From positions 744,001-808,000 of the forward strand of contig NW_020194555.1 of assembly GCF_002865645.1 (NCBI RefSeq): DNA of 64,000 nt, read 5' to 3'. Below the pieces are notes generated by a model that was given only the letters and a program-made list of their open reading frames with translations, made no database searches and had not been told where the DNA came from. The translations under genes and the position numbers were made by a program. Origin of the DNA: Hyaloscypha bicolor E (Eukaryota; Ascomycota; Leotiomycetes; Helotiales; Hyaloscyphaceae). This document shows, piece by piece, positions 1 to 64,000 of this stretch. Positions within the stretch are counted from its first letter, which is position 1. Each line of letters opens with the position of its first letter.

Positions 1-3000
1 CTTGGGTTAGTATCCTAAAGATAAGTTTTTTCTAATATACTTAGGTACTTACTAATTCCTTAAAGAAATACTATAATATCTATTTTTAAGATATTAACCT
101 TATTACTAAGCTTATTACCGAGATTACTAAGTAGTTTATTACTAGTACTTTAAGTACTAATAATATAATACTTATGGCTATTCGGGACCTGACTTTAGAA
201 GTTCGGGCCTTTTATAAGATATATATGGCTATTATAAGTTCCTTACTTACTTCTCTTAATATCCTTAATACTAATATTATTATAGTATAACTATATCCCG
301 TTAAGAGATAAGCGGATTCCGGAAAGTATTAGCTAATTCTTTACTAAGTCCTAAATAGAGCCGGTATTTAGTATTCTTACTTTAGGAATTAGAAATTTAT
401 AGGAATTAGAGTTTATTTATTTGAGATACCTATAGCTAGTCTACCTATAATAAATCTTTCTTAATCCTAAACCCTTTTTCTAATAATTTAAATATAATTT
501 TCATAAGCCTTAATAAAACCCTAGAAAACCTTTATAAATAAAAAACCTAGGGAAAGAGTATCTCTATTACTATTCCGGACCTTTTCTTAGCTATCTAGGT
601 TCTTTCTTTCTTTTAAGTGGCCTTTTTCTTAGTAGTTCAGAATTCTTTTTAATCTTAAGAGATTATTAAAAGGTAGTTTCGGATTCTAAGTTATAGTTTT
701 GGTTATATGATTTCAGAAATTCCTTAGAATTTTCAAGATTAGGAAAAGTAAGTAACTAGGTATTATAATCTTTAGGCTAGGCTTTCTATTTAATTAAATA
801 CTATTATTTCTTGCTTCTATTATCTTATTAGTAATTAATAATAGCTTCTATTTCCTATTCTTATTCTTTATTATTATTTGCTAATTCCGGAAGTTTTCTA
901 GAAAAGTATAAGTATAGCTCCTAACCCTTTTTTACTATATACTTTTTAAGAAGAGAAATATAGAAAGTTAGATATAAATAATTATATATACTTAGTAGTT
1001 CTAACTTATATACCGAATTACTAATATATTTAAGGATCCTAAATAAACCTATAAATTTTGGCTTAAGCTTTCCTGCCTTAAGTTTAATATTTCTTATTAA
1101 TAGTATTACCTAGGCTTCTTTAAAGTAATATTTAGCTAACTAGTACTTATTATAGTAAGTTTCCCGGTTATTTTATATATAATATTATAAATTCTTAAGC
1201 TTTCTCTACTCTATTTTAAGGGTTTTTAGCCTTTTATATATAGCTAGTACTTTTTTTATAATCCTGTTTTTAGGATTCTATAAAAGTTAAGGATAGTATT
1301 TATAATATATATAGAAAGATATATTTTATAAAACCTAATATTTTGAGTTATTATATATAAATTCCGCAAAAAATAACTTCTTAAACTAGTTATTCTTTTA
1401 GGTATTATAATAATATCTTAGGTAATATTTCAGGGCCTGGTTCTGCCTTTCTATCTAATTATTTATCTAAGAATAGTAAGCTATACTCAAATACTATTTA
1501 TATATTAAGTAGAAGCAGAAAGCGGACTAGAACTAGCTAGTAAATACTATTTCTCGGTCGGAAATAATTCTATTAGGGGAGCTAAAGATTAAGAAAACAT
1601 ATTCCTATATAATCTTAGTAAGCTTCGGAAAATTAATAGTTTTATAATATATAATATATCTTACTATTTTAAAGTACTAGTTAATAATTATAAGAATTAT
1701 ATTAAAATCGGGACCTCTTACCAGGTTCCTATATAGTAATAGACCTATAATAAAATCCATAAAGATCTTACCCTAGGGTCTCTTAGGCTATAATAAACTA
1801 CTAAGTAAATTATATGGCAAATGCCTCTTTGCCTTAACTTTCTAGTAAATATTATATTCTTAATAATAATTATAAATATCTCTTTCTATATTCTCCTAAT
1901 ACTAGGACCTTCTAAGAAGCTCGAGAGTTTTCTTTACTTTATAGTATCTAGCTATTAGGTTATTATAATAAAGCTTTATGATTTCTTAATATAAAGCGGG
2001 ATTATTAGGTATAATAATTCTTGAATAGTACCTGAGTAGGCCTAAATTATTTTTCCAGATTTCTTTTCTCTTAGTATCTTTTTTATTAAGCCTCTATTTT
2101 ATAATATTCTAATATTAAGAATTATTTCTCTGAGCTACCTAAATAATATCTAGAAGAAATTTAGATAAAGAAGCTAGTACTATGGCTCTTTTAGTAGCCA
2201 TATATATCTATATACGGAGAATTAGGTATTTATAACTATCTAATTTAAAAACTCGAAGAACCGAGAAGTCTTTAGTTCTATTAAGTAATATGGTTATAAA
2301 TACTTTTATTACCTTAGCTATAATAATAGAGCCTTTAAGGCATTTCCTTATATCTTGCTTCTTAACTAATTTTATAATTAAGGGATTTATAAGATAATCT
2401 ATTTACTTGTCTTATAGTAAATATTTCTCTTTAGTTACTATGGATATAGTAAGTATTAAATAATGCCTATTTTAAAGAGGGAATTCTTTAGATATTTATA
2501 AGAACCTCTAAATTATAACTATAAAAGCTCTCTTTAACTTATTCTAAAAAGTCGGAAGCCAAGTTATATTAATAGGACCTTCTTTATAATTAGGTTTTTT
2601 GCTAGGTCTATTTACTGGGTTTAAGGCGCCTCTATAGTAAATAATATTAAAATCATATATTATAAGATATATTACCTAATATGCTTAATAGCTCTCTAGA
2701 TACTTTATTTCTATAAAGTATTAGAAATTATTATAGTCTATAATAACCTTAATTATAAACCTGAACTCTTTAAGGTAATAGCACTAATACTTAAAGGCTT
2801 TAATAATTACAAGTAGCTCCTTATTATAGGTATTATAGTTATATTTAGCTCTAGAGAGTTTCCGGGACTAGAATATTACTAGATACTAGTATTTTTTTGG
2901 GCTATTACTAGAATTAACTTATTATAAAATAGTACTAGTAATTACGAATTTCGATATATTAGTTTTAATATAAATCTTCTTAGAAAAGTTAAAATAGACT

Positions 3001-6000
3001 AGGATAGGTATTATAATAAAAGCTTTTTTTAAAGTCTTAAAGCTTTTAGCTATTTTATTTATTTATATAAAGAGACCGGATTTCTGGCCCTTTTCTATTC
3101 TTTTTAAGAAGTCTATTAAGCCTATAGTTACCTGAAAATAATAATAAATAAACCTATAATAGAAATTAGTAAATCCAAGAAATACTTGAATATTATGAAA
3201 TAATTCTAGTTCTAGCTATTTAATAATACTATGGACTTATTTAGGATCTATATAAATACCTTCTATTCTAATAAGGAAGCCCAAAAATTCGACTTCCTTA
3301 ATATTAAACTCGTATTTACTAAGTTTATAAAACAGGTTATTTTTATATAGCCTAGTAAGTACCTAGTAAACGTAATTATAGTATTTAGCCTTATTTCGGA
3401 AGTAAATAAGGATATTATCTAAATAAATAACTATAAAATAATTTAGGAGCCCTATAAGTATAGTATTAATATATATTTAAAATATGGCTAGTATATTAGC
3501 TAGCCTAAAAGGTATTATAAGATATTTAAAATAGCTATAGCGGATTCTAAAAGCCGTCTTTTACTTATATTCTTTATAAATTCTTACCTAATAATATATA
3601 TTCTTGAGATCTAGCTTTATAAAGATCTTGGCTTCTCGAAGCCGGTTAAGGGTCTTATTAATAAGAGGAAGCGGATACTAATTCTTGATTATAACTTGGT
3701 TAAGTCTATAATAATTAATATAAAGATATAGTTCTCTATTCTTTTTAGAAACAAAAAGAATAGGCGCTTTTACTAGGCTTTTACTAGGCCTTATCTAATA
3801 TTTATAAAGTATATCCTATAAATATAGATATAATACTTCTAGTTAGGTCTCTAATAGATTATATAAAGGCCTATATAGGACTATATTATCTATATTAATA
3901 GAGTATTTAATACTGCTAAGATTAGGAAGTTCTAAAGCTTTATTAGGGTTAAAAATCTCTGAGAAGTCTTTATATTTATTATTCCGGAAATAGATAGGTA
4001 CCTCTAAGGCTCTTTTCCGGAAGATATTAATTTGCTATATTAAAAACTCCTATTTAGTATTACTAGAACTATATAATAAAGTAGAGACCTAGTAACTATT
4101 ATAAATATATAAAGCCTATTATCTAGGATAGTTATATTTGCCTTTAGTTAAGAATAAGACTTGAGATACTAGCTTAGGGTACTAGTTAAACTCCTTACCG
4201 AATTCTTTTAGTATTAGGATCTTAATATTATTAGGCTATATAGGTATATATATCTATTATTTCTTAATATAGTTTATATATTATATAAGGGTTACTTTAT
4301 AAAATTCCATGCTAAAGACAAGGCTATAAGAGCTAATATTCTTATATTTATAGAACCGGAGCTTAAAAGAACATATCTTACTATAATTATTTATAATAAA
4401 TATCTTAAGATTATAGGCTTAATAGATCTTAAATTTATTTTTATAAAAGGTTATAAACTCTTAGTTATATTTAGCTAAGGTAGTAAAGCTCCGGCTTTAA
4501 GCCTAATTATTATTAAGGAAGTTATAATCTAATCTAGTATTACCGAGTCTACTATATATCTCTAAGATATTTACTTCTGGCTATATTAATCTTGCTTAAA
4601 TAGTTATATAAAGTAATATATCTTTTTTATTATGGCCAAAATTATTAATATTTAAGATTTGGCTTTCTCTTTTCCCTATTTCTTAGGAAAGTCTTCTCTA
4701 GAGTGCTTTTCTATAGTAATAGTATTAACTTGCTTCTATAGACGCCTTGACTTTTCTATGATTTTGGCCTTATTAGAGTTCTGCTAAGCCTATTTGGTAT
4801 ACTTGGAATACTTTATATTTCCTAAGAAGTATTCTTTCTATTTATAAGTCTAATAAACCATACCTAAAGTGGAACTAGTACTCTATTAAGGCCTTAAAGA
4901 AGCCAAAGTACTACCTAAGGGTTTCTTACGTGATTTTCGGAACTTATTCTTCCTTTTTTAATAGCCTTATAAATCAGAATTCGCTAAGTTAGAGTTCTTA
5001 GGGGCAGAATTACTTTTACTAGACTCCCTTGCCTTTACTTTCCTTAATTTAGGATAAGTAGTATATTCTGCTTTCTAAGCTTTCTTAAGCTATTCGGAAA
5101 TAGATATTACCTTATCTCCTAAGAGAATAGATATAAGTATCTAATAAGTCTTATAGTTAGATAAAGTAGTATTAAGAGTCCGGACCCGGTCTCTTTTAGG
5201 GCATAGGTCCTAGTTAACTTCGAGACTAATTATCTAAGTATATAACTCGGTAATTATCTTACTATTTTTCTAATAAAGATCTCGGAGTTTCTTAAAGGCG
5301 TCTTATTAATGGGTTTGAGGTACTTGGAGTATATTAGCTAAGTAGGCCTTGAATTACTCCTAATAGACCTTATATAATAGTAGGCTTTACTTTATTATAG
5401 CCTCCCAAGTATTATAAGGTTTATTCCTAAGGGCACTTATAATAAAGTTAACTCTAGAAGAGTATTTATTATAAGTCTAAGGCTAGGTCCTAAAGACTGC
5501 CTCCCAGAAGAATATAAATATTCTCTATTTCTTAAGGGACTTTCTATAATATAAGTCAGGTATCCGGACCTTGAGAAGCTTCTCTTGGTTTAAATATATT
5601 TTTAGGATATTATATAGTGGCTCCTAATAAATAGTATTAAGATTACTCTTAAAGCTTATTATATTAGGAAAAGAAGTGGGTTCTAATCCTATTTCAGGAA
5701 GTTCCCTGGTAGGAATTATTAAGGAAGAGGGAATAGACTCACGAATAGAGTTTCTATAAGATATAGTAAACCGTAAGGTATCCCTGAGGGTACCCTTATA
5801 TTACTCTAACTATAGAATATGCTAGTTAATTATATTTACTAATTCTTGCTTTCATTAGAGCGCTTTGACTTTAGTATATAAGCCCTATTCCGTAGCTTGG
5901 GCAGTAGTAACTCGGGCATTAATCTCGGTATCTTAATTATTACCGGGATTATTTCCGTTATTATTACTGGCTCTCGGAGGCTCCTGAGGGGCCCCGTTAA

Positions 6001-6415
6001 AAGTATTAGACGAGCCTTTACTATTACTTATATTAGGGTTAATCTAATTAACTTTCTCTATAGGAATAGCTTTGGCGAGAAGTTATATATTTCGCAGATT
6101 TCGAGATATAATTACTTATTAAACTATCTTCTTTAAGGATAAAGAGATTAGCTTATAAGGTATTTATTAGTAGGTAATAAGATAATAGAATAAATTAGTA
6201 TATTATAAAACCATAGTATTAAATTTAGTATAGAACTAATCTCTATCCCTCCTATAAGGTCCAGGGAAGCCCTCTCTAAATAGGAGGCTCCAATAGCATA
6301 TATATAATTAGTAATTTATAAGCCTAATATATATAATATAAATAGTAGTTAGTTAGGATATTAAAGGGCTACCGAACTCCCTAATTAATACCCGCAATAT
6401 CCGAGGTTCGTTACA
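1..6415 (-). mobile_element. Ty3/Gypsy LTR retrotransposon remnant, RIP-degraded, cut by window edge
   Basis: Translating the minus strand gives recognisable Gypsy polymerase motifs broken by stops. Reverse transcriptase is at about 3600-3680 (YPLPLINKTLNRL, then KIFIKLDLK) and 3395-3460 (FIVIYLDNILIYF, the degraded YLDD box). Integrase is at about 1715-1810 (KRPWGKIFMDFIIGL). The order along the minus strand is RT, then integrase towards position 1, with probable gag above 5000. The outer end is probably at 6415, where the minus strand reads TGTAACGAACC, a normal LTR start; a 5 bp flank (tgccc) follows. The other LTR lies beyond the window. Changes from the family consensus are mainly G-to-A and C-to-T, as in RIP. 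No intact reading frame remains, so the element cannot move by itself. Confidence 0.85.
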
Positions 6416-6420
6416 TGCCC

Positions 6421-7725
6421 TTAAGTCACGTGCGACCCTATACACATTACAAATATACTATAAACTAGTTATTTATTTATTAATATTTTTACTAAATATT
6501 TCTTTTTTTTTCTTCTAAAGTTCTTTACTTTATTTACTATATAAATATTATTTAATTCCAAAATAATAATATTATTTTATTAAGCTAAATAAAGTATATT
6601 ATTAATTATTATTATAAGAAAGATATTTTATTTTAGCTTTTTTATAAATTATTTCTTAATTATTAATAATTCTAAAAAGAACTATTTATATAGATATATA
6701 ATACTTATTATATTGAATTTATAAGCTTATAATTCTATAAATAAGGGAATTAAGGTAAAGTAATATATTATTATAGGAATGAAAATATAAGACTTTATAT
6801 AAAACAGGTAGTTTTTATAAAGTCTAGAAAATTAAATATATCTCATAAATTCTTTTCTCTTAAGCTTTATATCTAATTATATATATATCTATAATTCGTA
6901 ATTCTATAGATCTTATATCCTTATTTAATTAATTTCTTTAGTATCTTATAGGTATATAAAAATCTTTAATAATTAGTAAAATAGTAAAAGAAAAAAGAAA
7001 AAAAGAGAAATAGATTAGCTAAAAAATATACTATAATCTTATTAATATTTACTTTAGAAAAAAGCAAGTAATATCTCTAAAAAAAGGCTTAAATCTTTAA
7101 AGCTAGTAATTCTAGCTTATATTACTAGATCTTATTATAAGATAAATAGTATTTATTTCGTTTATTATTTTTAGGATATGAAATATAATAGTAATACTTA
7201 ATTTATTTAAATTAAATAAGTGAGATATAGTATATAATTAAATATAAAGAACCTTTATTAAAGTCTGGATTCTAATATATCTTTATATAAGGCTTATAAT
7301 AAACTCCTATATATATAATAATATTCAGAAATATATAGAGTTCTTTTATAAATAGATTTATTTATTCTTATTCTTGCTTTTCCGGTATATATAGTTTTTA
7401 TATATTTATATATTAATTATTTAGAAAAGCTTATAGGTAAAAAATAGACTAAAGTAATTAAATAGATATAGTTATAAAAGAAGGAAAGCAGGTAAAATTA
7501 TTCTTATTATTTACTAGGGCTTATATTTAAAAGATTTATATAAAATACTAGTAATATAGATTACTAATAAATTTATATATAAAGGTATATAATTATTATA
7601 CTACGGGAGCCAAGCGAGCCCCTCCCTGTAGTGCGGGAAGCACCCTTGCTAGCACTGGACAGTTTGCGACAGACGAAGGGATAGCCGAGAGCCGTTTCTG
7701 CGGTCCAGGTCGTCTCCTGCCTCTT
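6421..7725. other. AT-rich non-coding stretch with a GC-normal pocket
   Basis: Very AT-rich sequence with stops in all frames up to about 7595; I recognise no element in it. From about 7600 to 7725 base composition becomes normal. This pocket begins with an imperfect hairpin (ACTACGGGAG near 7600 against CTCCCTGTAGT near 7625). A related ACTACGGGA string occurs near 9092. No gene is visible. Confidence 0.5.
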
Positions 7726-8547
7726 GGGAAAATGTAAAACGACCCCCCACCCCCGGGTGTGGATTGGGGGCCAGACTAACCTAAAGTAGAAGCGCTCAGA
7801 CAGGAATAGCAAAACTCTGGCTTTTTCTTTAATTTAATTCAACTTTATAAGGAATTAATATAATTTAATACTTGTTTTATTCCCTTATAGCGCTTATTAA
7901 GTACTATTCAAATATAAACTTTTTATAAAATTTGATTTAGTAATAGCTCTTTAAATTATAAAAGTTCAAAATTTCACATTTTATAGCCTAAAAGCAAGCT
8001 TAAGAAAGCCTAGAAATTTAGCGAATAAGTACCTAAAACCAGATATAAGAGCCCTATAAACCTATATTTTATAGGGCCTTATAAGGCTTAAAACCCAGAA
8101 CTTAATTAATTAGTATATAAACTTCCTTAATGTGACGGCGGGATCAATGCAATGGTCGAAGGCTCAAAGTTCAAAGAATCTCATGTATTGGAAAATACTA
8201 AGCTATGGAACAAAGTAGGGAGGATGCCTCGACCTTTAGTATTGTTCCGTCCAAGTAATTCTTGGCTTAGCTTCGTTTTGTGCCTGTTTCCGATATCCTG
8301 TCCTTGGCAGATCATGCCCTTACGCCAGCCGTCACACTTAAATTAAAATTCTATCTTAAGGAATCTTTTTATTATAAGTTAGGAATTACGTGATTATAAT
8401 ACTGGGATTATACTTATATTAAAAAATATAACTCAAGATTTTTGAAGAGCTTAGGTAGCCAATTACAACTTTATTAATACCCCTATTCCAATCGACACCC
8501 CTAATCGACACCCCGGGGGGGGGGCAGTGTCGTTTTTATATTTTCCC
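7726..8547. mobile_element. hAT-like MITE with GGGAAAATGTAAAACGAC inverted ends, itself interrupted by a solo LTR
   Basis: The left end GGGAAAATGTAAAACGAC is inverted at 8530-8547 (one A longer and one transition). Both ends continue into a G/C-rich subterminal block containing GGGTGTCGATT-like repeats. Flanks are TGCCTCTT (7718-7725) and CGCCTCTT (8548-8555), an 8 bp target duplication with one mismatch, which points to the hAT superfamily. The interior is AT-rich with no transposase. A solo LTR (8131-8336) sits inside, so the original element was about 610 bp. A partial inverted copy lies near 63480-63934. Confidence 0.7.
8131..8336. mobile_element. Solo LTR, TGTGACGGC family, copy 1
   Basis: The 206 bp unit starts TGTGACGGC and ends GCCGTCACA, the TG...CA ends of an LTR. 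It is flanked by a perfect 5 bp duplication, CTTAA (8126-8130 and 8337-8341). GC content is normal although it sits in AT-rich MITE sequence, so it looks younger than the RIP damage around it. Related copies are at 26729-26943 and 58448-58691. A 64-codon open frame inside it is not a gene. Confidence 0.8.
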
Positions 8548-8734
8548 CGCCTCTTAAGTAAAACATTTAGTAAAACGCTTCTAAACTAAGTAAATTACTT
8601 TATTGCTTATACTATCAGAAATTCTAGGTATAAGAACATCGTTAAGGTGTCGAAAATTCGTGTGTAGTGTAGTAAGGTCAAAGGTGAAGACAATTAAAAT
8701 ATAATTAATAAACCCCTACAAAAGCTCCCTCGTA

Positions 8735-8986
8735 TCCGTTACGCTGCGGCCAGCCTTGGGTTTTGCTTACGATTTTTCTCTCAACTTCAACTTCAAATAC
8801 CTTTCCACAAACAAATAACTGGTATAAATGCTCTTATACACTTTTAGAAACCTTTTAAAACTACATATAAAGCAAGTTTTGCTTAAATTTTATTAATATT
8901 CTAGAGATTAGGAGGAGTTGGAAAAGTAGGACTTTTGATGTTCCTTTAATTTAAGCGAAACCCAAGGCTGGCCGCAGCGTAACGGA
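8735..8986. mobile_element. Tc1/mariner-type MITE with 35 bp terminal inverted repeats
   Basis: The ends TCCGTTACGCTGCGGCC and its inverse form terminal repeats about 35 bp long with one mismatch. The element is flanked by TA on both sides (8733-8734 and 8987-8988), the target duplication of the Tc1/mariner/pogo superfamily. The 252 bp interior is AT-rich and non-coding. The near-identical ends suggest recent insertion or escape from RIP. Confidence 0.85.
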
Positions 8987-8988
8987 TA

Positions 8989-9438
8989 TATATACAGGTA
9001 TGAATCAAAAATAGGTGAAATTTAGTCCTACTAGGGGGCTACGAGCCCAATAGTGTCAATTTGTGTTGAGATTTTCGTGATGTACCTATACTACGGGACT
9101 CTCGCCACGCAGGGATGTCGGTTACTGTACCATTCTGGCGAAGGCGATGGGGTTGAGGTGGGTGCGGAGGAGTTGGCACTGGTGACAGAAAGCATAAAGG
9201 TGAAGTCCTACCGAGGTCGCATGTGAAATTGTCGTGCGGATATATCAGAACAGCAGACGGAAATATTCGCGGAGGTCGCTGCGCTTTTTACACGTCCAAA
9301 TGCGGCAGTTGTCAGACAGATGCTGCCTTGCGCTAGGAGCCATTGGCATTATTAATTGCGGTATGAGTCAAGCCATGGCTACTAGCTACATAAACGTACC
9401 CAGTTCAATAGCTACCCGTCAAATAACAAATTGATCAA
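8989..9438. other. Intergenic region upstream of the GFA gene
   Basis: GC-normal DNA with short unconvincing reading frames only. It holds the 5' region of the gene that follows. No repeat end or RNA gene is recognised. Confidence 0.4.
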
Positions 9439-10028
9439 ATGAACCCAACGGCGGCAAGTTCTCCTGGCCAAGGAGCAAGTGATTCCACTTTGCCGGAACT
9501 CAGCTCTCTCTCTCACAAAACCCAGAGCGAGGAAGAGCCGGAAAACATGGCTGACGAATCCACTCCCATCCGTTCCAGCTGCCACTGTAGCGCAATCACC
9601 GTCATAGTCCCACGACTGCCTGACCACATTAACCACTGCCAATGCACCATTTGTCGCCGCTATGGGGCAGCGTGGGGATACTACCACCCAGACGAAGTCA
9701 AAATCGAAACAAAGCCGAATGCAGTTACCAAGCAGTATATCTGGGGAGACAGAGACATCTCATTCAACTTCTGCGACACATGCGGATGCGTGTAAGTCAA
9801 ACAATTCCCGTCCCATTTGATTGGGAGAGACTTACGCAGTGTAGATTGTATTGGTGGCCGCTTCAACCGCCGCCTACTGATGGAGGAGAGTACAAAATGG
9901 GCCTTAACACTAGTAATGTGAATCCGGAGGTTTTGAGGTTTGTCGATCGGAAATATGAGTATTCGTGGGTGAAGCAGCCACTGCGGTCGAAGGAGACGGC
10001 GCATCAGGATGACCTGGCCGAGTATTGA
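9439..10028 (+). CDS. GFA-domain (glutathione-dependent formaldehyde-activating enzyme-like) protein
   Basis: Two-exon gene, join(9439..9791, 9845..10028), 178 residues. The intron starts GTAAGT at 9792 and ends in TAG at 9844 (53 bp); with it the frame continues to a TGA at 10026-10028. The protein has the zinc-cysteine layout of the GFA/CENP-V family: CHC near the start of the domain, HCQCTICRRYGA, then FCDTCGCV just before the intron, followed by a family-like YWWPLQPP and MGLN segment. GFA proteins bind zinc and are often annotated as acting on S-hydroxymethylglutathione, but most fungal members are uncharacterised. The first ATG (9439) adds a Ser/Glu-rich leader. The ATG at 9547, in a good context (AAACATGGCT), would start right before the domain and may be the true start. 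It is a short island between MITEs and an NLR fragment. Confidence 0.8.
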
Positions 10029-10200
10029 GCCTGGTCTCGAAGACTCACGCTGTGTAGATGTAGACCGTCTCCAGCTTCTGTTTCCCTGTGTTTGTTAGAG
10101 TGCTACCTGAATGATTGATATCCGGGCTTCTACTCATCCTTATCATCCAAGCAGTACTATGCTATAAAACTAGATCTGTCTTGCAGAATGCGGCCATTGA

Positions 10201-10647
10201 TCAAGCGACAACCATCAAAGATGATGCTCCAGAATCCATTGCGACGCAAAACCTCCGCAGAAAATCTGCGAGCGTCGCCGCCAGATCGTGCATCGTTCTC
10301 AAGGTGTCAGGATGGTCCTTGCCGAGGATCTGCTGCCGCTTAGCTAGCACAGCTTGCTTCACCGGTAGCGCTTCTTGCAGCTCTCCTCCACGTCCAAGCG
10401 TAACAACCAGGTCGTCCATTGATATTACAGTGTCTGGGTGAGTTTCTCCATACCATGCCTTGTGTTTTATTAAGACGAATCTTCGAACCATCATCTCATT
10501 CCTGAAGTCCCCACATATATCCAGAAAGTCAGCTAGCTTGCTGAGCAAGTCAAGCACGACGTTATCTTGAACGGAAACAGAATTGAAACAGTCAATAATA
10601 CGCTGACAAGCATTCACAAAATGCGGAAGGAATCGTCTTCTCATCAT
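10201..10647 (-). pseudogene. Fragment of an NLR-type TPR protein (kinesin-light-chain-like repeats)
   Basis: A 148-codon open frame carries two TPR units of the kind found at the C-terminus of fungal NB-ARC/TPR (NLR-like) proteins. The repeated signature is YGETHPDTVISMDDLVVTL and then LGKDHPDTLRTMHDLAATL, with the hallmark (G/K)xxHPDT. The upstream residues (FLPHFVNACQRIID) resemble the linker that precedes such repeats. There is no NB-ARC domain upstream on this strand, and the frame ends after the second repeat in unrelated residues, so both ends of the parent gene are missing. I read it as a truncated relic. A short expressed TPR protein cannot be excluded. Confidence 0.6.
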
Positions 10648-11456
10648 GACTGGGAATGTCTCTTTATCTTGGCTTTGTTTTTTGCATAGGCACTCGGTTA
10701 CCTCAACCGTACATGATCCACTGTCTGTCCTAGCCTCAAGTCCAGCTGGGAGATGTACGTTCTGGTTCTCCCGGTATCAGACACACGTCACATTCATGTA
10801 TATCAATCCGGCGCCCGCGGTAAGTGCCACGGGGATTTTATTGATTCAGGCAACACATCACAGATGTATGAACCTCCAAATGCTTCCATTTGATAAAACG
10901 TGATCCTTTACACTCCTATTTTTTAGTTCCAACCCACTGATGAAATAAAAGGTGTAGGATTAGCTAAGGGCAAACATGTAGTGGTAATGCTGCATCCAAA
11001 GACTTTGTACAATTTTATGCAGATCTCAGTAAGGCAGAATTCTTGTCTCGGTATCAGCCGCCGATAGAATTCTGCCTTGCTAGACCTTAGTTGTGGCAAT
11101 GCTACTCTATGCCTCTCTCCTACTCAACTGATCCTTCTCGCGTTACCATTTTGAGTTTCAACTGCCGGTGCGGTCTTGCCATACCAGGATCTACATGAAT
11201 CTTCTCAAAGCCTACTGGCTTTTGAACGCCGCTGTATACCTCTCCCCTAATTGCCTGATCCTTCCTTCACGTTTTGAGTATCAACTGCCAATAGCCACTT
11301 TAGATATCAACCGCCAATACGATTCTGCCGTCTGTATGAGTCACTGAAAGCCACTAGATCGTTGTCGGTGTATGGATCTCACGACTGCTAGTATAGCTTG
11401 CGTCTCAGCTCCCAGCTCCTCACCAAGAGTCGCTCTCCAGAATCCTAGGACTTTCC
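10648..11456. other. GC-normal non-coding stretch with degenerate short repeats
   Basis: No gene is recognised. Degenerate copies of a phrase like TATCARCCGCCRATA followed by a TTCTGCC string recur around 11050-11080 and 11260-11330. A perfect 13 bp inverted repeat lies at 11031-11043 and 11066-11078. The stretch ends exactly at the hAT MITE target duplication, where the AT-rich block begins. Confidence 0.4.
11031..11078. repeat. 13 bp perfect inverted repeat (AAGGCAGAATTCT), 22 bp loop
   Basis: AAGGCAGAATTCT at 11031-11043 is exactly inverted at 11066-11078. It could be the end of a small element or a hairpin; nothing else supports a function. Confidence 0.5.
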
Positions 11457-11464
11457 AGTTCATG

Positions 11465-11994
11465 CAGTGTGTCAAAGAACTACTCATGCTACTCATACTA
11501 CTCATGAATATTCATGAGTAGCGTGCGTAGAATATGAGTAGCGTAATGTTCTAAAAATTTGAGTAGAGTAGAGTATATACTCATGAGTAATATAAATAGT
11601 TATGAGTAGCCGTCACGTGACAATAATAAATTAAGGTTTATTTAATAATAATTAAATAATAAAGGCATTAATTAAGTAGCCCTCGCAAAGATAAGTTAGG
11701 GCTTATATAAAACTAGCTAAATACTAGTTTTCTGTAATAATAAACTAGTTATTCTTTTTAGAATTTTAATTTCTTCTTAACTTTTAACTTATTTACTAAA
11801 TACTATTACTATATAATTAGGTAAAGAAATAGTATTAGAATAAAGCTAAACGAGAAGCTTATCTAATTAAGCTAATTTATTATATAAGTATTTACTTATA
11901 TTACTTATATTATTTATAAATAACTTAAATAAAATATAAGTAAAATATAAATAAAACTTATTACTTTATTTTATTTTACTTATTTAATATATTA
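11465..11994. mobile_element. hAT MITE with CAGTGTGTC end; RIP damage increases across it
   Basis: The left end CAGTGTGTCAAAGAACTACTC has the CAG start common in hAT elements. Subterminal TACTCATGAATATTCATGAGTA-type palindromes follow. The right end TTTAATATATTA is the inverse of the left end with every C and G changed to T and A. The 8 bp target copies are AGTTCATG (11457-11464) and AGTTTATA (11995-12002), which differ only by RIP-type changes. The interior resembles the end of the larger hAT element (19653-27434) and the MITE at 31310-31941. No coding capacity. Confidence 0.75.
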
Positions 11995-13908
11995 AGTTTA
12001 TATACTTTAAAATTCATTATATTAGTTTTATACTTTTTATTAATTATATAAAAATAATCTATAATATTATAACTTTTATAATATTTAAATTAAAAAAAGA
12101 AAAATATATTCTTATATTAGTTTTAAATTATTTAGAAAAATTAAGCGAGTTTTAAAAGTATTCTAAGTAATATTTCTTTTTTAATTTACTTATTTCTATA
12201 ATTAACTAAATTATATAAAACTATATTAAGGAACCTAAATTAATTCTTTATAAACTTTTAATAATATAATAAAGAAATAAAAACAAATATTATTATAAGA
12301 AATAGTTATATAGAATAAATATATATAATAATATATAAATAAATATTAGATATTATATATCTAATTTCTTATTTTAGATAAAGCTTATAATTAGAATTAT
12401 ATGAATTACTTGAAATTATATTTCTTAACTAAATAAAAGGCTTTATATATTTAGCTAAATACTAGGAAATATATAAAGAAATATTTCTAGCTTTAAAAAG
12501 AAGTATTAATTAGTTTTTTATTAAAATTGATTCTTGAAATTAGTTATATTTATAAGTATTACTTTATAGTTTAATTATTTTAATTATTTTATTATTATTT
12601 TATTATTATATATCTTATATCCTAATTAATTTAATCTTTAAAAAGTAATTTATTATAAAGTAATTAAACTATTAATAAATAAAATTACTAATAATTAAAG
12701 TATTAACTAAAAGAAATACTTTTATTATTACTAGAATAATTTAGTTAGATATCTAGAAAAGTATCTAATTAGAAAAAAAAATAAAACTTAAATACCTTTA
12801 AAACTAACTAATAGAATAATAATAATGATAGAAAAATTAGTAGCGGCTCGTTATTATATTACTAAATTAAAAGCAAAAATATAATAGAAAGAAAATTAAA
12901 AAAAGCTAAAAGCTTAGATTTATTATTTTAAAAATATTCGAATATCTAATATAGAACCCGTTATACTTCTAGTAATACTCTTAATTTAAAAGGCTTCAAA
13001 AACCCAAGAATTACTAATTTATAGAAAGAAGAATATTAAAGAAGCCTAGGACTTTTTTTATTAGATAAAACTAAAATAATAGAATTATTTAGGCTATAAA
13101 TATAATAAAAATAATATATTATATTTCTTGTTTTAAGAATATAGCCAGAAATATCTGGAAATATAAAAAGTAATTAGTAAGTATTAATATTATAAATTAG
13201 GAAATCTTTATTAAGTTTATAATAAATTTTATTTTAGATCTAGAAAACTATAATAATAATATTTTACTAAATTTAAGAATATTAAATAGTAGCTAAATTA
13301 GAATATTTAAAGCTTTATATTTTATTTAAATAGCTTATTAAATAATTTAAAATATATAAGTATATTATAAGAATAAAATAATTTATTTAATAGCTTAAAA
13401 TAAAAGATTCGAAATAAGATTAATTATTAAAGAAATATTTTATAAGAAGAAGAAAAGCTTATTTCTATAACTATAAGAATTTAAAATAACTTAAATTTAT
13501 TTATTTAATAAAAATATAATAATAAGCTAATAGAATAATAAAAGAAAAGAAATAGAAAAAAGGTAAAAGAAAATAATAAAGGAAAACAGAAAAGAAATAT
13601 ATTTCTATTATAAGATTTATAAAACCAGAATAATAAAGATATAATAATAGAATCTAATATAATACCTATATTAGAATTTATAAAATCGAATATAATTTGT
13701 TTTATTTATTATAAAAATAATTATTATACTATTACTTACCTAAATCGGAAAAAATCGACTTATTATAACTTTAATAAGTTTAGCTATAAAATATATAAGT
13801 ATTTAGAACTATAAAATCCAAGAAATAAATATATTCTATAATAATTATATTTATTTATATTATAGAAAATAAAATTCTTAAAACGAGAATAGTAATTAAA
13901 ATTATTAT

Positions 13909-15586
13909 TATTATAAAACCGGGTTTCTGGGCTTAAAAAGCAGATAGAATAGTTCTTAATCCGAGAATTCTAAACTAAGGAAAGAAGCTTATAAATATAA
14001 GATCTTTAGTATTCTAAATACTAGCCAGCCACATGTATTATTGCGGTCACGTGACGCTAAATTTACTAGTAAAGCAATAGAGTATAATATTACTTCTTTC
14101 TTTAGAAAAGCTTATTCCGAGTATTAAAAATAAGCTCTTTATAGCTTTTACAAATTATATAATTTTATATATTCTTTATATATCTTATTTCTGATATCTC
14201 CTATTTATATATTTTATTAGTTCCTAATATACTAATTTCTTTAAATCTAAACCTGAATTAGAATTAGAACTATAAAGTCTAATTAAGATATTAGAATTAT
14301 TAATTATATAGATTCTAACTTTTTTATTATTTTTATTTATTATAAATTTTAGTTTTAATAAAGATATCTTTTTCTTATATAATTAAATATTATAGTCTTT
14401 TATCTAGTATTTATTACTTTTATAATATATATATTTATTTTGCTTTTAAAATAGCTAGCATTTTATTAAGTTTATAAATTATATTTAATTATTTATATAA
14501 AAGAGAAGAAAAGAATTATAAAGGCTTAGTAATTATACTAATAGTATTAATAGTTAATATATTTATAATATTATCTTTATTTAAATAATAAAACTTCTTT
14601 CTAGAATTATAATATTTATATATATTTATATATATTAGAATATTTAACTAGTTATTATATTATTTTAATAAATTTAATACAGGTTTAAAAAAGGTTTAAT
14701 TACTATATTAGCTTATTCTTAATTATAGTATTTAAGTTCTTAATAAAAAGCTATAATTTTATTAATATTATTTTAGTCTTATCTATATCTTATATAGAAT
14801 TTATTTAAAGAAATATAGTTTGTTTTCTATTTCCTATACTTTATTCGAATTTAATTAAAAATTAAAATATAGAACTAGATTTAATTATTTTCTATTTAAA
14901 AGAGCTAAAAAAGAACTCTAACTTAAATATAAGATTCAAGATTTAGATAAATATAATAGAACTAAATAGTAGTATTATTAATAGCCTTATTATTAATTTA
15001 TAGCTTGGCCTTAATTAAAGAAAGCTAAATATTAAACTTATAAATCTAGCTATTAAATTTTTCGGAATATAGGAAAAAGAATTTCGGCTTTATATTTATA
15101 AAAGAATAAGCTTATAAAAAAAAGAGGCTATTTCTCTATTACTAAATAACTTTAGCTTAATATTAAACCTCTATTTATAGCTCGGTAATAATATTTATAA
15201 TCTATATTAGTATTTCAGAAAAAAGAAAAGAGAGAATTATAAAACTTGAAATAAAAGAAAGCTTAATAAGTTTTTAATTTCTCTAGTAAATATATAGTTT
15301 TATAATTATATATATTAATAGTACTATAAAAATTATATTTATATATAAGATATATATAAGAATAGTTTTATTTTCTTTATAGAAATAAAAATAAGTTTAG
15401 AATAATATTATAAAACCGGGTTTCTAAATTAAGAAAGCAAAAAAAAAATCTTTTAATTCAAGAATTCTAAACTAAGAAAAAAACCTTATAAATATAGGAG
15501 CTTTAGTATTCTAAATACTAGCTAGCTATATATATTATTATAGTTATATAATACTAAGTTTATTAATAAAGTAATAGAATATAATA
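13909..15586. mobile_element. Small LTR element (TRIM/LARD-like) with 181 bp LTRs
   Basis: Direct repeats at 13909-14089 and 15406-15586 are each 181 bp and align end to end. They start TATTATAAAACCGGG and end TATAATA, as expected for TG...CA ends after RIP. The flanks are ATTAT on both sides (13904-13908 and 15587-15591). About 1.3 kb of interior has no recognisable gag or pol. The left LTR keeps CCAGCCACATG and GCGGTCACGTGACGC, while the right LTR has the fully mutated forms, so the two LTRs suffered RIP unequally. Confidence 0.65.
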
Positions 15587-18500
15587 ATTATTAAAATAAA
15601 GAAATATAAATATAGAATTAAAATATTAATTAATTCGAATATAAAAACTAATTATATAAAAAGAAAGCTAATTTTAAATATAAGAATTCTATTAATATTA
15701 AAAGTAATTCTCTTAATTTTATTAAAAAAAACCAGGATTTATTTATATAGAAATTATATTCTTAAAATAATTACTAAAAATATATTAGAGAATTGAAAGA
15801 AAACTAATATATATTTTATATTATATAATTTGAATTTGAATTATATTAATATAATATTTGAATTCCTATAATTTTATTAGATTAATTTTTTAATTTCTTT
15901 TAAGAAAGTAATATAAAAATATTAGATTTAATTATAAAAGATTAAAGATCTAAATATTAGAAAATTTATTAAAATAATAAAATATAAAATATATATATTT
16001 CTATTAATTATTTATTCTATAATAAATAACTTAAAAATTACTATTATTCTTATAAATAAAATAGTTATATTTCTTAAGAAATATTAGAACTTTTTTCGAA
16101 TATTTTTTATAAAGGCTATAAATATATTATTTAACTATTATATAATAAAGTATTATATAAATCTAGATTTAGAATTCTAATTATTATATAATTCTATATA
16201 TATTTTATTAAAAAGAAAATTTGAAGTTCTTTAGAAATATTTTAATACTAGCTTAAAAAAGAAATAAATTTATTATTTTATTAGCCTAACTAATATTTTA
16301 ATTATATTTATTCTAAAGAAAAAATGCAATTTATATTTATATATTAATTATTAGAATCTAAATAGAATTATTATTAAGAATCGAATACTATTATTATTTA
16401 TTAATAAAATAATAAATAAACTTTATAAAATAAAAGTATATATAAAACTAGATTTAAAGAATATTTATTATTAATTACAAATTCGGAAAAGTAATAAATA
16501 AAAAATACTATTTCAAATATATTATATTATATTCTTTAGACTTTTTAATATTCCGATAATATTTTAATTTATTTCGAAAATTTAGAATAATATATAATAA
16601 TAGTTTAATATATATTCGAATAATTATAATAATATTAGCTTTTTATAAATTTAATAAAATACGAGTTTAATATAAAAAAAGTTTCTGGAATTTATAATAA
16701 GTTTAAATAATATAGAAATAGAAGCTAGCCGGGTTATAGTTATTAGAAAATAGCTAGTCCCGAAAAATAATATCCGGGAAATCTAAATATTTCTGGATTT
16801 TATTAACTTTTATTAAAGGTTTATTTATAAATATTTTAGAATAATAAATAAGTTAATTAATTTATTAAAGATTAATAGAAAACTATAATATTATTTTAGC
16901 TAAATAAATAAGATAAATAAGGTTTTTGGAAAACTAAAAGTTATATTTATAATAATACTAATTCTTTATTATTTTAATCTAATTTTAAAAATTTATATAA
17001 AAACAAATATTTTATAATTTATAATTATAAATATAATTTTCTAGCCTTTTAATAAAAGAATAAAAATCTAATAATACCCTATTATATTTTATTATTATTA
17101 TTATTAAAACAGATTATAATAATTTGAAATATTTTATAATTAAAAGAAAACTAAATAGTTAATAAATGAAATAAATAAAGAAATTAGTTATTTTTAATTT
17201 TATTTTAAAATATTATTCGAAATATAATAATTTTATTAATAAACTATTAAAAAAACTTGATTTTATAATAGATATAAATAAAGATATTTTATTATTTATA
17301 TTTTATAATAAACTATAAAATATAAAATAGAAAGCCCTATAAATAGTAATAATAAAATATTATACTATTTCTATAATATTATAATATAAGACTTAAAAAA
17401 GAAAAAAGAAAAACTTTTTAATTAGTAAAATATTAAGGAATTCTAAAAAGAAAATCCGTTTTAATAATAGAATAATATTAAAAATACTATTATTTAAGTC
17501 TATTATTAGTATAACTAGTTATAAATAATATATATTACGAATTCTAGTTATATAAATAACTAGATCTAAAATAGTATATAAGAAAAATAAAGAAAAATTA
17601 CTCAAATTACTATTATAATACTAAAGGCTTAATTTATTAATATAATATTAATAATATAAATAGTTTTTAAAAAAATTCTTTATTAGAACTATTAAAACTT
17701 AGAAATATAATATATTTAAATTATTAAAATATTAGAATACTATTTATATACTAAATAAACTAGCTTTTAAAAAAAATTATTATAAGCTAATTATAATAAT
17801 TCTATAAATAGATATTCTAATATTAGTAAAATACTAGAAATTTACTAGAAGAAATACTTCTAATAAAATTTTAAAAAAAATATAAGAAACTATATTAGAA
17901 TTTGTTTTATATATTAATAGACTAAAATAATAAAGATATTTATTATATAATATATTTAGTTTATTTTTTATTTCTTTTAAGCTATAATAAGAATTTATTA
18001 TAAATTTTATAATAAAATATATAAAAATAATATAATATATTTCGATTATTAAAGAGATTTTAGTTCTTAAACTAGTAAAGCTATATATATATTATATTAT
18101 TAAAGACTTTAATATATTTATAAATATAATTCTTAATAAAGAATCTGTTTTTATAAATAAATTCTAGTTAAGTTTAATAATAACTAAATATAATATTTTA
18201 TTTATAAATTAATAAATAAATAAAAAATCTAAACCAAATTTTAAAATAGTATATAAAATATTATACTAGCTATTAATAAAATAATTAGATAATAAAGCTT
18301 ACTTTTATAGAATTCATATATAATAATTCTATATATTTAATAATAAAAATATTTTTATTTTATATATTATATAAATTATATTTTAGTATTAAACTATATA
18401 TTAAGAATAATATTTCAGAAAAAGAAATATTAATAATATAAGAAAAAATATAAAGAATTTAAATAAAATAAATAATATTAAAAAAGTAATAATAAAAAAT

Positions 18501-19033
18501 ATATTAATATAAAGTTTAGAATATATAATAAAGTTAATAAATAAATATTTCGGTTTTTTTAAAATTATAAATATTATAGAATTATATAAATAAATATATT
18601 ACTTGAAATTATTATTATTATATTAGATCTATAATATTTTCTATATTTCTTTTTTAAAGCTATAATATTTATAGACTAGTATTATAGTAAAACTAGAACT
18701 AGTTAAAATTAAAAATAAAAAATAAAAGAAATATTTTTTTATTAAAAAAGTTATTTATTAATAAATAATATATGGGAATTAATAAATAATCTAGAAAATA
18801 TAATTTAAGAATTATAAGAATATTTAAAAAAAATTATAATATTATTACCTAAATAAAAGTATAAAAAATAAATATTTTTATTAGGAAATTATTAAAAACT
18901 TTAAAAACTTTAATTTCTATATCTTATAACTAGTTTCTATTATTCTTATTATTATTAGAATTCTTTTAAATAAATAATAAAATAGCCTAAAAACTATTAA
19001 TTATTAATTATTAATAAAAATTAAAAATTAATT

Positions 19034-19289
19034 TATTAGTAATATATAATACTATTTATATAAGATTAGTAAAATTATTATTATTTAGAAATAGGAAATA
19101 TAATATTATAATATTAATATATAATTCCTAAATCTACTAAATCTAATAGAATCTAGTTTATTAATCGAGTTATTTATAAAATACGAGATTATATAACTAT
19201 ATCCCGTATCTTATATTTTATTACTTATATCTCGTATCCTATATCCTATAACTATATATATGATTTTTAAAAGAATAGCTATACTAATA
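19034..19289 (+). repeat. LTR-like repeat, probable 3' LTR of the chromovirus
   Basis: About 255 bp, recognisable by ATCCCGTATCTTATATTTTA and an end in CTATACTAATA. It shares long AT-rich stretches with 33457-33734 and, more degraded, with about 34085-34308. Its position just after the chromodomain-like segment fits a 3' LTR. Confidence 0.55.
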
Positions 19290-19916
19290 CTAGAAACTCT
19301 CTAAAAATACCCAAAATAATATCTTTTTCTAATTATATATAAATTCCCTAATCTAGTCTAATATTAGATTTTCCCAAATATTTTATATATCTATATTACT
19401 TCTAAGGTTTTAGTTATATATTAAAGGCTATAGCCTTTTATATATAATTTTCTCTCTTATAATATTCTCCTATTTTATATATTTATTTCCTGTTCTATTT
19501 ATATTTAATCTATTTCTCTATATCTAATTATATAGTATTTATATTAATTAAGTATTTGAAAATATTTATTAGCTTTAATTTCGTTATAAAATTAATAGGA
19601 TTTAATTCTTTCTTGATTTATTTGACTTCTATAATCTCTTATTATTTATATATAGTATAAGAAATAAATAGATTAGATTAGATTAATAGCTATTAATCTA
19701 ATCTATTTATGAAAAATACCTATTAATTATATTCTATTTACGTATTAATTAGATTAATTATAAATATTCATAAATAATTTAATTAATACGCACGTGACAC
19801 ATGCACGTGATTAGCTAACCTAATTAGGTAGCGCTCCGGGCACTCCCGCCCTAGTACTACCTTACTACCTAATTAGAAAATAGTAATACTTAGTAAGCAA
19901 GCCGAACCCTAATAAT

Positions 19917-22900
19917 CAGGCTTAGTAATAATACCTGAGGTATTAATACCGTATTAATACCACCCGGTATTAGTTAGTATTACAGGAATTAATACTGGAT
20001 TAATTAGTATTAATACTAAGCAAGCTCTCACTGCCTTTCTACCCCGCCATGCCTCACTTCCCTCCTCATATAACGATTTTCTCTAAAGTATATCCTCAAA
20101 ATGTCTTCTTTACTTGAACTAGACGAGTTCCTTATACTATTACTTATAATAGAGTCAGTTATATCTAATTCAGCCTATAGCAAGAAGTAACTCCCTACTT
20201 GGGCCCACTACTAGTAATCCTATTAAGATGAGATTTAGTTCTTTCTTTATTATCTTTACTATATACAAGGTGAAATTCCGCCGCTATATAGTAATATAAG
20301 CTCAGGAAATATAGCAAAACATATTAAGAAGTACTACCCTAAGATTATAATAGAAAAGGCTCTAAGTAAAACTCAAGAAATAGTAAAGAAGTAACTTAAA
20401 TAGCTATATTATTACGAGTCGCTTAGACTAATAAATATATATATAGGAAAATAGCTTTACCATATGAGTAATTAGACTAAAAGATATAATAATAAGGTTA
20501 GAAGCCTTATTAGCTATTTTACTATATGAGAGCATAGTATGTATTATATAACTAGCTATATACGTAATATATACTATAACATATATTACTAAGCTAAGAT
20601 TACTAATAAGGCTAAGGAATTCGATTTAGAGATTCTTGAGGCTTCTCTTAATATAATAGTTCTTATAGAAGCTCTAATTTCTCTAATTATTATATGAAAT
20701 CTCTTATATACTATAGTTAAATAGCCAGAGTTTCATATCTTTTACTAAATACTAAATCAGGTATATAAGAGTAAGATTACTACCTCTTACTCTAGAGTTT
20801 CTAACAAGATTAAGGAGGCTTAGGCAAGATATAAGAATATTATATAAAAGGCTATCTAATTAGTACTTTTATAAATATATATTTCTCTTAATATCTGGAT
20901 CTCTCTAAACTAATACCTTTTTTAGTAATCTATATTTACTTTATTTCATATAACTCAAAGAAATAAAAGGCTTTTCTTATTCTCAAGTAAGTAGGTAGCT
21001 ATTTCGAGGAAAACTAATTTATAATTCTTTTTCTAGTTCTTTAGAACTATAGTATTATATAAAAGCTTGGGGCTATTATAGCTAATAATACCTCTTCTAA
21101 TAATACTCTTTGCCGGGCTATTTAATTTTACTAGAAGTAAGAATTTAGCTTGAAATAGAATATAGTATAAATATAAATTTGCTATATTAGCCATATTATT
21201 AATTTAATAGTATAAGCCTTCTTATTTATAAGTATAATAAAATTAGAAGCCCTTAAGTTATATAATAATTAAAAAAAGCAAGAAAAATATATAAATAAGA
21301 AAGTAATAAAAGCTAAGTTTAGGCTCTTGGAATTACTTAGTAAAGAATATAATATCGTGGTTTATATTTATAAATTTACTAGTAAAATAGTATAATTTAT
21401 TAAGCTTATAGGAAGGCTAGTTCCTATAGATAATTATATAAAGTAAAATAGCTAATATAAGATATTTAATATTCTCTTACTCTTAAGGCCCTATATTAAG
21501 GCCTATTACTAGGCTTATAAAAAGAAGCTTAAGAATAATATCTTGAGCTTTAAGAAATAGAAAAGGCTTTATATAATTCGAGACTTTCTTTACCTCTTTA
21601 TATAAGCTATTCTCTTTATTAAGGGAGATTTTATATCTATTAATTATATATTCTTTATAATAAATATATTAATTAAATATATTTAAACCGAGATTATAAG
21701 TTATACTTCTTCTTTTCTCTTCTTTTCTCTCTTTCTTTACCTTACTAATATATAATATAATAGGCCAAATATAAAAAGAAAAGAGATTAAAAAAGCCAGG
21801 ACTTCCTTAGCTAGCTTAATATAATATATACTATTCTTAATAAGTACTATACTAAGACTAATCTCTCTTCTATTTATACTATTACTTTAATCTTAAATTC
21901 TAGTAATTATAAGAGATATATTAAAGTTTACTAGCCAAAGAAGTAAGTAAAGCCGATTTTAGTAAGTATAAAGGTACTCTGGGAGAAGTATAAAGAAAAG
22001 GTAGCTATATTCTTACTTTCTTATATATTTTTCTCATATAGTAATTCCTCTGAAGATATACTAGAAATAGATCTCTTTAATAAGATTACCTTATCTCTTT
22101 ATATAATTATTAGGCTAGTAAGTAAGGACAAGTATAAGAACTATAACTTATAAGACTTATATAATTCTAAAAAAAGAAAAGCTCTTATATAGTAGTATTA
22201 AGATATATAGAGATAATACTAGCCTAGGCTCTTACTTATAGCTATTAATATTCTCTTAATTCTACTAATAAGTAATAAGCTAGAGAGAGTCTTTTTAAAA
22301 AGTTATTATATAATAGCCTGAAATAGAATATAAATAGAAATAGAGACTATTAAAATAAAAAAGTACTTAAAGTACTAGAAAAGAAATAGAATTCTAGATA
22401 TCTTCTTTAAGACTAGCTAGTTTAAAGAGAGAACTAATGAGAATTATATATTTTAAGGCTCTTATATAATTTTAGATTCTTTTAGAAATTTCCTAAATTT
22501 CTAAATTTTCCTAAATTTTTCCTTAGGCTAATTTTAATTATTTAAAAAAGAACTCTTTATCTTTACTTTCTGCCTTTTTCCTTTATTAATATTAATACTA
22601 ATAACCTAATCTCTTATATAATATTAATACCTTATATAATATTAATACCTTATATAATATTAATACCTTATATAATATTAATACCTTATATAATATTAAT
22701 ACCTTATATAATATTAATACCTTATATAATATTAATACCTTATTATAATATTAATACCTTATATAATATTAATACCTTATATAATTATTAATACCTTATA
22801 TAATATTAATACCTTATATAATATTAATACCTTATATAATATTAATACCTTATATAATATTAATACCTTATATAATATTAAATAATCCTGTTTCTAGTAG

Positions 22901-23942
22901 TAATTCCCTTGCCTTATCTACTTCTGGCCCTCTTATACTTACTAATCCAAACTAGTAGTAAGTCTCTTAAGCTTAGCTACTCGTATAACTATTAACCTCT
23001 AGACTTATTCCTTTTATTAATCTTATAGGTAATGCCTTTACTCTTGGTATAGGCCAAGCTTTTCCTTAAGGCTAGTAAATAATAGTAATTGCGGGCCAGT
23101 AGCTAGTTGGATTTATAAGTAATTCTTCTCGTATAAGAGGGCTTAAGCTAACTAGATTCAAGTATTATAATAACCTCTAGAACCAAGCTCTTGCTCTTCC
23201 TAGCCAAAACGTCTTTATTAACCCTAATTATATTATAATTAGTTAAGTTATAACTCAGTACCAGTCATATATTAATGCGATTCTCATTTAGTATAAAGGA
23301 GCTAATATAATAGCTACTTCTTGCCATTCTTATACTTATACGGGCCTTAATAATACTATTTTCCCTAAGTACCGCCGGATTATAGGTTAATGAAATAACT
23401 ACTATAGTAATTACAAGTAGCCGGACTATACTACTACTTATATATAGGGAAAGAATACTGAGAATAAAAGTAATAATAGAAATATTAGTACTAGAGGATA
23501 TAGAGGACATAGAAAATATAGAGAATATAGAGGAGAATATAGAAAAGCTAGTAGTAATAGTTATGGAAAGGGAGAACGCCTTACTTAATATAATATTATA
23601 AGAAAGACTTCTTATAGAACTAGTAAGGCAGCTATATTATATGCAATTATTTAATAAGGGATATTTATAGCCTTACTTATACTTTATAGTAGCCATATAA
23701 GGGTTTGTAATCTTTTAGATAGTACCTTTAATATAAATAGTTCTTTTAAAGTATTAAAAATACCAAGTATCTCAAATATACTAGAATTAGCTCGCTTAGG
23801 ATTAATACTAGTATTAATAGTATTAATACCTTATAATACTAGTATTAATCCGGATTAATACTAGTATTAATAGTATTAATACCTTATAATACTAGTATTA
23901 ATCCGGATTAATACCCGAAATTAGGTAATATTACCAAGTCTA
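19917..23942 (+). mobile_element. hAT transposon (inner), RIP-degraded
   Basis: The element starts CAGGCTTAGTAATA and ends TATTACCAAGTCTA, inverted ends allowing for RIP. It is flanked by a perfect 8 bp duplication, CTAATAAT (19909-19916 and 23943-23950). Both subterminal regions are packed with GGTATTAATACC-like palindromes (19930-20030 and 23800-23920). The plus strand from 20101 reads as a degraded hAT transposase, ending with the hATC-like segment at about 22200-22400 (LAINILLI, then NKLERVFLKS). An 18 bp minisatellite lies downstream of the coding part. Joining the flanks across the insertion gives a sequence that matches the uninterrupted related copy near 31640-31700, which confirms the insertion. 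Confidence 0.8.
22613..22884. repeat. 18 bp minisatellite (CCTTATATAATATTAATA), about 15 units
   Basis: Nearly perfect head-to-tail 18 bp units with a few single-base length variants. It lies inside the inner hAT element, downstream of the transposase remnant. There are no unique spacers, so it is not a CRISPR-like array. Confidence 0.9.
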
Positions 23943-26728
23943 CTAATAATACTTCTAGAACTACCTCGACTTAAGTACTTAATAATAATAGTAATTCTAT
24001 TAGCAAAAATTAGATATTAAAGTAATAGAATCTTCGAAGTAAGGCAATTTTTTCTAATTAGAAGAATAATTAGGAAGCCCTTAGAATATTAGAACTTTCT
24101 ATAAAAATATATTACTTTTCTTAATTTTTTATTTCTTACTCTTACTTTACTTATATATAAAAACTCAACTATTATTTTTATTAATATACTTTCTATTACA
24201 AATATACTTATTTATATTAAATATACTCGAAAATATCTCAGTAATCCTTAATTAACCTTAACTTAGCTTAAAATCATCCTAATTTTGAGTTAAAGCCTCT
24301 TAATAAATAGCCTTCTCTTTTTAAAAGCTACTTAGAAAAGATATTAGATCCTATATAAGAGAATCCCGAAGATATTCGTATATATATTATAAAGTACTTA
24401 GTTCGAGGGTATTCGTAAGTTAATCTATTAATATATAATAAACTTTTAACTAATTAATATAATAGTAAAATATAGACAAATTAATAAATATATACTTTAT
24501 AAGTAATTATTATACTTATTTTCAAAGCTCTTATAAATTTATAAACCTTAAGGCTCTTAAAGAAAGCGAGAATAATAGTAAGTTTTATAATATTAATTAA
24601 AAAGCTATATTTACTAATATATATAATAGGTAAAAGCAAAGCTTTAAATCAAGTCTCTTAACTAACTATAAATAGTCTTTTTAATAAGTAATCGGGATAA
24701 AGAGAAAAAAGCTTTACTATTAATTACTTTAAGAGATTATTATTAAGCTTTATTATTAATAATAATATCTCTTTTCGAGTAATTACTACTTCAAGTTTTA
24801 AATTACTTTTAAATTATTTAAATTAATAAGTCTTTATTATATTACTTTTTAATATTATATATACTAATAATTAATAGTCAAATACCTCTTTTATATTAAT
24901 AATTACTTATAGATAAGCTTAATTTAAACTATATTAAAAAAAGTTTAAATATTAAAGAAGAATTATAAGAGAATATTAAATCTCAAGAAATCTTCTTTAT
25001 TACTTCAGATACTTGCACTTTTATAAATTAAAAGGCATTTCTTGGAATTATTATATAAGTTTATATATTCTTATAATTATTAAATAAAACTTATACTAAT
25101 ATATATTTAGATACTTTATAAATAAGGATTTTAAATTAAAATCTTATTTATTAGCTATAAAAGATTTAAGTAATATTTACTCTAGTATTTATATACTTTT
25201 TGTCTTATTAGAAGCTTTAAAATAATATAATATTAAATATAATATTACTAGATAAGTAATTTAAAATATTTATTAAATAATTATTAATATATATTATTTA
25301 GTATTACTCGATATAATACTAGCTTAAATAATACCTTATTAAAGGATTTTATAAAGTATTAAAATAAGGAGGATATTAAATTTTAAGGAGATATTTCTTA
25401 TATAGCTTATATATTAAATCTAGTAATTTAAGATATTTTAAAAGCTCTTATTAAGAATAATTATAATACTTCTTATTTTACTAATTTATATAAGTAAGAA
25501 ATAGAAGAACTTAAAGATAGAGAAAAAGAAGTAGAATAAGTAATAAGTAAGTTTTTTATTTAATTTAATTTATAAGATATTTATTAATAACTTCTAGATT
25601 TATTAATTTAGAGAAAGATTAGAAAGACTATTATAGGTCTTAAATATAATTAGGAAAACCAATAGCTATTAGAAGCTTAAATTAAAGCTTTTAATATAGA
25701 AAACTATTAATTTTCTTAACTTAGTAAGTAATAAAAGCTCTTTTAAATTATATTAATAATTAATACTAATTATTTATAGATTAAAAAACATACTAGTCTT
25801 TGATTTATTATATATTAAAGAACTTTTTATATATATATAAAGCTATTAAAGTAGTTATTAATAGCTCTAAATCTAAGGCTTTTAAAAATAAAAGTCTAAT
25901 TTTAACTAATATTAAAATTACTTATTTAAATAATATTTTAAATATAATTTTAATATTTGTTAAAGCTATAATAAAGCTACAAGCCGAAAATTATTCTATT
26001 ATATATTATATTATATCTGAAGTATATAAAATATATAATAGATTAGAGACTTTTAAAAAGGAATTTAAAATAAGTTTTTTCTTGAATTCTTCTTATATTA
26101 TTAATAATATTATACTAATTCTTAATAGGATAAAGCGTTTACTAATAATATTAATAAGGGTATAGTTAAGCTTAGAAAATATTATCCTAAAATAGGTGTT
26201 TTAGATAATAAAAGTAAAGCTTTATATTTAGCTCTTATTCTTAATCCTTAAATTAAATAAGTAGGATTAACTAGTATTAGCTTATCTAGCGGCATATCCT
26301 CGGATATATATAATAGACTAAAAACTAATTATAATATATAAGTAATTATTTTTATTATTTTTTAATAAATTAATAACTAATTTTTTAATTTAGATATAAA
26401 TATAATTATAATTTATCTTAAGCTAAATCCGATTTCTCGGATATTAGTATAACTAATTCCGACTCTAATAACTTGGATATATATATTACTAATTCGTTCT
26501 CTAAGATAGAGGACGAATTAATAACTTATTTAGAAGAGAAGAGAGAGGATAAAAAAGTAAGTAAAATTTACTTAAATTATATTAAATAATTATCTGATAT
26601 TCTCTTAATATTTTTTTATAAATTAGTACTAATATATATATAGACTAAGCCCTTAGATTATTAGAAGTCTAATACTGCTAGGTTCCCTATTTTAGCTTTA
26701 ATAGCTAGGAAATATTTAGGAATCCCGG

Positions 26729-26943
26729 TATGACGGCGCTGGCTAGGGGCCAAAGGGAAGTGGCTGTCACATAACTAGTTTCACCTAGCTAGCCGGCGTT
26801 TCAGTGGTTTTAGCTAGTATTTCCCTCCTTTACCCCCTTTCCTTCTCTCTCTCTCTCCTTCTTCTCTTTAGCTTAGTATTCTCAATGCATGGGATTTTCC
26901 TGGATCTTTGAGCCCTGGCCATTGCCTTAATCCCGCCATTACA
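26729..26943. mobile_element. Solo LTR, TGTGACGGC family, copy 2, inserted in a hAT transposase
   Basis: The 215 bp unit starts TATGACGGC and ends GCCATTACA; both ends are the family ends with RIP-type transitions. It is flanked by the 5 bp duplication CCCGG (26724-26728 and 26944-26948). The interior is GC-normal with a pyrimidine-rich CTTTCC/CTCTCT tract. Removing it with one target copy joins the hAT reading frame exactly within the hATC motif. Confidence 0.8.
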
Positions 26944-27442
26944 CCCGGCTTCCTTAGCTACTAGCAAGAGATTTTTTTTCTCAAGGTACTCTTATTATAT
27001 CTAAATTATATAATAGGCTTAATAAGAGTACTTTTGAAATAATATCTTGCTTAAAAAGCTAGGGGTTATTTAAAGACGAATTAGAAGAGGCTAAAAAAGA
27101 AGAGAAAAAGGGAGAGAAAAAGGAGAAAAAACAAGATTCCGAGAAGGATAATTAGTTTATTATTATAGAAAATTAGTATTTAAGTAGCCTTGTATAAGTA
27201 CTAGCTTAGATTATAGAAGGCTGCTTAATAAGTACCTTAGTTATTTTTTGAAAATTAAATATATGTCAATTTACTAGAATTACGTGACTTTCACGTGATT
27301 ATTCATGAATATTCATAAATAATTATTCTAATCTAATCAAATTACATAAGCATCCCGTTAATCAAATTCTATTCACGCTATTCATGAATATTCATGAATT
27401 ATTTAATTAATCTAAATAATTTTTTCGCATACTATTTATATA

Positions 27443-30400
27443 TCTAATAAAGATATATTATATTAACTATTAGATGCTTTTCTCGAATAGTTCCTAATTT
27501 AATAAGATATTTATATAACGATTTCAAATTCATATATATTACTAGTAATAGTTTTATTTCTAGTATTTTATTAATTACAAATTTAACTAAAGTACTTATA
27601 TTAAAGCTATAAGCTATATTATAGAGTTCCGAAACTAGAATACTTCTAATAACTCTCTTATATTTAGTAAAGAACTAGTAAATAATATTAGTATATCTAG
27701 TTCTATTTATTAGAACTAGAATATATCTAATTTAGGAAAAGTAATCTCTATTATTTATAAATAAAATATTTATAAAAATAATTAAATATAAGAATTTCTT
27801 TACTAGCTTAATAAATCTCAGTTCTCTAGAAGCATTCTTAATTTACTATTAAATATATTTATTAAATGCCTTTATATTAGTTTTCGAGAGTTTAATAGCT
27901 TAAATAGTAATTAATAAATTATATAAAGCTTCTAGTTAATAGACTAATATAATATATACTTTTCTAATATATTAAATAATATATTAGTTCTTAATAAAGA
28001 AATCTTAACAAATAGTACCTCTATTACTTTTAATAGTAATATTTTTTATAGAAATAATTCGGAGGTTTTTATACTATTATTTCTATATAAGAGTAATTCT
28101 AGTAATATTTATATAAATAATACTTTTATTAAACTTGAAATTATAATTAAAAGTAAGGCATTTATATTTCTTAACTAAAAACTTAGCCTCTTAAAGCTTT
28201 AGTTATTCTATTTTTATAAAATTATTAGTTTTAATAAATAAAATATTATTAGTTTAAAGGCTAATAATTCCGAAAAGTTATTTATTATAAAAAAGACAAG
28301 AATTATAAATTAACTATTTTATAGAAAGCTTATTAGTATAATAGAAATAGTAAGTTTTAAACTAATAGTTTCTAGCTTCTAATATACTATATAGTAGTTT
28401 TATAACTTTTAGAATAGAATTATTCTTTAGTAAGTATATAAAATAGGTTAATATAAAAATTATAATTAAATAAGGTTATTAATTAGATATAAGCTTATAA
28501 GATATTATATAAATATAATTCCATAATATTTATTATTATAGTAATAATACTAAGAATAATTCTCTAGCTAATATATTAATATTATATATTTCTTACTATT
28601 ATTATAAGCTTAAATAACTAGTTTCGATTTCTTAAACTTTCTTTCTATATTCTTATTCTTAATCTTATTAATAAACCGGGAATTAAAGATATATATTTCC
28701 TTTAGTACCTGAGATCTAGAAGTAATCTTAAATATATTCTTTTTTAAAAAAACTAATAATTTTAACTTAACGGGAGTTCTTATATAGGTTATTATTCTAT
28801 AGAAATACTATAATATCTAGGGTTTTATAAAAGCATTTTTATTATATTTTAGTAAAATAATAAAAATAGTAAGAGAAATTATATTTATATTACTTTTAGT
28901 TTTATTATAGAGTTCTAGAATAGGTTCAGGTTCGGGGCTATTAGTAATAACCTCGATATTTCCTATATAAAAGGGTTTTATAAAAATTAAACAGAAAATA
29001 GTATTATTATATAATAGAACTAATATATAGTTCTTTCTATTAATAGCTATTAGTTTATATAGTCTATTCTAATTATTAGATTAACTAATATTTCTTTTAT
29101 ATTATATAAGAATATCCGAATTTAAGGGAAGTTTATAAATATTAATAGTACTAGAACTATTTCGGGTATTTAGGGTATTTATAATCTAGTATTTAACTTG
29201 AAGTTTCTGAATTTCTATTATTATTTTCTTAAATATTACTAATTACTATAATATAATTAGTAATAGAATATTATATTTAGTTATTTAAGATAAAGTACTA
29301 TAAATTAAAAGTATTAGAATAATACTATTAGATTCTATAAAATTATTAATAGCTTTAAAAGCTATTTAAAATATAACATTCTTATTAATTCTATTAATTT
29401 CGGCTATAATAATAAAATAGATATATTAAATTAGATAATAATAGTATTTTATAATTCTAACGGAATTATAAGCTTTTATAGAAATAATTTTAACTTTATT
29501 TCCTATAGTATTTATAAGTTAAATAAACTTCTTATTAGTAAACTACTTTCCGGTATCTATTATAATCTAATTAGAAGAGCCTAAATAAGTATTAATCTAA
29601 TATTATTTTAGGATATTTCAAATATATAATATACTAATATTTTAAAGCTATTAGTTGGCTTAATATTAAATACCTTTATTAATAATATAAAATATAAATT
29701 TACTAGAAATATAAAAATTTTTAATAATAATAAAATAATTAAAGCTAATATTATTTTAGTAATTATTCGAATTTCTGGTATTATTTATAATATTTTATAA
29801 GATATTTAAATGCTTCTATATTAATATTATAGCCTGTTTATTCTAGTATATTTTAAAGTTTATTAATAAATAACTAAAATAATAATATAAATATTATAAT
29901 TCGATTTCTATAAAAAAGCAGGAGTTATAAATAAAGATTTCGGAAATAAAGCTTTATAATATAATATTTTAAAATAAAAAAAAGTATCTAAAACATTATA
30001 TTATAAATATAAAATATCTAGTAAAAATAATGAAATAATTAGTAAGATTATTAAAATAAACTCCTAGCTTATTTATATTAGCTAAACTAAATAGAAATAA
30101 AGTTTTTATAAATATAATATAAAATTATACTTTCCTAATTAGTATTCTTACTATTATAGATCTAATAAAAAATATAGATCTAATATTAAACTAAATATTA
30201 ACTTAATTTTTAGTAGTTTTATTTAGTTAGATATTATTATTAGTTAGAACTAGTAAATAAGAATCTAGAAGCTCTAATATTAATTATAATTCTATAAAAA
30301 TAATAAGTATTATATCTTAATATATTATTAATTATAAATATCTAGATATTTTTTATTTATTTAATAAGTTTTAAGATATAGTTTTTATTTATTATCTAGT

Positions 30401-31301
30401 ATATAAGAGAAAGAGAAATAAGGCTATTTATAAGAATATTAGTTATAGGAATAATAGAAACAGAAATAGTAAAAGTAACTAAAAAGCTTTTAATAAAAAT
30501 AAAATAGAAATCTAAATAATATTTCTTTCCTTTATTTATTTCTATTAATAAAGCTTTAAAAGTATTATTTACTAGTTCGTTTTTACTATTCTCGTTATTC
30601 TTTTTTCTTTTAAATTTAATAATATACTATATATAAATATTATTAAAGCATTTATTAAAATTACAAATATTTCGAGATCTAAATTAGTAAATATTTCTAT
30701 TCTTAAATCGGATCTTTTTAGTTTCTTATTTCTCTAGTATATGTTTTTATAAGCAGTATTCGGGTTTCTTATATATAAAATATGATTTCAAATTATAATT
30801 ATTATAATTATAGGACTTGAAATAATTATTACGGGTTCTAAAGTTATAGCTAGGTCTATATTAATAATTTCTAGACGAATAATAGCTTAAAGGGTTTTAA
30901 AAACGGTATTATTAATTAATAAAATAAGTTTTAATATTAATTTATTATTTTTTCTTATAAATAGTAATAAATAATTAAAGCTTATTAATAAGCTAGCCGA
31001 GTTTATTAGGAGAGTCCGAAACTATATATTAGTATATTAGTAAGCCTTAATAGGAAATAATAATCTTATTATATAAGAATTCGGTATTTTATAAAATAAA
31101 AATAAAGCTATATTACAATTTATATAGATTATTAATTAGTATTTAGATAAGCTTAAATATTATTTTTTTAGAATCTTTTACTATTATAGTTATTAAGATA
31201 ATAGTATTCTATTTATCTAAATTTTAATAATAGAAACCGGGGCCTTTAAAAAAGCTATAAATATTTATATAGGCCTCTTTATATATATAGCTCGAGAGCT
31301 A
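27443..31301 (-). mobile_element. Ty1/Copia remnant, RIP-degraded
   Basis: On the minus strand about 28600-28730 translates as IFNSRFINKIKN followed by FKKSKLVI and AYNN. These match the start of the RT domain seen in fungal Copia elements (a SRFVDEIK...KSRLVVQAYND-like consensus, from knowledge of the family). The rest is too mutated to assign domains and no LTR pair was found. The limits given are simply the bounding hAT target sites; the next MITE may be inserted in it. Confidence 0.5.
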
Positions 31302-31309
31302 GTTATTAT

Positions 31310-31941
31310 TAGTATAAGTAAGAAATACTTAAGGTATTTATACTACTTATAAATATTTATAAGTAGTCTTAAATAGAATATAAGTAGTATAAAACTCCAA
31401 AAATTTGAATAAAGTAGAATATATATTCATGAATATTTATAAATAGGCACTTGAAAGTCACGTGATCTTAATAAATTAATATATATTTATTTAAAAAGAA
31501 AGAACTAATATTCCTATTAAGTATCCTTATATAAGCTAAGCTAGTACCTATATAAGGCTACTTAAATAAAGATTTTCTATAATAATAAACTAATTATCCT
31601 CCTCAGAATCTTGGGTTTTCTTCTTTTTCCCTTTACTATTAATATTAAGTTCTCAAGTCGAGGTAATTTTAGAAGTATTATTGAGGTTTGGTTCGCTTAC
31701 CAAGCGCCGCCACTACCTGATTGGGTGGCGAAGTAGCGCTAGAGCGAGAGTGCCCGGAGCTTTACCAAATATAGCTAGCTGGGCACATGTGCGCGTTACG
31801 TATACACTACTCAAAGTATTCATGAATATTCATGAATACCTTAATTAGAATATAAGTAGAATATAAGTAGTGGAAATATTTAATGAATAGAATATAAGTA
31901 AGGGCTATTACTCTACTTTACTCTATTTATTATTTATACTA
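31310..31941 (-). mobile_element. hAT MITE: internal-deletion derivative of the 19653-27434 family
   Basis: The ends TAGTATAAG and TTTATACTA are inverted and flanked by a perfect 8 bp duplication, GTTATTAT (31302-31309 and 31942-31949). Read on the minus strand, 31620-31800 matches the left end of the large hAT element and 31430-31640 matches its right end (27110-27310). It is therefore the two ends joined with the transposase missing. ATTCATGAATATTCATGAAT palindromes occur near both ends. Confidence 0.8.
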
Positions 31942-31949
31942 GTTATTAT

Positions 31950-32728
31950 AAAAGTAGTCTTATACTAGTTCCTTTAATATAATAGGAAAAGCTCTTACTA
32001 ATACCTCTTTTAGAAGCTTTATATATTAGTAGATATTTAGAAAAATAGTAAGTTTATAATTAAAACTACTATTAGTTCTATTATATTTCTATATTTTAGA
32101 ATATATTTTTATTATTTCTCTAATAAGCTTTCTAATAGTAATAGTAAGTATTAATTAATAAAAGTTCGAATTCGGTAGTAATACTAATAATAATAAAAAT
32201 AAAAGTAATAAATAGCCCTAATTTAGAAAAGATAAATAAATAGCTTAATTTCTTAACTAAAAGTATCTAGTTCTTTTATATCTAATTCTATCTAGAATAA
32301 AATAAACTAATATAATAGGTCTCTAAAAAAGATCTATTTTAATTAAACTATTATTAATAATATTAGCTTTATTTTTTATATTTTTTATTTTCTTTCGGGT
32401 AAGATTAATAAAGAATTATATAATAGTAAGATTTCTATAATTCTATTTAATATAGATATTATTATAATAAATTTAGATTCGAAGATTTTATATAAATATA
32501 TAATTAATTAGATTATATATTATAGTATTAAAGTTTTTAAAGTTATTCTAGAATAGATCCTATAGATTATTATTACTCTTTTTATATAAAATATACTAAT
32601 ATATTTTAGTAATTAGATATTTCTAAAGATTAGCCTTTATTATAATTACCGAATTAATACTATTCTTCTATTTCTTAATTAGCTTCTTTCTCTTATTAGT
32701 ATCTATACTAAACCGAATTCAGGTTCTC

Positions 32729-32766
<38 letters not shown>

Positions 32767-33035
32767 TATAGTAAAAGGGATTTAAAGATAAGGTAATTCG
32801 TAATAGATTTATAGAAAGGGTTTAGTAATAAAAGTATTTAGATACCTGATTCAGATACCAGATACCTAGTTCAGATACCAGATACCTGGTTCAGATACCT
32901 GGTTAAAATACCAGATACCTGGTTTAGATATTAGATACCTGGTTCAGATACCAGATACCCAGATACCTAGTAAGGATATTAAAGTAAATATTTTGCCCTT
33001 AAATATTTCGTCTATAATAAGAAATTTAGGAAGAA
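31950..33035. other. AT-rich transposon relic with simple repeats
   Basis: Stops in all frames and no domain recognised. It contains a (TA)n run at about 32731-32763 and a short minisatellite at 32841-32971. Confidence 0.5.
32841..32971. repeat. Minisatellite of about 20 bp (GATACCTGGTTCAGATACCA)
   Basis: About six to seven imperfect head-to-tail units of GATACCTGGTTCAGATACCA, with RIP-like variants such as TAGATATTAGATACC. Confidence 0.85.
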
Positions 33036-34308
33036 AAATATTATAATTCCGGAAGGATCTAAAACTCGAAGGACTCAATTTAATAGTAAAATCGAAGTAG
33101 TAGTTAAAGAGCTTTAAAAATATATATAAGATATATATTTCGGAAAAAAGATTCTATAAATATAGATATTATATAAATAGAAAAGATAGTTTCTAAAAAA
33201 AAGTAGTTTTAGGGCCAAAAGAAGTTAGTTTTAAAGAATAATAGAAGTTAAATAGTTAAATAGTTAAATAGCTAATTATTTATTAATTAGTAAAAGCTAG
33301 TATCTTTTCTATAGGCTACTAAATACTTTTATAAAGTTAATAAATAGTTTCTTTCTTTAATATAGAATAGACCAGATTTGTTTTAGGCTACCAAATACTT
33401 TTAGGACTAGTTTAAAATCTTCTCTAATCTATATATAAATTAATTAATATTAGTTTACTAGTAATATATAGTACTATTATATAAGTATAGAAATACTACT
33501 TATATTAATTAATAAAGTTATTACTATTTAGAAATAGGAATTATAATATTATAGTATTAATATATAATTCCTAAATTTACTAAGCCTAAAAGAATCTAGT
33601 TTACTAGTCGAGTTACCTATAGAATATAAGGTTATATAACTATATCTTATATCTTATATTTTATTATCTATATCTCGTATCCTATATCTTATAACTATAT
33701 ATATATATTTCCTAAAGAAATAGCTATACTAATAATTATAATTCCAGAAGAATTTAAAGTTTAAAAAACTCGATTTAATAATAAAATCGAAGTTATAATT
33801 AAAAAGCTTTAAAAATATATATTTTAGAAAGAAAGTTTTATAAATTCAAATATTATATAAATAGAAAAAATGAAGTTTAAAAAAGTAGTTTTAGAACTAA
33901 AAGAAATTAGTTTTAAAGAATAATAGAAGTTAACTAAATAAATAAATAGCTAATTACTTATTAATTAATAAAAACTAAAGTCTTTTCTTTTAGGCTATTA
34001 AATACTTTTTTATAAAATTAATAAATAATATTTTTTTAATATAACTATTTTATTTCTAATTTATAAATATTAACTAATTAATATTAGTTAATTAGAAATA
34101 TAGAATATAATATATAATATATATAAAATATTTAATATATAAATTAATAAAATAGTTTAATATTTAGAATAAAAATTATAGTATTATAATATTAATATAT
34201 AATTATATCTTATATTCTATATTTTATTATTTATATTTTATTACTTATATCTTATATTTCGAATCCCGTAATTATATATATAACTTCTAAAAAACAGTTA
34301 TATTAATA
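33036..34308. repeat. Tandem pair of about 0.6-0.7 kb units, each ending in an LTR-like segment
   Basis: 33036-33734 and 33736-34308 are head-to-tail copies. Each starts ATTATAATTCC, continues through a similar purine-rich part, and ends with an LTR-like segment related to 19034-19289 (CTATACTAATA or its mutated form). The second unit is more AT-shifted. This could arise by unequal recombination between LTR-containing copies. Confidence 0.6.
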
Positions 34309-35530
34309 GCTATTTAGGGCTTTTATTATAGAATAATTATATATTAATAATTATAATAATATAAATTACTAATATTATTATTAGTATATTAAATAATTAG
34401 ATTTAATTTAATTAGATATTTCTATTTAATTATATATATAATTCTAGAGTTTTAAAAGCCAAAATAAAGTTAAAATAAGGTCTAGGCCAGCTATATTTAG
34501 TATTATTAAAGGCACTCTTTACTAAACTAGGCCTAGTACTAATTAATAAATAAAGCTAAAGATATTAGAACCTTTTTGATTTTTAATAATTCTTTATTAT
34601 TAATAAAAGAACTATAAATAAACTCTTAGAGTAATTAAAGAAGAAAAAGTTAAAAAATAAAAAAAGAAAAAGAAAAAAGAGAAAGAGATTTCTAAAAAGA
34701 AAACTATTAAAATAATATAATATTATAATAATAGTAAAGAGCTTAAATTAAGCTATTTACTAGATTAAAGAAATACTAGTTATATACTAAATTACATATA
34801 ATAGTACTATATAACTAGTATTATATAATAAAAACTAGTTTATTATTTTAGATTTAGACTAATTTTATACTTTTATATATACTTTATAGATTTTATTTAT
34901 ATCTTATTAATATAGCTATTAATTATTTAATAGTTTTTAAAAATACCTAAAAAAAAAATACTTTTATATTATTATATAATAATTATAATTAATTATAATA
35001 AAAATCAAGCTAATTAATTCTAATTAATTAGATTTGATTATTTTTTAATATATTAATTATTATAATAGTAAATATAAAAGTTTTTAATATTACTTTATAT
35101 AATATATTAATTAATTTAATTAATTATAATTCTTAACTAGTAATTAAATTATAATTATTTAATTATTTAATTAAATTAAATATAATGAGTTATTGAGTCA
35201 CGTAGTATTAAATATAATTATAATATAAGTATTATAATATAAAATTAAAGCTTATTTTATTTAAAGAAAATAAAGAGAATTTATTACTTATATAACTTTT
35301 ATATGGGTTTTATATAATAATTAGAAATATTTAATTATATTTAATTATAATTTTTTTTAAAAAAGTTAATAATTAAATTAAATATAATTAATTACTTTAA
35401 TTCTTTTTAATATACTGGCTTCATATAATCTCAATTTAATATATAAAACTACTAGTTCCGTATTATTTCGTTATTATTAAAGATATATTAATATATAGAA
35501 AGCTATATAAATACTTGGTATTACTGAGCG
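34309..35530. other. AT-rich relic DNA up to the block boundary
   Basis: Extremely AT-rich with no recognisable domain. Base composition changes sharply to normal near 35500-35560, where the main gene island begins, about 200 bp beyond the end of the first HET gene. Confidence 0.5.
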
Positions 35531-35720
35531 GATATGAGATATTAAAGCTTCTAAAAGCATGTAAAAACACCTACTAAACTCCAGGTGCCCTCTTTTGGCC
35601 AATTGTCGTTCAGATATTAAAGAAAACAAAGAAACTATTGAAATCCGACCCTTAATAATAAACGGACACCCATTCTCTTTACTATTATTGCCACAAACAA
35701 GCTTGCGCTTTTGCTATACA

Positions 35721-38226
35721 TTATCGCAGAACGACAAACTCGAGCTTCATACCAAATACCAGCGCCTCGCCATCCATAAAACCGTGGACATACGCCTCAC
35801 CGACAAGTCGATAACATTGATCTCCTCCCTGAATTCCATTACCTACACTATCTCGACGAAGAATAAACGGCATCCGACATCCAGGGAAAATGCAGATTTG
35901 ATCTCTCTCCTCCGTTCCCAGAGGGACCAGCGCCATAAACCCTTTCTTGGTCACAGCAAACTGCCTCTGCGCGATCCCACGCGCGAGTAGCAGACCCATC
36001 CGCGTGGATGTTTCCAGCGATATTATTTGCATCAATAACTGAGTACAATTGTTCACCGCCTGGAGCTGTTCAGCCGAATCAGGGCTATATAGCCCTGATA
36101 ACAGGTCCTCGGAACTTTCAAGGCCTTCATCATCGTTATCATCGCCTGTATCAACTCGGGACCCGAACTTCTGCCAATCACTTCAACTGCCGCTAAGGCC
36201 TCTGGTGATGATATTCTCGTGGTGGCTGTGAAAGCTTCGGCAATTTCTGGCTCTGCAGGTCGAGATGTGGTAGAGGTGTCACATATGAATGTTCGCCACA
36301 ATGCCTCCGCTCTCGGTTGTCCATTGATATATGGATCCGAGGTCCACTGCTCCGCCATTTGATACGCCTCTTGCCGTCTTGCAGAGTCACGCGAGGTAGC
36401 AAAGGCCTTGATGTCTGGTTGGGTCCAGGGAGTATCACTCCCACAGGTGGGCAAATCCGTAGATAAAGGCATTACAGTGGCTACTCGGAACACAGGATCG
36501 AGCACTATGGCCTCTATCTTGATCTGACGACGGTCTGGTAATGGACTAATGCATGCCGTTCCGGTTCCCCCTGCTCGGAAGTTGGTGCAAGCAGTGATCT
36601 GATCCAGTGGGCGGAGCTGGGAATTGAAAGTCCAATCTGGTACCCAGGACGGCAGTTCACCCAGATCCCCACGTCGCAACATCCCGGCAAATGAGAAGAG
36701 AGAGAAAGGTTCTTTAGAGAGTAACGCGTAGCGACCTGCTTCCATATAGACCTCTAGCGTTGTCGAGTCGTAGTTCGGTTCAAGCGCACGTTCATCGACT
36801 GCTGTTGTGATTCCTTGAATGGCAAATATACGATCCCTGGCGTTTGTAGCTTCGAAATTCCAGCACTCTACTAACGTTTGTGGAAGAGAGGCTTTGTTGT
36901 TTTGCTGGAATTTGTCCCTTATTTTTGCCATTGTGCAGACCTGCTCAACTCTACCACGGGGCATTGCGCCTCCGCTCTCTGAAGTATCCATAATCTGTTC
37001 GAGACTACCGGCCTTTTCGGATTCCAGCGCACGCATAACTGTGGCAAAGAGGTCCCAGTCAATGTATCTTCCACCGTAGATAATATGTACCACTTTTGCT
37101 ACCGCAACCTCTTGAATAACCCAGACTCTGGACCAATATGGGTGGTAGAGCAGCCGTCGTACTGCTGTCCATTTTGGGTTGGGCGCATCGATATCCTTCC
37201 GAATTGCCAGATCGCCTTCCTCGGCGATCAGACATAGTAAACGGAAGTACATTTCATACAGGAAATTGACTGCAACCCCAGCATCAGAAGAATCACCCAA
37301 GCAAACGACAGTTCTAGATGCTCTTGCATAGATCTGTTGCATAAGAAGTACCTGCGAGGTCTTTTCGGGCGTGTCACCTTGATTGATACAAATCGAGTCG
37401 ATCCAGAGATTTCGAGTGCGGAATATGGAGGCTCGTTGGCGGAGGATATCGTGTACGCTTGAAGTTATTGGAAGATATTGACCATCTTGCAGTTTGAGAT
37501 TGAATTTTTTGGCAGGATCGCCCCAGGTGTATGAGATAGCGTCGTACGCAAGAGCGTCATGCAAACGCACTTGAATGATTTCACACTGTATTCCTCCAAG
37601 GAAAGTCGGTCTGAGTTGCACCAGCCTAATTTGATCCGGCGCGTTCAGAGCTCCGTATTTATATTCCGGATAGTTCGGGGCCAAGAACCTGTCGACTAGC
37701 CATTCTCGATATTTAGATGATAGATCTATGATTCCAACGATATAGAGTATTTCATTCCACAATTGCTTCAAAATTGACCACAGCGTCTTCTTCGGTCCGC
37801 TACTGAAGGCGAGCGAGCCCACCATAGGATCAACGGCGGCCAAGTCCAGTAGTGGACATGGAGCCACAACATTTGAAGCGAAACGATTGGCTTGCTGAAG
37901 AAAAAAGACACAGGAAGATAAATCAATGTAGATAATCCAAGGCTCCATAAGTCCTTGAGTTCCTCGCTCGGAGGTCCATCTCTTTGAATTTCCTTATAAA
38001 TTAAACTTGCCAGTTGCGGCAAGTCCGGCTCTACACAAAGAAACATGATTATAAGGGTTTTTACCACGAGAGGATAATTGATGGAAACAAATCGCTTTAG
38101 GGTGAAGAAAACCATGGATGCTATAAGGCGAGACATAATGCTATGCATAATTGCTCGAAGAATCCAGTAGAATAATCGGTTAAAGAAAGAAGCCAAGACC
38201 GTGACCATATAATTGGAGGACTTCAT
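35721..38226 (-). CDS. HET-domain (heterokaryon incompatibility) protein, probably multi-exon
   Basis: The core open frame 36053-37948 has a clear HET domain (PF06985): YDAISYTWGD, then ITSSVHDILRQR, LWIDSICINQGD and ASRTVVCLGD. HET proteins trigger cell death on non-self recognition; this one's partner is unknown. The typical C-terminal region lies in another frame at 35721-36056 (QFAVTKKGFMALVP, YRLVGEAYVHGFMDGEA), so either an intron or a frameshift lies near 36050-36110; I could not settle it. At the 5' side an upstream frame from an ATG at 38226 encodes a hydrophobic segment. A strong acceptor (TTTTTTCTTCAG, ending at 37895) would splice it to the core frame from a GTAAAA or GTAGAG donor (38064 or 38034); both lengths keep frame. 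If there is no upstream exon, the start is the ATG at 37948. The gene is divergent from the Clr5-TPR gene. Confidence 0.75.
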
Positions 38227-39220
38227 CTTGAATGAGATTGTAAAGCCGAAATTTTGATAATGTTGAGGAGATATATTATTCAGGGGGTTTCTAGATTTTT
38301 ATCCTATTCTTACTTTCATTTCTTTTTCTGAGTCAAAATTTTTTCAGCTGCCAAGCGTGACGGTCGCACGGGACACATTTCAACCGCCATTTTTCGCCCG
38401 AAGCGCATTGTGTTTCTCGTCATTTCTCTCGGAGAGCACATTGTTGTGAGTAGGGTCAATTCGCAACGCATCTTACCAATCCGACCTGCGATAGGCAGAT
38501 CGGATCGTTAGGATCTTTCGCAAGATATGTGGATCGCCGGTGATGAGTTCGTTGGGGCCAACTCGCACCAGTTGTCCTGTCACAGGGATCAACGTCGCAA
38601 TTTGTATTTTGGGGGCTTGTCGCACCGTCTCACACGCTCTAGCTGTATCCATGTGTATCTTTCCACCCTGAGTACTCGCCGTGTTCAATCAAGTGGAGGA
38701 ACAGGAAATAAGGGCGGGAAGTGGAGGGGTTTCCACGACTTGGCAAGTTGGTAGGGAACCAGGCTTGGAGTTCAGGCATATCATCCCCGCTGCAGCCCCA
38801 TCTAATGCCAAATTTAAAAACGCAGGGTTTAATAAGACGAGGATGCCGTGGAATCGTTTCATTTTCTGGCCGTTGATAGGACAGGCTGCGCTGTCTACTG
38901 CAGACGTTGGCTCTGTTCTGAACCAATGGCAAATACGAACGTTTGCCAAACACGCCACCCCACTGACCAAGCCACAGGGTTCTTTTGTCCACACCCAATC
39001 GCTTGAGGACCAATTATCCAAGGAAGCCTGGTCTATTTCTGCTTTACTTCTCTGGCAGCTTGACCAACTCATCTTCATCACTCAACATCATACTTTGGGG
39101 ACCAGTTGTGTCCCAGTGAATGAAGCGAGACTTTTAATATTCAGAGCTAATAACTCAGTATTTACACCTCTAAACCCCACATTTTTTCCGCAGCCTCGCC
39201 AGCGCCCCGTCTCGATCAAC
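38227..39220. promoter_or_regulatory. Shared upstream region between the divergent HET and Clr5-TPR genes
   Basis: About 1 kb of GC-normal DNA between two divergent starts. Overlapping frames exist on both strands (for example 38681-39220 plus, in frame with the Clr5 exon), but they have no recognisable domain. I see no defined binding site. Confidence 0.4.
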
Positions 39221-41481
39221 ATGGCAATGCTATTGGAATGTCCATCTCAGATTGTGCCGAATGAGGGACAAGTGTCTGTAAATCCTGGAATACGAGCAAT
39301 GCCACGGCAGCAATGGGAGGAATTAAAGCCCCTCATTGAACAAACGTATATCCAGGAGAACAAACCATTTCCCTATCTCGCGGAGGTGCTTCGAAGAGAT
39401 CATGGTTTTGAGCCAACGTGAGACAAATCCCCTCCATGCCTACTGGTTTCGATGCGAACTACTAATTGAGATATTAGAAAGCGTCAATTCTCTCGAAAGA
39501 TTATTGAGTGGGGCTTCCGAAAGAATATACCAAGGGGCGAACGGCGTGTAATTTTGCAGAGAATTCTCAAGGGTTCGGAGGAGACGTCCAATGTCAAAGA
39601 TCACAGATTGAAGCCACAAAAATTGAAGAATTGGCAGAGGAGGTACCGAGATGAAGTTCAAATGGGGCGTTGCTCCTTGAACCGGGTAGGAAGAAGTTCA
39701 CCGGGTAAGTGCCAATTGTACTGTTCAGAAGTAGAAGGATCAACTGACTTTCATTCTAAGAGTCTCTTTTTATTGGCAGTCGTGAAGCATCCACGGGACT
39801 GAAAGAAAAGGCAAAGTCCCATGACAATAACGTTTCCGCGATCAAGAATTCTGATGGGTTGAATGAGATTCGAGAGAAAGACTCAGTTGGCATCTCGTTC
39901 CTGGAAATCCGCCAAAATACCTTACCCTTCGACTGGTCAAAGGTAGATGTCCACGGATTGCCTGGACTAGTACCATTGTTCAATGCTTTGCACCTCGAAT
40001 GTTATGCCCCTGGTCAACCTTTATCTTCGAATCCGACAGAATCTGAAGACTCGCCGTGTTTACTCAACTCCGAGTTGCAAGACATGTCAAGCAACGGATC
40101 AATTACGACGATCGACAACATCAACTCATGTTTAATCCTCCAGAGGACGGGTATTCAGGATGGCAAGCATAGAACTGCGTACAAATCTCCGCAATATCCT
40201 TGGCGTGACATCGACAATGTCTTTTTGGGGAAGTCAACAAGTCCGTTAACTGAAATATATGTTTTCCCACCTTGCCAAGCACCACTGCGGGCAAAAAAGG
40301 CCAATGTGGTGAACCTGTGGGGTTCTCTGACAGCAGAAGCGTCAGAGCTCGAGACGAAGTTCACAAAGCTTGAGGAGCAATTTGGAGACCACAACCCAGC
40401 AGTCATGGTCTTGATGGAACAGTTGTCATCTCTCTACTTCAGACTCGAGGATTACCGAAAAGCCGAGCAAATGAAAAAAAGGCTGGCCGATGTTTACTTC
40501 CGGGTCCTTGGGCCCAGCAACGGCAGGACACTGCAGGCGGCTCTCCACATGGTTACGTCCCTTCTCGCCCAAGGCCAGTATTTGAAAGCACAGAGCGTGT
40601 ATCACACTTTGCGATCCTCAGTATTAAACCTTTTCGAAAGGGAACACCCTCTCGCCGTCTTAGCAAACTTTACGCATGCGAAAATCTGTAGTGAGCACAG
40701 GAGGACGGAAGAAGCAGAGAAATATTACCGACAACACCTTCAAATAATGCTATCAGCACATGGACCAAGATCAATCCATACCATTCGGGCTATGTTTTCT
40801 CTCGGTGGAGAGCTTAATAGAAACTCTCCAAAAGAGGCCGATATTCTCTTACGACTAGCTGCACAGCTTTCTTTTGATTTACCACCGGTCGATGAAGTGC
40901 CATGTCGGGCATTGCAATTCGTCGCAAGCAACCTCCACCTACGAGGGGCATATGAAGAGAGTTATCACTTGGTGACGAAGTTAGTGGAAAGATTCTCTCT
41001 CCCTTTGGGTGATCAACATCCTACTATTTGGAGAGCCCGAGAAAAACTAGCTTGGAGTATGAGAGCTGTTGGCAGATTACCGGAGAGCATTAAACTATTT
41101 CGAGCTGTGATATTTCACCAAGTAGAAAGGGCAGGAGAAATCGATGAGTCCCAAGTGAATCCTTGGTGTGGGCTTGCCAACGCCCTCATTGAAACTGGCG
41201 AGATCGAAGAGGCAACGACGTGGAATGAAAGGGCTTTTGAGACAAAAATAGGGTTTTATGGCGGCAGTCATAAAAGCACACTGTCCACAGCGTACTGCTT
41301 GGGATATTGCTACTACACGATATGTAAGTACGAGGAAGCTTTAAACCTCTATACCAAAATGGTACGGATACTTCATGAATGTGGAAATTGGGGAAAGGAA
41401 ATCTGTGCCTTCGAAGCATACATCGGACACATTCAAAGCAAGATTGGAATTTCGAAGTATCAAGCGGTCGATCAACTTTAA
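39221..41481 (+). CDS. Clr5-domain protein with C-terminal TPR-like repeats
   Basis: Three exons, join(39221..39417, 39478..39704, 39761..41481), 714 residues. Introns are 60 bp (GTGAGA...TAG) and 56 bp (GTAAGT, branch CTGAC, ...AAG). Splicing joins the two halves of a Clr5 domain (PF14420) at residues about 28-85: RQQWEELKPLIEQTY and LRRDHGFEPT before the first intron, then RQFSRKIIEWGFRKN after it. Clr5 domains are DNA-binding-like helical modules, often coupled to repeats in fungi. Residues about 340-690 contain TPR-type helices with family signatures (LGPSNGRTLQAALHMV, HGPRSIHTIRAMFSL, YGGSHKSTLSTAY). The ATG at 39221 has a good context (CAACATGGC); the open frame reaches upstream to 38681 but without homology-like content. 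Likely nuclear; target unknown. Confidence 0.75.
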
Positions 41482-42789
41482 AAGGGAGAGGTAAAAAGCG
41501 GTTCTTCTCAAATGTTGTAACCTAATGCAATGCCAAAGTAGCCTCTATTGGGCCTTCCTTCCATTGTTCACTGATAATCGAACACGAATTTTGAAATGTT
41601 ACCCAATTTCCAGATCTCCTCCAAGTATATGTTGAAAGGTGCCAAGCTTAGGGGCCTAAGGCAGCTAGGGGGCTGGGAGTCAAGTGCACTTGCCACTGCA
41701 CTCCAACCCCCCGTTACAAAACCCTCCAGTAATAATGGATATAAACAGCTCAACGACTATGCCGGCCCTCATTGAGAGTCTTGGAGAATGCAAAACATTG
41801 GCTGCTGTTTCGGATGACGCGATGTGGGTATTTGACATACTGGGGTGGGCGGATGGGGGCACTGCCTCTTTGGGCCCACAATCTCAGGCGTATCTTCATT
41901 ATTCTCAGCCTAAAAGGAAAGGTGAGTCTGGTGACGAGGGAGATATAACCAACTAACGCTCTTGTGGTATCAATGCGGTTCTTGGGGAGAAGAAAAGATC
42001 GGGTGCAAGGGTATGACTTAGTCGCCACCCGATTTGAGGCCCATTCTCGCAGCGTTTTCGTGTAAATGCATTTCATACCAAATTTAAGGAGCCATTTGAG
42101 AAGCCTTATCAAGCGAATAAATCACTAAATACTTCCAAAGGAACTCGGTTTAAGGACGTCTTTCAAAGAAAAGGGTTTCAAACTCCTAAGCGAGTGGGCC
42201 CGAGCGCTAGAAAAGGGGGAGGCCAAAAAGGTGCAGCGTGAGTTGAACCTTTGGATGTTATGCTCTCAGGAGCTGAAGATGCCCAATTCAAAGGAAAGTT
42301 TAGTTGGGAGACCAGATAACCTCGTAAGCTGAAACTAGGCAGTATCTCTACAATTTCCCATAGCTAGTCGACCCACGTAAACGGACTTCAGCGGATGTTC
42401 CGACTCTCGCCACCCAACAGCAGGCGCCCGCTGCTGTGCTTCAAATACCACACCTGGCTCCGAAAACACCGCCAGGCGGTCACGCCTCGACTGCCGCTTC
42501 ACACATGCGGCCGTGTGGAGGAGAAGGATGGCGCGACTTGGTGTTTTCATATGGAAAACCTACTCAACCCCGATCCCGAAGTCACTGCAATCTCTGTTGG
42601 TGAGCAGGCTCTCAATAAAGTAAGGTTAGTCGACCTATAACTCTAAAATACGAGAGCTATGTCCTTCCTCCATATTGCCGTGGGACTCCCTTCTCGCACT
42701 TCCTCGGACTCTTGATCCGTATTCCCACACTCCGAGGCTGTCTCTCTACAAAACCAATTTCATGAAACTGAATTCAATTAGCGAGAATA
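41482..42789. other. Intergenic, no recognised gene
   Basis: GC-normal. A 90-codon frame at 41684-41956 and other short frames lack recognisable motifs and overlap frames on the other strand. The right part may hold the decayed 5' end of the SDR pseudogene. Confidence 0.4.
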
Positions 42790-43813
42790 CATCAAAATAT
42801 GGCTGGGATAGGGCAAAAACGGAGTCAGACGTTCCGCCTGCTTCAAAATTCACGGAGAACAAAAGGGAAAGGCGACGAAGAGATTAAACCTGTCCGAGCA
42901 AATGCACCCCCTTCAACCTGCAGATTAGAATTTCTCTTCCTTGACCTTGCAGATCTTTCCACGATTTCAACATTTGCAAAGAACTTTATCCAGAGAGCAG
43001 ACTGGATGTCAATTGGAACACGCTGGCGTTATGAGACCGCCTGCACGAAGCAAAACAAAAACAAGTAAGCATCTCGTCCGAGCATTCCTCCACTACCCAC
43101 TTAGGTCAACCTCACGATGACGAACAAAATTACGAAGTTCAACTCGGCACCAATTGTCTGGGTCCGTTTTTCTTCACTCAACTCCTGCGACTAACCTTGG
43201 TCAAGAATGCTGCCACATCTCCACAGGCTCGGTCAGGGTATACTGGACCTCTTCACTAATGGCAAAAGCAAGTGTACCAAAAGGTGTGATCAATTTCGAC
43301 GACATCAATGGAGAGAAGGGAGTTTCGCAGTGTGTTTTATATAGCCATGGTTGGGAATTTGCACGTTGGACCAAGGACGAGGGCTTGATTGGTGTGGTAA
43401 GATACAGCACAAGCTTTCTAACACTAGAAACGCACTATGCTGACCTGTCCCCTCCAGACTTTAAACCCCCGAAACCTTCGGTTGCCCTTCCAGCGATATG
43501 CGAATTGTCTTGAGAATACATTCAATGTAGGCTTCCAAAACCCAATACAGCTCCTTTACCCTTCATTGAAACTAACTTAAAGAAGGGTATCTTCCTCCAC
43601 CCGCCGATATTCGGTGCGTCTACAGGGCTCCTCGCCGGGCTCTACCCCGAAATAAACTCTCAGACAAATGGTGGCTACATCGTTCCATGGGGTCGTATCG
43701 GGCATCTGGAGAAGAATGTCACTGCAGGCCTCAAAGAGGAAGCGGAAGGAGGTACTGGAATTGCAAAGGAGTTTTATGAATGGTGCGAGAATGAGACGAT
43801 GCCATATGTGTGA
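42790..43813 (+). pseudogene. Decayed short-chain dehydrogenase/reductase
   Basis: SDR pieces appear in the right order but in different frames. LEFLFLDLADLSTI (about 42925) is the typical segment after the cofactor-binding half. LGTNCLGPFFFTQLL (about 43155) is the central helix. GSVRVYWTSSLM (about 43230, shifted frame) covers the catalytic-Ser strand, then KGVINFDDIN. At the end FGASTGLLAGLYPE, GGYIVPWGRIGHLEKN and FYEWCENETMPYV stop at 43811-43813. The Gly-rich cofactor loop and the YxxxK catalytic pair are not found, and at least two frame changes are needed. The 3' end faces the transcription factor gene 53 bp away. It may be a dead member of the neighbouring cluster; an intact SDR lies 2.3 kb downstream. 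Confidence 0.7.
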
Positions 43814-43866
43814 TCGCAGAGTCGATCTTTCCCTGATATCAATTTCTAGCAAGAATTGATAAGTAT

Positions 43867-45422
43867 TCACCTGAAATTTGAAGTTATTGGCTGATACAAT
43901 GCAATCAGATAGTCATGGCATTGCGAACCTGCAATTTTCCATCTCACTCGCTGGTGCTCCAGCATCACCACCAAGAGTTTAGCCCAGTTCTCCAAGTGCG
44001 ATCTGCCATTCTGTTGAAGATGTCGGATTGAGACCGAAAGCTGATAGATCAGTTGTATTGAGTACTGAGACTGGCAAGGAAAGTTTTGAGGTATGCTCGT
44101 CCCTGTGTTGGCTATGATTTTTATCACCGCCTCAATGGCGTCACAAGATTCCAGCCGGTCTTGGGCTGAGAAAGCAGAGTCGGTGGAACCAATACGCCAT
44201 TGATGTAGGTGAACGAACGCGCTGTGCACATTTTAGCGACGTGTAGAGTTTTTGGCCGTTGCGAGATTACCTGACGCTGATAGCAACCGCTTCACAGCAC
44301 GTGCCTAGATGCTGTTCAATGAGGGACTTTAGGAACATAAGAAGCCTCTGGTCCAGAGATTGAAAGGTTAGTTGTTTTTTCGAAGAGTGTGTGCTGCCAT
44401 TGCGGATGAGATCCAAGACCTGGTCTGGAAAATTGGCGGCTCGTGCCTCACAGTAGAATGAAATGGAAATTAGATCGTAATTTTCCAAGCTGGCCGCGAC
44501 ATCAAGGGTATCTACGGTTTCGATATTCAGTGGGCGAATCAACGCTCCGTTCTTCAAACTGATCATTCTAAAAAGAGAAAGTCAGCTTCAAGGGAATATA
44601 GTCCTGGTCTGGAAGTGGACATGAGGAACGACTGACAGACCTTTCATGGATTAAACTCGCCCACCATGTCCGCAGACCCTCGTCTCGCGGAGTCCAAATG
44701 CCTGGAAATGGGTACTGGATTTGATCATGGCCTGGAGGTGGCTTGCCTAGCCCGCATACTTGGCCCATGCTCAAGCATGTGCAGATGATCATGTATGCTG
44801 CATCGCTCGTGCCTTGTCCGTACTCATAGCTGGATAATATTACTCCTGACTGGATCAAAGGTAAGGTCGGTTGAGCTATTGACTCCGGATCCCAAAATAG
44901 GCGGCTCAATGCCTTGTGTAGAGAAAGTCTTAGTGGGTCTGGTGTTTCTCCATCCATAAAAGGCCGCGTTATCAAACACATGCTCAATGTTAGAGTAGTA
45001 AGTCCCCGGCAAATGTCCGTTCGGGTTGCATTCCTATATTCTCGAAACGATTCCCGGTGCACTATTGGAACCCACTTATGATAGGAATTGAAAAAGGTGA
45101 CTGTCATGTCCTCAAAGTGCTGCCTGTGCTCTAGAATCAGATTGAGAACCTGCCCATGGTATTCCTGACCACGGGCCGCAATAGAGGCGAACCCCTGGAT
45201 CAAGGCTTCGTTGCCCTTCAGGGATCCATTGGACCCATTTGAAGAAGGCGGGGGGCTGGGAGGGCTTGCGGGCTTCGGATAATGGCATTTCAAGAGGAGT
45301 CTGCCAAATGACATCAGCTGACTATTGAAATGAAGTGAGAGGACCTACCTTTCGCAGCGGGAGCAGCAACGTACTGCTTTATCGCACTTCTGTTTCCGCT
45401 CCTTGCAAGACAAGCAAGACAT
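43867..45422 (-). CDS. Zn2Cys6 transcription factor with fungal-specific regulatory domain
   Basis: Four exons, complement(join(43867..44221, 44271..44567, 44641..45300, 45349..45422)), 461 residues. All introns are GT-AG (49, 73 and 48 bp) and the total is a multiple of three. The zinc cluster begins at residue 3 and is split by the first intron: CX2CX6CX6CX2CX6C, starting CLSCKERKQKC and ending RLLLKCHYPKP. The short N-terminus before the cluster and the Ser/Pro/Asn-rich linker are usual. The middle part is the Fungal_trans-type region, with LRTWWASLIHER continuing across the intron to MISLKNGALIRPL. Such proteins bind CGG-containing sites and often control neighbouring metabolic genes. It is divergent from the SDR at 46120; about 700 bp lie between the two starts. 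Confidence 0.85.
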
Positions 45423-45574
45423 TGAGGCTAACCCCGATTGCGGATTGTTTGTTGCGCCGAAATCCATATGGAGCTGAAGATTGCGAAGAGGGAGGATGTG
45501 AATGGGAGTGTGGTTTCGGGAGGAGCTGCTCTTTTGTCACCGAACCCTGCAAGCGTGACCGAACCCTGCTCGGT

Positions 45575-45814
45575 AGAAGGGTGCACCAGCCAAACGCCCA
45601 CACCACCCAACTGCTCAAACCCGAATTTGGCCACGACAGCACTTCAATTTCGAAAAACTAACGTTAGAATCGGACTTTCTGGTGCATTTTCGATATTCTA
45701 AAAAGTTTTGAGAATTTCCTAAGCGCATTGAAAAATTCATAAATTTTTGGTGTTCTGACAAGGGGTAAAAGTGGGCGGTTGAGTGGTTTGGGTGTTTGGC
45801 TGGTGAACCCTTCT
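45575..45814. mobile_element. Inverted-repeat element in the shared TF/SDR promoter
   Basis: 43 bp arms at 45575-45617 and 45772-45814 are inverted copies with about six differences (common core CACCAGCCAAAC then CCCA). Some similarity continues outwards (CTGCT on both sides). The spacer is about 150 bp and AT-richer. It resembles a MITE, but I could not find a clear target duplication. It sits upstream of the TF start (45422) and of the SDR start (46120). Confidence 0.6.
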
Positions 45815-46119
45815 AGCAGTTTGCCGCCCCCGATCCCTGTCGCGACCCCTGCGCCGATCCTTCATGAGGCGAAAGGACCCCCAGCAGGCGCACTAGAAGT
45901 GCTCCGTCTTTCTCCATACGTGAATCAACCAGTCTATTCGATTGGCTGGAACATATCATTTCCATGAAGGGTGGAGACCGGCTCAATGTCCTGCCGCACC
46001 GTGCTCCTTATAATGTTGACTTCCTCCTTCTGTTCCAGTCTTGGATTATTTTGTCTTGTTGTCCTCAGTTTTCCTCGAACTTTCAATCAGTTTTATTATA
46101 AATCCTGTCACACGCCACC

Positions 46120-47230
46120 ATGGTAGGTCAACCAAGAATACCTCCAACGCCTGCCAGGACGAGTATGGCAGGTCAAACGGTCATCGTCACGGGTGGAAAT
46201 TCAGGTTTAGGCTTCGAAACAGCTCGACAATTCCTGACTTTGCAAGCTTCCCGGGTCATAATTGCTGTGCGATCAGAGTCCAAAGGACAAGAAGCAATAT
46301 CTGCACTCCGTGCCGACCCTGCTGTGAAGGCTGCCAATCCTTCGGCGAAAGTTGAAGCCTTTCTTCTAGATCTTGAAGACTACCAGTCCGGATTACGGTT
46401 TGCTCAGAGAGTGAAGAAAGAGGTCCCTGAATTGCATGTTCTGCTGTGCAATGCTGGAATGAATATCTTGAGGTATGAAACCAGCAAGAGCGGCCACGAG
46501 ATGGTCATGCAAGGCAAGTCTCTCGCCACATTCTATCGCTGTCCTTAGATCTCTATCTCAGGAATTGTTAACTAACATTTAAGAAAACAGTCAACTGCTA
46601 CACCCATTTCTTCATTGCCCTTGAGTTACTTCCGCTTCTCCTAGCAACCGCGGTCAAGCGAGGAACACCATCCCACCTCTCCTTCATCGGTTCGGATATG
46701 CAATCCATGCATACCTTGGCCAACCGTCCGTTCACATCGCCGGAGACTCTACTAGGTCATTTTGACAATTTGAAAGCATATAACATGAAACGCTACGCGG
46801 ACTCCAAGCTGACTGCAAATGCATTCGCGCGCAAACTTGCAACTGTAGTCTCCTCCAATCATGTTATTGTTAACACTGTTTGTCCTGGAATAGTTGCAAC
46901 GGACCTCGAAAAAAGCCTTCCTGCCTGGGTTAAGGTCCCATACTTCTTTATCAGGGCGGTTTTAGCTAGGAAGGTGGATGAGGGTAGCCGGACTTTGGTC
47001 TATGCTAGTGTGATCGCAGGCCCAGAGACTCATGGAAGATACCTCAATCACAACAAGGTTGAAATGTAAGTCTAAGTATCTTCCCGGTGTTTATGATGGC
47101 CTCTAACATGGACACAAGTAATACACCGTTCCTGGATGAGAGTAAGGGCAAGCAATTTATTGAGAAGTTTTGGACGGAGATGGTGGAGGAGGGCAAGTCT
47201 CTGGACCCTGAGTTAGAGATCGCTGCTTAG
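46120..47230 (+). CDS. Short-chain dehydrogenase/reductase (intact)
   Basis: Three exons, join(46120..46513, 46591..47065, 47119..47230), 326 residues. The start has a perfect context (GCCACCATGG). The cofactor loop is TGGNSGLG near residue 25, NAG follows (CNAGMN), and the catalytic residues are in SFIGSD and YADSK (YxxxK). Length and order fit the WWOX/retinol-dehydrogenase-like fungal SDR group. These are NAD(P)-dependent oxidoreductases; the substrate is unknown. The first intron has a GC donor (CAAG/GCAAGT) with branch CTAAC and acceptor ACAG; the frame requires it. The second intron (53 bp) is GTAAGT...AAG with branch CTAAC. It lies between the regulator and a transporter, which suggests a role in the same small pathway. 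Confidence 0.9.
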
Positions 47231-47419
47231 AGGGACCAATTTCCTGATTTCTTCCCTCTGTCGTATCCAATTAGCATGCATAACTATGTTTCCCAATCAA
47301 TGGCAGATCCCTTGCGCTCGCAACGAAGTGTCTCAGGGAGGTTCAAGTTGGGTGAGCAACAGGGACCAAGTTTCATATTGCGTCTTCATTGGGACCACTG
47401 TCCCTTGGCTTGGGGCGTT

Positions 47420-49335
47420 TCATTTCTCTTGAGTAACAACTTGAGAGTCATCATCGGATCCGATCCGGCCCACGCCACTCTCAACTACGGCATTTGCCTT
47501 CTTATCCTGGTCGACAAAATATTTAATCACAAAGATCATCCCAAATTCACACACTCTGAGCACTGACATAACTGTAAAGCCCATCTTGAATTTCGGTGCA
47601 TATTTGCCAACGTTGAGTATAACAACTATTCAGAATGTTAGTAAGAGAAAGGGAAATGGCGAGAAGCAGTAGATACCTGGCACCCAGGCAATGAAAGCTT
47701 GCCCTAGTGTTTGAGCTACTCCGATCACGATGGCACGCTCCTCTGCATCATCGTGGCAGATCTCGTTGACCCAAGCATACAGCTATAAAACAATCAGCGA
47801 GACCCAGATGCCTTTGGACAGGGGGATTTACCACAGGCCAAAGGCCCCAAGTAGCAGCATTAATGAGGTACCCGAAGAATGTAGCACCATAACTAGCACC
47901 CGAGGCTACTGTTACCATACCGACGAAGTTGCACGTCTAGTTGATGATATGATGTTAGCGCGTTCCATAACTTGATGTGCGGATACCTACAGCAGGCACA
48001 ATCATAATTTGCCAGCGCTTTCCTCCAAGTCCATCAGATACCCATGCATACGCAAGGGTGGTCACAAGTCCAAGTGCCTGACCTGCTGTTGGGAACAGGT
48101 TGATCTGATACACACTGAACCGATTCAGAGACTTTAGCCGGACGGCGAAATAATTTAGAGGCTGAGTGACTAGGCAATGGAATCTGTCGACTCTGTCAGC
48201 AGTTCCCGAAACTATCACAGTCTGCAGTGGCTTACATCAACATCAGGGAAATGATGTATATAGGCCAGTGAGTCAAGGTTTTTCTAATTTTTGCCCGGGA
48301 CAGTGGAGCTGATGCCCGCCGATCTATGTTCTTCATTCGATCGATGTAAAGTTGCTTTGAATCCCCTGGCAGCCATCTTGCTCTGGTAGTGTATGGACTA
48401 TCGGGAATTGCATATAGACCCCAGATTGAGGTTGGCAAGGAGATGATTCCGCAGAATATGAAGAGCCATCTCCAGCCTGGAAGACCCAGGTGGTCGTCTA
48501 GCCCTTTGTATATACCTGCTTGAAGATATCCGCTGAACATGCTTGCTGCATAGCTTGCCGAGTAAAAGATTGCAATACGTTTTGCCAGTTCTGTGGAGTA
48601 TTAGCCAGAAAGTTTGATTGGGAGAGAAAAGGCTTTGAGGTCATTCGACTTACCCCTGGGTGTGTACCAACTGCCCATCAATGTTATGACGCCAACAGCA
48701 AAAGGACTTTCCAACATTCCAATGAGGAAGCGAAGTGCGAAGACTTGTTTTGTTGATTGGACAGCAGCGAAACAAAACGTAATAATTGTCCATAAAAATT
48801 CCACAGCTGGAAGGTAGTACGAAGGTCGGACTAGCGGTTCCAGGATTAGCAATCATTGTCACTTTTAAATTGATTTGGGATCTCATACATTTTGTTAACA
48901 GCAGTTGAGATGGAATTTGACCGACTAGGTATCCACAAGTGAAGAACGTAGTCAAGAGATTGTACTGGTTGCCATGTATGTTCAAGTCTTCTTTCATCCC
49001 GGAGATATACGCATTGGCTATATTGAGAGAGTCAGTAATCGATTTCCGAGCCGCATGGAGATGCGTACTGATATTTCCAGAGTCCAACAGTCGGGTGAAA
49101 TACCCATATGTTGCCCAAGTCCTGAATTTTTTTTGGAGAATATCAGTGTGATATTCTGTATTCCAAGGGTAAAGGGGAAAGTGAAGGGTGATCCTTACAT
49201 AAGGAAGATGTCAAGCCGTTGTACAAGTCTCTTCTCTGCTTCTGAGCGAGGGCCATCCCAGATGATTTCTTGGATCCTTGCCCATTTGCTTCTTCGATGT
49301 TGATCCCTCATATTGAGGCTAGGGTTTTCGTTCAT
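47420..49335 (-). CDS. MFS transporter, allantoate permease/DAL5-type (anion:cation symporter family)
   Basis: Nine exons on the minus strand, 486 residues: 49335..49199, 49121..49069, 49017..48889, 48830..48654, 48590..48236, 48183..47991, 47936..47832, 47782..47677, 47625..47420. All introns are 49-77 bp GT-AG and the total is a multiple of three. The sequence has the DAL5/pantothenate-permease pattern: [71 protein letters not shown], then [32 protein letters not shown] and [15 protein letters not shown]. It should be a 12-helix plasma-membrane importer of a small carboxylate, vitamin or nitrogen compound. It converges with the SDR, 3' ends about 190 bp apart. Confidence 0.9.
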
Positions 49336-50040
49336 AATGTCTGAACCGCTCACAATTCCTTCCCAGAATTCATGCTGAATGAAGAGGGGTAGCCAATGTT
49401 GTTGTTTGCTTGATCAAAACACCGGGATCCTGTAAAGATCTAAAGGCTATGAGATAGAAATTCTATACCATGTTCAGCTGCTTAGAGAAGCTCGATCGAA
49501 TAAGCTGAGAACAAGGATATGACGTGCACAACGAGGCGGAGCTTCCCCACTTTTCAGACCTTCATTAAGGCTCGACTGGTTATAAATTAAATCTCGTGAC
49601 TATTGTGGAAGATGAAATGTGTACAACATTCAGCACTTTGAGTGTCGAGATCAATTTATTTGCCGAGGGAAGAGGAGGATGACATGTCCGATGTAGGAGA
49701 AAACTCTATATTGTTAGCGCTTGCGCTAAATCACCTGATTCACCCCTTTCAACCCTACGTTAAAGCGAAGCTCTGACAAAGTGACTCCTCCTCTTAATTC
49801 ATCATGTAGATTAAGAATCAGGCGAGACTGGCTTACGCACTGTGCACCTGGGAAAGTTTCCTGCTAATTTAATAGTTTTGCGTTCCATAGCTGCGAAGCG
49901 TCTCTCGTATGAAGACTTGAATTGGGATTTGACCCACTCGCCAGTCTCGACTCTCCACGAAAGATAAGTCATATTGCCGTCCCAATAAGCCCAAATAGAA
50001 TTAAAGAAAGGTGTCTGCCTTTTTCAGGACAGTTGATCCT
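49336..50040. promoter_or_regulatory. Upstream region of the MFS gene, downstream of the P450
   Basis: About 700 bp without a gene. On the minus strand an AATTTATAACC string near 49580 could serve as a TATA-like element. Nothing else is specific. Confidence 0.35.
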
Positions 50041-52271
50041 TTACAAGCAGTTTCTGGGTGTGAAGTTGCAAGGGAACGGTACTGGATGACTGGAAACCAA
50101 TTTTGTTAGCCCTCCTAATATTAATAGCCGCTATGTTGATCATAATAACACAGATGTAGTCCCGAAGAAGCTTTAGATCATACCTAGTAATGCCGGTCGA
50201 GAACTCCATTTTGGGCATGATATCTTCCCCATCCTTATCCTTCGCCGGCGTGATATTGAATTTTGCAAGTATCGTTGCAACGACTATCCAGACACTGGCG
50301 AATGCGAGATATTGGCCTGGGCAGACTCTTTCCTCTTGTTAACAATCCCTTATTAAACCCATTACAAGAACTCTTACCTTCGACCAAACCCAAAATGACC
50401 CACGGGGATTGGCTCACCACCACCACTTTCTGAAACTGGTAGGAAACGATCTGGGTTGAATTTGAAAGGATCTTTGTAAATATCTGGATCGTGGAGCATT
50501 GCCCAGGCATTAGCTATCACCATCGAACTACAAACGGTAAGCAAGAAATTCCCATCCACTTGTCAATTACATACCCTAGAAATTAGTTAGCTCATGAATT
50601 CACCGTGGCGCGTGTCCTGCCAAACCCCAGGTATAACTTACCCTTTGGAATGTACATGTCACGATATACATCTTCTTTCAAAGTTTTGTGCGGAACCCCT
50701 ACCCGATTAGTTTGGCAAGTAAGTTCAAGATAAAGGCGGGATACAAGGCTAACCATTTGGAAGAGGGGGGTGTAATCTGTTAAGCTGTCAACTCCTTCCA
50801 TGAGATTATCTCTAGTCTCACCCACCTCAAAGTCTCGTAGACTATCCTCTCCACAATCGGTAACGTTTTCCAGTCGCTAAAAGTAGGCAGTCGTATCCCT
50901 CTAGTCGCAGCATCGATCTCTTTCTGCGCCCGAATCTGCACGTCGGGGGTTAGTACCATTGCCATAACAAATATCGTCTCAGCCGAGTAAGTTGTTTCCT
51001 GTCCGGCTGAGTACAACGATCCACCAGTCCCCCTGAGTTCGCCATCTGTGAAGCTCTTAATATCATCTTCTTCCTCCTCCTCCTCCTCCTCCTCGCCCGC
51101 GTCGTGCGTTTCTCTTGCCTCGATCAAGCGTCCCAAGAATGACGGCTCCATTGTTCCAGCTTTCTGTAACACATGAGATACACTCTAGCCTGTGATTCAC
51201 CTGGCCAACTTACGAAACTTCTCATCACTGCGTCGAACGGTCGCTGGTGGAGTTCCTCAATGGCAGGGGTATGATCGTGGACGTACTTAACGGAAGGAAT
51301 GAACTTCCCCACCCAGCGTGGGATATGCTCGACTGTAGTAACGGGACTCGTTAGCCTGCACTTCTGATCGAAAGCCACAGTGAGATTTTACTTACCCCAG
51401 GGCGCGATATCCAAAATAGTGATCCCATTATTTCCCATATTGCCGACAATCCACCCCATCTTATCCGCTAATTTGAAATAAGGATCATCCTCATCTACAA
51501 CGTCAATGGCAAAAGCTACACTGAAGATTACTCGAGTCGCGAATCTAGGAAAGTGATTAATTGCCTGTGCCACGGAATTTTATTCACGGAACCGCACCTT
51601 GAGAGGTAACTTTGCCACTTCTCTGGGCATTTCTCAATTTCGTCTGCCATCTCGCGAGCATGCTTCAGTTGGGCATCTCGATACCCCAAGCTGCTACGTG
51701 CGGAGAGAAAACTACCGTATGGTTTCCGGAGCTTGCGGAATTGGGCACCATCACGAATAAGGGCCACGTTATTCTTAAAACCGAGGCTAGAAATACTAAT
51801 TAGCAGGCTTTTTTGATTTTTGAAAGAGGGGCAGGTATTGCAATACGCTTCCAGCAGGACAAAACGCGGTCTATCACTGTAAATTGCCCCTTTTTTGTCA
51901 AGGAGATCAACAGCCGATTTCACGCTGTTTAGGACGATGACTGGTTGTCCGAGGAGATTGACATAGATGATGTCGGACTCTGGATATGCATTAGAAATAA
52001 CGTGCTTCGCTGCCAAGGCCAAATCTAAGACTTGAACGAACTCACTGAATTCTTTGGACCATTTTGCGAACTGTAAATCCGATCTCTCCGCTGGCACCTG
52101 TCGAAGATTGCCAATGATGGGAGATCCTTTAGGTCCTGGTGGGACCGGATACTTCGACCTTGAACCTTGCGAGTACAAACCCACGGCGAGCAATATCACC
52201 ACACCTCCTGCTACGACGGCCAAAACCCAGCTGCCATTTCGGTTGAGAAGGGCCTCGGCAGATGAGTTCAT
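50041..52271 (-). CDS. Cytochrome P450 monooxygenase, 12 exons including a one-nucleotide exon
   Basis: Minus-strand exons 52271..52046, 51979..51847, 51786..51598, 51544..51396, 51332..51214, 51163..50826, 50776..50754, 50698..50642, 50575, 50527..50378, 50327..50184 and 50089..50041 total 1578 nt, 525 residues. An N-terminal membrane anchor (WVLAVVAGGVVILLAVG) is followed by PPGPKGSPIIGN. The oxygen-binding helix reads SAGQETT, the K helix ETLR, then LHPPLPNGVPHKT. The heme loop FGFGRR continues across an intron as VCPGQ (Cys about residue 464). It should be an ER-anchored haem monooxygenase of the group often annotated as O-methylsterigmatocystin oxidoreductase-like; substrate unknown. An acidic run from a GAG repeat (51066-51094) extends the loop before the I helix. 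The frame around IPKG needs the one-base exon at 50575. Confidence 0.85.
50528..50641 (-). other. Two adjacent introns separated by one nucleotide in the P450 gene
   Basis: Minus-strand intron 50641..50576 runs GTAAGT...GCTAAC...CTAG. A single G (50575) follows, then intron 50574..50528, GTATGT...CTTAC...GTAG. The G completes a GGT glycine codon, giving the family-typical IPKGSMVIANAW. Without it the total coding length is not a multiple of three. No single GT-AG intron I could find keeps the frame here. It could be spliced as a microexon or as a stwintron-like nested pair. Confidence 0.7.
51066..51094. repeat. (CTC)n/(GAG)n microsatellite inside the P450 coding region
   Basis: Tandem triplets encode a run of nine glutamates followed by DD. 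The position is a surface loop before the I helix, where length changes in threes would be tolerated. Confidence 0.85.
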
Positions 52272-53356
52272 GACTTTTGTTGTAATTCTTCCTGTTCCTG
52301 ACTGATCGTTATCTCGAATCGTTGTCGGAGCTCTGCCGCGGTATTTGGAATTATATGCGCATCACTGAGAGTCTGTGTGACATTAGGTACCAATGCATTA
52401 GCGATTAAGTAACCCGTGGAGGTTGTACATGTCTCACCGGACGAAGGGATACTCCTGGTAGGGATAAATAAACCCTTGAGCTGTTTCTATCAACTGGCCT
52501 CAGCCATGGTAACTGACCAATTATGTACCAGAGATCCTCCCTTTTATGGAGAAGAACCTGCTAGAACCACACTACAGCTCAGGGGTTTATTCATCCCAAC
52601 CACCAAGTAGCCCGTGCCACACCTAAATAATTCGTCAGAGAATGGTCCTAAACCTAGGAGGGTCTAGTAATACGTCGATCCCACTAAAAACCGCTTAGTG
52701 TATGGTGTTGTGCTTACCCCTTAATTCCTCACCCCTTTATTCCTCTCTCCCATTCTCCCTCCTAAACTCCCACCCACACCACCAATTGCTCTTGATATTA
52801 CGTGCCACAAATTATATACATTGAGAATTAGCTGGGAAATCTGCTAGGAGATTACTTGAATTATCTCAAACTAGCCAATTAAGCTATTACTTGAGGAAAT
52901 TCTTTGGAAATGGTCTGTTATTAGGTGGTGGTCCTGAACGAAGGGGGGGGGTTTATATACGCCAGATAATACGGTATGGAGGCTCTCAGCTCAACATTGC
53001 AACATCTCTTGTTCCTTATTGTAACCATCTCGCCGTCACGCCTCGAACAACGAGCAAGGTCTTCTGTTCAGAATTTAAGCTGAGAATTTGCTGGGACTCA
53101 GTGATTTTGCTTGGAAGTCGCATTCTTGATACCTTTGTAACTGTAAGTGAGGGAAGCTCTTTCATATCAGATTGTTACGCCTGAAGCAAATTATTTACCT
53201 TCAACTCACCGATTTTCACACTTAAGACCGGTCAGACTAGCCTGGCCTTTTTGATGAGCGTTCAGCAGCCCCTTTATCCAGGCGCGTCCCGGTAGGATAT
53301 TGCTGAGCTGTTTGCACTTCTATTGGAGATCTAGTAGATGCGGACAAGTACAACGA
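52272..53356. other. P450 upstream region with an inverted repeat
   Basis: No gene recognised. It contains an inverted repeat (52457-52601) and a C/T-rich tract at about 52720-52790. A 97-codon frame at 52891-53184 has no motif. It lies between the P450 start and the 3' end of the second HET gene. Confidence 0.4.
52457..52601. repeat. 28 bp inverted repeat with a 90 bp spacer
   Basis: 52457-52484 and 52574-52601 are inverted copies with three differences (common core AATAAACCC then GAGCTGT). It lies about 190-330 bp upstream of the P450 start codon. It may be a MITE relic; no target duplication was found. Confidence 0.6.
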
Positions 53357-55475
53357 TCAAACCACCCTCACGGTCATTAGCTCACAGCCTTCTTCCCACT
53401 CGTCTGTTGTGTACCCGGCGGACCGCAGATATCCTACGCGCTTGTACGAATCACCACATTTCACCAGTACCAACCCCATTGGGGTATCGCGATGAGAGTT
53501 CTCTGTCACCGACGAAGTAATCATTAAAAAGCAGTCCTGACGATCGGAAACCTCCGGATGGCCGTCTGTGATATCCGGGTGGAAGGTGTCATATGGACAT
53601 GCCGTGCGGCCCTTTAATGCCTTCCTGCTCGCAATGATATATGCTGGCTGGTTTTGGTGGTCCACCATGACGACCTTGGAAGGCACCATCAAGCACATGG
53701 CGATGAAACTTCCCGAGCCAGGTCCAAACTTATTCTTCGTTGAGGGCTCAACAATAATTTCCAGGATTTTGAAGAAGCGGTCCTGCTCGAAACCGTTCCC
53801 TTTGACTTGTTTCTCATACTCGATGGGACCTGTGATGGAAGCCCAAGACCAACTAGGAGCGTATTCTTCTTCACGACGACTGTGAGTAGAGACAGTACCG
53901 GAAGACCAGTGCTCGGCGCTTCGCCAGTGGAGATCTCGATGGAATGTCTTCTTCCACAGTCCAAAGATGTAAGCCGGAGTATCTATCTTAGATTCCCAGT
54001 AGATCTCCTCCCAATTTGTCCCCGCGAGGCCGGAGAGTGCTGGTAGTCGATCGGACTGCTTTGTGAGTTGAAGTTTAGTGTACTGCTCCACAATCTCCAA
54101 CCATCGTGGGAGGAGATTCGGTGACCTAAATCGTTGAGCCAAAGCTTAATCATGAAAAAGTGATTGTTTTAGTTGGTTGGCATACCTGAAACCCGTCTTT
54201 GTGTCTGCAGCTTCCTCTATGAACTCTCTCTTGAAGTTCGTTGCGTGCGCAGATGTATCCATCCCGACTCTGCATTCACATTGTAGCCCGGCTCTGCATT
54301 CGAAGACAAGTTCAGATCCCGTGTAATGCAATGTTCGCTGCGACAGCAACCGTTCTTGAAATACCCACCCTCGCGTACTCAGTCTGCTAGGAAGCGGTTT
54401 GACCTTATTCCCCTTCGCGATATGGGCGAGGCCTTCGTCGCGATTTGGTTCTCGGAAGCCCGAAAGACGAACGTGAACGTTGCTTTCCACACCATCCTTA
54501 TTCGTTCCCCGAATTGAGGAGTACTCGTGTTGCCGACTCGCTCCAGTAACAAAACAGCCTCCATTGGAGTCGCCAGATCCATGGGCAGCAATGGTGAATG
54601 CTGCGTTTCTGTAGACGGCGCTCATTTTCCCAGCCTCTGCTTGCCAGTCTTCCTCCGAATCCTGAATTATGCAGAGAGAATCGATCCAGAGATATCTGAC
54701 ATTAAGCGTGCTCGCGATCTTCACAGCATCGCGGAATGTCTTTGGTAAATCTGAGATAATAATGGGACCCCCTTTCAAGTCCTCATAGTTGGCTTTCATC
54801 AACCGAGTGGGCACCACTAGTCCCCAACAATGGCTTAGAGCGGCATAGTGGCCTTTCTCGTAGCTCTCAGGTTCACAGAGTGTCGCATATTCATCGTTCA
54901 AGAGCTCCAGGACACGAGTTGGGAGAGGAAGGTCTTCGTAGCCCCCACAGCAATTGTGTTTGAAAACGCAGTTGAATAGCCAGTCTTGGGCCAGTTTGAA
55001 ACATTTTTCTGATGATGAATCCGGCGAGATGTGCCTTGCTCTTCCAATGACAGACCAGGCCGGTGACGCTTTGGGGCTATGGTCCACGAAGCTGTTCTTT
55101 TGATCCTCATGTTCGGCTATTTTAGAAGTGTCAGTACCTCAGCTGAACAAGCACCTCCGTTTCGGATTGCTCACGAGCCCAATAGAATTCAAGCTCTTGC
55201 TTCAAAACGCCTTCTGTCCAAAGGTTCACGTTCAGGGGCTCGGTTTTGCCAAATGACCACAGCACAACTTTCTCAATTTCTTGGATTTCTTGTTCTCGCG
55301 TTAGGATGCCTCTCAGCAGCATGCCACAGGTACTGCATCCTGCTTGTGCGGTTTGTTTGAGGTTGGCGAAAGGGATCTCTCGATGTCCCAAGGTATCACT
55401 GACGTAATCAAGAACAAGGTCGCTGCAAGAGCAGCACACCTCCGTGGTCGAGGTTTCCGATGACGCTTCAGCCAT
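53357..55475 (-). CDS. HET-domain (heterokaryon incompatibility) protein, three exons
   Basis: complement(join(53357..54125, 54186..55091, 55138..55475)), 670 residues; both introns (60 and 46 bp) are GT-AG and frame is kept. The start at 55475 (MAEASSETSTTEVCCSC) is followed by a Cys-containing N-terminal segment (CCSC, then QAGCSTCGMLLRGI) usual for this HET subgroup. The HET domain follows at about residues 195-340: HYAALSHCWG, LRYLWIDSLCIIQDSEEDW, MSAVYRNAAFTIAA, then RGWVFQERLLSQRTLHY. The C-terminal part contains YAPSWSWASITGPI, also typical. These proteins act in non-self recognition and cell death in fungi. Unlike the first HET protein of the window it is complete. A transposon begins about 225 bp upstream of the start codon. 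Confidence 0.88.
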
Positions 55476-55719
55476 GATTACCACCTTGGTAGAGGGGAGA
55501 AGGGCGGTGCAGCTCAAAGAAGGTGGACCAAACTGTTGAGAATTTGGGAAGGTGAACCAAAGGTCAATTTTTCGCGTGGCCTCATGACAGAGTTTGGAGA
55601 CGTAGATTAACTGACTACTCTCGAATAGGAGAGGTGATGCGTGGCGCAAGTTCAGCTGCACTCATTCGGCGTAGCGTGTGAACGTGTTGACCCTAAATAG
55701 GGCTGGATTTTAGGCGGTA

Positions 55720-56459
55720 AAGGACCAAAAACCAAAAAACCAAAATACTCGAGTACCAAACTATCAAATCACTAAAATCACGAATCGCATGCTACTTAAA
55801 ATTAGGGATAGAATCGCACTAAATTTATACTTATTGCGGTATATAAATAGCTTCTTAAGGGGGGGGGGGGGAGGCAAGGCAGCTTCTTATAAGGTAACTA
55901 GAGTACCTCAAATAATTATAAGGCTAAGGTACTTATGGAGCCTTATATAAATTCTCTTGAGATATATTTTACCAAACTAATATTATTTTCTTTCCTCCTA
56001 TAACTTTTCTCTGGGAGGCAGCTTATTATAATATATATAAAGAGCTCTCTCACTCACAGCTTCTTAGAAATATCTTATTATAATATATAAAGATAAAGAG
56101 CTCTCTAGAAAAGAGCTTATTATACTATATATAGAGCTTCTTGGGGGGCAATTCCCTTGGGATAGCTTAATGTAATATATAAAGGGCTTCCTTGAGATAG
56201 CTTATTATAATATATAAAGAGCTCTCTAAAGGGCAGCTCTTGGGAGGGGGAGAAGGAAAGAGGAGAGGGAGGGCAGCTTCTTGCGGGGCAGCTTACTGCA
56301 ATATGTAAAGAGCACCCTATTAACAATAAATACGAGTCTAAGTATAATTTCAGTGCAACTCTATGCCTGAGTTTAAGTAGCATGCAATTCGTGGTTTTGA
56401 TTTCGCGATTTTCGCGGTTTTGGTGGTTTGGTGCTCGAGTGTTTTGGTTTTTGGCCCTT
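55720..56459. mobile_element. 740 bp foldback MITE inserted in the end of the Fot1-type element
   Basis: Ends AAGGACCAAAAACCAAAA and inverted GGTTTTTGGCCCTT, with inverted similarity continuing about 85 bp to a shared GCATGCTACTTAAA / TTTAAGTAGCATGC. TA lies on both sides (55718-55719 and 56460-56461). Removing it restores the larger element's end. The interior has a 13 G run (55859-55871) and about six spaced copies of an AGCTTATTATAATATATAAA-like phrase. Non-coding. Confidence 0.75.
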
Positions 56460-58447
56460 TATCCGAGATCCCTAGTCAATACACACCCCAAGCGAATGCA
56501 CACCTTACAAAATATTACCCCTCCATCTTCAAAATTCAATAAAATGGTTAGCGAACAAGATATTAAGAAAGCGATTAATACGCTAGATACGTAATTAATC
56601 CCTAATTACAGTCAAGTAGCCAGGGATTTTGGTATTAAGCGTATAACCCTTATGTAAAGGCATAAAGGCATATGTACCTCCAGATAAGAAGCAATCTCCC
56701 TCTACCACAAACTCCTTACTAATACTCAAGAAGAGGCTTTAATTAGTCAAATTAATAAGCTTATAGTCCATAGACTTCCTTTTATCTCGCAAATTGTCAG
56801 AAACCTTATAGAGAAGATTATTGGCCGTAATATAAGCAAGAATTAAATAGCTGATTTTATTTATTAGTACTTATCTCGCCTAAAGAGCCTTTATTTACGT
56901 AATATTAATAATTTGCAAATAAAATCGGAATATGGGCCCTATATCTAGTTCTTCTTTAATTTAGTAGCATTTAATTTAGTAGCATTTAATTTAGTAGCAT
57001 TTAATTTTAGTATTTTGCCCATATTTTATTTACTTTATAAATAAAATAACTAATATTCCTCTCTCCTACTTAATTAATTAAAGTAATTAAAGATTATAAT
57101 ATTATAGCAGAAAATATATATAATTAGAATAAGAAGGGTTTTTTGATTAGAATTATATATATAATAAAGCGTATAATAATAAAAGAAGTATATAATAGTA
57201 GAAAAATCACTAAAGTAAAGTAGGATAGCTTACAAGAGTTTATTAGCTTACTTGCTTCCATTTATACGAATAGTACATAGATTCCACCGGTTCTTATTTA
57301 TAAAAGAACTCCTGGGGATCTTTAGGATACTTGGTTAGATAATTTAAAAGAGAGGGAATATGCTTGGTTTATATTATAGGAGGGAAACTATAATAAGACA
57401 AAAACCCATATAAAGTATACTAGAGTATAAAACGTAACTTGACAGTAAAATAACAAGATCAAAAGCGCAAATAGTAAAGCATAAACAGTATATAGTATGC
57501 AAAAGCTCAATTAATTAAATATTAAGGAGGGATTATTCTCTAGGACTATAGAAAAACCAGCTTTCTTATGTAATTCCCGTAAGTCACGTATAAAAGGCCG
57601 CAGCCTCTGCCATATAACCAAAACCTCAAAACCGCCAAAATAACATGATTTTTGGAGAGTACGGCTTGCCGTACTATAATATCTAGTACAAATAGGTAGT
57701 TATCTAATATCCTGAACCTGGTATACCTTATCCAAGTTTTTAATCCTGCTACTCGTACGAAAGCAGGATATAGAAGGAGGCTTTTGATTATGGATAGATA
57801 CTCTAGCCATATTAATATAGAGTTTATTCGGACATATAATTGGCTTAAAATTCTACTTCTTATTTTACCCCAATATTTAATATACTATCTTTAATCTTAG
57901 ATATAGGCTATTTTTTACTATTTTCTACTTGCTATTCTACTGAGATTAATAGGGTTTTAAATACTAGTAAGAATATTATTTGCTTAATAAAAAGGCTATT
58001 TTGGTCTATTTTCAAGCCTGCTTGGAACAAAAGTATATCTGAATCAAATATTTTATTCGCTTGGAAGAAGATGGGTATATAGCTCTACTAACTATTAATT
58101 ATCTTATTAGCTATTGCTTTACTAAGACCGTAAACTTCTCCTAAAGCTTCTTCTAATATAATTTCAATTTCTTATATTATAAAACATATATGGTAATTCC
58201 CAAAAATATATGCAAAAAATCCGTCTAAGGTTGCTTTTCTCAAGCTTACTAAAGCGGATAAGACGAATATTACAAAGGCTTTTATTATAGAGTACTATAT
58301 AAAGAGTTTAAAGGAAGCTTTATAGCTTAAAAAGAAAAAGAGATATTATAGGAAAAAGCTTAATTTAATAGGAGAGCTATTAGGAAAGGCCCAGTTCTTT
58401 GGAATAGCTAAAGTACTAGCTATAGTAGCACGTGAGGATACGAGGGT

Positions 58448-58691
58448 TGTGACGGCAGGAACAAAGCAATGGAACGATGCTCAAAGATCTATGATTCCAA
58501 TGTCCTACAGAATCTAAAGCTAAGGAGAGAAGGAGTGAGGTGTGGCAGTGGATAAGTAGGTATGGCCAAGACTACTGAAACGCCGAGCTTTGGAAGCGAG
58601 CTTGGTTTGAACCATAGCTTGGAACCTTAGCTGAAACCAACCCCTTGGCTGAAACCACGTCCGTATCAACCATGTGACACCAGCCGTCACA
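58448..58691. mobile_element. Solo LTR, TGTGACGGC family, copy 3
   Basis: 244 bp, TGTGACGGC...GCCGTCACA, flanked by the perfect 5 bp duplication AGGGT (58443-58447 and 58692-58696). It is GC-normal inside the AT-shifted Fot1-type element, so it is younger. Same family as 8131-8336 and 26729-26943. Confidence 0.85.
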
Positions 58692-59285
58692 AGGGTTACA
58701 AAGGTAGAACAAGATAAATTGGATAAGCAAAAGGTAAAGGAGGATGTAAAGATTACTAAGGCTATAGATAATGCCTTGAAAAAGGAGGAGAAAGAGTTAG
58801 AGAGGCTAAGGAAGGCGGAGGAAAAAGTAATTACTGATTAAGTAAAGAAGGAGAAGTATAAATTAGAGGTTTTGGAAAGGGCAGTAGCTAGAAAGGCGGC
58901 TACTATAGCTAGAAATACTACTAAAAAAGCTAAATCCTCTCGTATAGTAATATTAAGGGTAGGGTCTTCGATTTTATCGATTTTAGGGGTTCAGGAAGCG
59001 GTAATAGTGGAGGAGGACGATTCTGAAGCTATAGGGATAGTGGAGACCTCCCAATCGGGAAGGGAGATTATTCTACCACAACGCCTTAGAAAATGAAAAA
59101 CCCTGATTAGCCAACTTAATGCGCCTAGTTCAATTGCTTTATATTTTCAATTTTAGGCCGATTGATTATGTGGTTATTTAATAATTAATTAATTAAGCTC
59201 GAGGTCGGCTGAAAATTTGGGGTGTGCATTCGCTTGGGGTGTGCATTGACTAGGGATCTCGGTTACCGCCTAAAATCCAGCCCTA

Positions 59286-60881
59286 CCCTGAATCGAGTTG
59301 CTTTTTGCGCCACAGCTGCAGCAAAGCTGAAAGTTTCAAGCCCGTGGAGTCACCGAAATTCCTTTCCCACCTTCTTTCTTCTTTTTGTAGAAAGAAGATC
59401 TCTATGCTTCCAAATGAGTGTCAAGATTCACGTCCGCGACTTCAATGATTCCATGTTTCGCACCTCTAGATTCTCCTCCTAACCTTTCAACAGATCAGAT
59501 ACTCATTCCGGCGAAGCTCCAAATCAATGCTTTCTTCTTCCTCCGTCGCTTCACGGAAATGACCTGGTGTGCCTGGTCATCCTCACCATCTCCCACTGTG
59601 GAGGGCCTGCCACTGAGGGTATGTTCGCACTAGCTGCCAAGATAGACAGCGAATCTCCCCACCTCAACCACTAGCAAGACCAGCGCGAGTAGACTCGGGA
59701 GTATCTACCTCTTTCTTCTACAGCAGCTTCCTCATCTGGTGCTGTATAATCCTGGGGATGCGGGTCCTCCGTAACCTTCCCGGATTCTCGCGGCCTAACG
59801 CTGATATTATAATCCACATATCCCGGATTTCCAGAGCCTTTAGTTGCTTTTGTGCAAGGAGAAGACAGCTTTCCTGAAGGCGGCGGGCTCGATTTTCTTG
59901 GGAACTGTGTAGAACAAATCTCCCTTCCAGGTTGGGTTGTGGAGTGGGTAGCGAATGGTGAAGGGGACGTCGGTATCATGGTCTTGCTGATAGGCCTTGA
60001 TTATAATGTCTAGCTAGGTGGCGTTGAGGTTCCGAGTTGTTGCAGGTGGCTCCATGGCTGTGCGGGTAAGATGTGAGGGAATAACTCTCTTTTGGTGATT
60101 TGCGTATTTCTTGGGACGTGGAAAGCTCGCTGAGTGCTTGAATTTTGAGGCAATGTAGGGGAAATGCCCGTTGACAATGATGCGATCCCACGATTTGAGA
60201 AGAAAGAAGTATCACTCTTTCTAAGGACATTTCTTGTACAGAAGAGCAACTATTTTCCTTCTACACCAAAAAGAGATGTTGATGGTTGCCTTCTGCTCAC
60301 CTGTTGAATGTGACGCCACCGCTACTGTAAGGTCAATCAAGCCAAGATCATCGTGCTCGCGCAGCACACCACCTCCTGCCCTGTTCCTCGCCGCAGCATG
60401 GTTTACTGTGTCATCTCTTGGTGTTTGGAGTAGAGACGACCGGCTATTCCAAAAACTTTGAGGACTCAGGTGAAGCACATGGAGGGTTCTCCGTACAGTG
60501 ACTTCATCGCCAGAAATTATGGGACGGAACCTAGAAGAGAAGTGATCTGCTGATATCCGTGCAAGGAACCGTCCCATACTATGAGGAACCAAGATCCCAC
60601 TTCTGAGAAAGAAATGGTCACGACCACGTCATTGAGGATGATGGCAATGTTCATATGAACTTAATCACGTATCCGAATAGCATTGATAGTCAGGTTGAAG
60701 GTGGGTGGTAACATTTGATTCGGGGTTTAGTTGAGGACGCGGCAAAGACCAGTGTTGTATGGACGGAATGGCGGAAAAACCATTGATCTATGTAAAGTAT
60801 ATCTTGACTACAGCCAGAAGCCATTGAAAAATCCTGTCTGACCTCAACGTCAACGAAAATCCCGAAGTGGTGCAATGATCA
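59286..60881. other. GC-normal stretch without a recognised gene; possible gene relic on the minus strand
   Basis: Short frames exist on both strands. On the minus strand around 59670-60060 the sequence looks protein-like but is broken: FTIRYPLHNPTWKGDLFY in one frame, then YVDYNISVRPRESGK and HPQDYTAPDEEA in another. I do not recognise the family and would call it a possible pseudogene only. The right part (60250-60880) also holds the downstream side of the secreted-protein gene. Confidence 0.35.
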
Positions 60882-62534
60882 TCAAAGTTCATCAGCTCCT
60901 GATCTGGTCTCATTTTCGGTCGGTGGCCTTCTTCCACCTCCCCCCATGTCCCAATATCCTTGTCGCCTCGACAACATCTCGTCCTTCATACAGTTCGGGT
61001 GCTTGTGATCTTCCATTGAGCCCCACGGCCATATTGCGACGAAGCAAATTTCATCGTATCCACACTTGCCACACTCTTTCCATGTGGTCCAATCCAAGTA
61101 ATCAATCACTGACTTGATTGCTGATTTTGACTTCGTCAGGCCTGATTCGGTCTCTTCTTCTAATAGCAGTTGCCCGACGTAGAACAAAGTGCTGCAAATC
61201 TTGTTTGCAACGGTCGAAAGTGCCCCATGAATCATGTGATCTGCTGAAGTCTCTAGGACTGCTGCAATCAGGTAATGCACCGTGCATTTCTCGATCGCCA
61301 TCGGGATGTCGAAGCTTCCATAGTCAATGTAGAGATTAAGCAAAACTGCGAGTTCGCTGAGAATAATCTCTCGAGAAGTATTGTTCCCTGCCATGAGTTG
61401 TAGACGATCTGAGTAGCGGGTAATAATCATGTCTGTAATGCCTTGCCAATCATTGCCAACATGACTTCTTGCACTGCTCTCTTCAAAGGCAGCTTTGAAA
61501 TCGGCTTTCATGTTTCCAAGTCCTTCCAAATCGGAAGCTGGCAGCCTTGGCAGATCCAATCTCTTTGGATCCGGATTCGTGAGATTAAGGTCATACCAGT
61601 ATGCCGATACCATGCCTGAGTAATCCAGCGTCAGCCTCTGCCCCGTAATGCCTGGATACCTCATCGATGCTCCTCTCAGTACCTCGAGCTGGGGCAGCGT
61701 CTCGTAGCTTTGGTTCTTGTCACTTGGTCTCTCACGGGCACTTTCGAGAACCAACCCATCGCTAAACTCGCAGAAAATTATTTCAAACCCCATCTCCATT
61801 CTCACAAATCCCTCAATTCCCCACTTCGCTCCAAGATCACAGAGGTCTTGACCGCGTCTAAAATCGCCGAAAGCAGGGCCACCATCGTCGTCCGTCATAT
61901 TACGCAGAAGAGAGTCTTGTGTATCGAGAGTTCCCATCGTGGTCTTCCCGGCTGACATCCCATCTATATAAACCAGATTCGTAAGAGGTCGGGTCGTCCG
62001 GTATATGTGAAGATAACCTCTCGAAAAGTCCGGTTCATCGTCGCCATCATATATATTTCGTATCCCATCCACAGTCTCTGCCCAGGTTAACTCGAAGGGA
62101 GGTGGAGAAGGACCCTCTCCAGGTTCGCCAGGACGTCCTGAATGCTCAGGATCCCCAGGTTTTCCAGGCCTCCCCCCAGGTCGTCTTCCTGGGAAAGCTC
62201 GAGCGAACATCTCTGCATGTTCGATCTCGAATGCAAGCCAATCCATGCCCTTTACTGCGTTGGGTGTATGTGTTCCATGGTAGAGGTGAGTGTTGTTGGG
62301 TATTCTTGCGGGAAAGAGCGACATGCCGTTGTGATTCAAGCTGGATCCCCATTGTCGCATCGAGGAGTGGACAGTATTGAAGATGTGAGGAGCATTTACT
62401 CTTGCACTATCTAGACTTAGACCACGGCTGCCTGCAGTCTTTGCAGACGAGAACAGCGGAGCTTGAGTTTGAGGAGGGGCTGCGATGACATGTAGCATGA
62501 GAGCTGATGCAGTGAGGATGAAGCGCAGCGCCAT
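60882..62534 (-). CDS. Predicted secreted protein with collagen-like linker and YHGT motif
   Basis: Single-exon frame, 550 residues from the ATG at 62534; the open frame upstream has no ATG. The N-terminus MALRFILTASALMLHVIAAP is a typical signal peptide. A conserved-looking segment, MRQWGSSLNHNGMSLFPA then HLYHGTHTP and MDWLAFEIEHAEMFAR, is followed by a Gly/Pro-rich collagen-like linker (repeated GRPG, GKPGDP, GEPGEG) and a large C-terminal domain with several Cys (ECGKCGYDEIC) and N-glycosylation sites. I recall this layout from uncharacterised proteins of filamentous ascomycetes; I cannot name a family. The YHGT string resembles the first motif of ADP-ribosyltransferase folds, but the other motifs were not identified, so no activity is claimed. 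It stands alone between a transposon and an AT-rich block. Confidence 0.75.
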   Translation of the reverse strand: MALRFILTASALMLHVIAAPPQTQAPLFSSAKTAGSRGLSLDSARVNAPHIFNTVHSSMRQWGSSLNHNGMSLFPARIPNNTHLYHGTHTPNAVKGMDWLAFEIEHAEMFARAFPGRRPGGRPGKPGDPEHSGRPGEPGEGPSPPPFELTWAETVDGIRNIYDGDDEPDFSRGYLHIYRTTRPLTNLVYIDGMSAGKTTMGTLDTQDSLLRNMTDDDGGPAFGDFRRGQDLCDLGAKWGIEGFVRMEMGFEIIFCEFSDGLVLESARERPSDKNQSYETLPQLEVLRGASMRYPGITGQRLTLDYSGMVSAYWYDLNLTNPDPKRLDLPRLPASDLEGLGNMKADFKAAFEESSARSHVGNDWQGITDMIITRYSDRLQLMAGNNTSREIILSELAVLLNLYIDYGSFDIPMAIEKCTVHYLIAAVLETSADHMIHGALSTVANKICSTLFYVGQLLLEEETESGLTKSKSAIKSVIDYLDWTTWKECGKCGYDEICFVAIWPWGSMEDHKHPNCMKDEMLSRRQGYWDMGGGGRRPPTENETRSGADEL

Positions 62535-62700
62535 CTTCAAAGGTGAAGAGACTTTCAGGGGGTTGGTGATGAAGGAGAGAGCTCTCACAGAGCTTCTTGA
62601 AGTCTTACGTGCTGCCTGCGAAGTGTGTGGAGTACGAGCTCGGAAGGCTGACGACGCGTCGGGCTTCTTATCATTATCCCTGTCGTGGATAAGGTGAAAG

Positions 62701-63227
62701 CTATACAGAGCTTTTAAGGCTCTTTTATTATTTAAAATTAAAAGGAATAAGTATAATATTTTTAAATTATTTCTTATTATAGTAAACTAGCTTATTAATA
62801 GTAATAACTTTAATATATTACTAAATCTAATAATTGTTTTATATTTATATAAATCTTAATTAAATTATTAAATTATTTATTTATTTAGGTTATATAATAT
62901 ATAATAAAAATAATTAATAAAAACAAAATATAAAGTTCTTTATTTCTTGTTTTTTAAATTTTAAAACTAAAAAGAAAAATAAAATAAAATATAGTAATAA
63001 ATAAAGAAAATATAACTAAAATTACTAAAATACTTTTTATTAATTACAAAATAATAGCTATTAATTTAGAAGTAATTATTTTAATAATATTTTATAAAAT
63101 TATAATAAATATAATATAAAATAATACTTTTTTTTAAAAAAAAATATTAATAAATTATAACTAGCTATTTAAGTACTTTAATAACCTTAAATTAAAGTTT
63201 TTATAAATATTTAAGCTAGTATATTAT
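62701..63227. other. AT-rich relic DNA
   Basis: Very AT-rich with stops in all frames and no motif recognised. It begins about 170 bp upstream of the secreted-protein start codon. Confidence 0.45.
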
Positions 63228-63460
63228 TGTCGGAATAGCTGCACTGCGAATTTCCTGGCCATGTGACTAGTTATGTGAGCTCGCGTCGCATGCATGACTC
63301 GACTGGTAGACTAGTCCCCATTAGGCTTAGCAGATTTAGGGATCGCATATTAATACCACGGTCTGTAATCCTTACTTCTGAATATTAACCACTTCACTAA
63401 CTTATGCAAATAGCATTCCACGACTACGTGACGGTGCTTCGCATTCCTGATAAATCGACA
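63228..63460. mobile_element. Solo LTR of a second family (TGTCG...CGACA)
   Basis: 233 bp GC-normal unit in AT-rich DNA, beginning TGTCGGAATAGC and ending TAAATCGACA, with the 5 bp duplication ATTAT on both sides (63223-63227 and 63461-63465). TG...CA ends plus a 5 bp duplication indicate a solo LTR. Confidence 0.65.
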
Positions 63461-63479
63461 ATTATAAAGGTTATATTAT

Positions 63480-63934
63480 AATTATATGCTTTTAATTTAT
63501 AGAAAAAAAATTCTTAAAATCAAATTTTAATTTAAGAATATTTATATATTAATTAATTAGATTCGAGTTTTTAAGCCTTATAAAGCCCTATAAATTAGGG
63601 GTATATAGAGTTCTTATATCTGGTTTTAGGGACTTATTTACTAAATTTCTAGACTTTTAAGTTATAAAATATAAATAATTTAATTTCTTTAATTTAAAGA
63701 GCTATTATTAATTAAAGTTATATATAGAAAAATTATATTTAAATAGCCCTTAATTAGTGCTATAAGGAAATAAAGCAAGTATAAAATTTAATTAAATTAA
63801 AGAAAAAGCCAGATTCTGGGTGTTCCTGTCCGAGCGCCTCTATTTTGGGTTAGTGGCCAGACAAGCCACTATCGACACCCCTAATCGCCACCCGGGGCAA
63901 GGGGGCGGGGTTGGGGGTCGTTTTACATTTTCCC
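63480..63934. mobile_element. Partial second copy of the 7726-8547 MITE family, inverted
   Basis: Read on the minus strand, 63934 down to about 63500 matches 7726-8130: GGGAAAATGTAAAACGAC, a GGGTGTCGAT block, the TCTGGCTTTTTCTTTAATTT string and CCTAAAACCAGATATAAGA. The far end is not found. It is diverged from the first copy mainly at C/G positions. Confidence 0.65.
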
Positions 63935-64000
63935 GTGCTTATGGACTCAAGCAAGATAAATATCTCAAGCTTCTTTAGTACCTCTTCATCATCGCCACAT

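Follow-up and report, generated by a model that had tools for sequence, protein, structure and literature searches.

Can a single nucleotide serve as an exon in a fungal gene, and did such exons arise once or repeatedly at the same base? Both questions are raised by a cytochrome P450 gene of Hyaloscypha bicolor E in which two short introns are separated by one G. The gene lies in a stretch of 64,000 nt (contig NW_020194555.1, positions 744,001 to 808,000; hereafter the window, with coordinates counted from its first letter). Its coding strand is the minus strand (52271-50041), a detail that a preliminary description of the locus did not give, and its exons measure, from 1 to 12, 226, 133, 189, 149, 119, 338, 23, 57, 1, 150, 144 and 49 nt. 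All 11 introns of the model are GT-AG and range from 47 to 94 nt. The product belongs to the P450s by a near-full-length PF00067 match (residues 44-512, E 1.4e-72), together with a heme motif (FGFGRRVCPGQ) and an EXXR motif (ETLR), both recognized by eye. The features at issue are as follows.

50041..52271, minus strand: cytochrome P450 gene, 12 exons, 525 amino acids (gene model, Pfam and homologues)
50642..50698, minus strand: exon 8, 57 nt, ending CCA AAG G (phase 1)
50576..50641, minus strand: intron 8, 66 nt, GTAAGT...GCTAACTAATTTCTAG (ending TTTCTAG)
50575..50575, minus strand: exon 9, one G, the second position of the glycine codon in IPKGS
50528..50574, minus strand: intron 9, 47 nt, GTATGT...GCTTACCGTTTGTAG (ending TTTGTAG), phase 2
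50378..50527, minus strand: exon 10, 150 nt, starting T TCG ATG GTG

Reading the sequence bore out the coordinates (50528..50641), lengths and splice sites that the preliminary description gave for the two introns, along with the branch-like motif it assigned to each (CTAAC in intron 8 and CTTAC in intron 9, with the A 9 and 8 bases ahead of the AG, respectively). Exons 8 and 10 are 114 nt apart in total (66 + 1 + 47), and at 50575 an AG and a GT flank one base, with a complete intron on either side. Joining exons 8, 9 and 10 gives CCA AAG G/G/T TCG, which reads PKGS; the G completes the glycine codon of IPKGS, as had been described, and the 12-exon coding sequence (1578 nt including the stop) is divisible by three only when this base is counted, also as described. 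The G is thus needed for both the frame and a conserved motif. With the one-base exon the expected exon 8/exon 10 junction is CCAAAGGGTTCG; a 110-nt intron giving PKGNS would leave CCAAAGGGTAATTCG, and a further junction that would count against the one-base exon is CCAAAGGTTCG.

We enumerated splice choices from GACATG to ATAGCT with introns of at least 35 nt, trying single introns (GT-AG, GC-AG and AT-AC) as well as consecutive and nested GT-AG pairs. Twelve single-intron parses were in frame and none of the 12 yielded IPKGS; the closest in-frame one was a 110-nt intron with donor GTTATA and acceptor TTGTAG, which yields IPKGNS. Consecutive pairs offered four in-frame parses, and the only one of these (1/4) to yield IPKGS was that with the one-base exon. 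No nested pair produced IPKGS and four produced IPKGNS via donor GTTATA, in an enumeration that reported just products containing IPKGS or IPKGN. Retention of intron 8 or intron 9 leads to a stop codon, and excision of the whole 114 nt, with the G skipped, gives IPKVRW-stop, so inclusion of the one base alone would keep the enzyme.

Chance was gauged with 20,000 dinucleotide shuffles of the 114 nt, with the first 6 and last 3 bases fixed. A bare AG-N-GT with at least 40 nt per side appeared in 7.6% of shuffles, falling to 0.2% with a GTRNGT donor and 0.09% with YAG added; no shuffle (0/20,000) remained when CTNAY was also demanded in both halves. Across the 82 Mb of the genome, the pattern AAGGGTRNGT-N35-65-YAGGGTRNGT has a single match, at this site. 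Since its reversed control occurs twice, the splice pattern alone is not significant genome-wide; by itself it proves nothing, and the case therefore rests on coding context.

The frame, the motif, the splice signals and the breakage of orthologous gene models (below) together support a one-base exon at 50575 whose splicing we infer, and we consider it highly likely that this G is a genuine, sequentially spliced exon. Introns 8 and 9 would be removed one after the other, in either order, by intron definition, which fits because both are short and each has a full set of signals (donor, branch-like motif and acceptor). Intron definition is also the mode that Guo and Liu prefer for the one-base exon of APC11 (PMC4674806). 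Judging from exon size, the spliceosome could not assemble on both introns at once across a single base, and removal would therefore be sequential. If intron 8 leaves first, the donor becomes AAGGG/GTATGT, and if intron 9 leaves first, the acceptor becomes CTAG/GTTCG; usable splice sites would remain whichever goes first.

Several known systems resemble this arrangement. One-base exons have been described in plants, in APC11 (PMC4674806) and VPS55 (PMC8831610); as in the window gene, one base lies between ordinary introns and was missed by annotation, whereas the plant genes are unrelated and the APC11 exon is an A. The statement in the preliminary description that single-base exons are extremely rare thus needs qualifying, given these two plant genes and Fusarium CYP621A (below). 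Recursive splicing at zero-length exons, as mentioned in PMC4674806, likewise has an acceptor followed closely by a donor and stepwise removal, but in the window gene one base is kept in the predicted mRNA and the introns are short. Stwintrons, as described in PMC9024468, likewise bring together two short U2 introns between the same two exons, and these are removed consecutively; they are nested, however, and overlap at a G in the [D1,2]/[A2,3] types, whereas the window introns are separate and flank one exonic base.

The closest homologue of the window protein is from Hyaloscypha finlandica (88%), followed by Acephala (80%) and Stipitochalara (74%), with Xylogone (68%), Chlorociboria (68%) and Bisporella (56%) also near. 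We take these nearest proteins to be helotialean, the order being assumed for some of the genera. Three orthologues (P0002, P0005 and P0008) are open reading frames of 512-518 aa whose longest contigs are 1.6-2.0 kb; they are probably assembled RNA, because contigs of this size could not accommodate the gene with introns like these, and all three read PKGS at normal length. An indel within five residues of the site occurs in five of nine genome-derived helotialean models versus 11 of 78 at nine other intron sites (Fisher p 0.009), and in none of the three short-contig proteins, in a table whose rows (these 9 and 3, 40 Hypocreales/Microascales, 9 Colletotrichum and 21 other relatives) were hand-selected from 317 proteins listed in three homologue searches.

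The broken models read IPKGNS (P0001 and P0004) or IPKSNS (P0009), or carry an insertion (P0010) or a deletion (P0014). P0001 is from H. finlandica and P0004 from Stipitochalara longipes, and both show exactly the product of the 110-nt intron here; since the window sequence would drive an automatic gene finder to IPKGNS, these two genes very probably share its frame gap. Both models contain errors elsewhere as well, which makes poor annotation a confounder. The four genome-derived models without an indel are P0003, P0006, P0007 and P0011, and at PKG the first two read PKS and PKR. P0003, P0006 and P0009 have, in place of the glycine, serine or arginine, residues whose codons can keep the middle G, as if just the exon 8 base had changed. 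Viral contigs scanned for relatives of P0001 yielded no match.

These comparisons bear on three other readings of the locus. A single 110-nt intron, with an extra residue (IPKGNSMV) and no one-base exon, would be in frame and stop-free, and the H. finlandica and S. longipes models carry just its product; its donor, however, lacks G at +5 and lies four bases past an intact GTAAGT. The insertion is absent from the three transcript-like orthologues, from all 9 Colletotrichum proteins and from all 21 other relatives. Among 108 proteins listed outside the helotialean clade, three have an indel at the site (P0023, P0092 and P0110), one of them a one-residue insertion (P0023) and two of them deletions, and the PKG-PERF distance is said to be nearly invariant (PMC12940212). 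We regard the 110-nt intron as improbable. A one-base frame gap is likewise what a mistake in sequencing or assembly, or decay of the gene, would look like; exon 8 or exon 10 would then lack a base, and the one-base exon would be a chance resemblance. The remainder of the P450 gene is intact, however, the IPKGNS in models from two other species implies an identical gap in those genes, and the splice signals are better than in shuffles, all of which make error or decay very improbable in our view.

That the two short introns almost touch recalls a stwintron, in which the internal intron lies within a splicing signal (donor, branch point or acceptor) of the external one and is the first to leave, a structure documented in filamentous ascomycetes. 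In the enumeration above, though, nesting never restored the motif; [D1,2] constituents overlap at a G (AGT), whereas the window junction is AG/G/GT; and introns 8 and 9 are dissimilar (p 0.48). A stwintron therefore seems scarcely credible here, which supports the preliminary description in favouring a true one-base exon over nested introns.

As a kind, the one-base exon is already published: Nelson and Syed (PMC12940212, February 2026) reported, with support from RNA reads, that CYP621A of Fusarium has a one-nucleotide exon at the identical position of the codon. Both exons lie in a fungal P450, share an AG-G-GT core at the central base of the PKG glycine codon, and have a phase-1 boundary upstream and a phase-2 boundary downstream. 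The gap between the outer exons differs (114 nt in the window gene versus 139 nt in F. graminearum CYP621A), and so do the hosts: the window gene belongs to another clade, in Helotiales, and its exon is predicted from DNA, whereas CYP621A is from Hypocreales. With a Fusarium vanettenii protein taken as CYP621A, the window protein shares 36% identity; this value, with the topology tests below, places the host gene outside CYP621A. In the titles and abstract beginnings of the open literature that we searched, one-base exons were not described for any helotialean fungus. What is new is thus the host gene, which belongs to a helotialean P450 clade and appears to have acquired its exon at that base independently.

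Fusarium and other Hypocreales/Microascales relatives were found by a profile of P0046 and P0092, a search from a Collybia protein labelled CYP621A2 having returned none named Fusarium among at least 120 matches listed. The 40 rows used are P0092, P0239-P0245, P0247-P0249, P0251-P0273, P0284, P0291, P0306, P0310, P0311 and P0316. We infer that the Fusarium proteins are CYP621A and close kin because of their breakage at PKG and an overlap of species with PMC12940212 (F. vanettenii 77-13-4, F. oxysporum, F. pseudograminearum, F. venenatum, F. redolens and F. mangiferae). Indels at PKG occur in 38 of the 40 models (the exceptions being P0239 and P0255), compared with 86/356 for the remaining intron sites (p 3e-19), and 8 of the 38 have no residues at all at IPK, i.e., a lost exon. 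The intron 5 site is also often uneven (25/40 Hypocreales/Microascales and 11/21 other relatives), which may reflect natural length variation or annotation. Models with PKG indels include those of Thelonectria, Mariannaea, Neonectria, Stachybotrys, Paramyrothecium and Lomentospora; because such indels extend to these genera, our data suggest that the published CYP621A exon predates Fusarium.

Whether the helotialean and Fusarium-type exons share one origin was considered on a 66-row tree (the window protein, its own-genome paralogue L011, 12 helotialean proteins, 17 of the 40 Hypocreales/Microascales, 4 of the 9 Colletotrichum, 20 others and 11 outer rows), made by a quick search with the PKG columns left out and with long rows, including P0057, flagged. 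The 13 rows of the helotialean clade (support 100) join L011 and P0057 (98), while the Fusarium-type rows and Colletotrichum (99) fall inside a separate 44-row clade (99), with Lomentospora outside the former grouping (support 89). P0092 is a member of the Fusarium-type clade. An AU test rejected the helotialean and Fusarium-type rows as one clade, with or without Colletotrichum (p-AU 0.00013 and 0.00018, for groups chosen after the data were seen), and the annotated indel, treated as a trait, requires at least seven changes. P0023 (from Plicaturopsis crispa, with one extra residue, PKGAS) and P0110 (from Lachnellula subtilissima, with a deletion) lie outside both clades; their indels are possible further one-base exons or plain model errors.

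The paralogue L011, the closest from the same genome in the tree, has at the DNA level a single phase-2 intron in the same glycine codon (CCA AAA GG/GTAAGG...CGCAG/A TCT) and no separate intron of the phase of intron 8; intron 9 is phase 2 like the L011 intron, and the positions of introns 6, 10 and 11 are common to both genes (by eye). In four further own-genome paralogues, L010, L012, L018 and L026, the IPKGS frames are uninterrupted. Because L011 has a single phase-2 intron in the codon, the intron position in phase 2 is probably the old one, and the boundary in phase 1 is probably a derived state. When the two genes are lined up at the donor, the window gene (CCA AAG G/GTAAGT) is one base shorter than L011 and retains the lysine codon. 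An ancestral phase-2 intron in the glycine codon, as in L011, may thus have lost one base just ahead of its donor (GG/GTAAGG to G/GTAAGT), after which the frame would have been rescued by use of an AG-G-GT within the intron. This conjectured history fits the route of Nelson and Syed (PMC12940212), in which a splice-boundary base is lost in a change-intolerant motif and a G from the intron provides rescue. Alternatively, an entire new intron may have been inserted one base upstream. Given the dissimilarity noted above, it is unlikely that one of the two introns was duplicated into the other.

On balance we lean towards at least two independent origins of one-base exons at the same glycine-codon base, in two P450 lineages of different orders, since an old phase-2 intron in an indel-intolerant motif would force a one-G rescue of any one-base donor loss; such a repeatable trap would lead one to expect more cases in fungal P450s. 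Inheritance in common with Fusarium CYP621A, followed by many losses in between, would account for the identical codon base and AG-G-GT core, and lineages free of indels may hold the exon in correct models. Colletotrichum is an example: it sits among the Fusarium-type rows with no indel in any of nine proteins, and may have lost the exon or be correctly modelled, so absence of an indel is no proof of an absent exon. Set against common descent are the AU rejection of one clade, the mostly indel-free relatives in between and the single intron in L011 DNA. Common descent is possible but strikes us as rather unlikely, and two origins are the simpler reading.

If two origins are correct, the Fusarium CYP621A exon was no single accident, as a second P450 lineage in another fungal order would have arrived at the same outcome at that base; the origin of one-base exons also becomes testable by comparison of the one-intron paralogue with two-intron orthologues. 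A real exon at this base would further explain the recurrent PKG-motif annotation error in helotialean and hypocrealean P450 models.

Other observations concern the gene and its surroundings. Exon 6 (50826-51163, minus strand) encodes a run of nine glutamates, where orthologues have shorter, mixed acidic stretches. The P450 gene is adjoined by a HET (heterokaryon incompatibility) domain protein (54146-55138, minus strand; PF06985, E 4.6e-31), and near it, at 46102-47069 (plus strand) and 48232-48600 (minus strand), are short-chain dehydrogenase fragments together with a weak major facilitator match (E 2.4e-6, under the curated cut-off).
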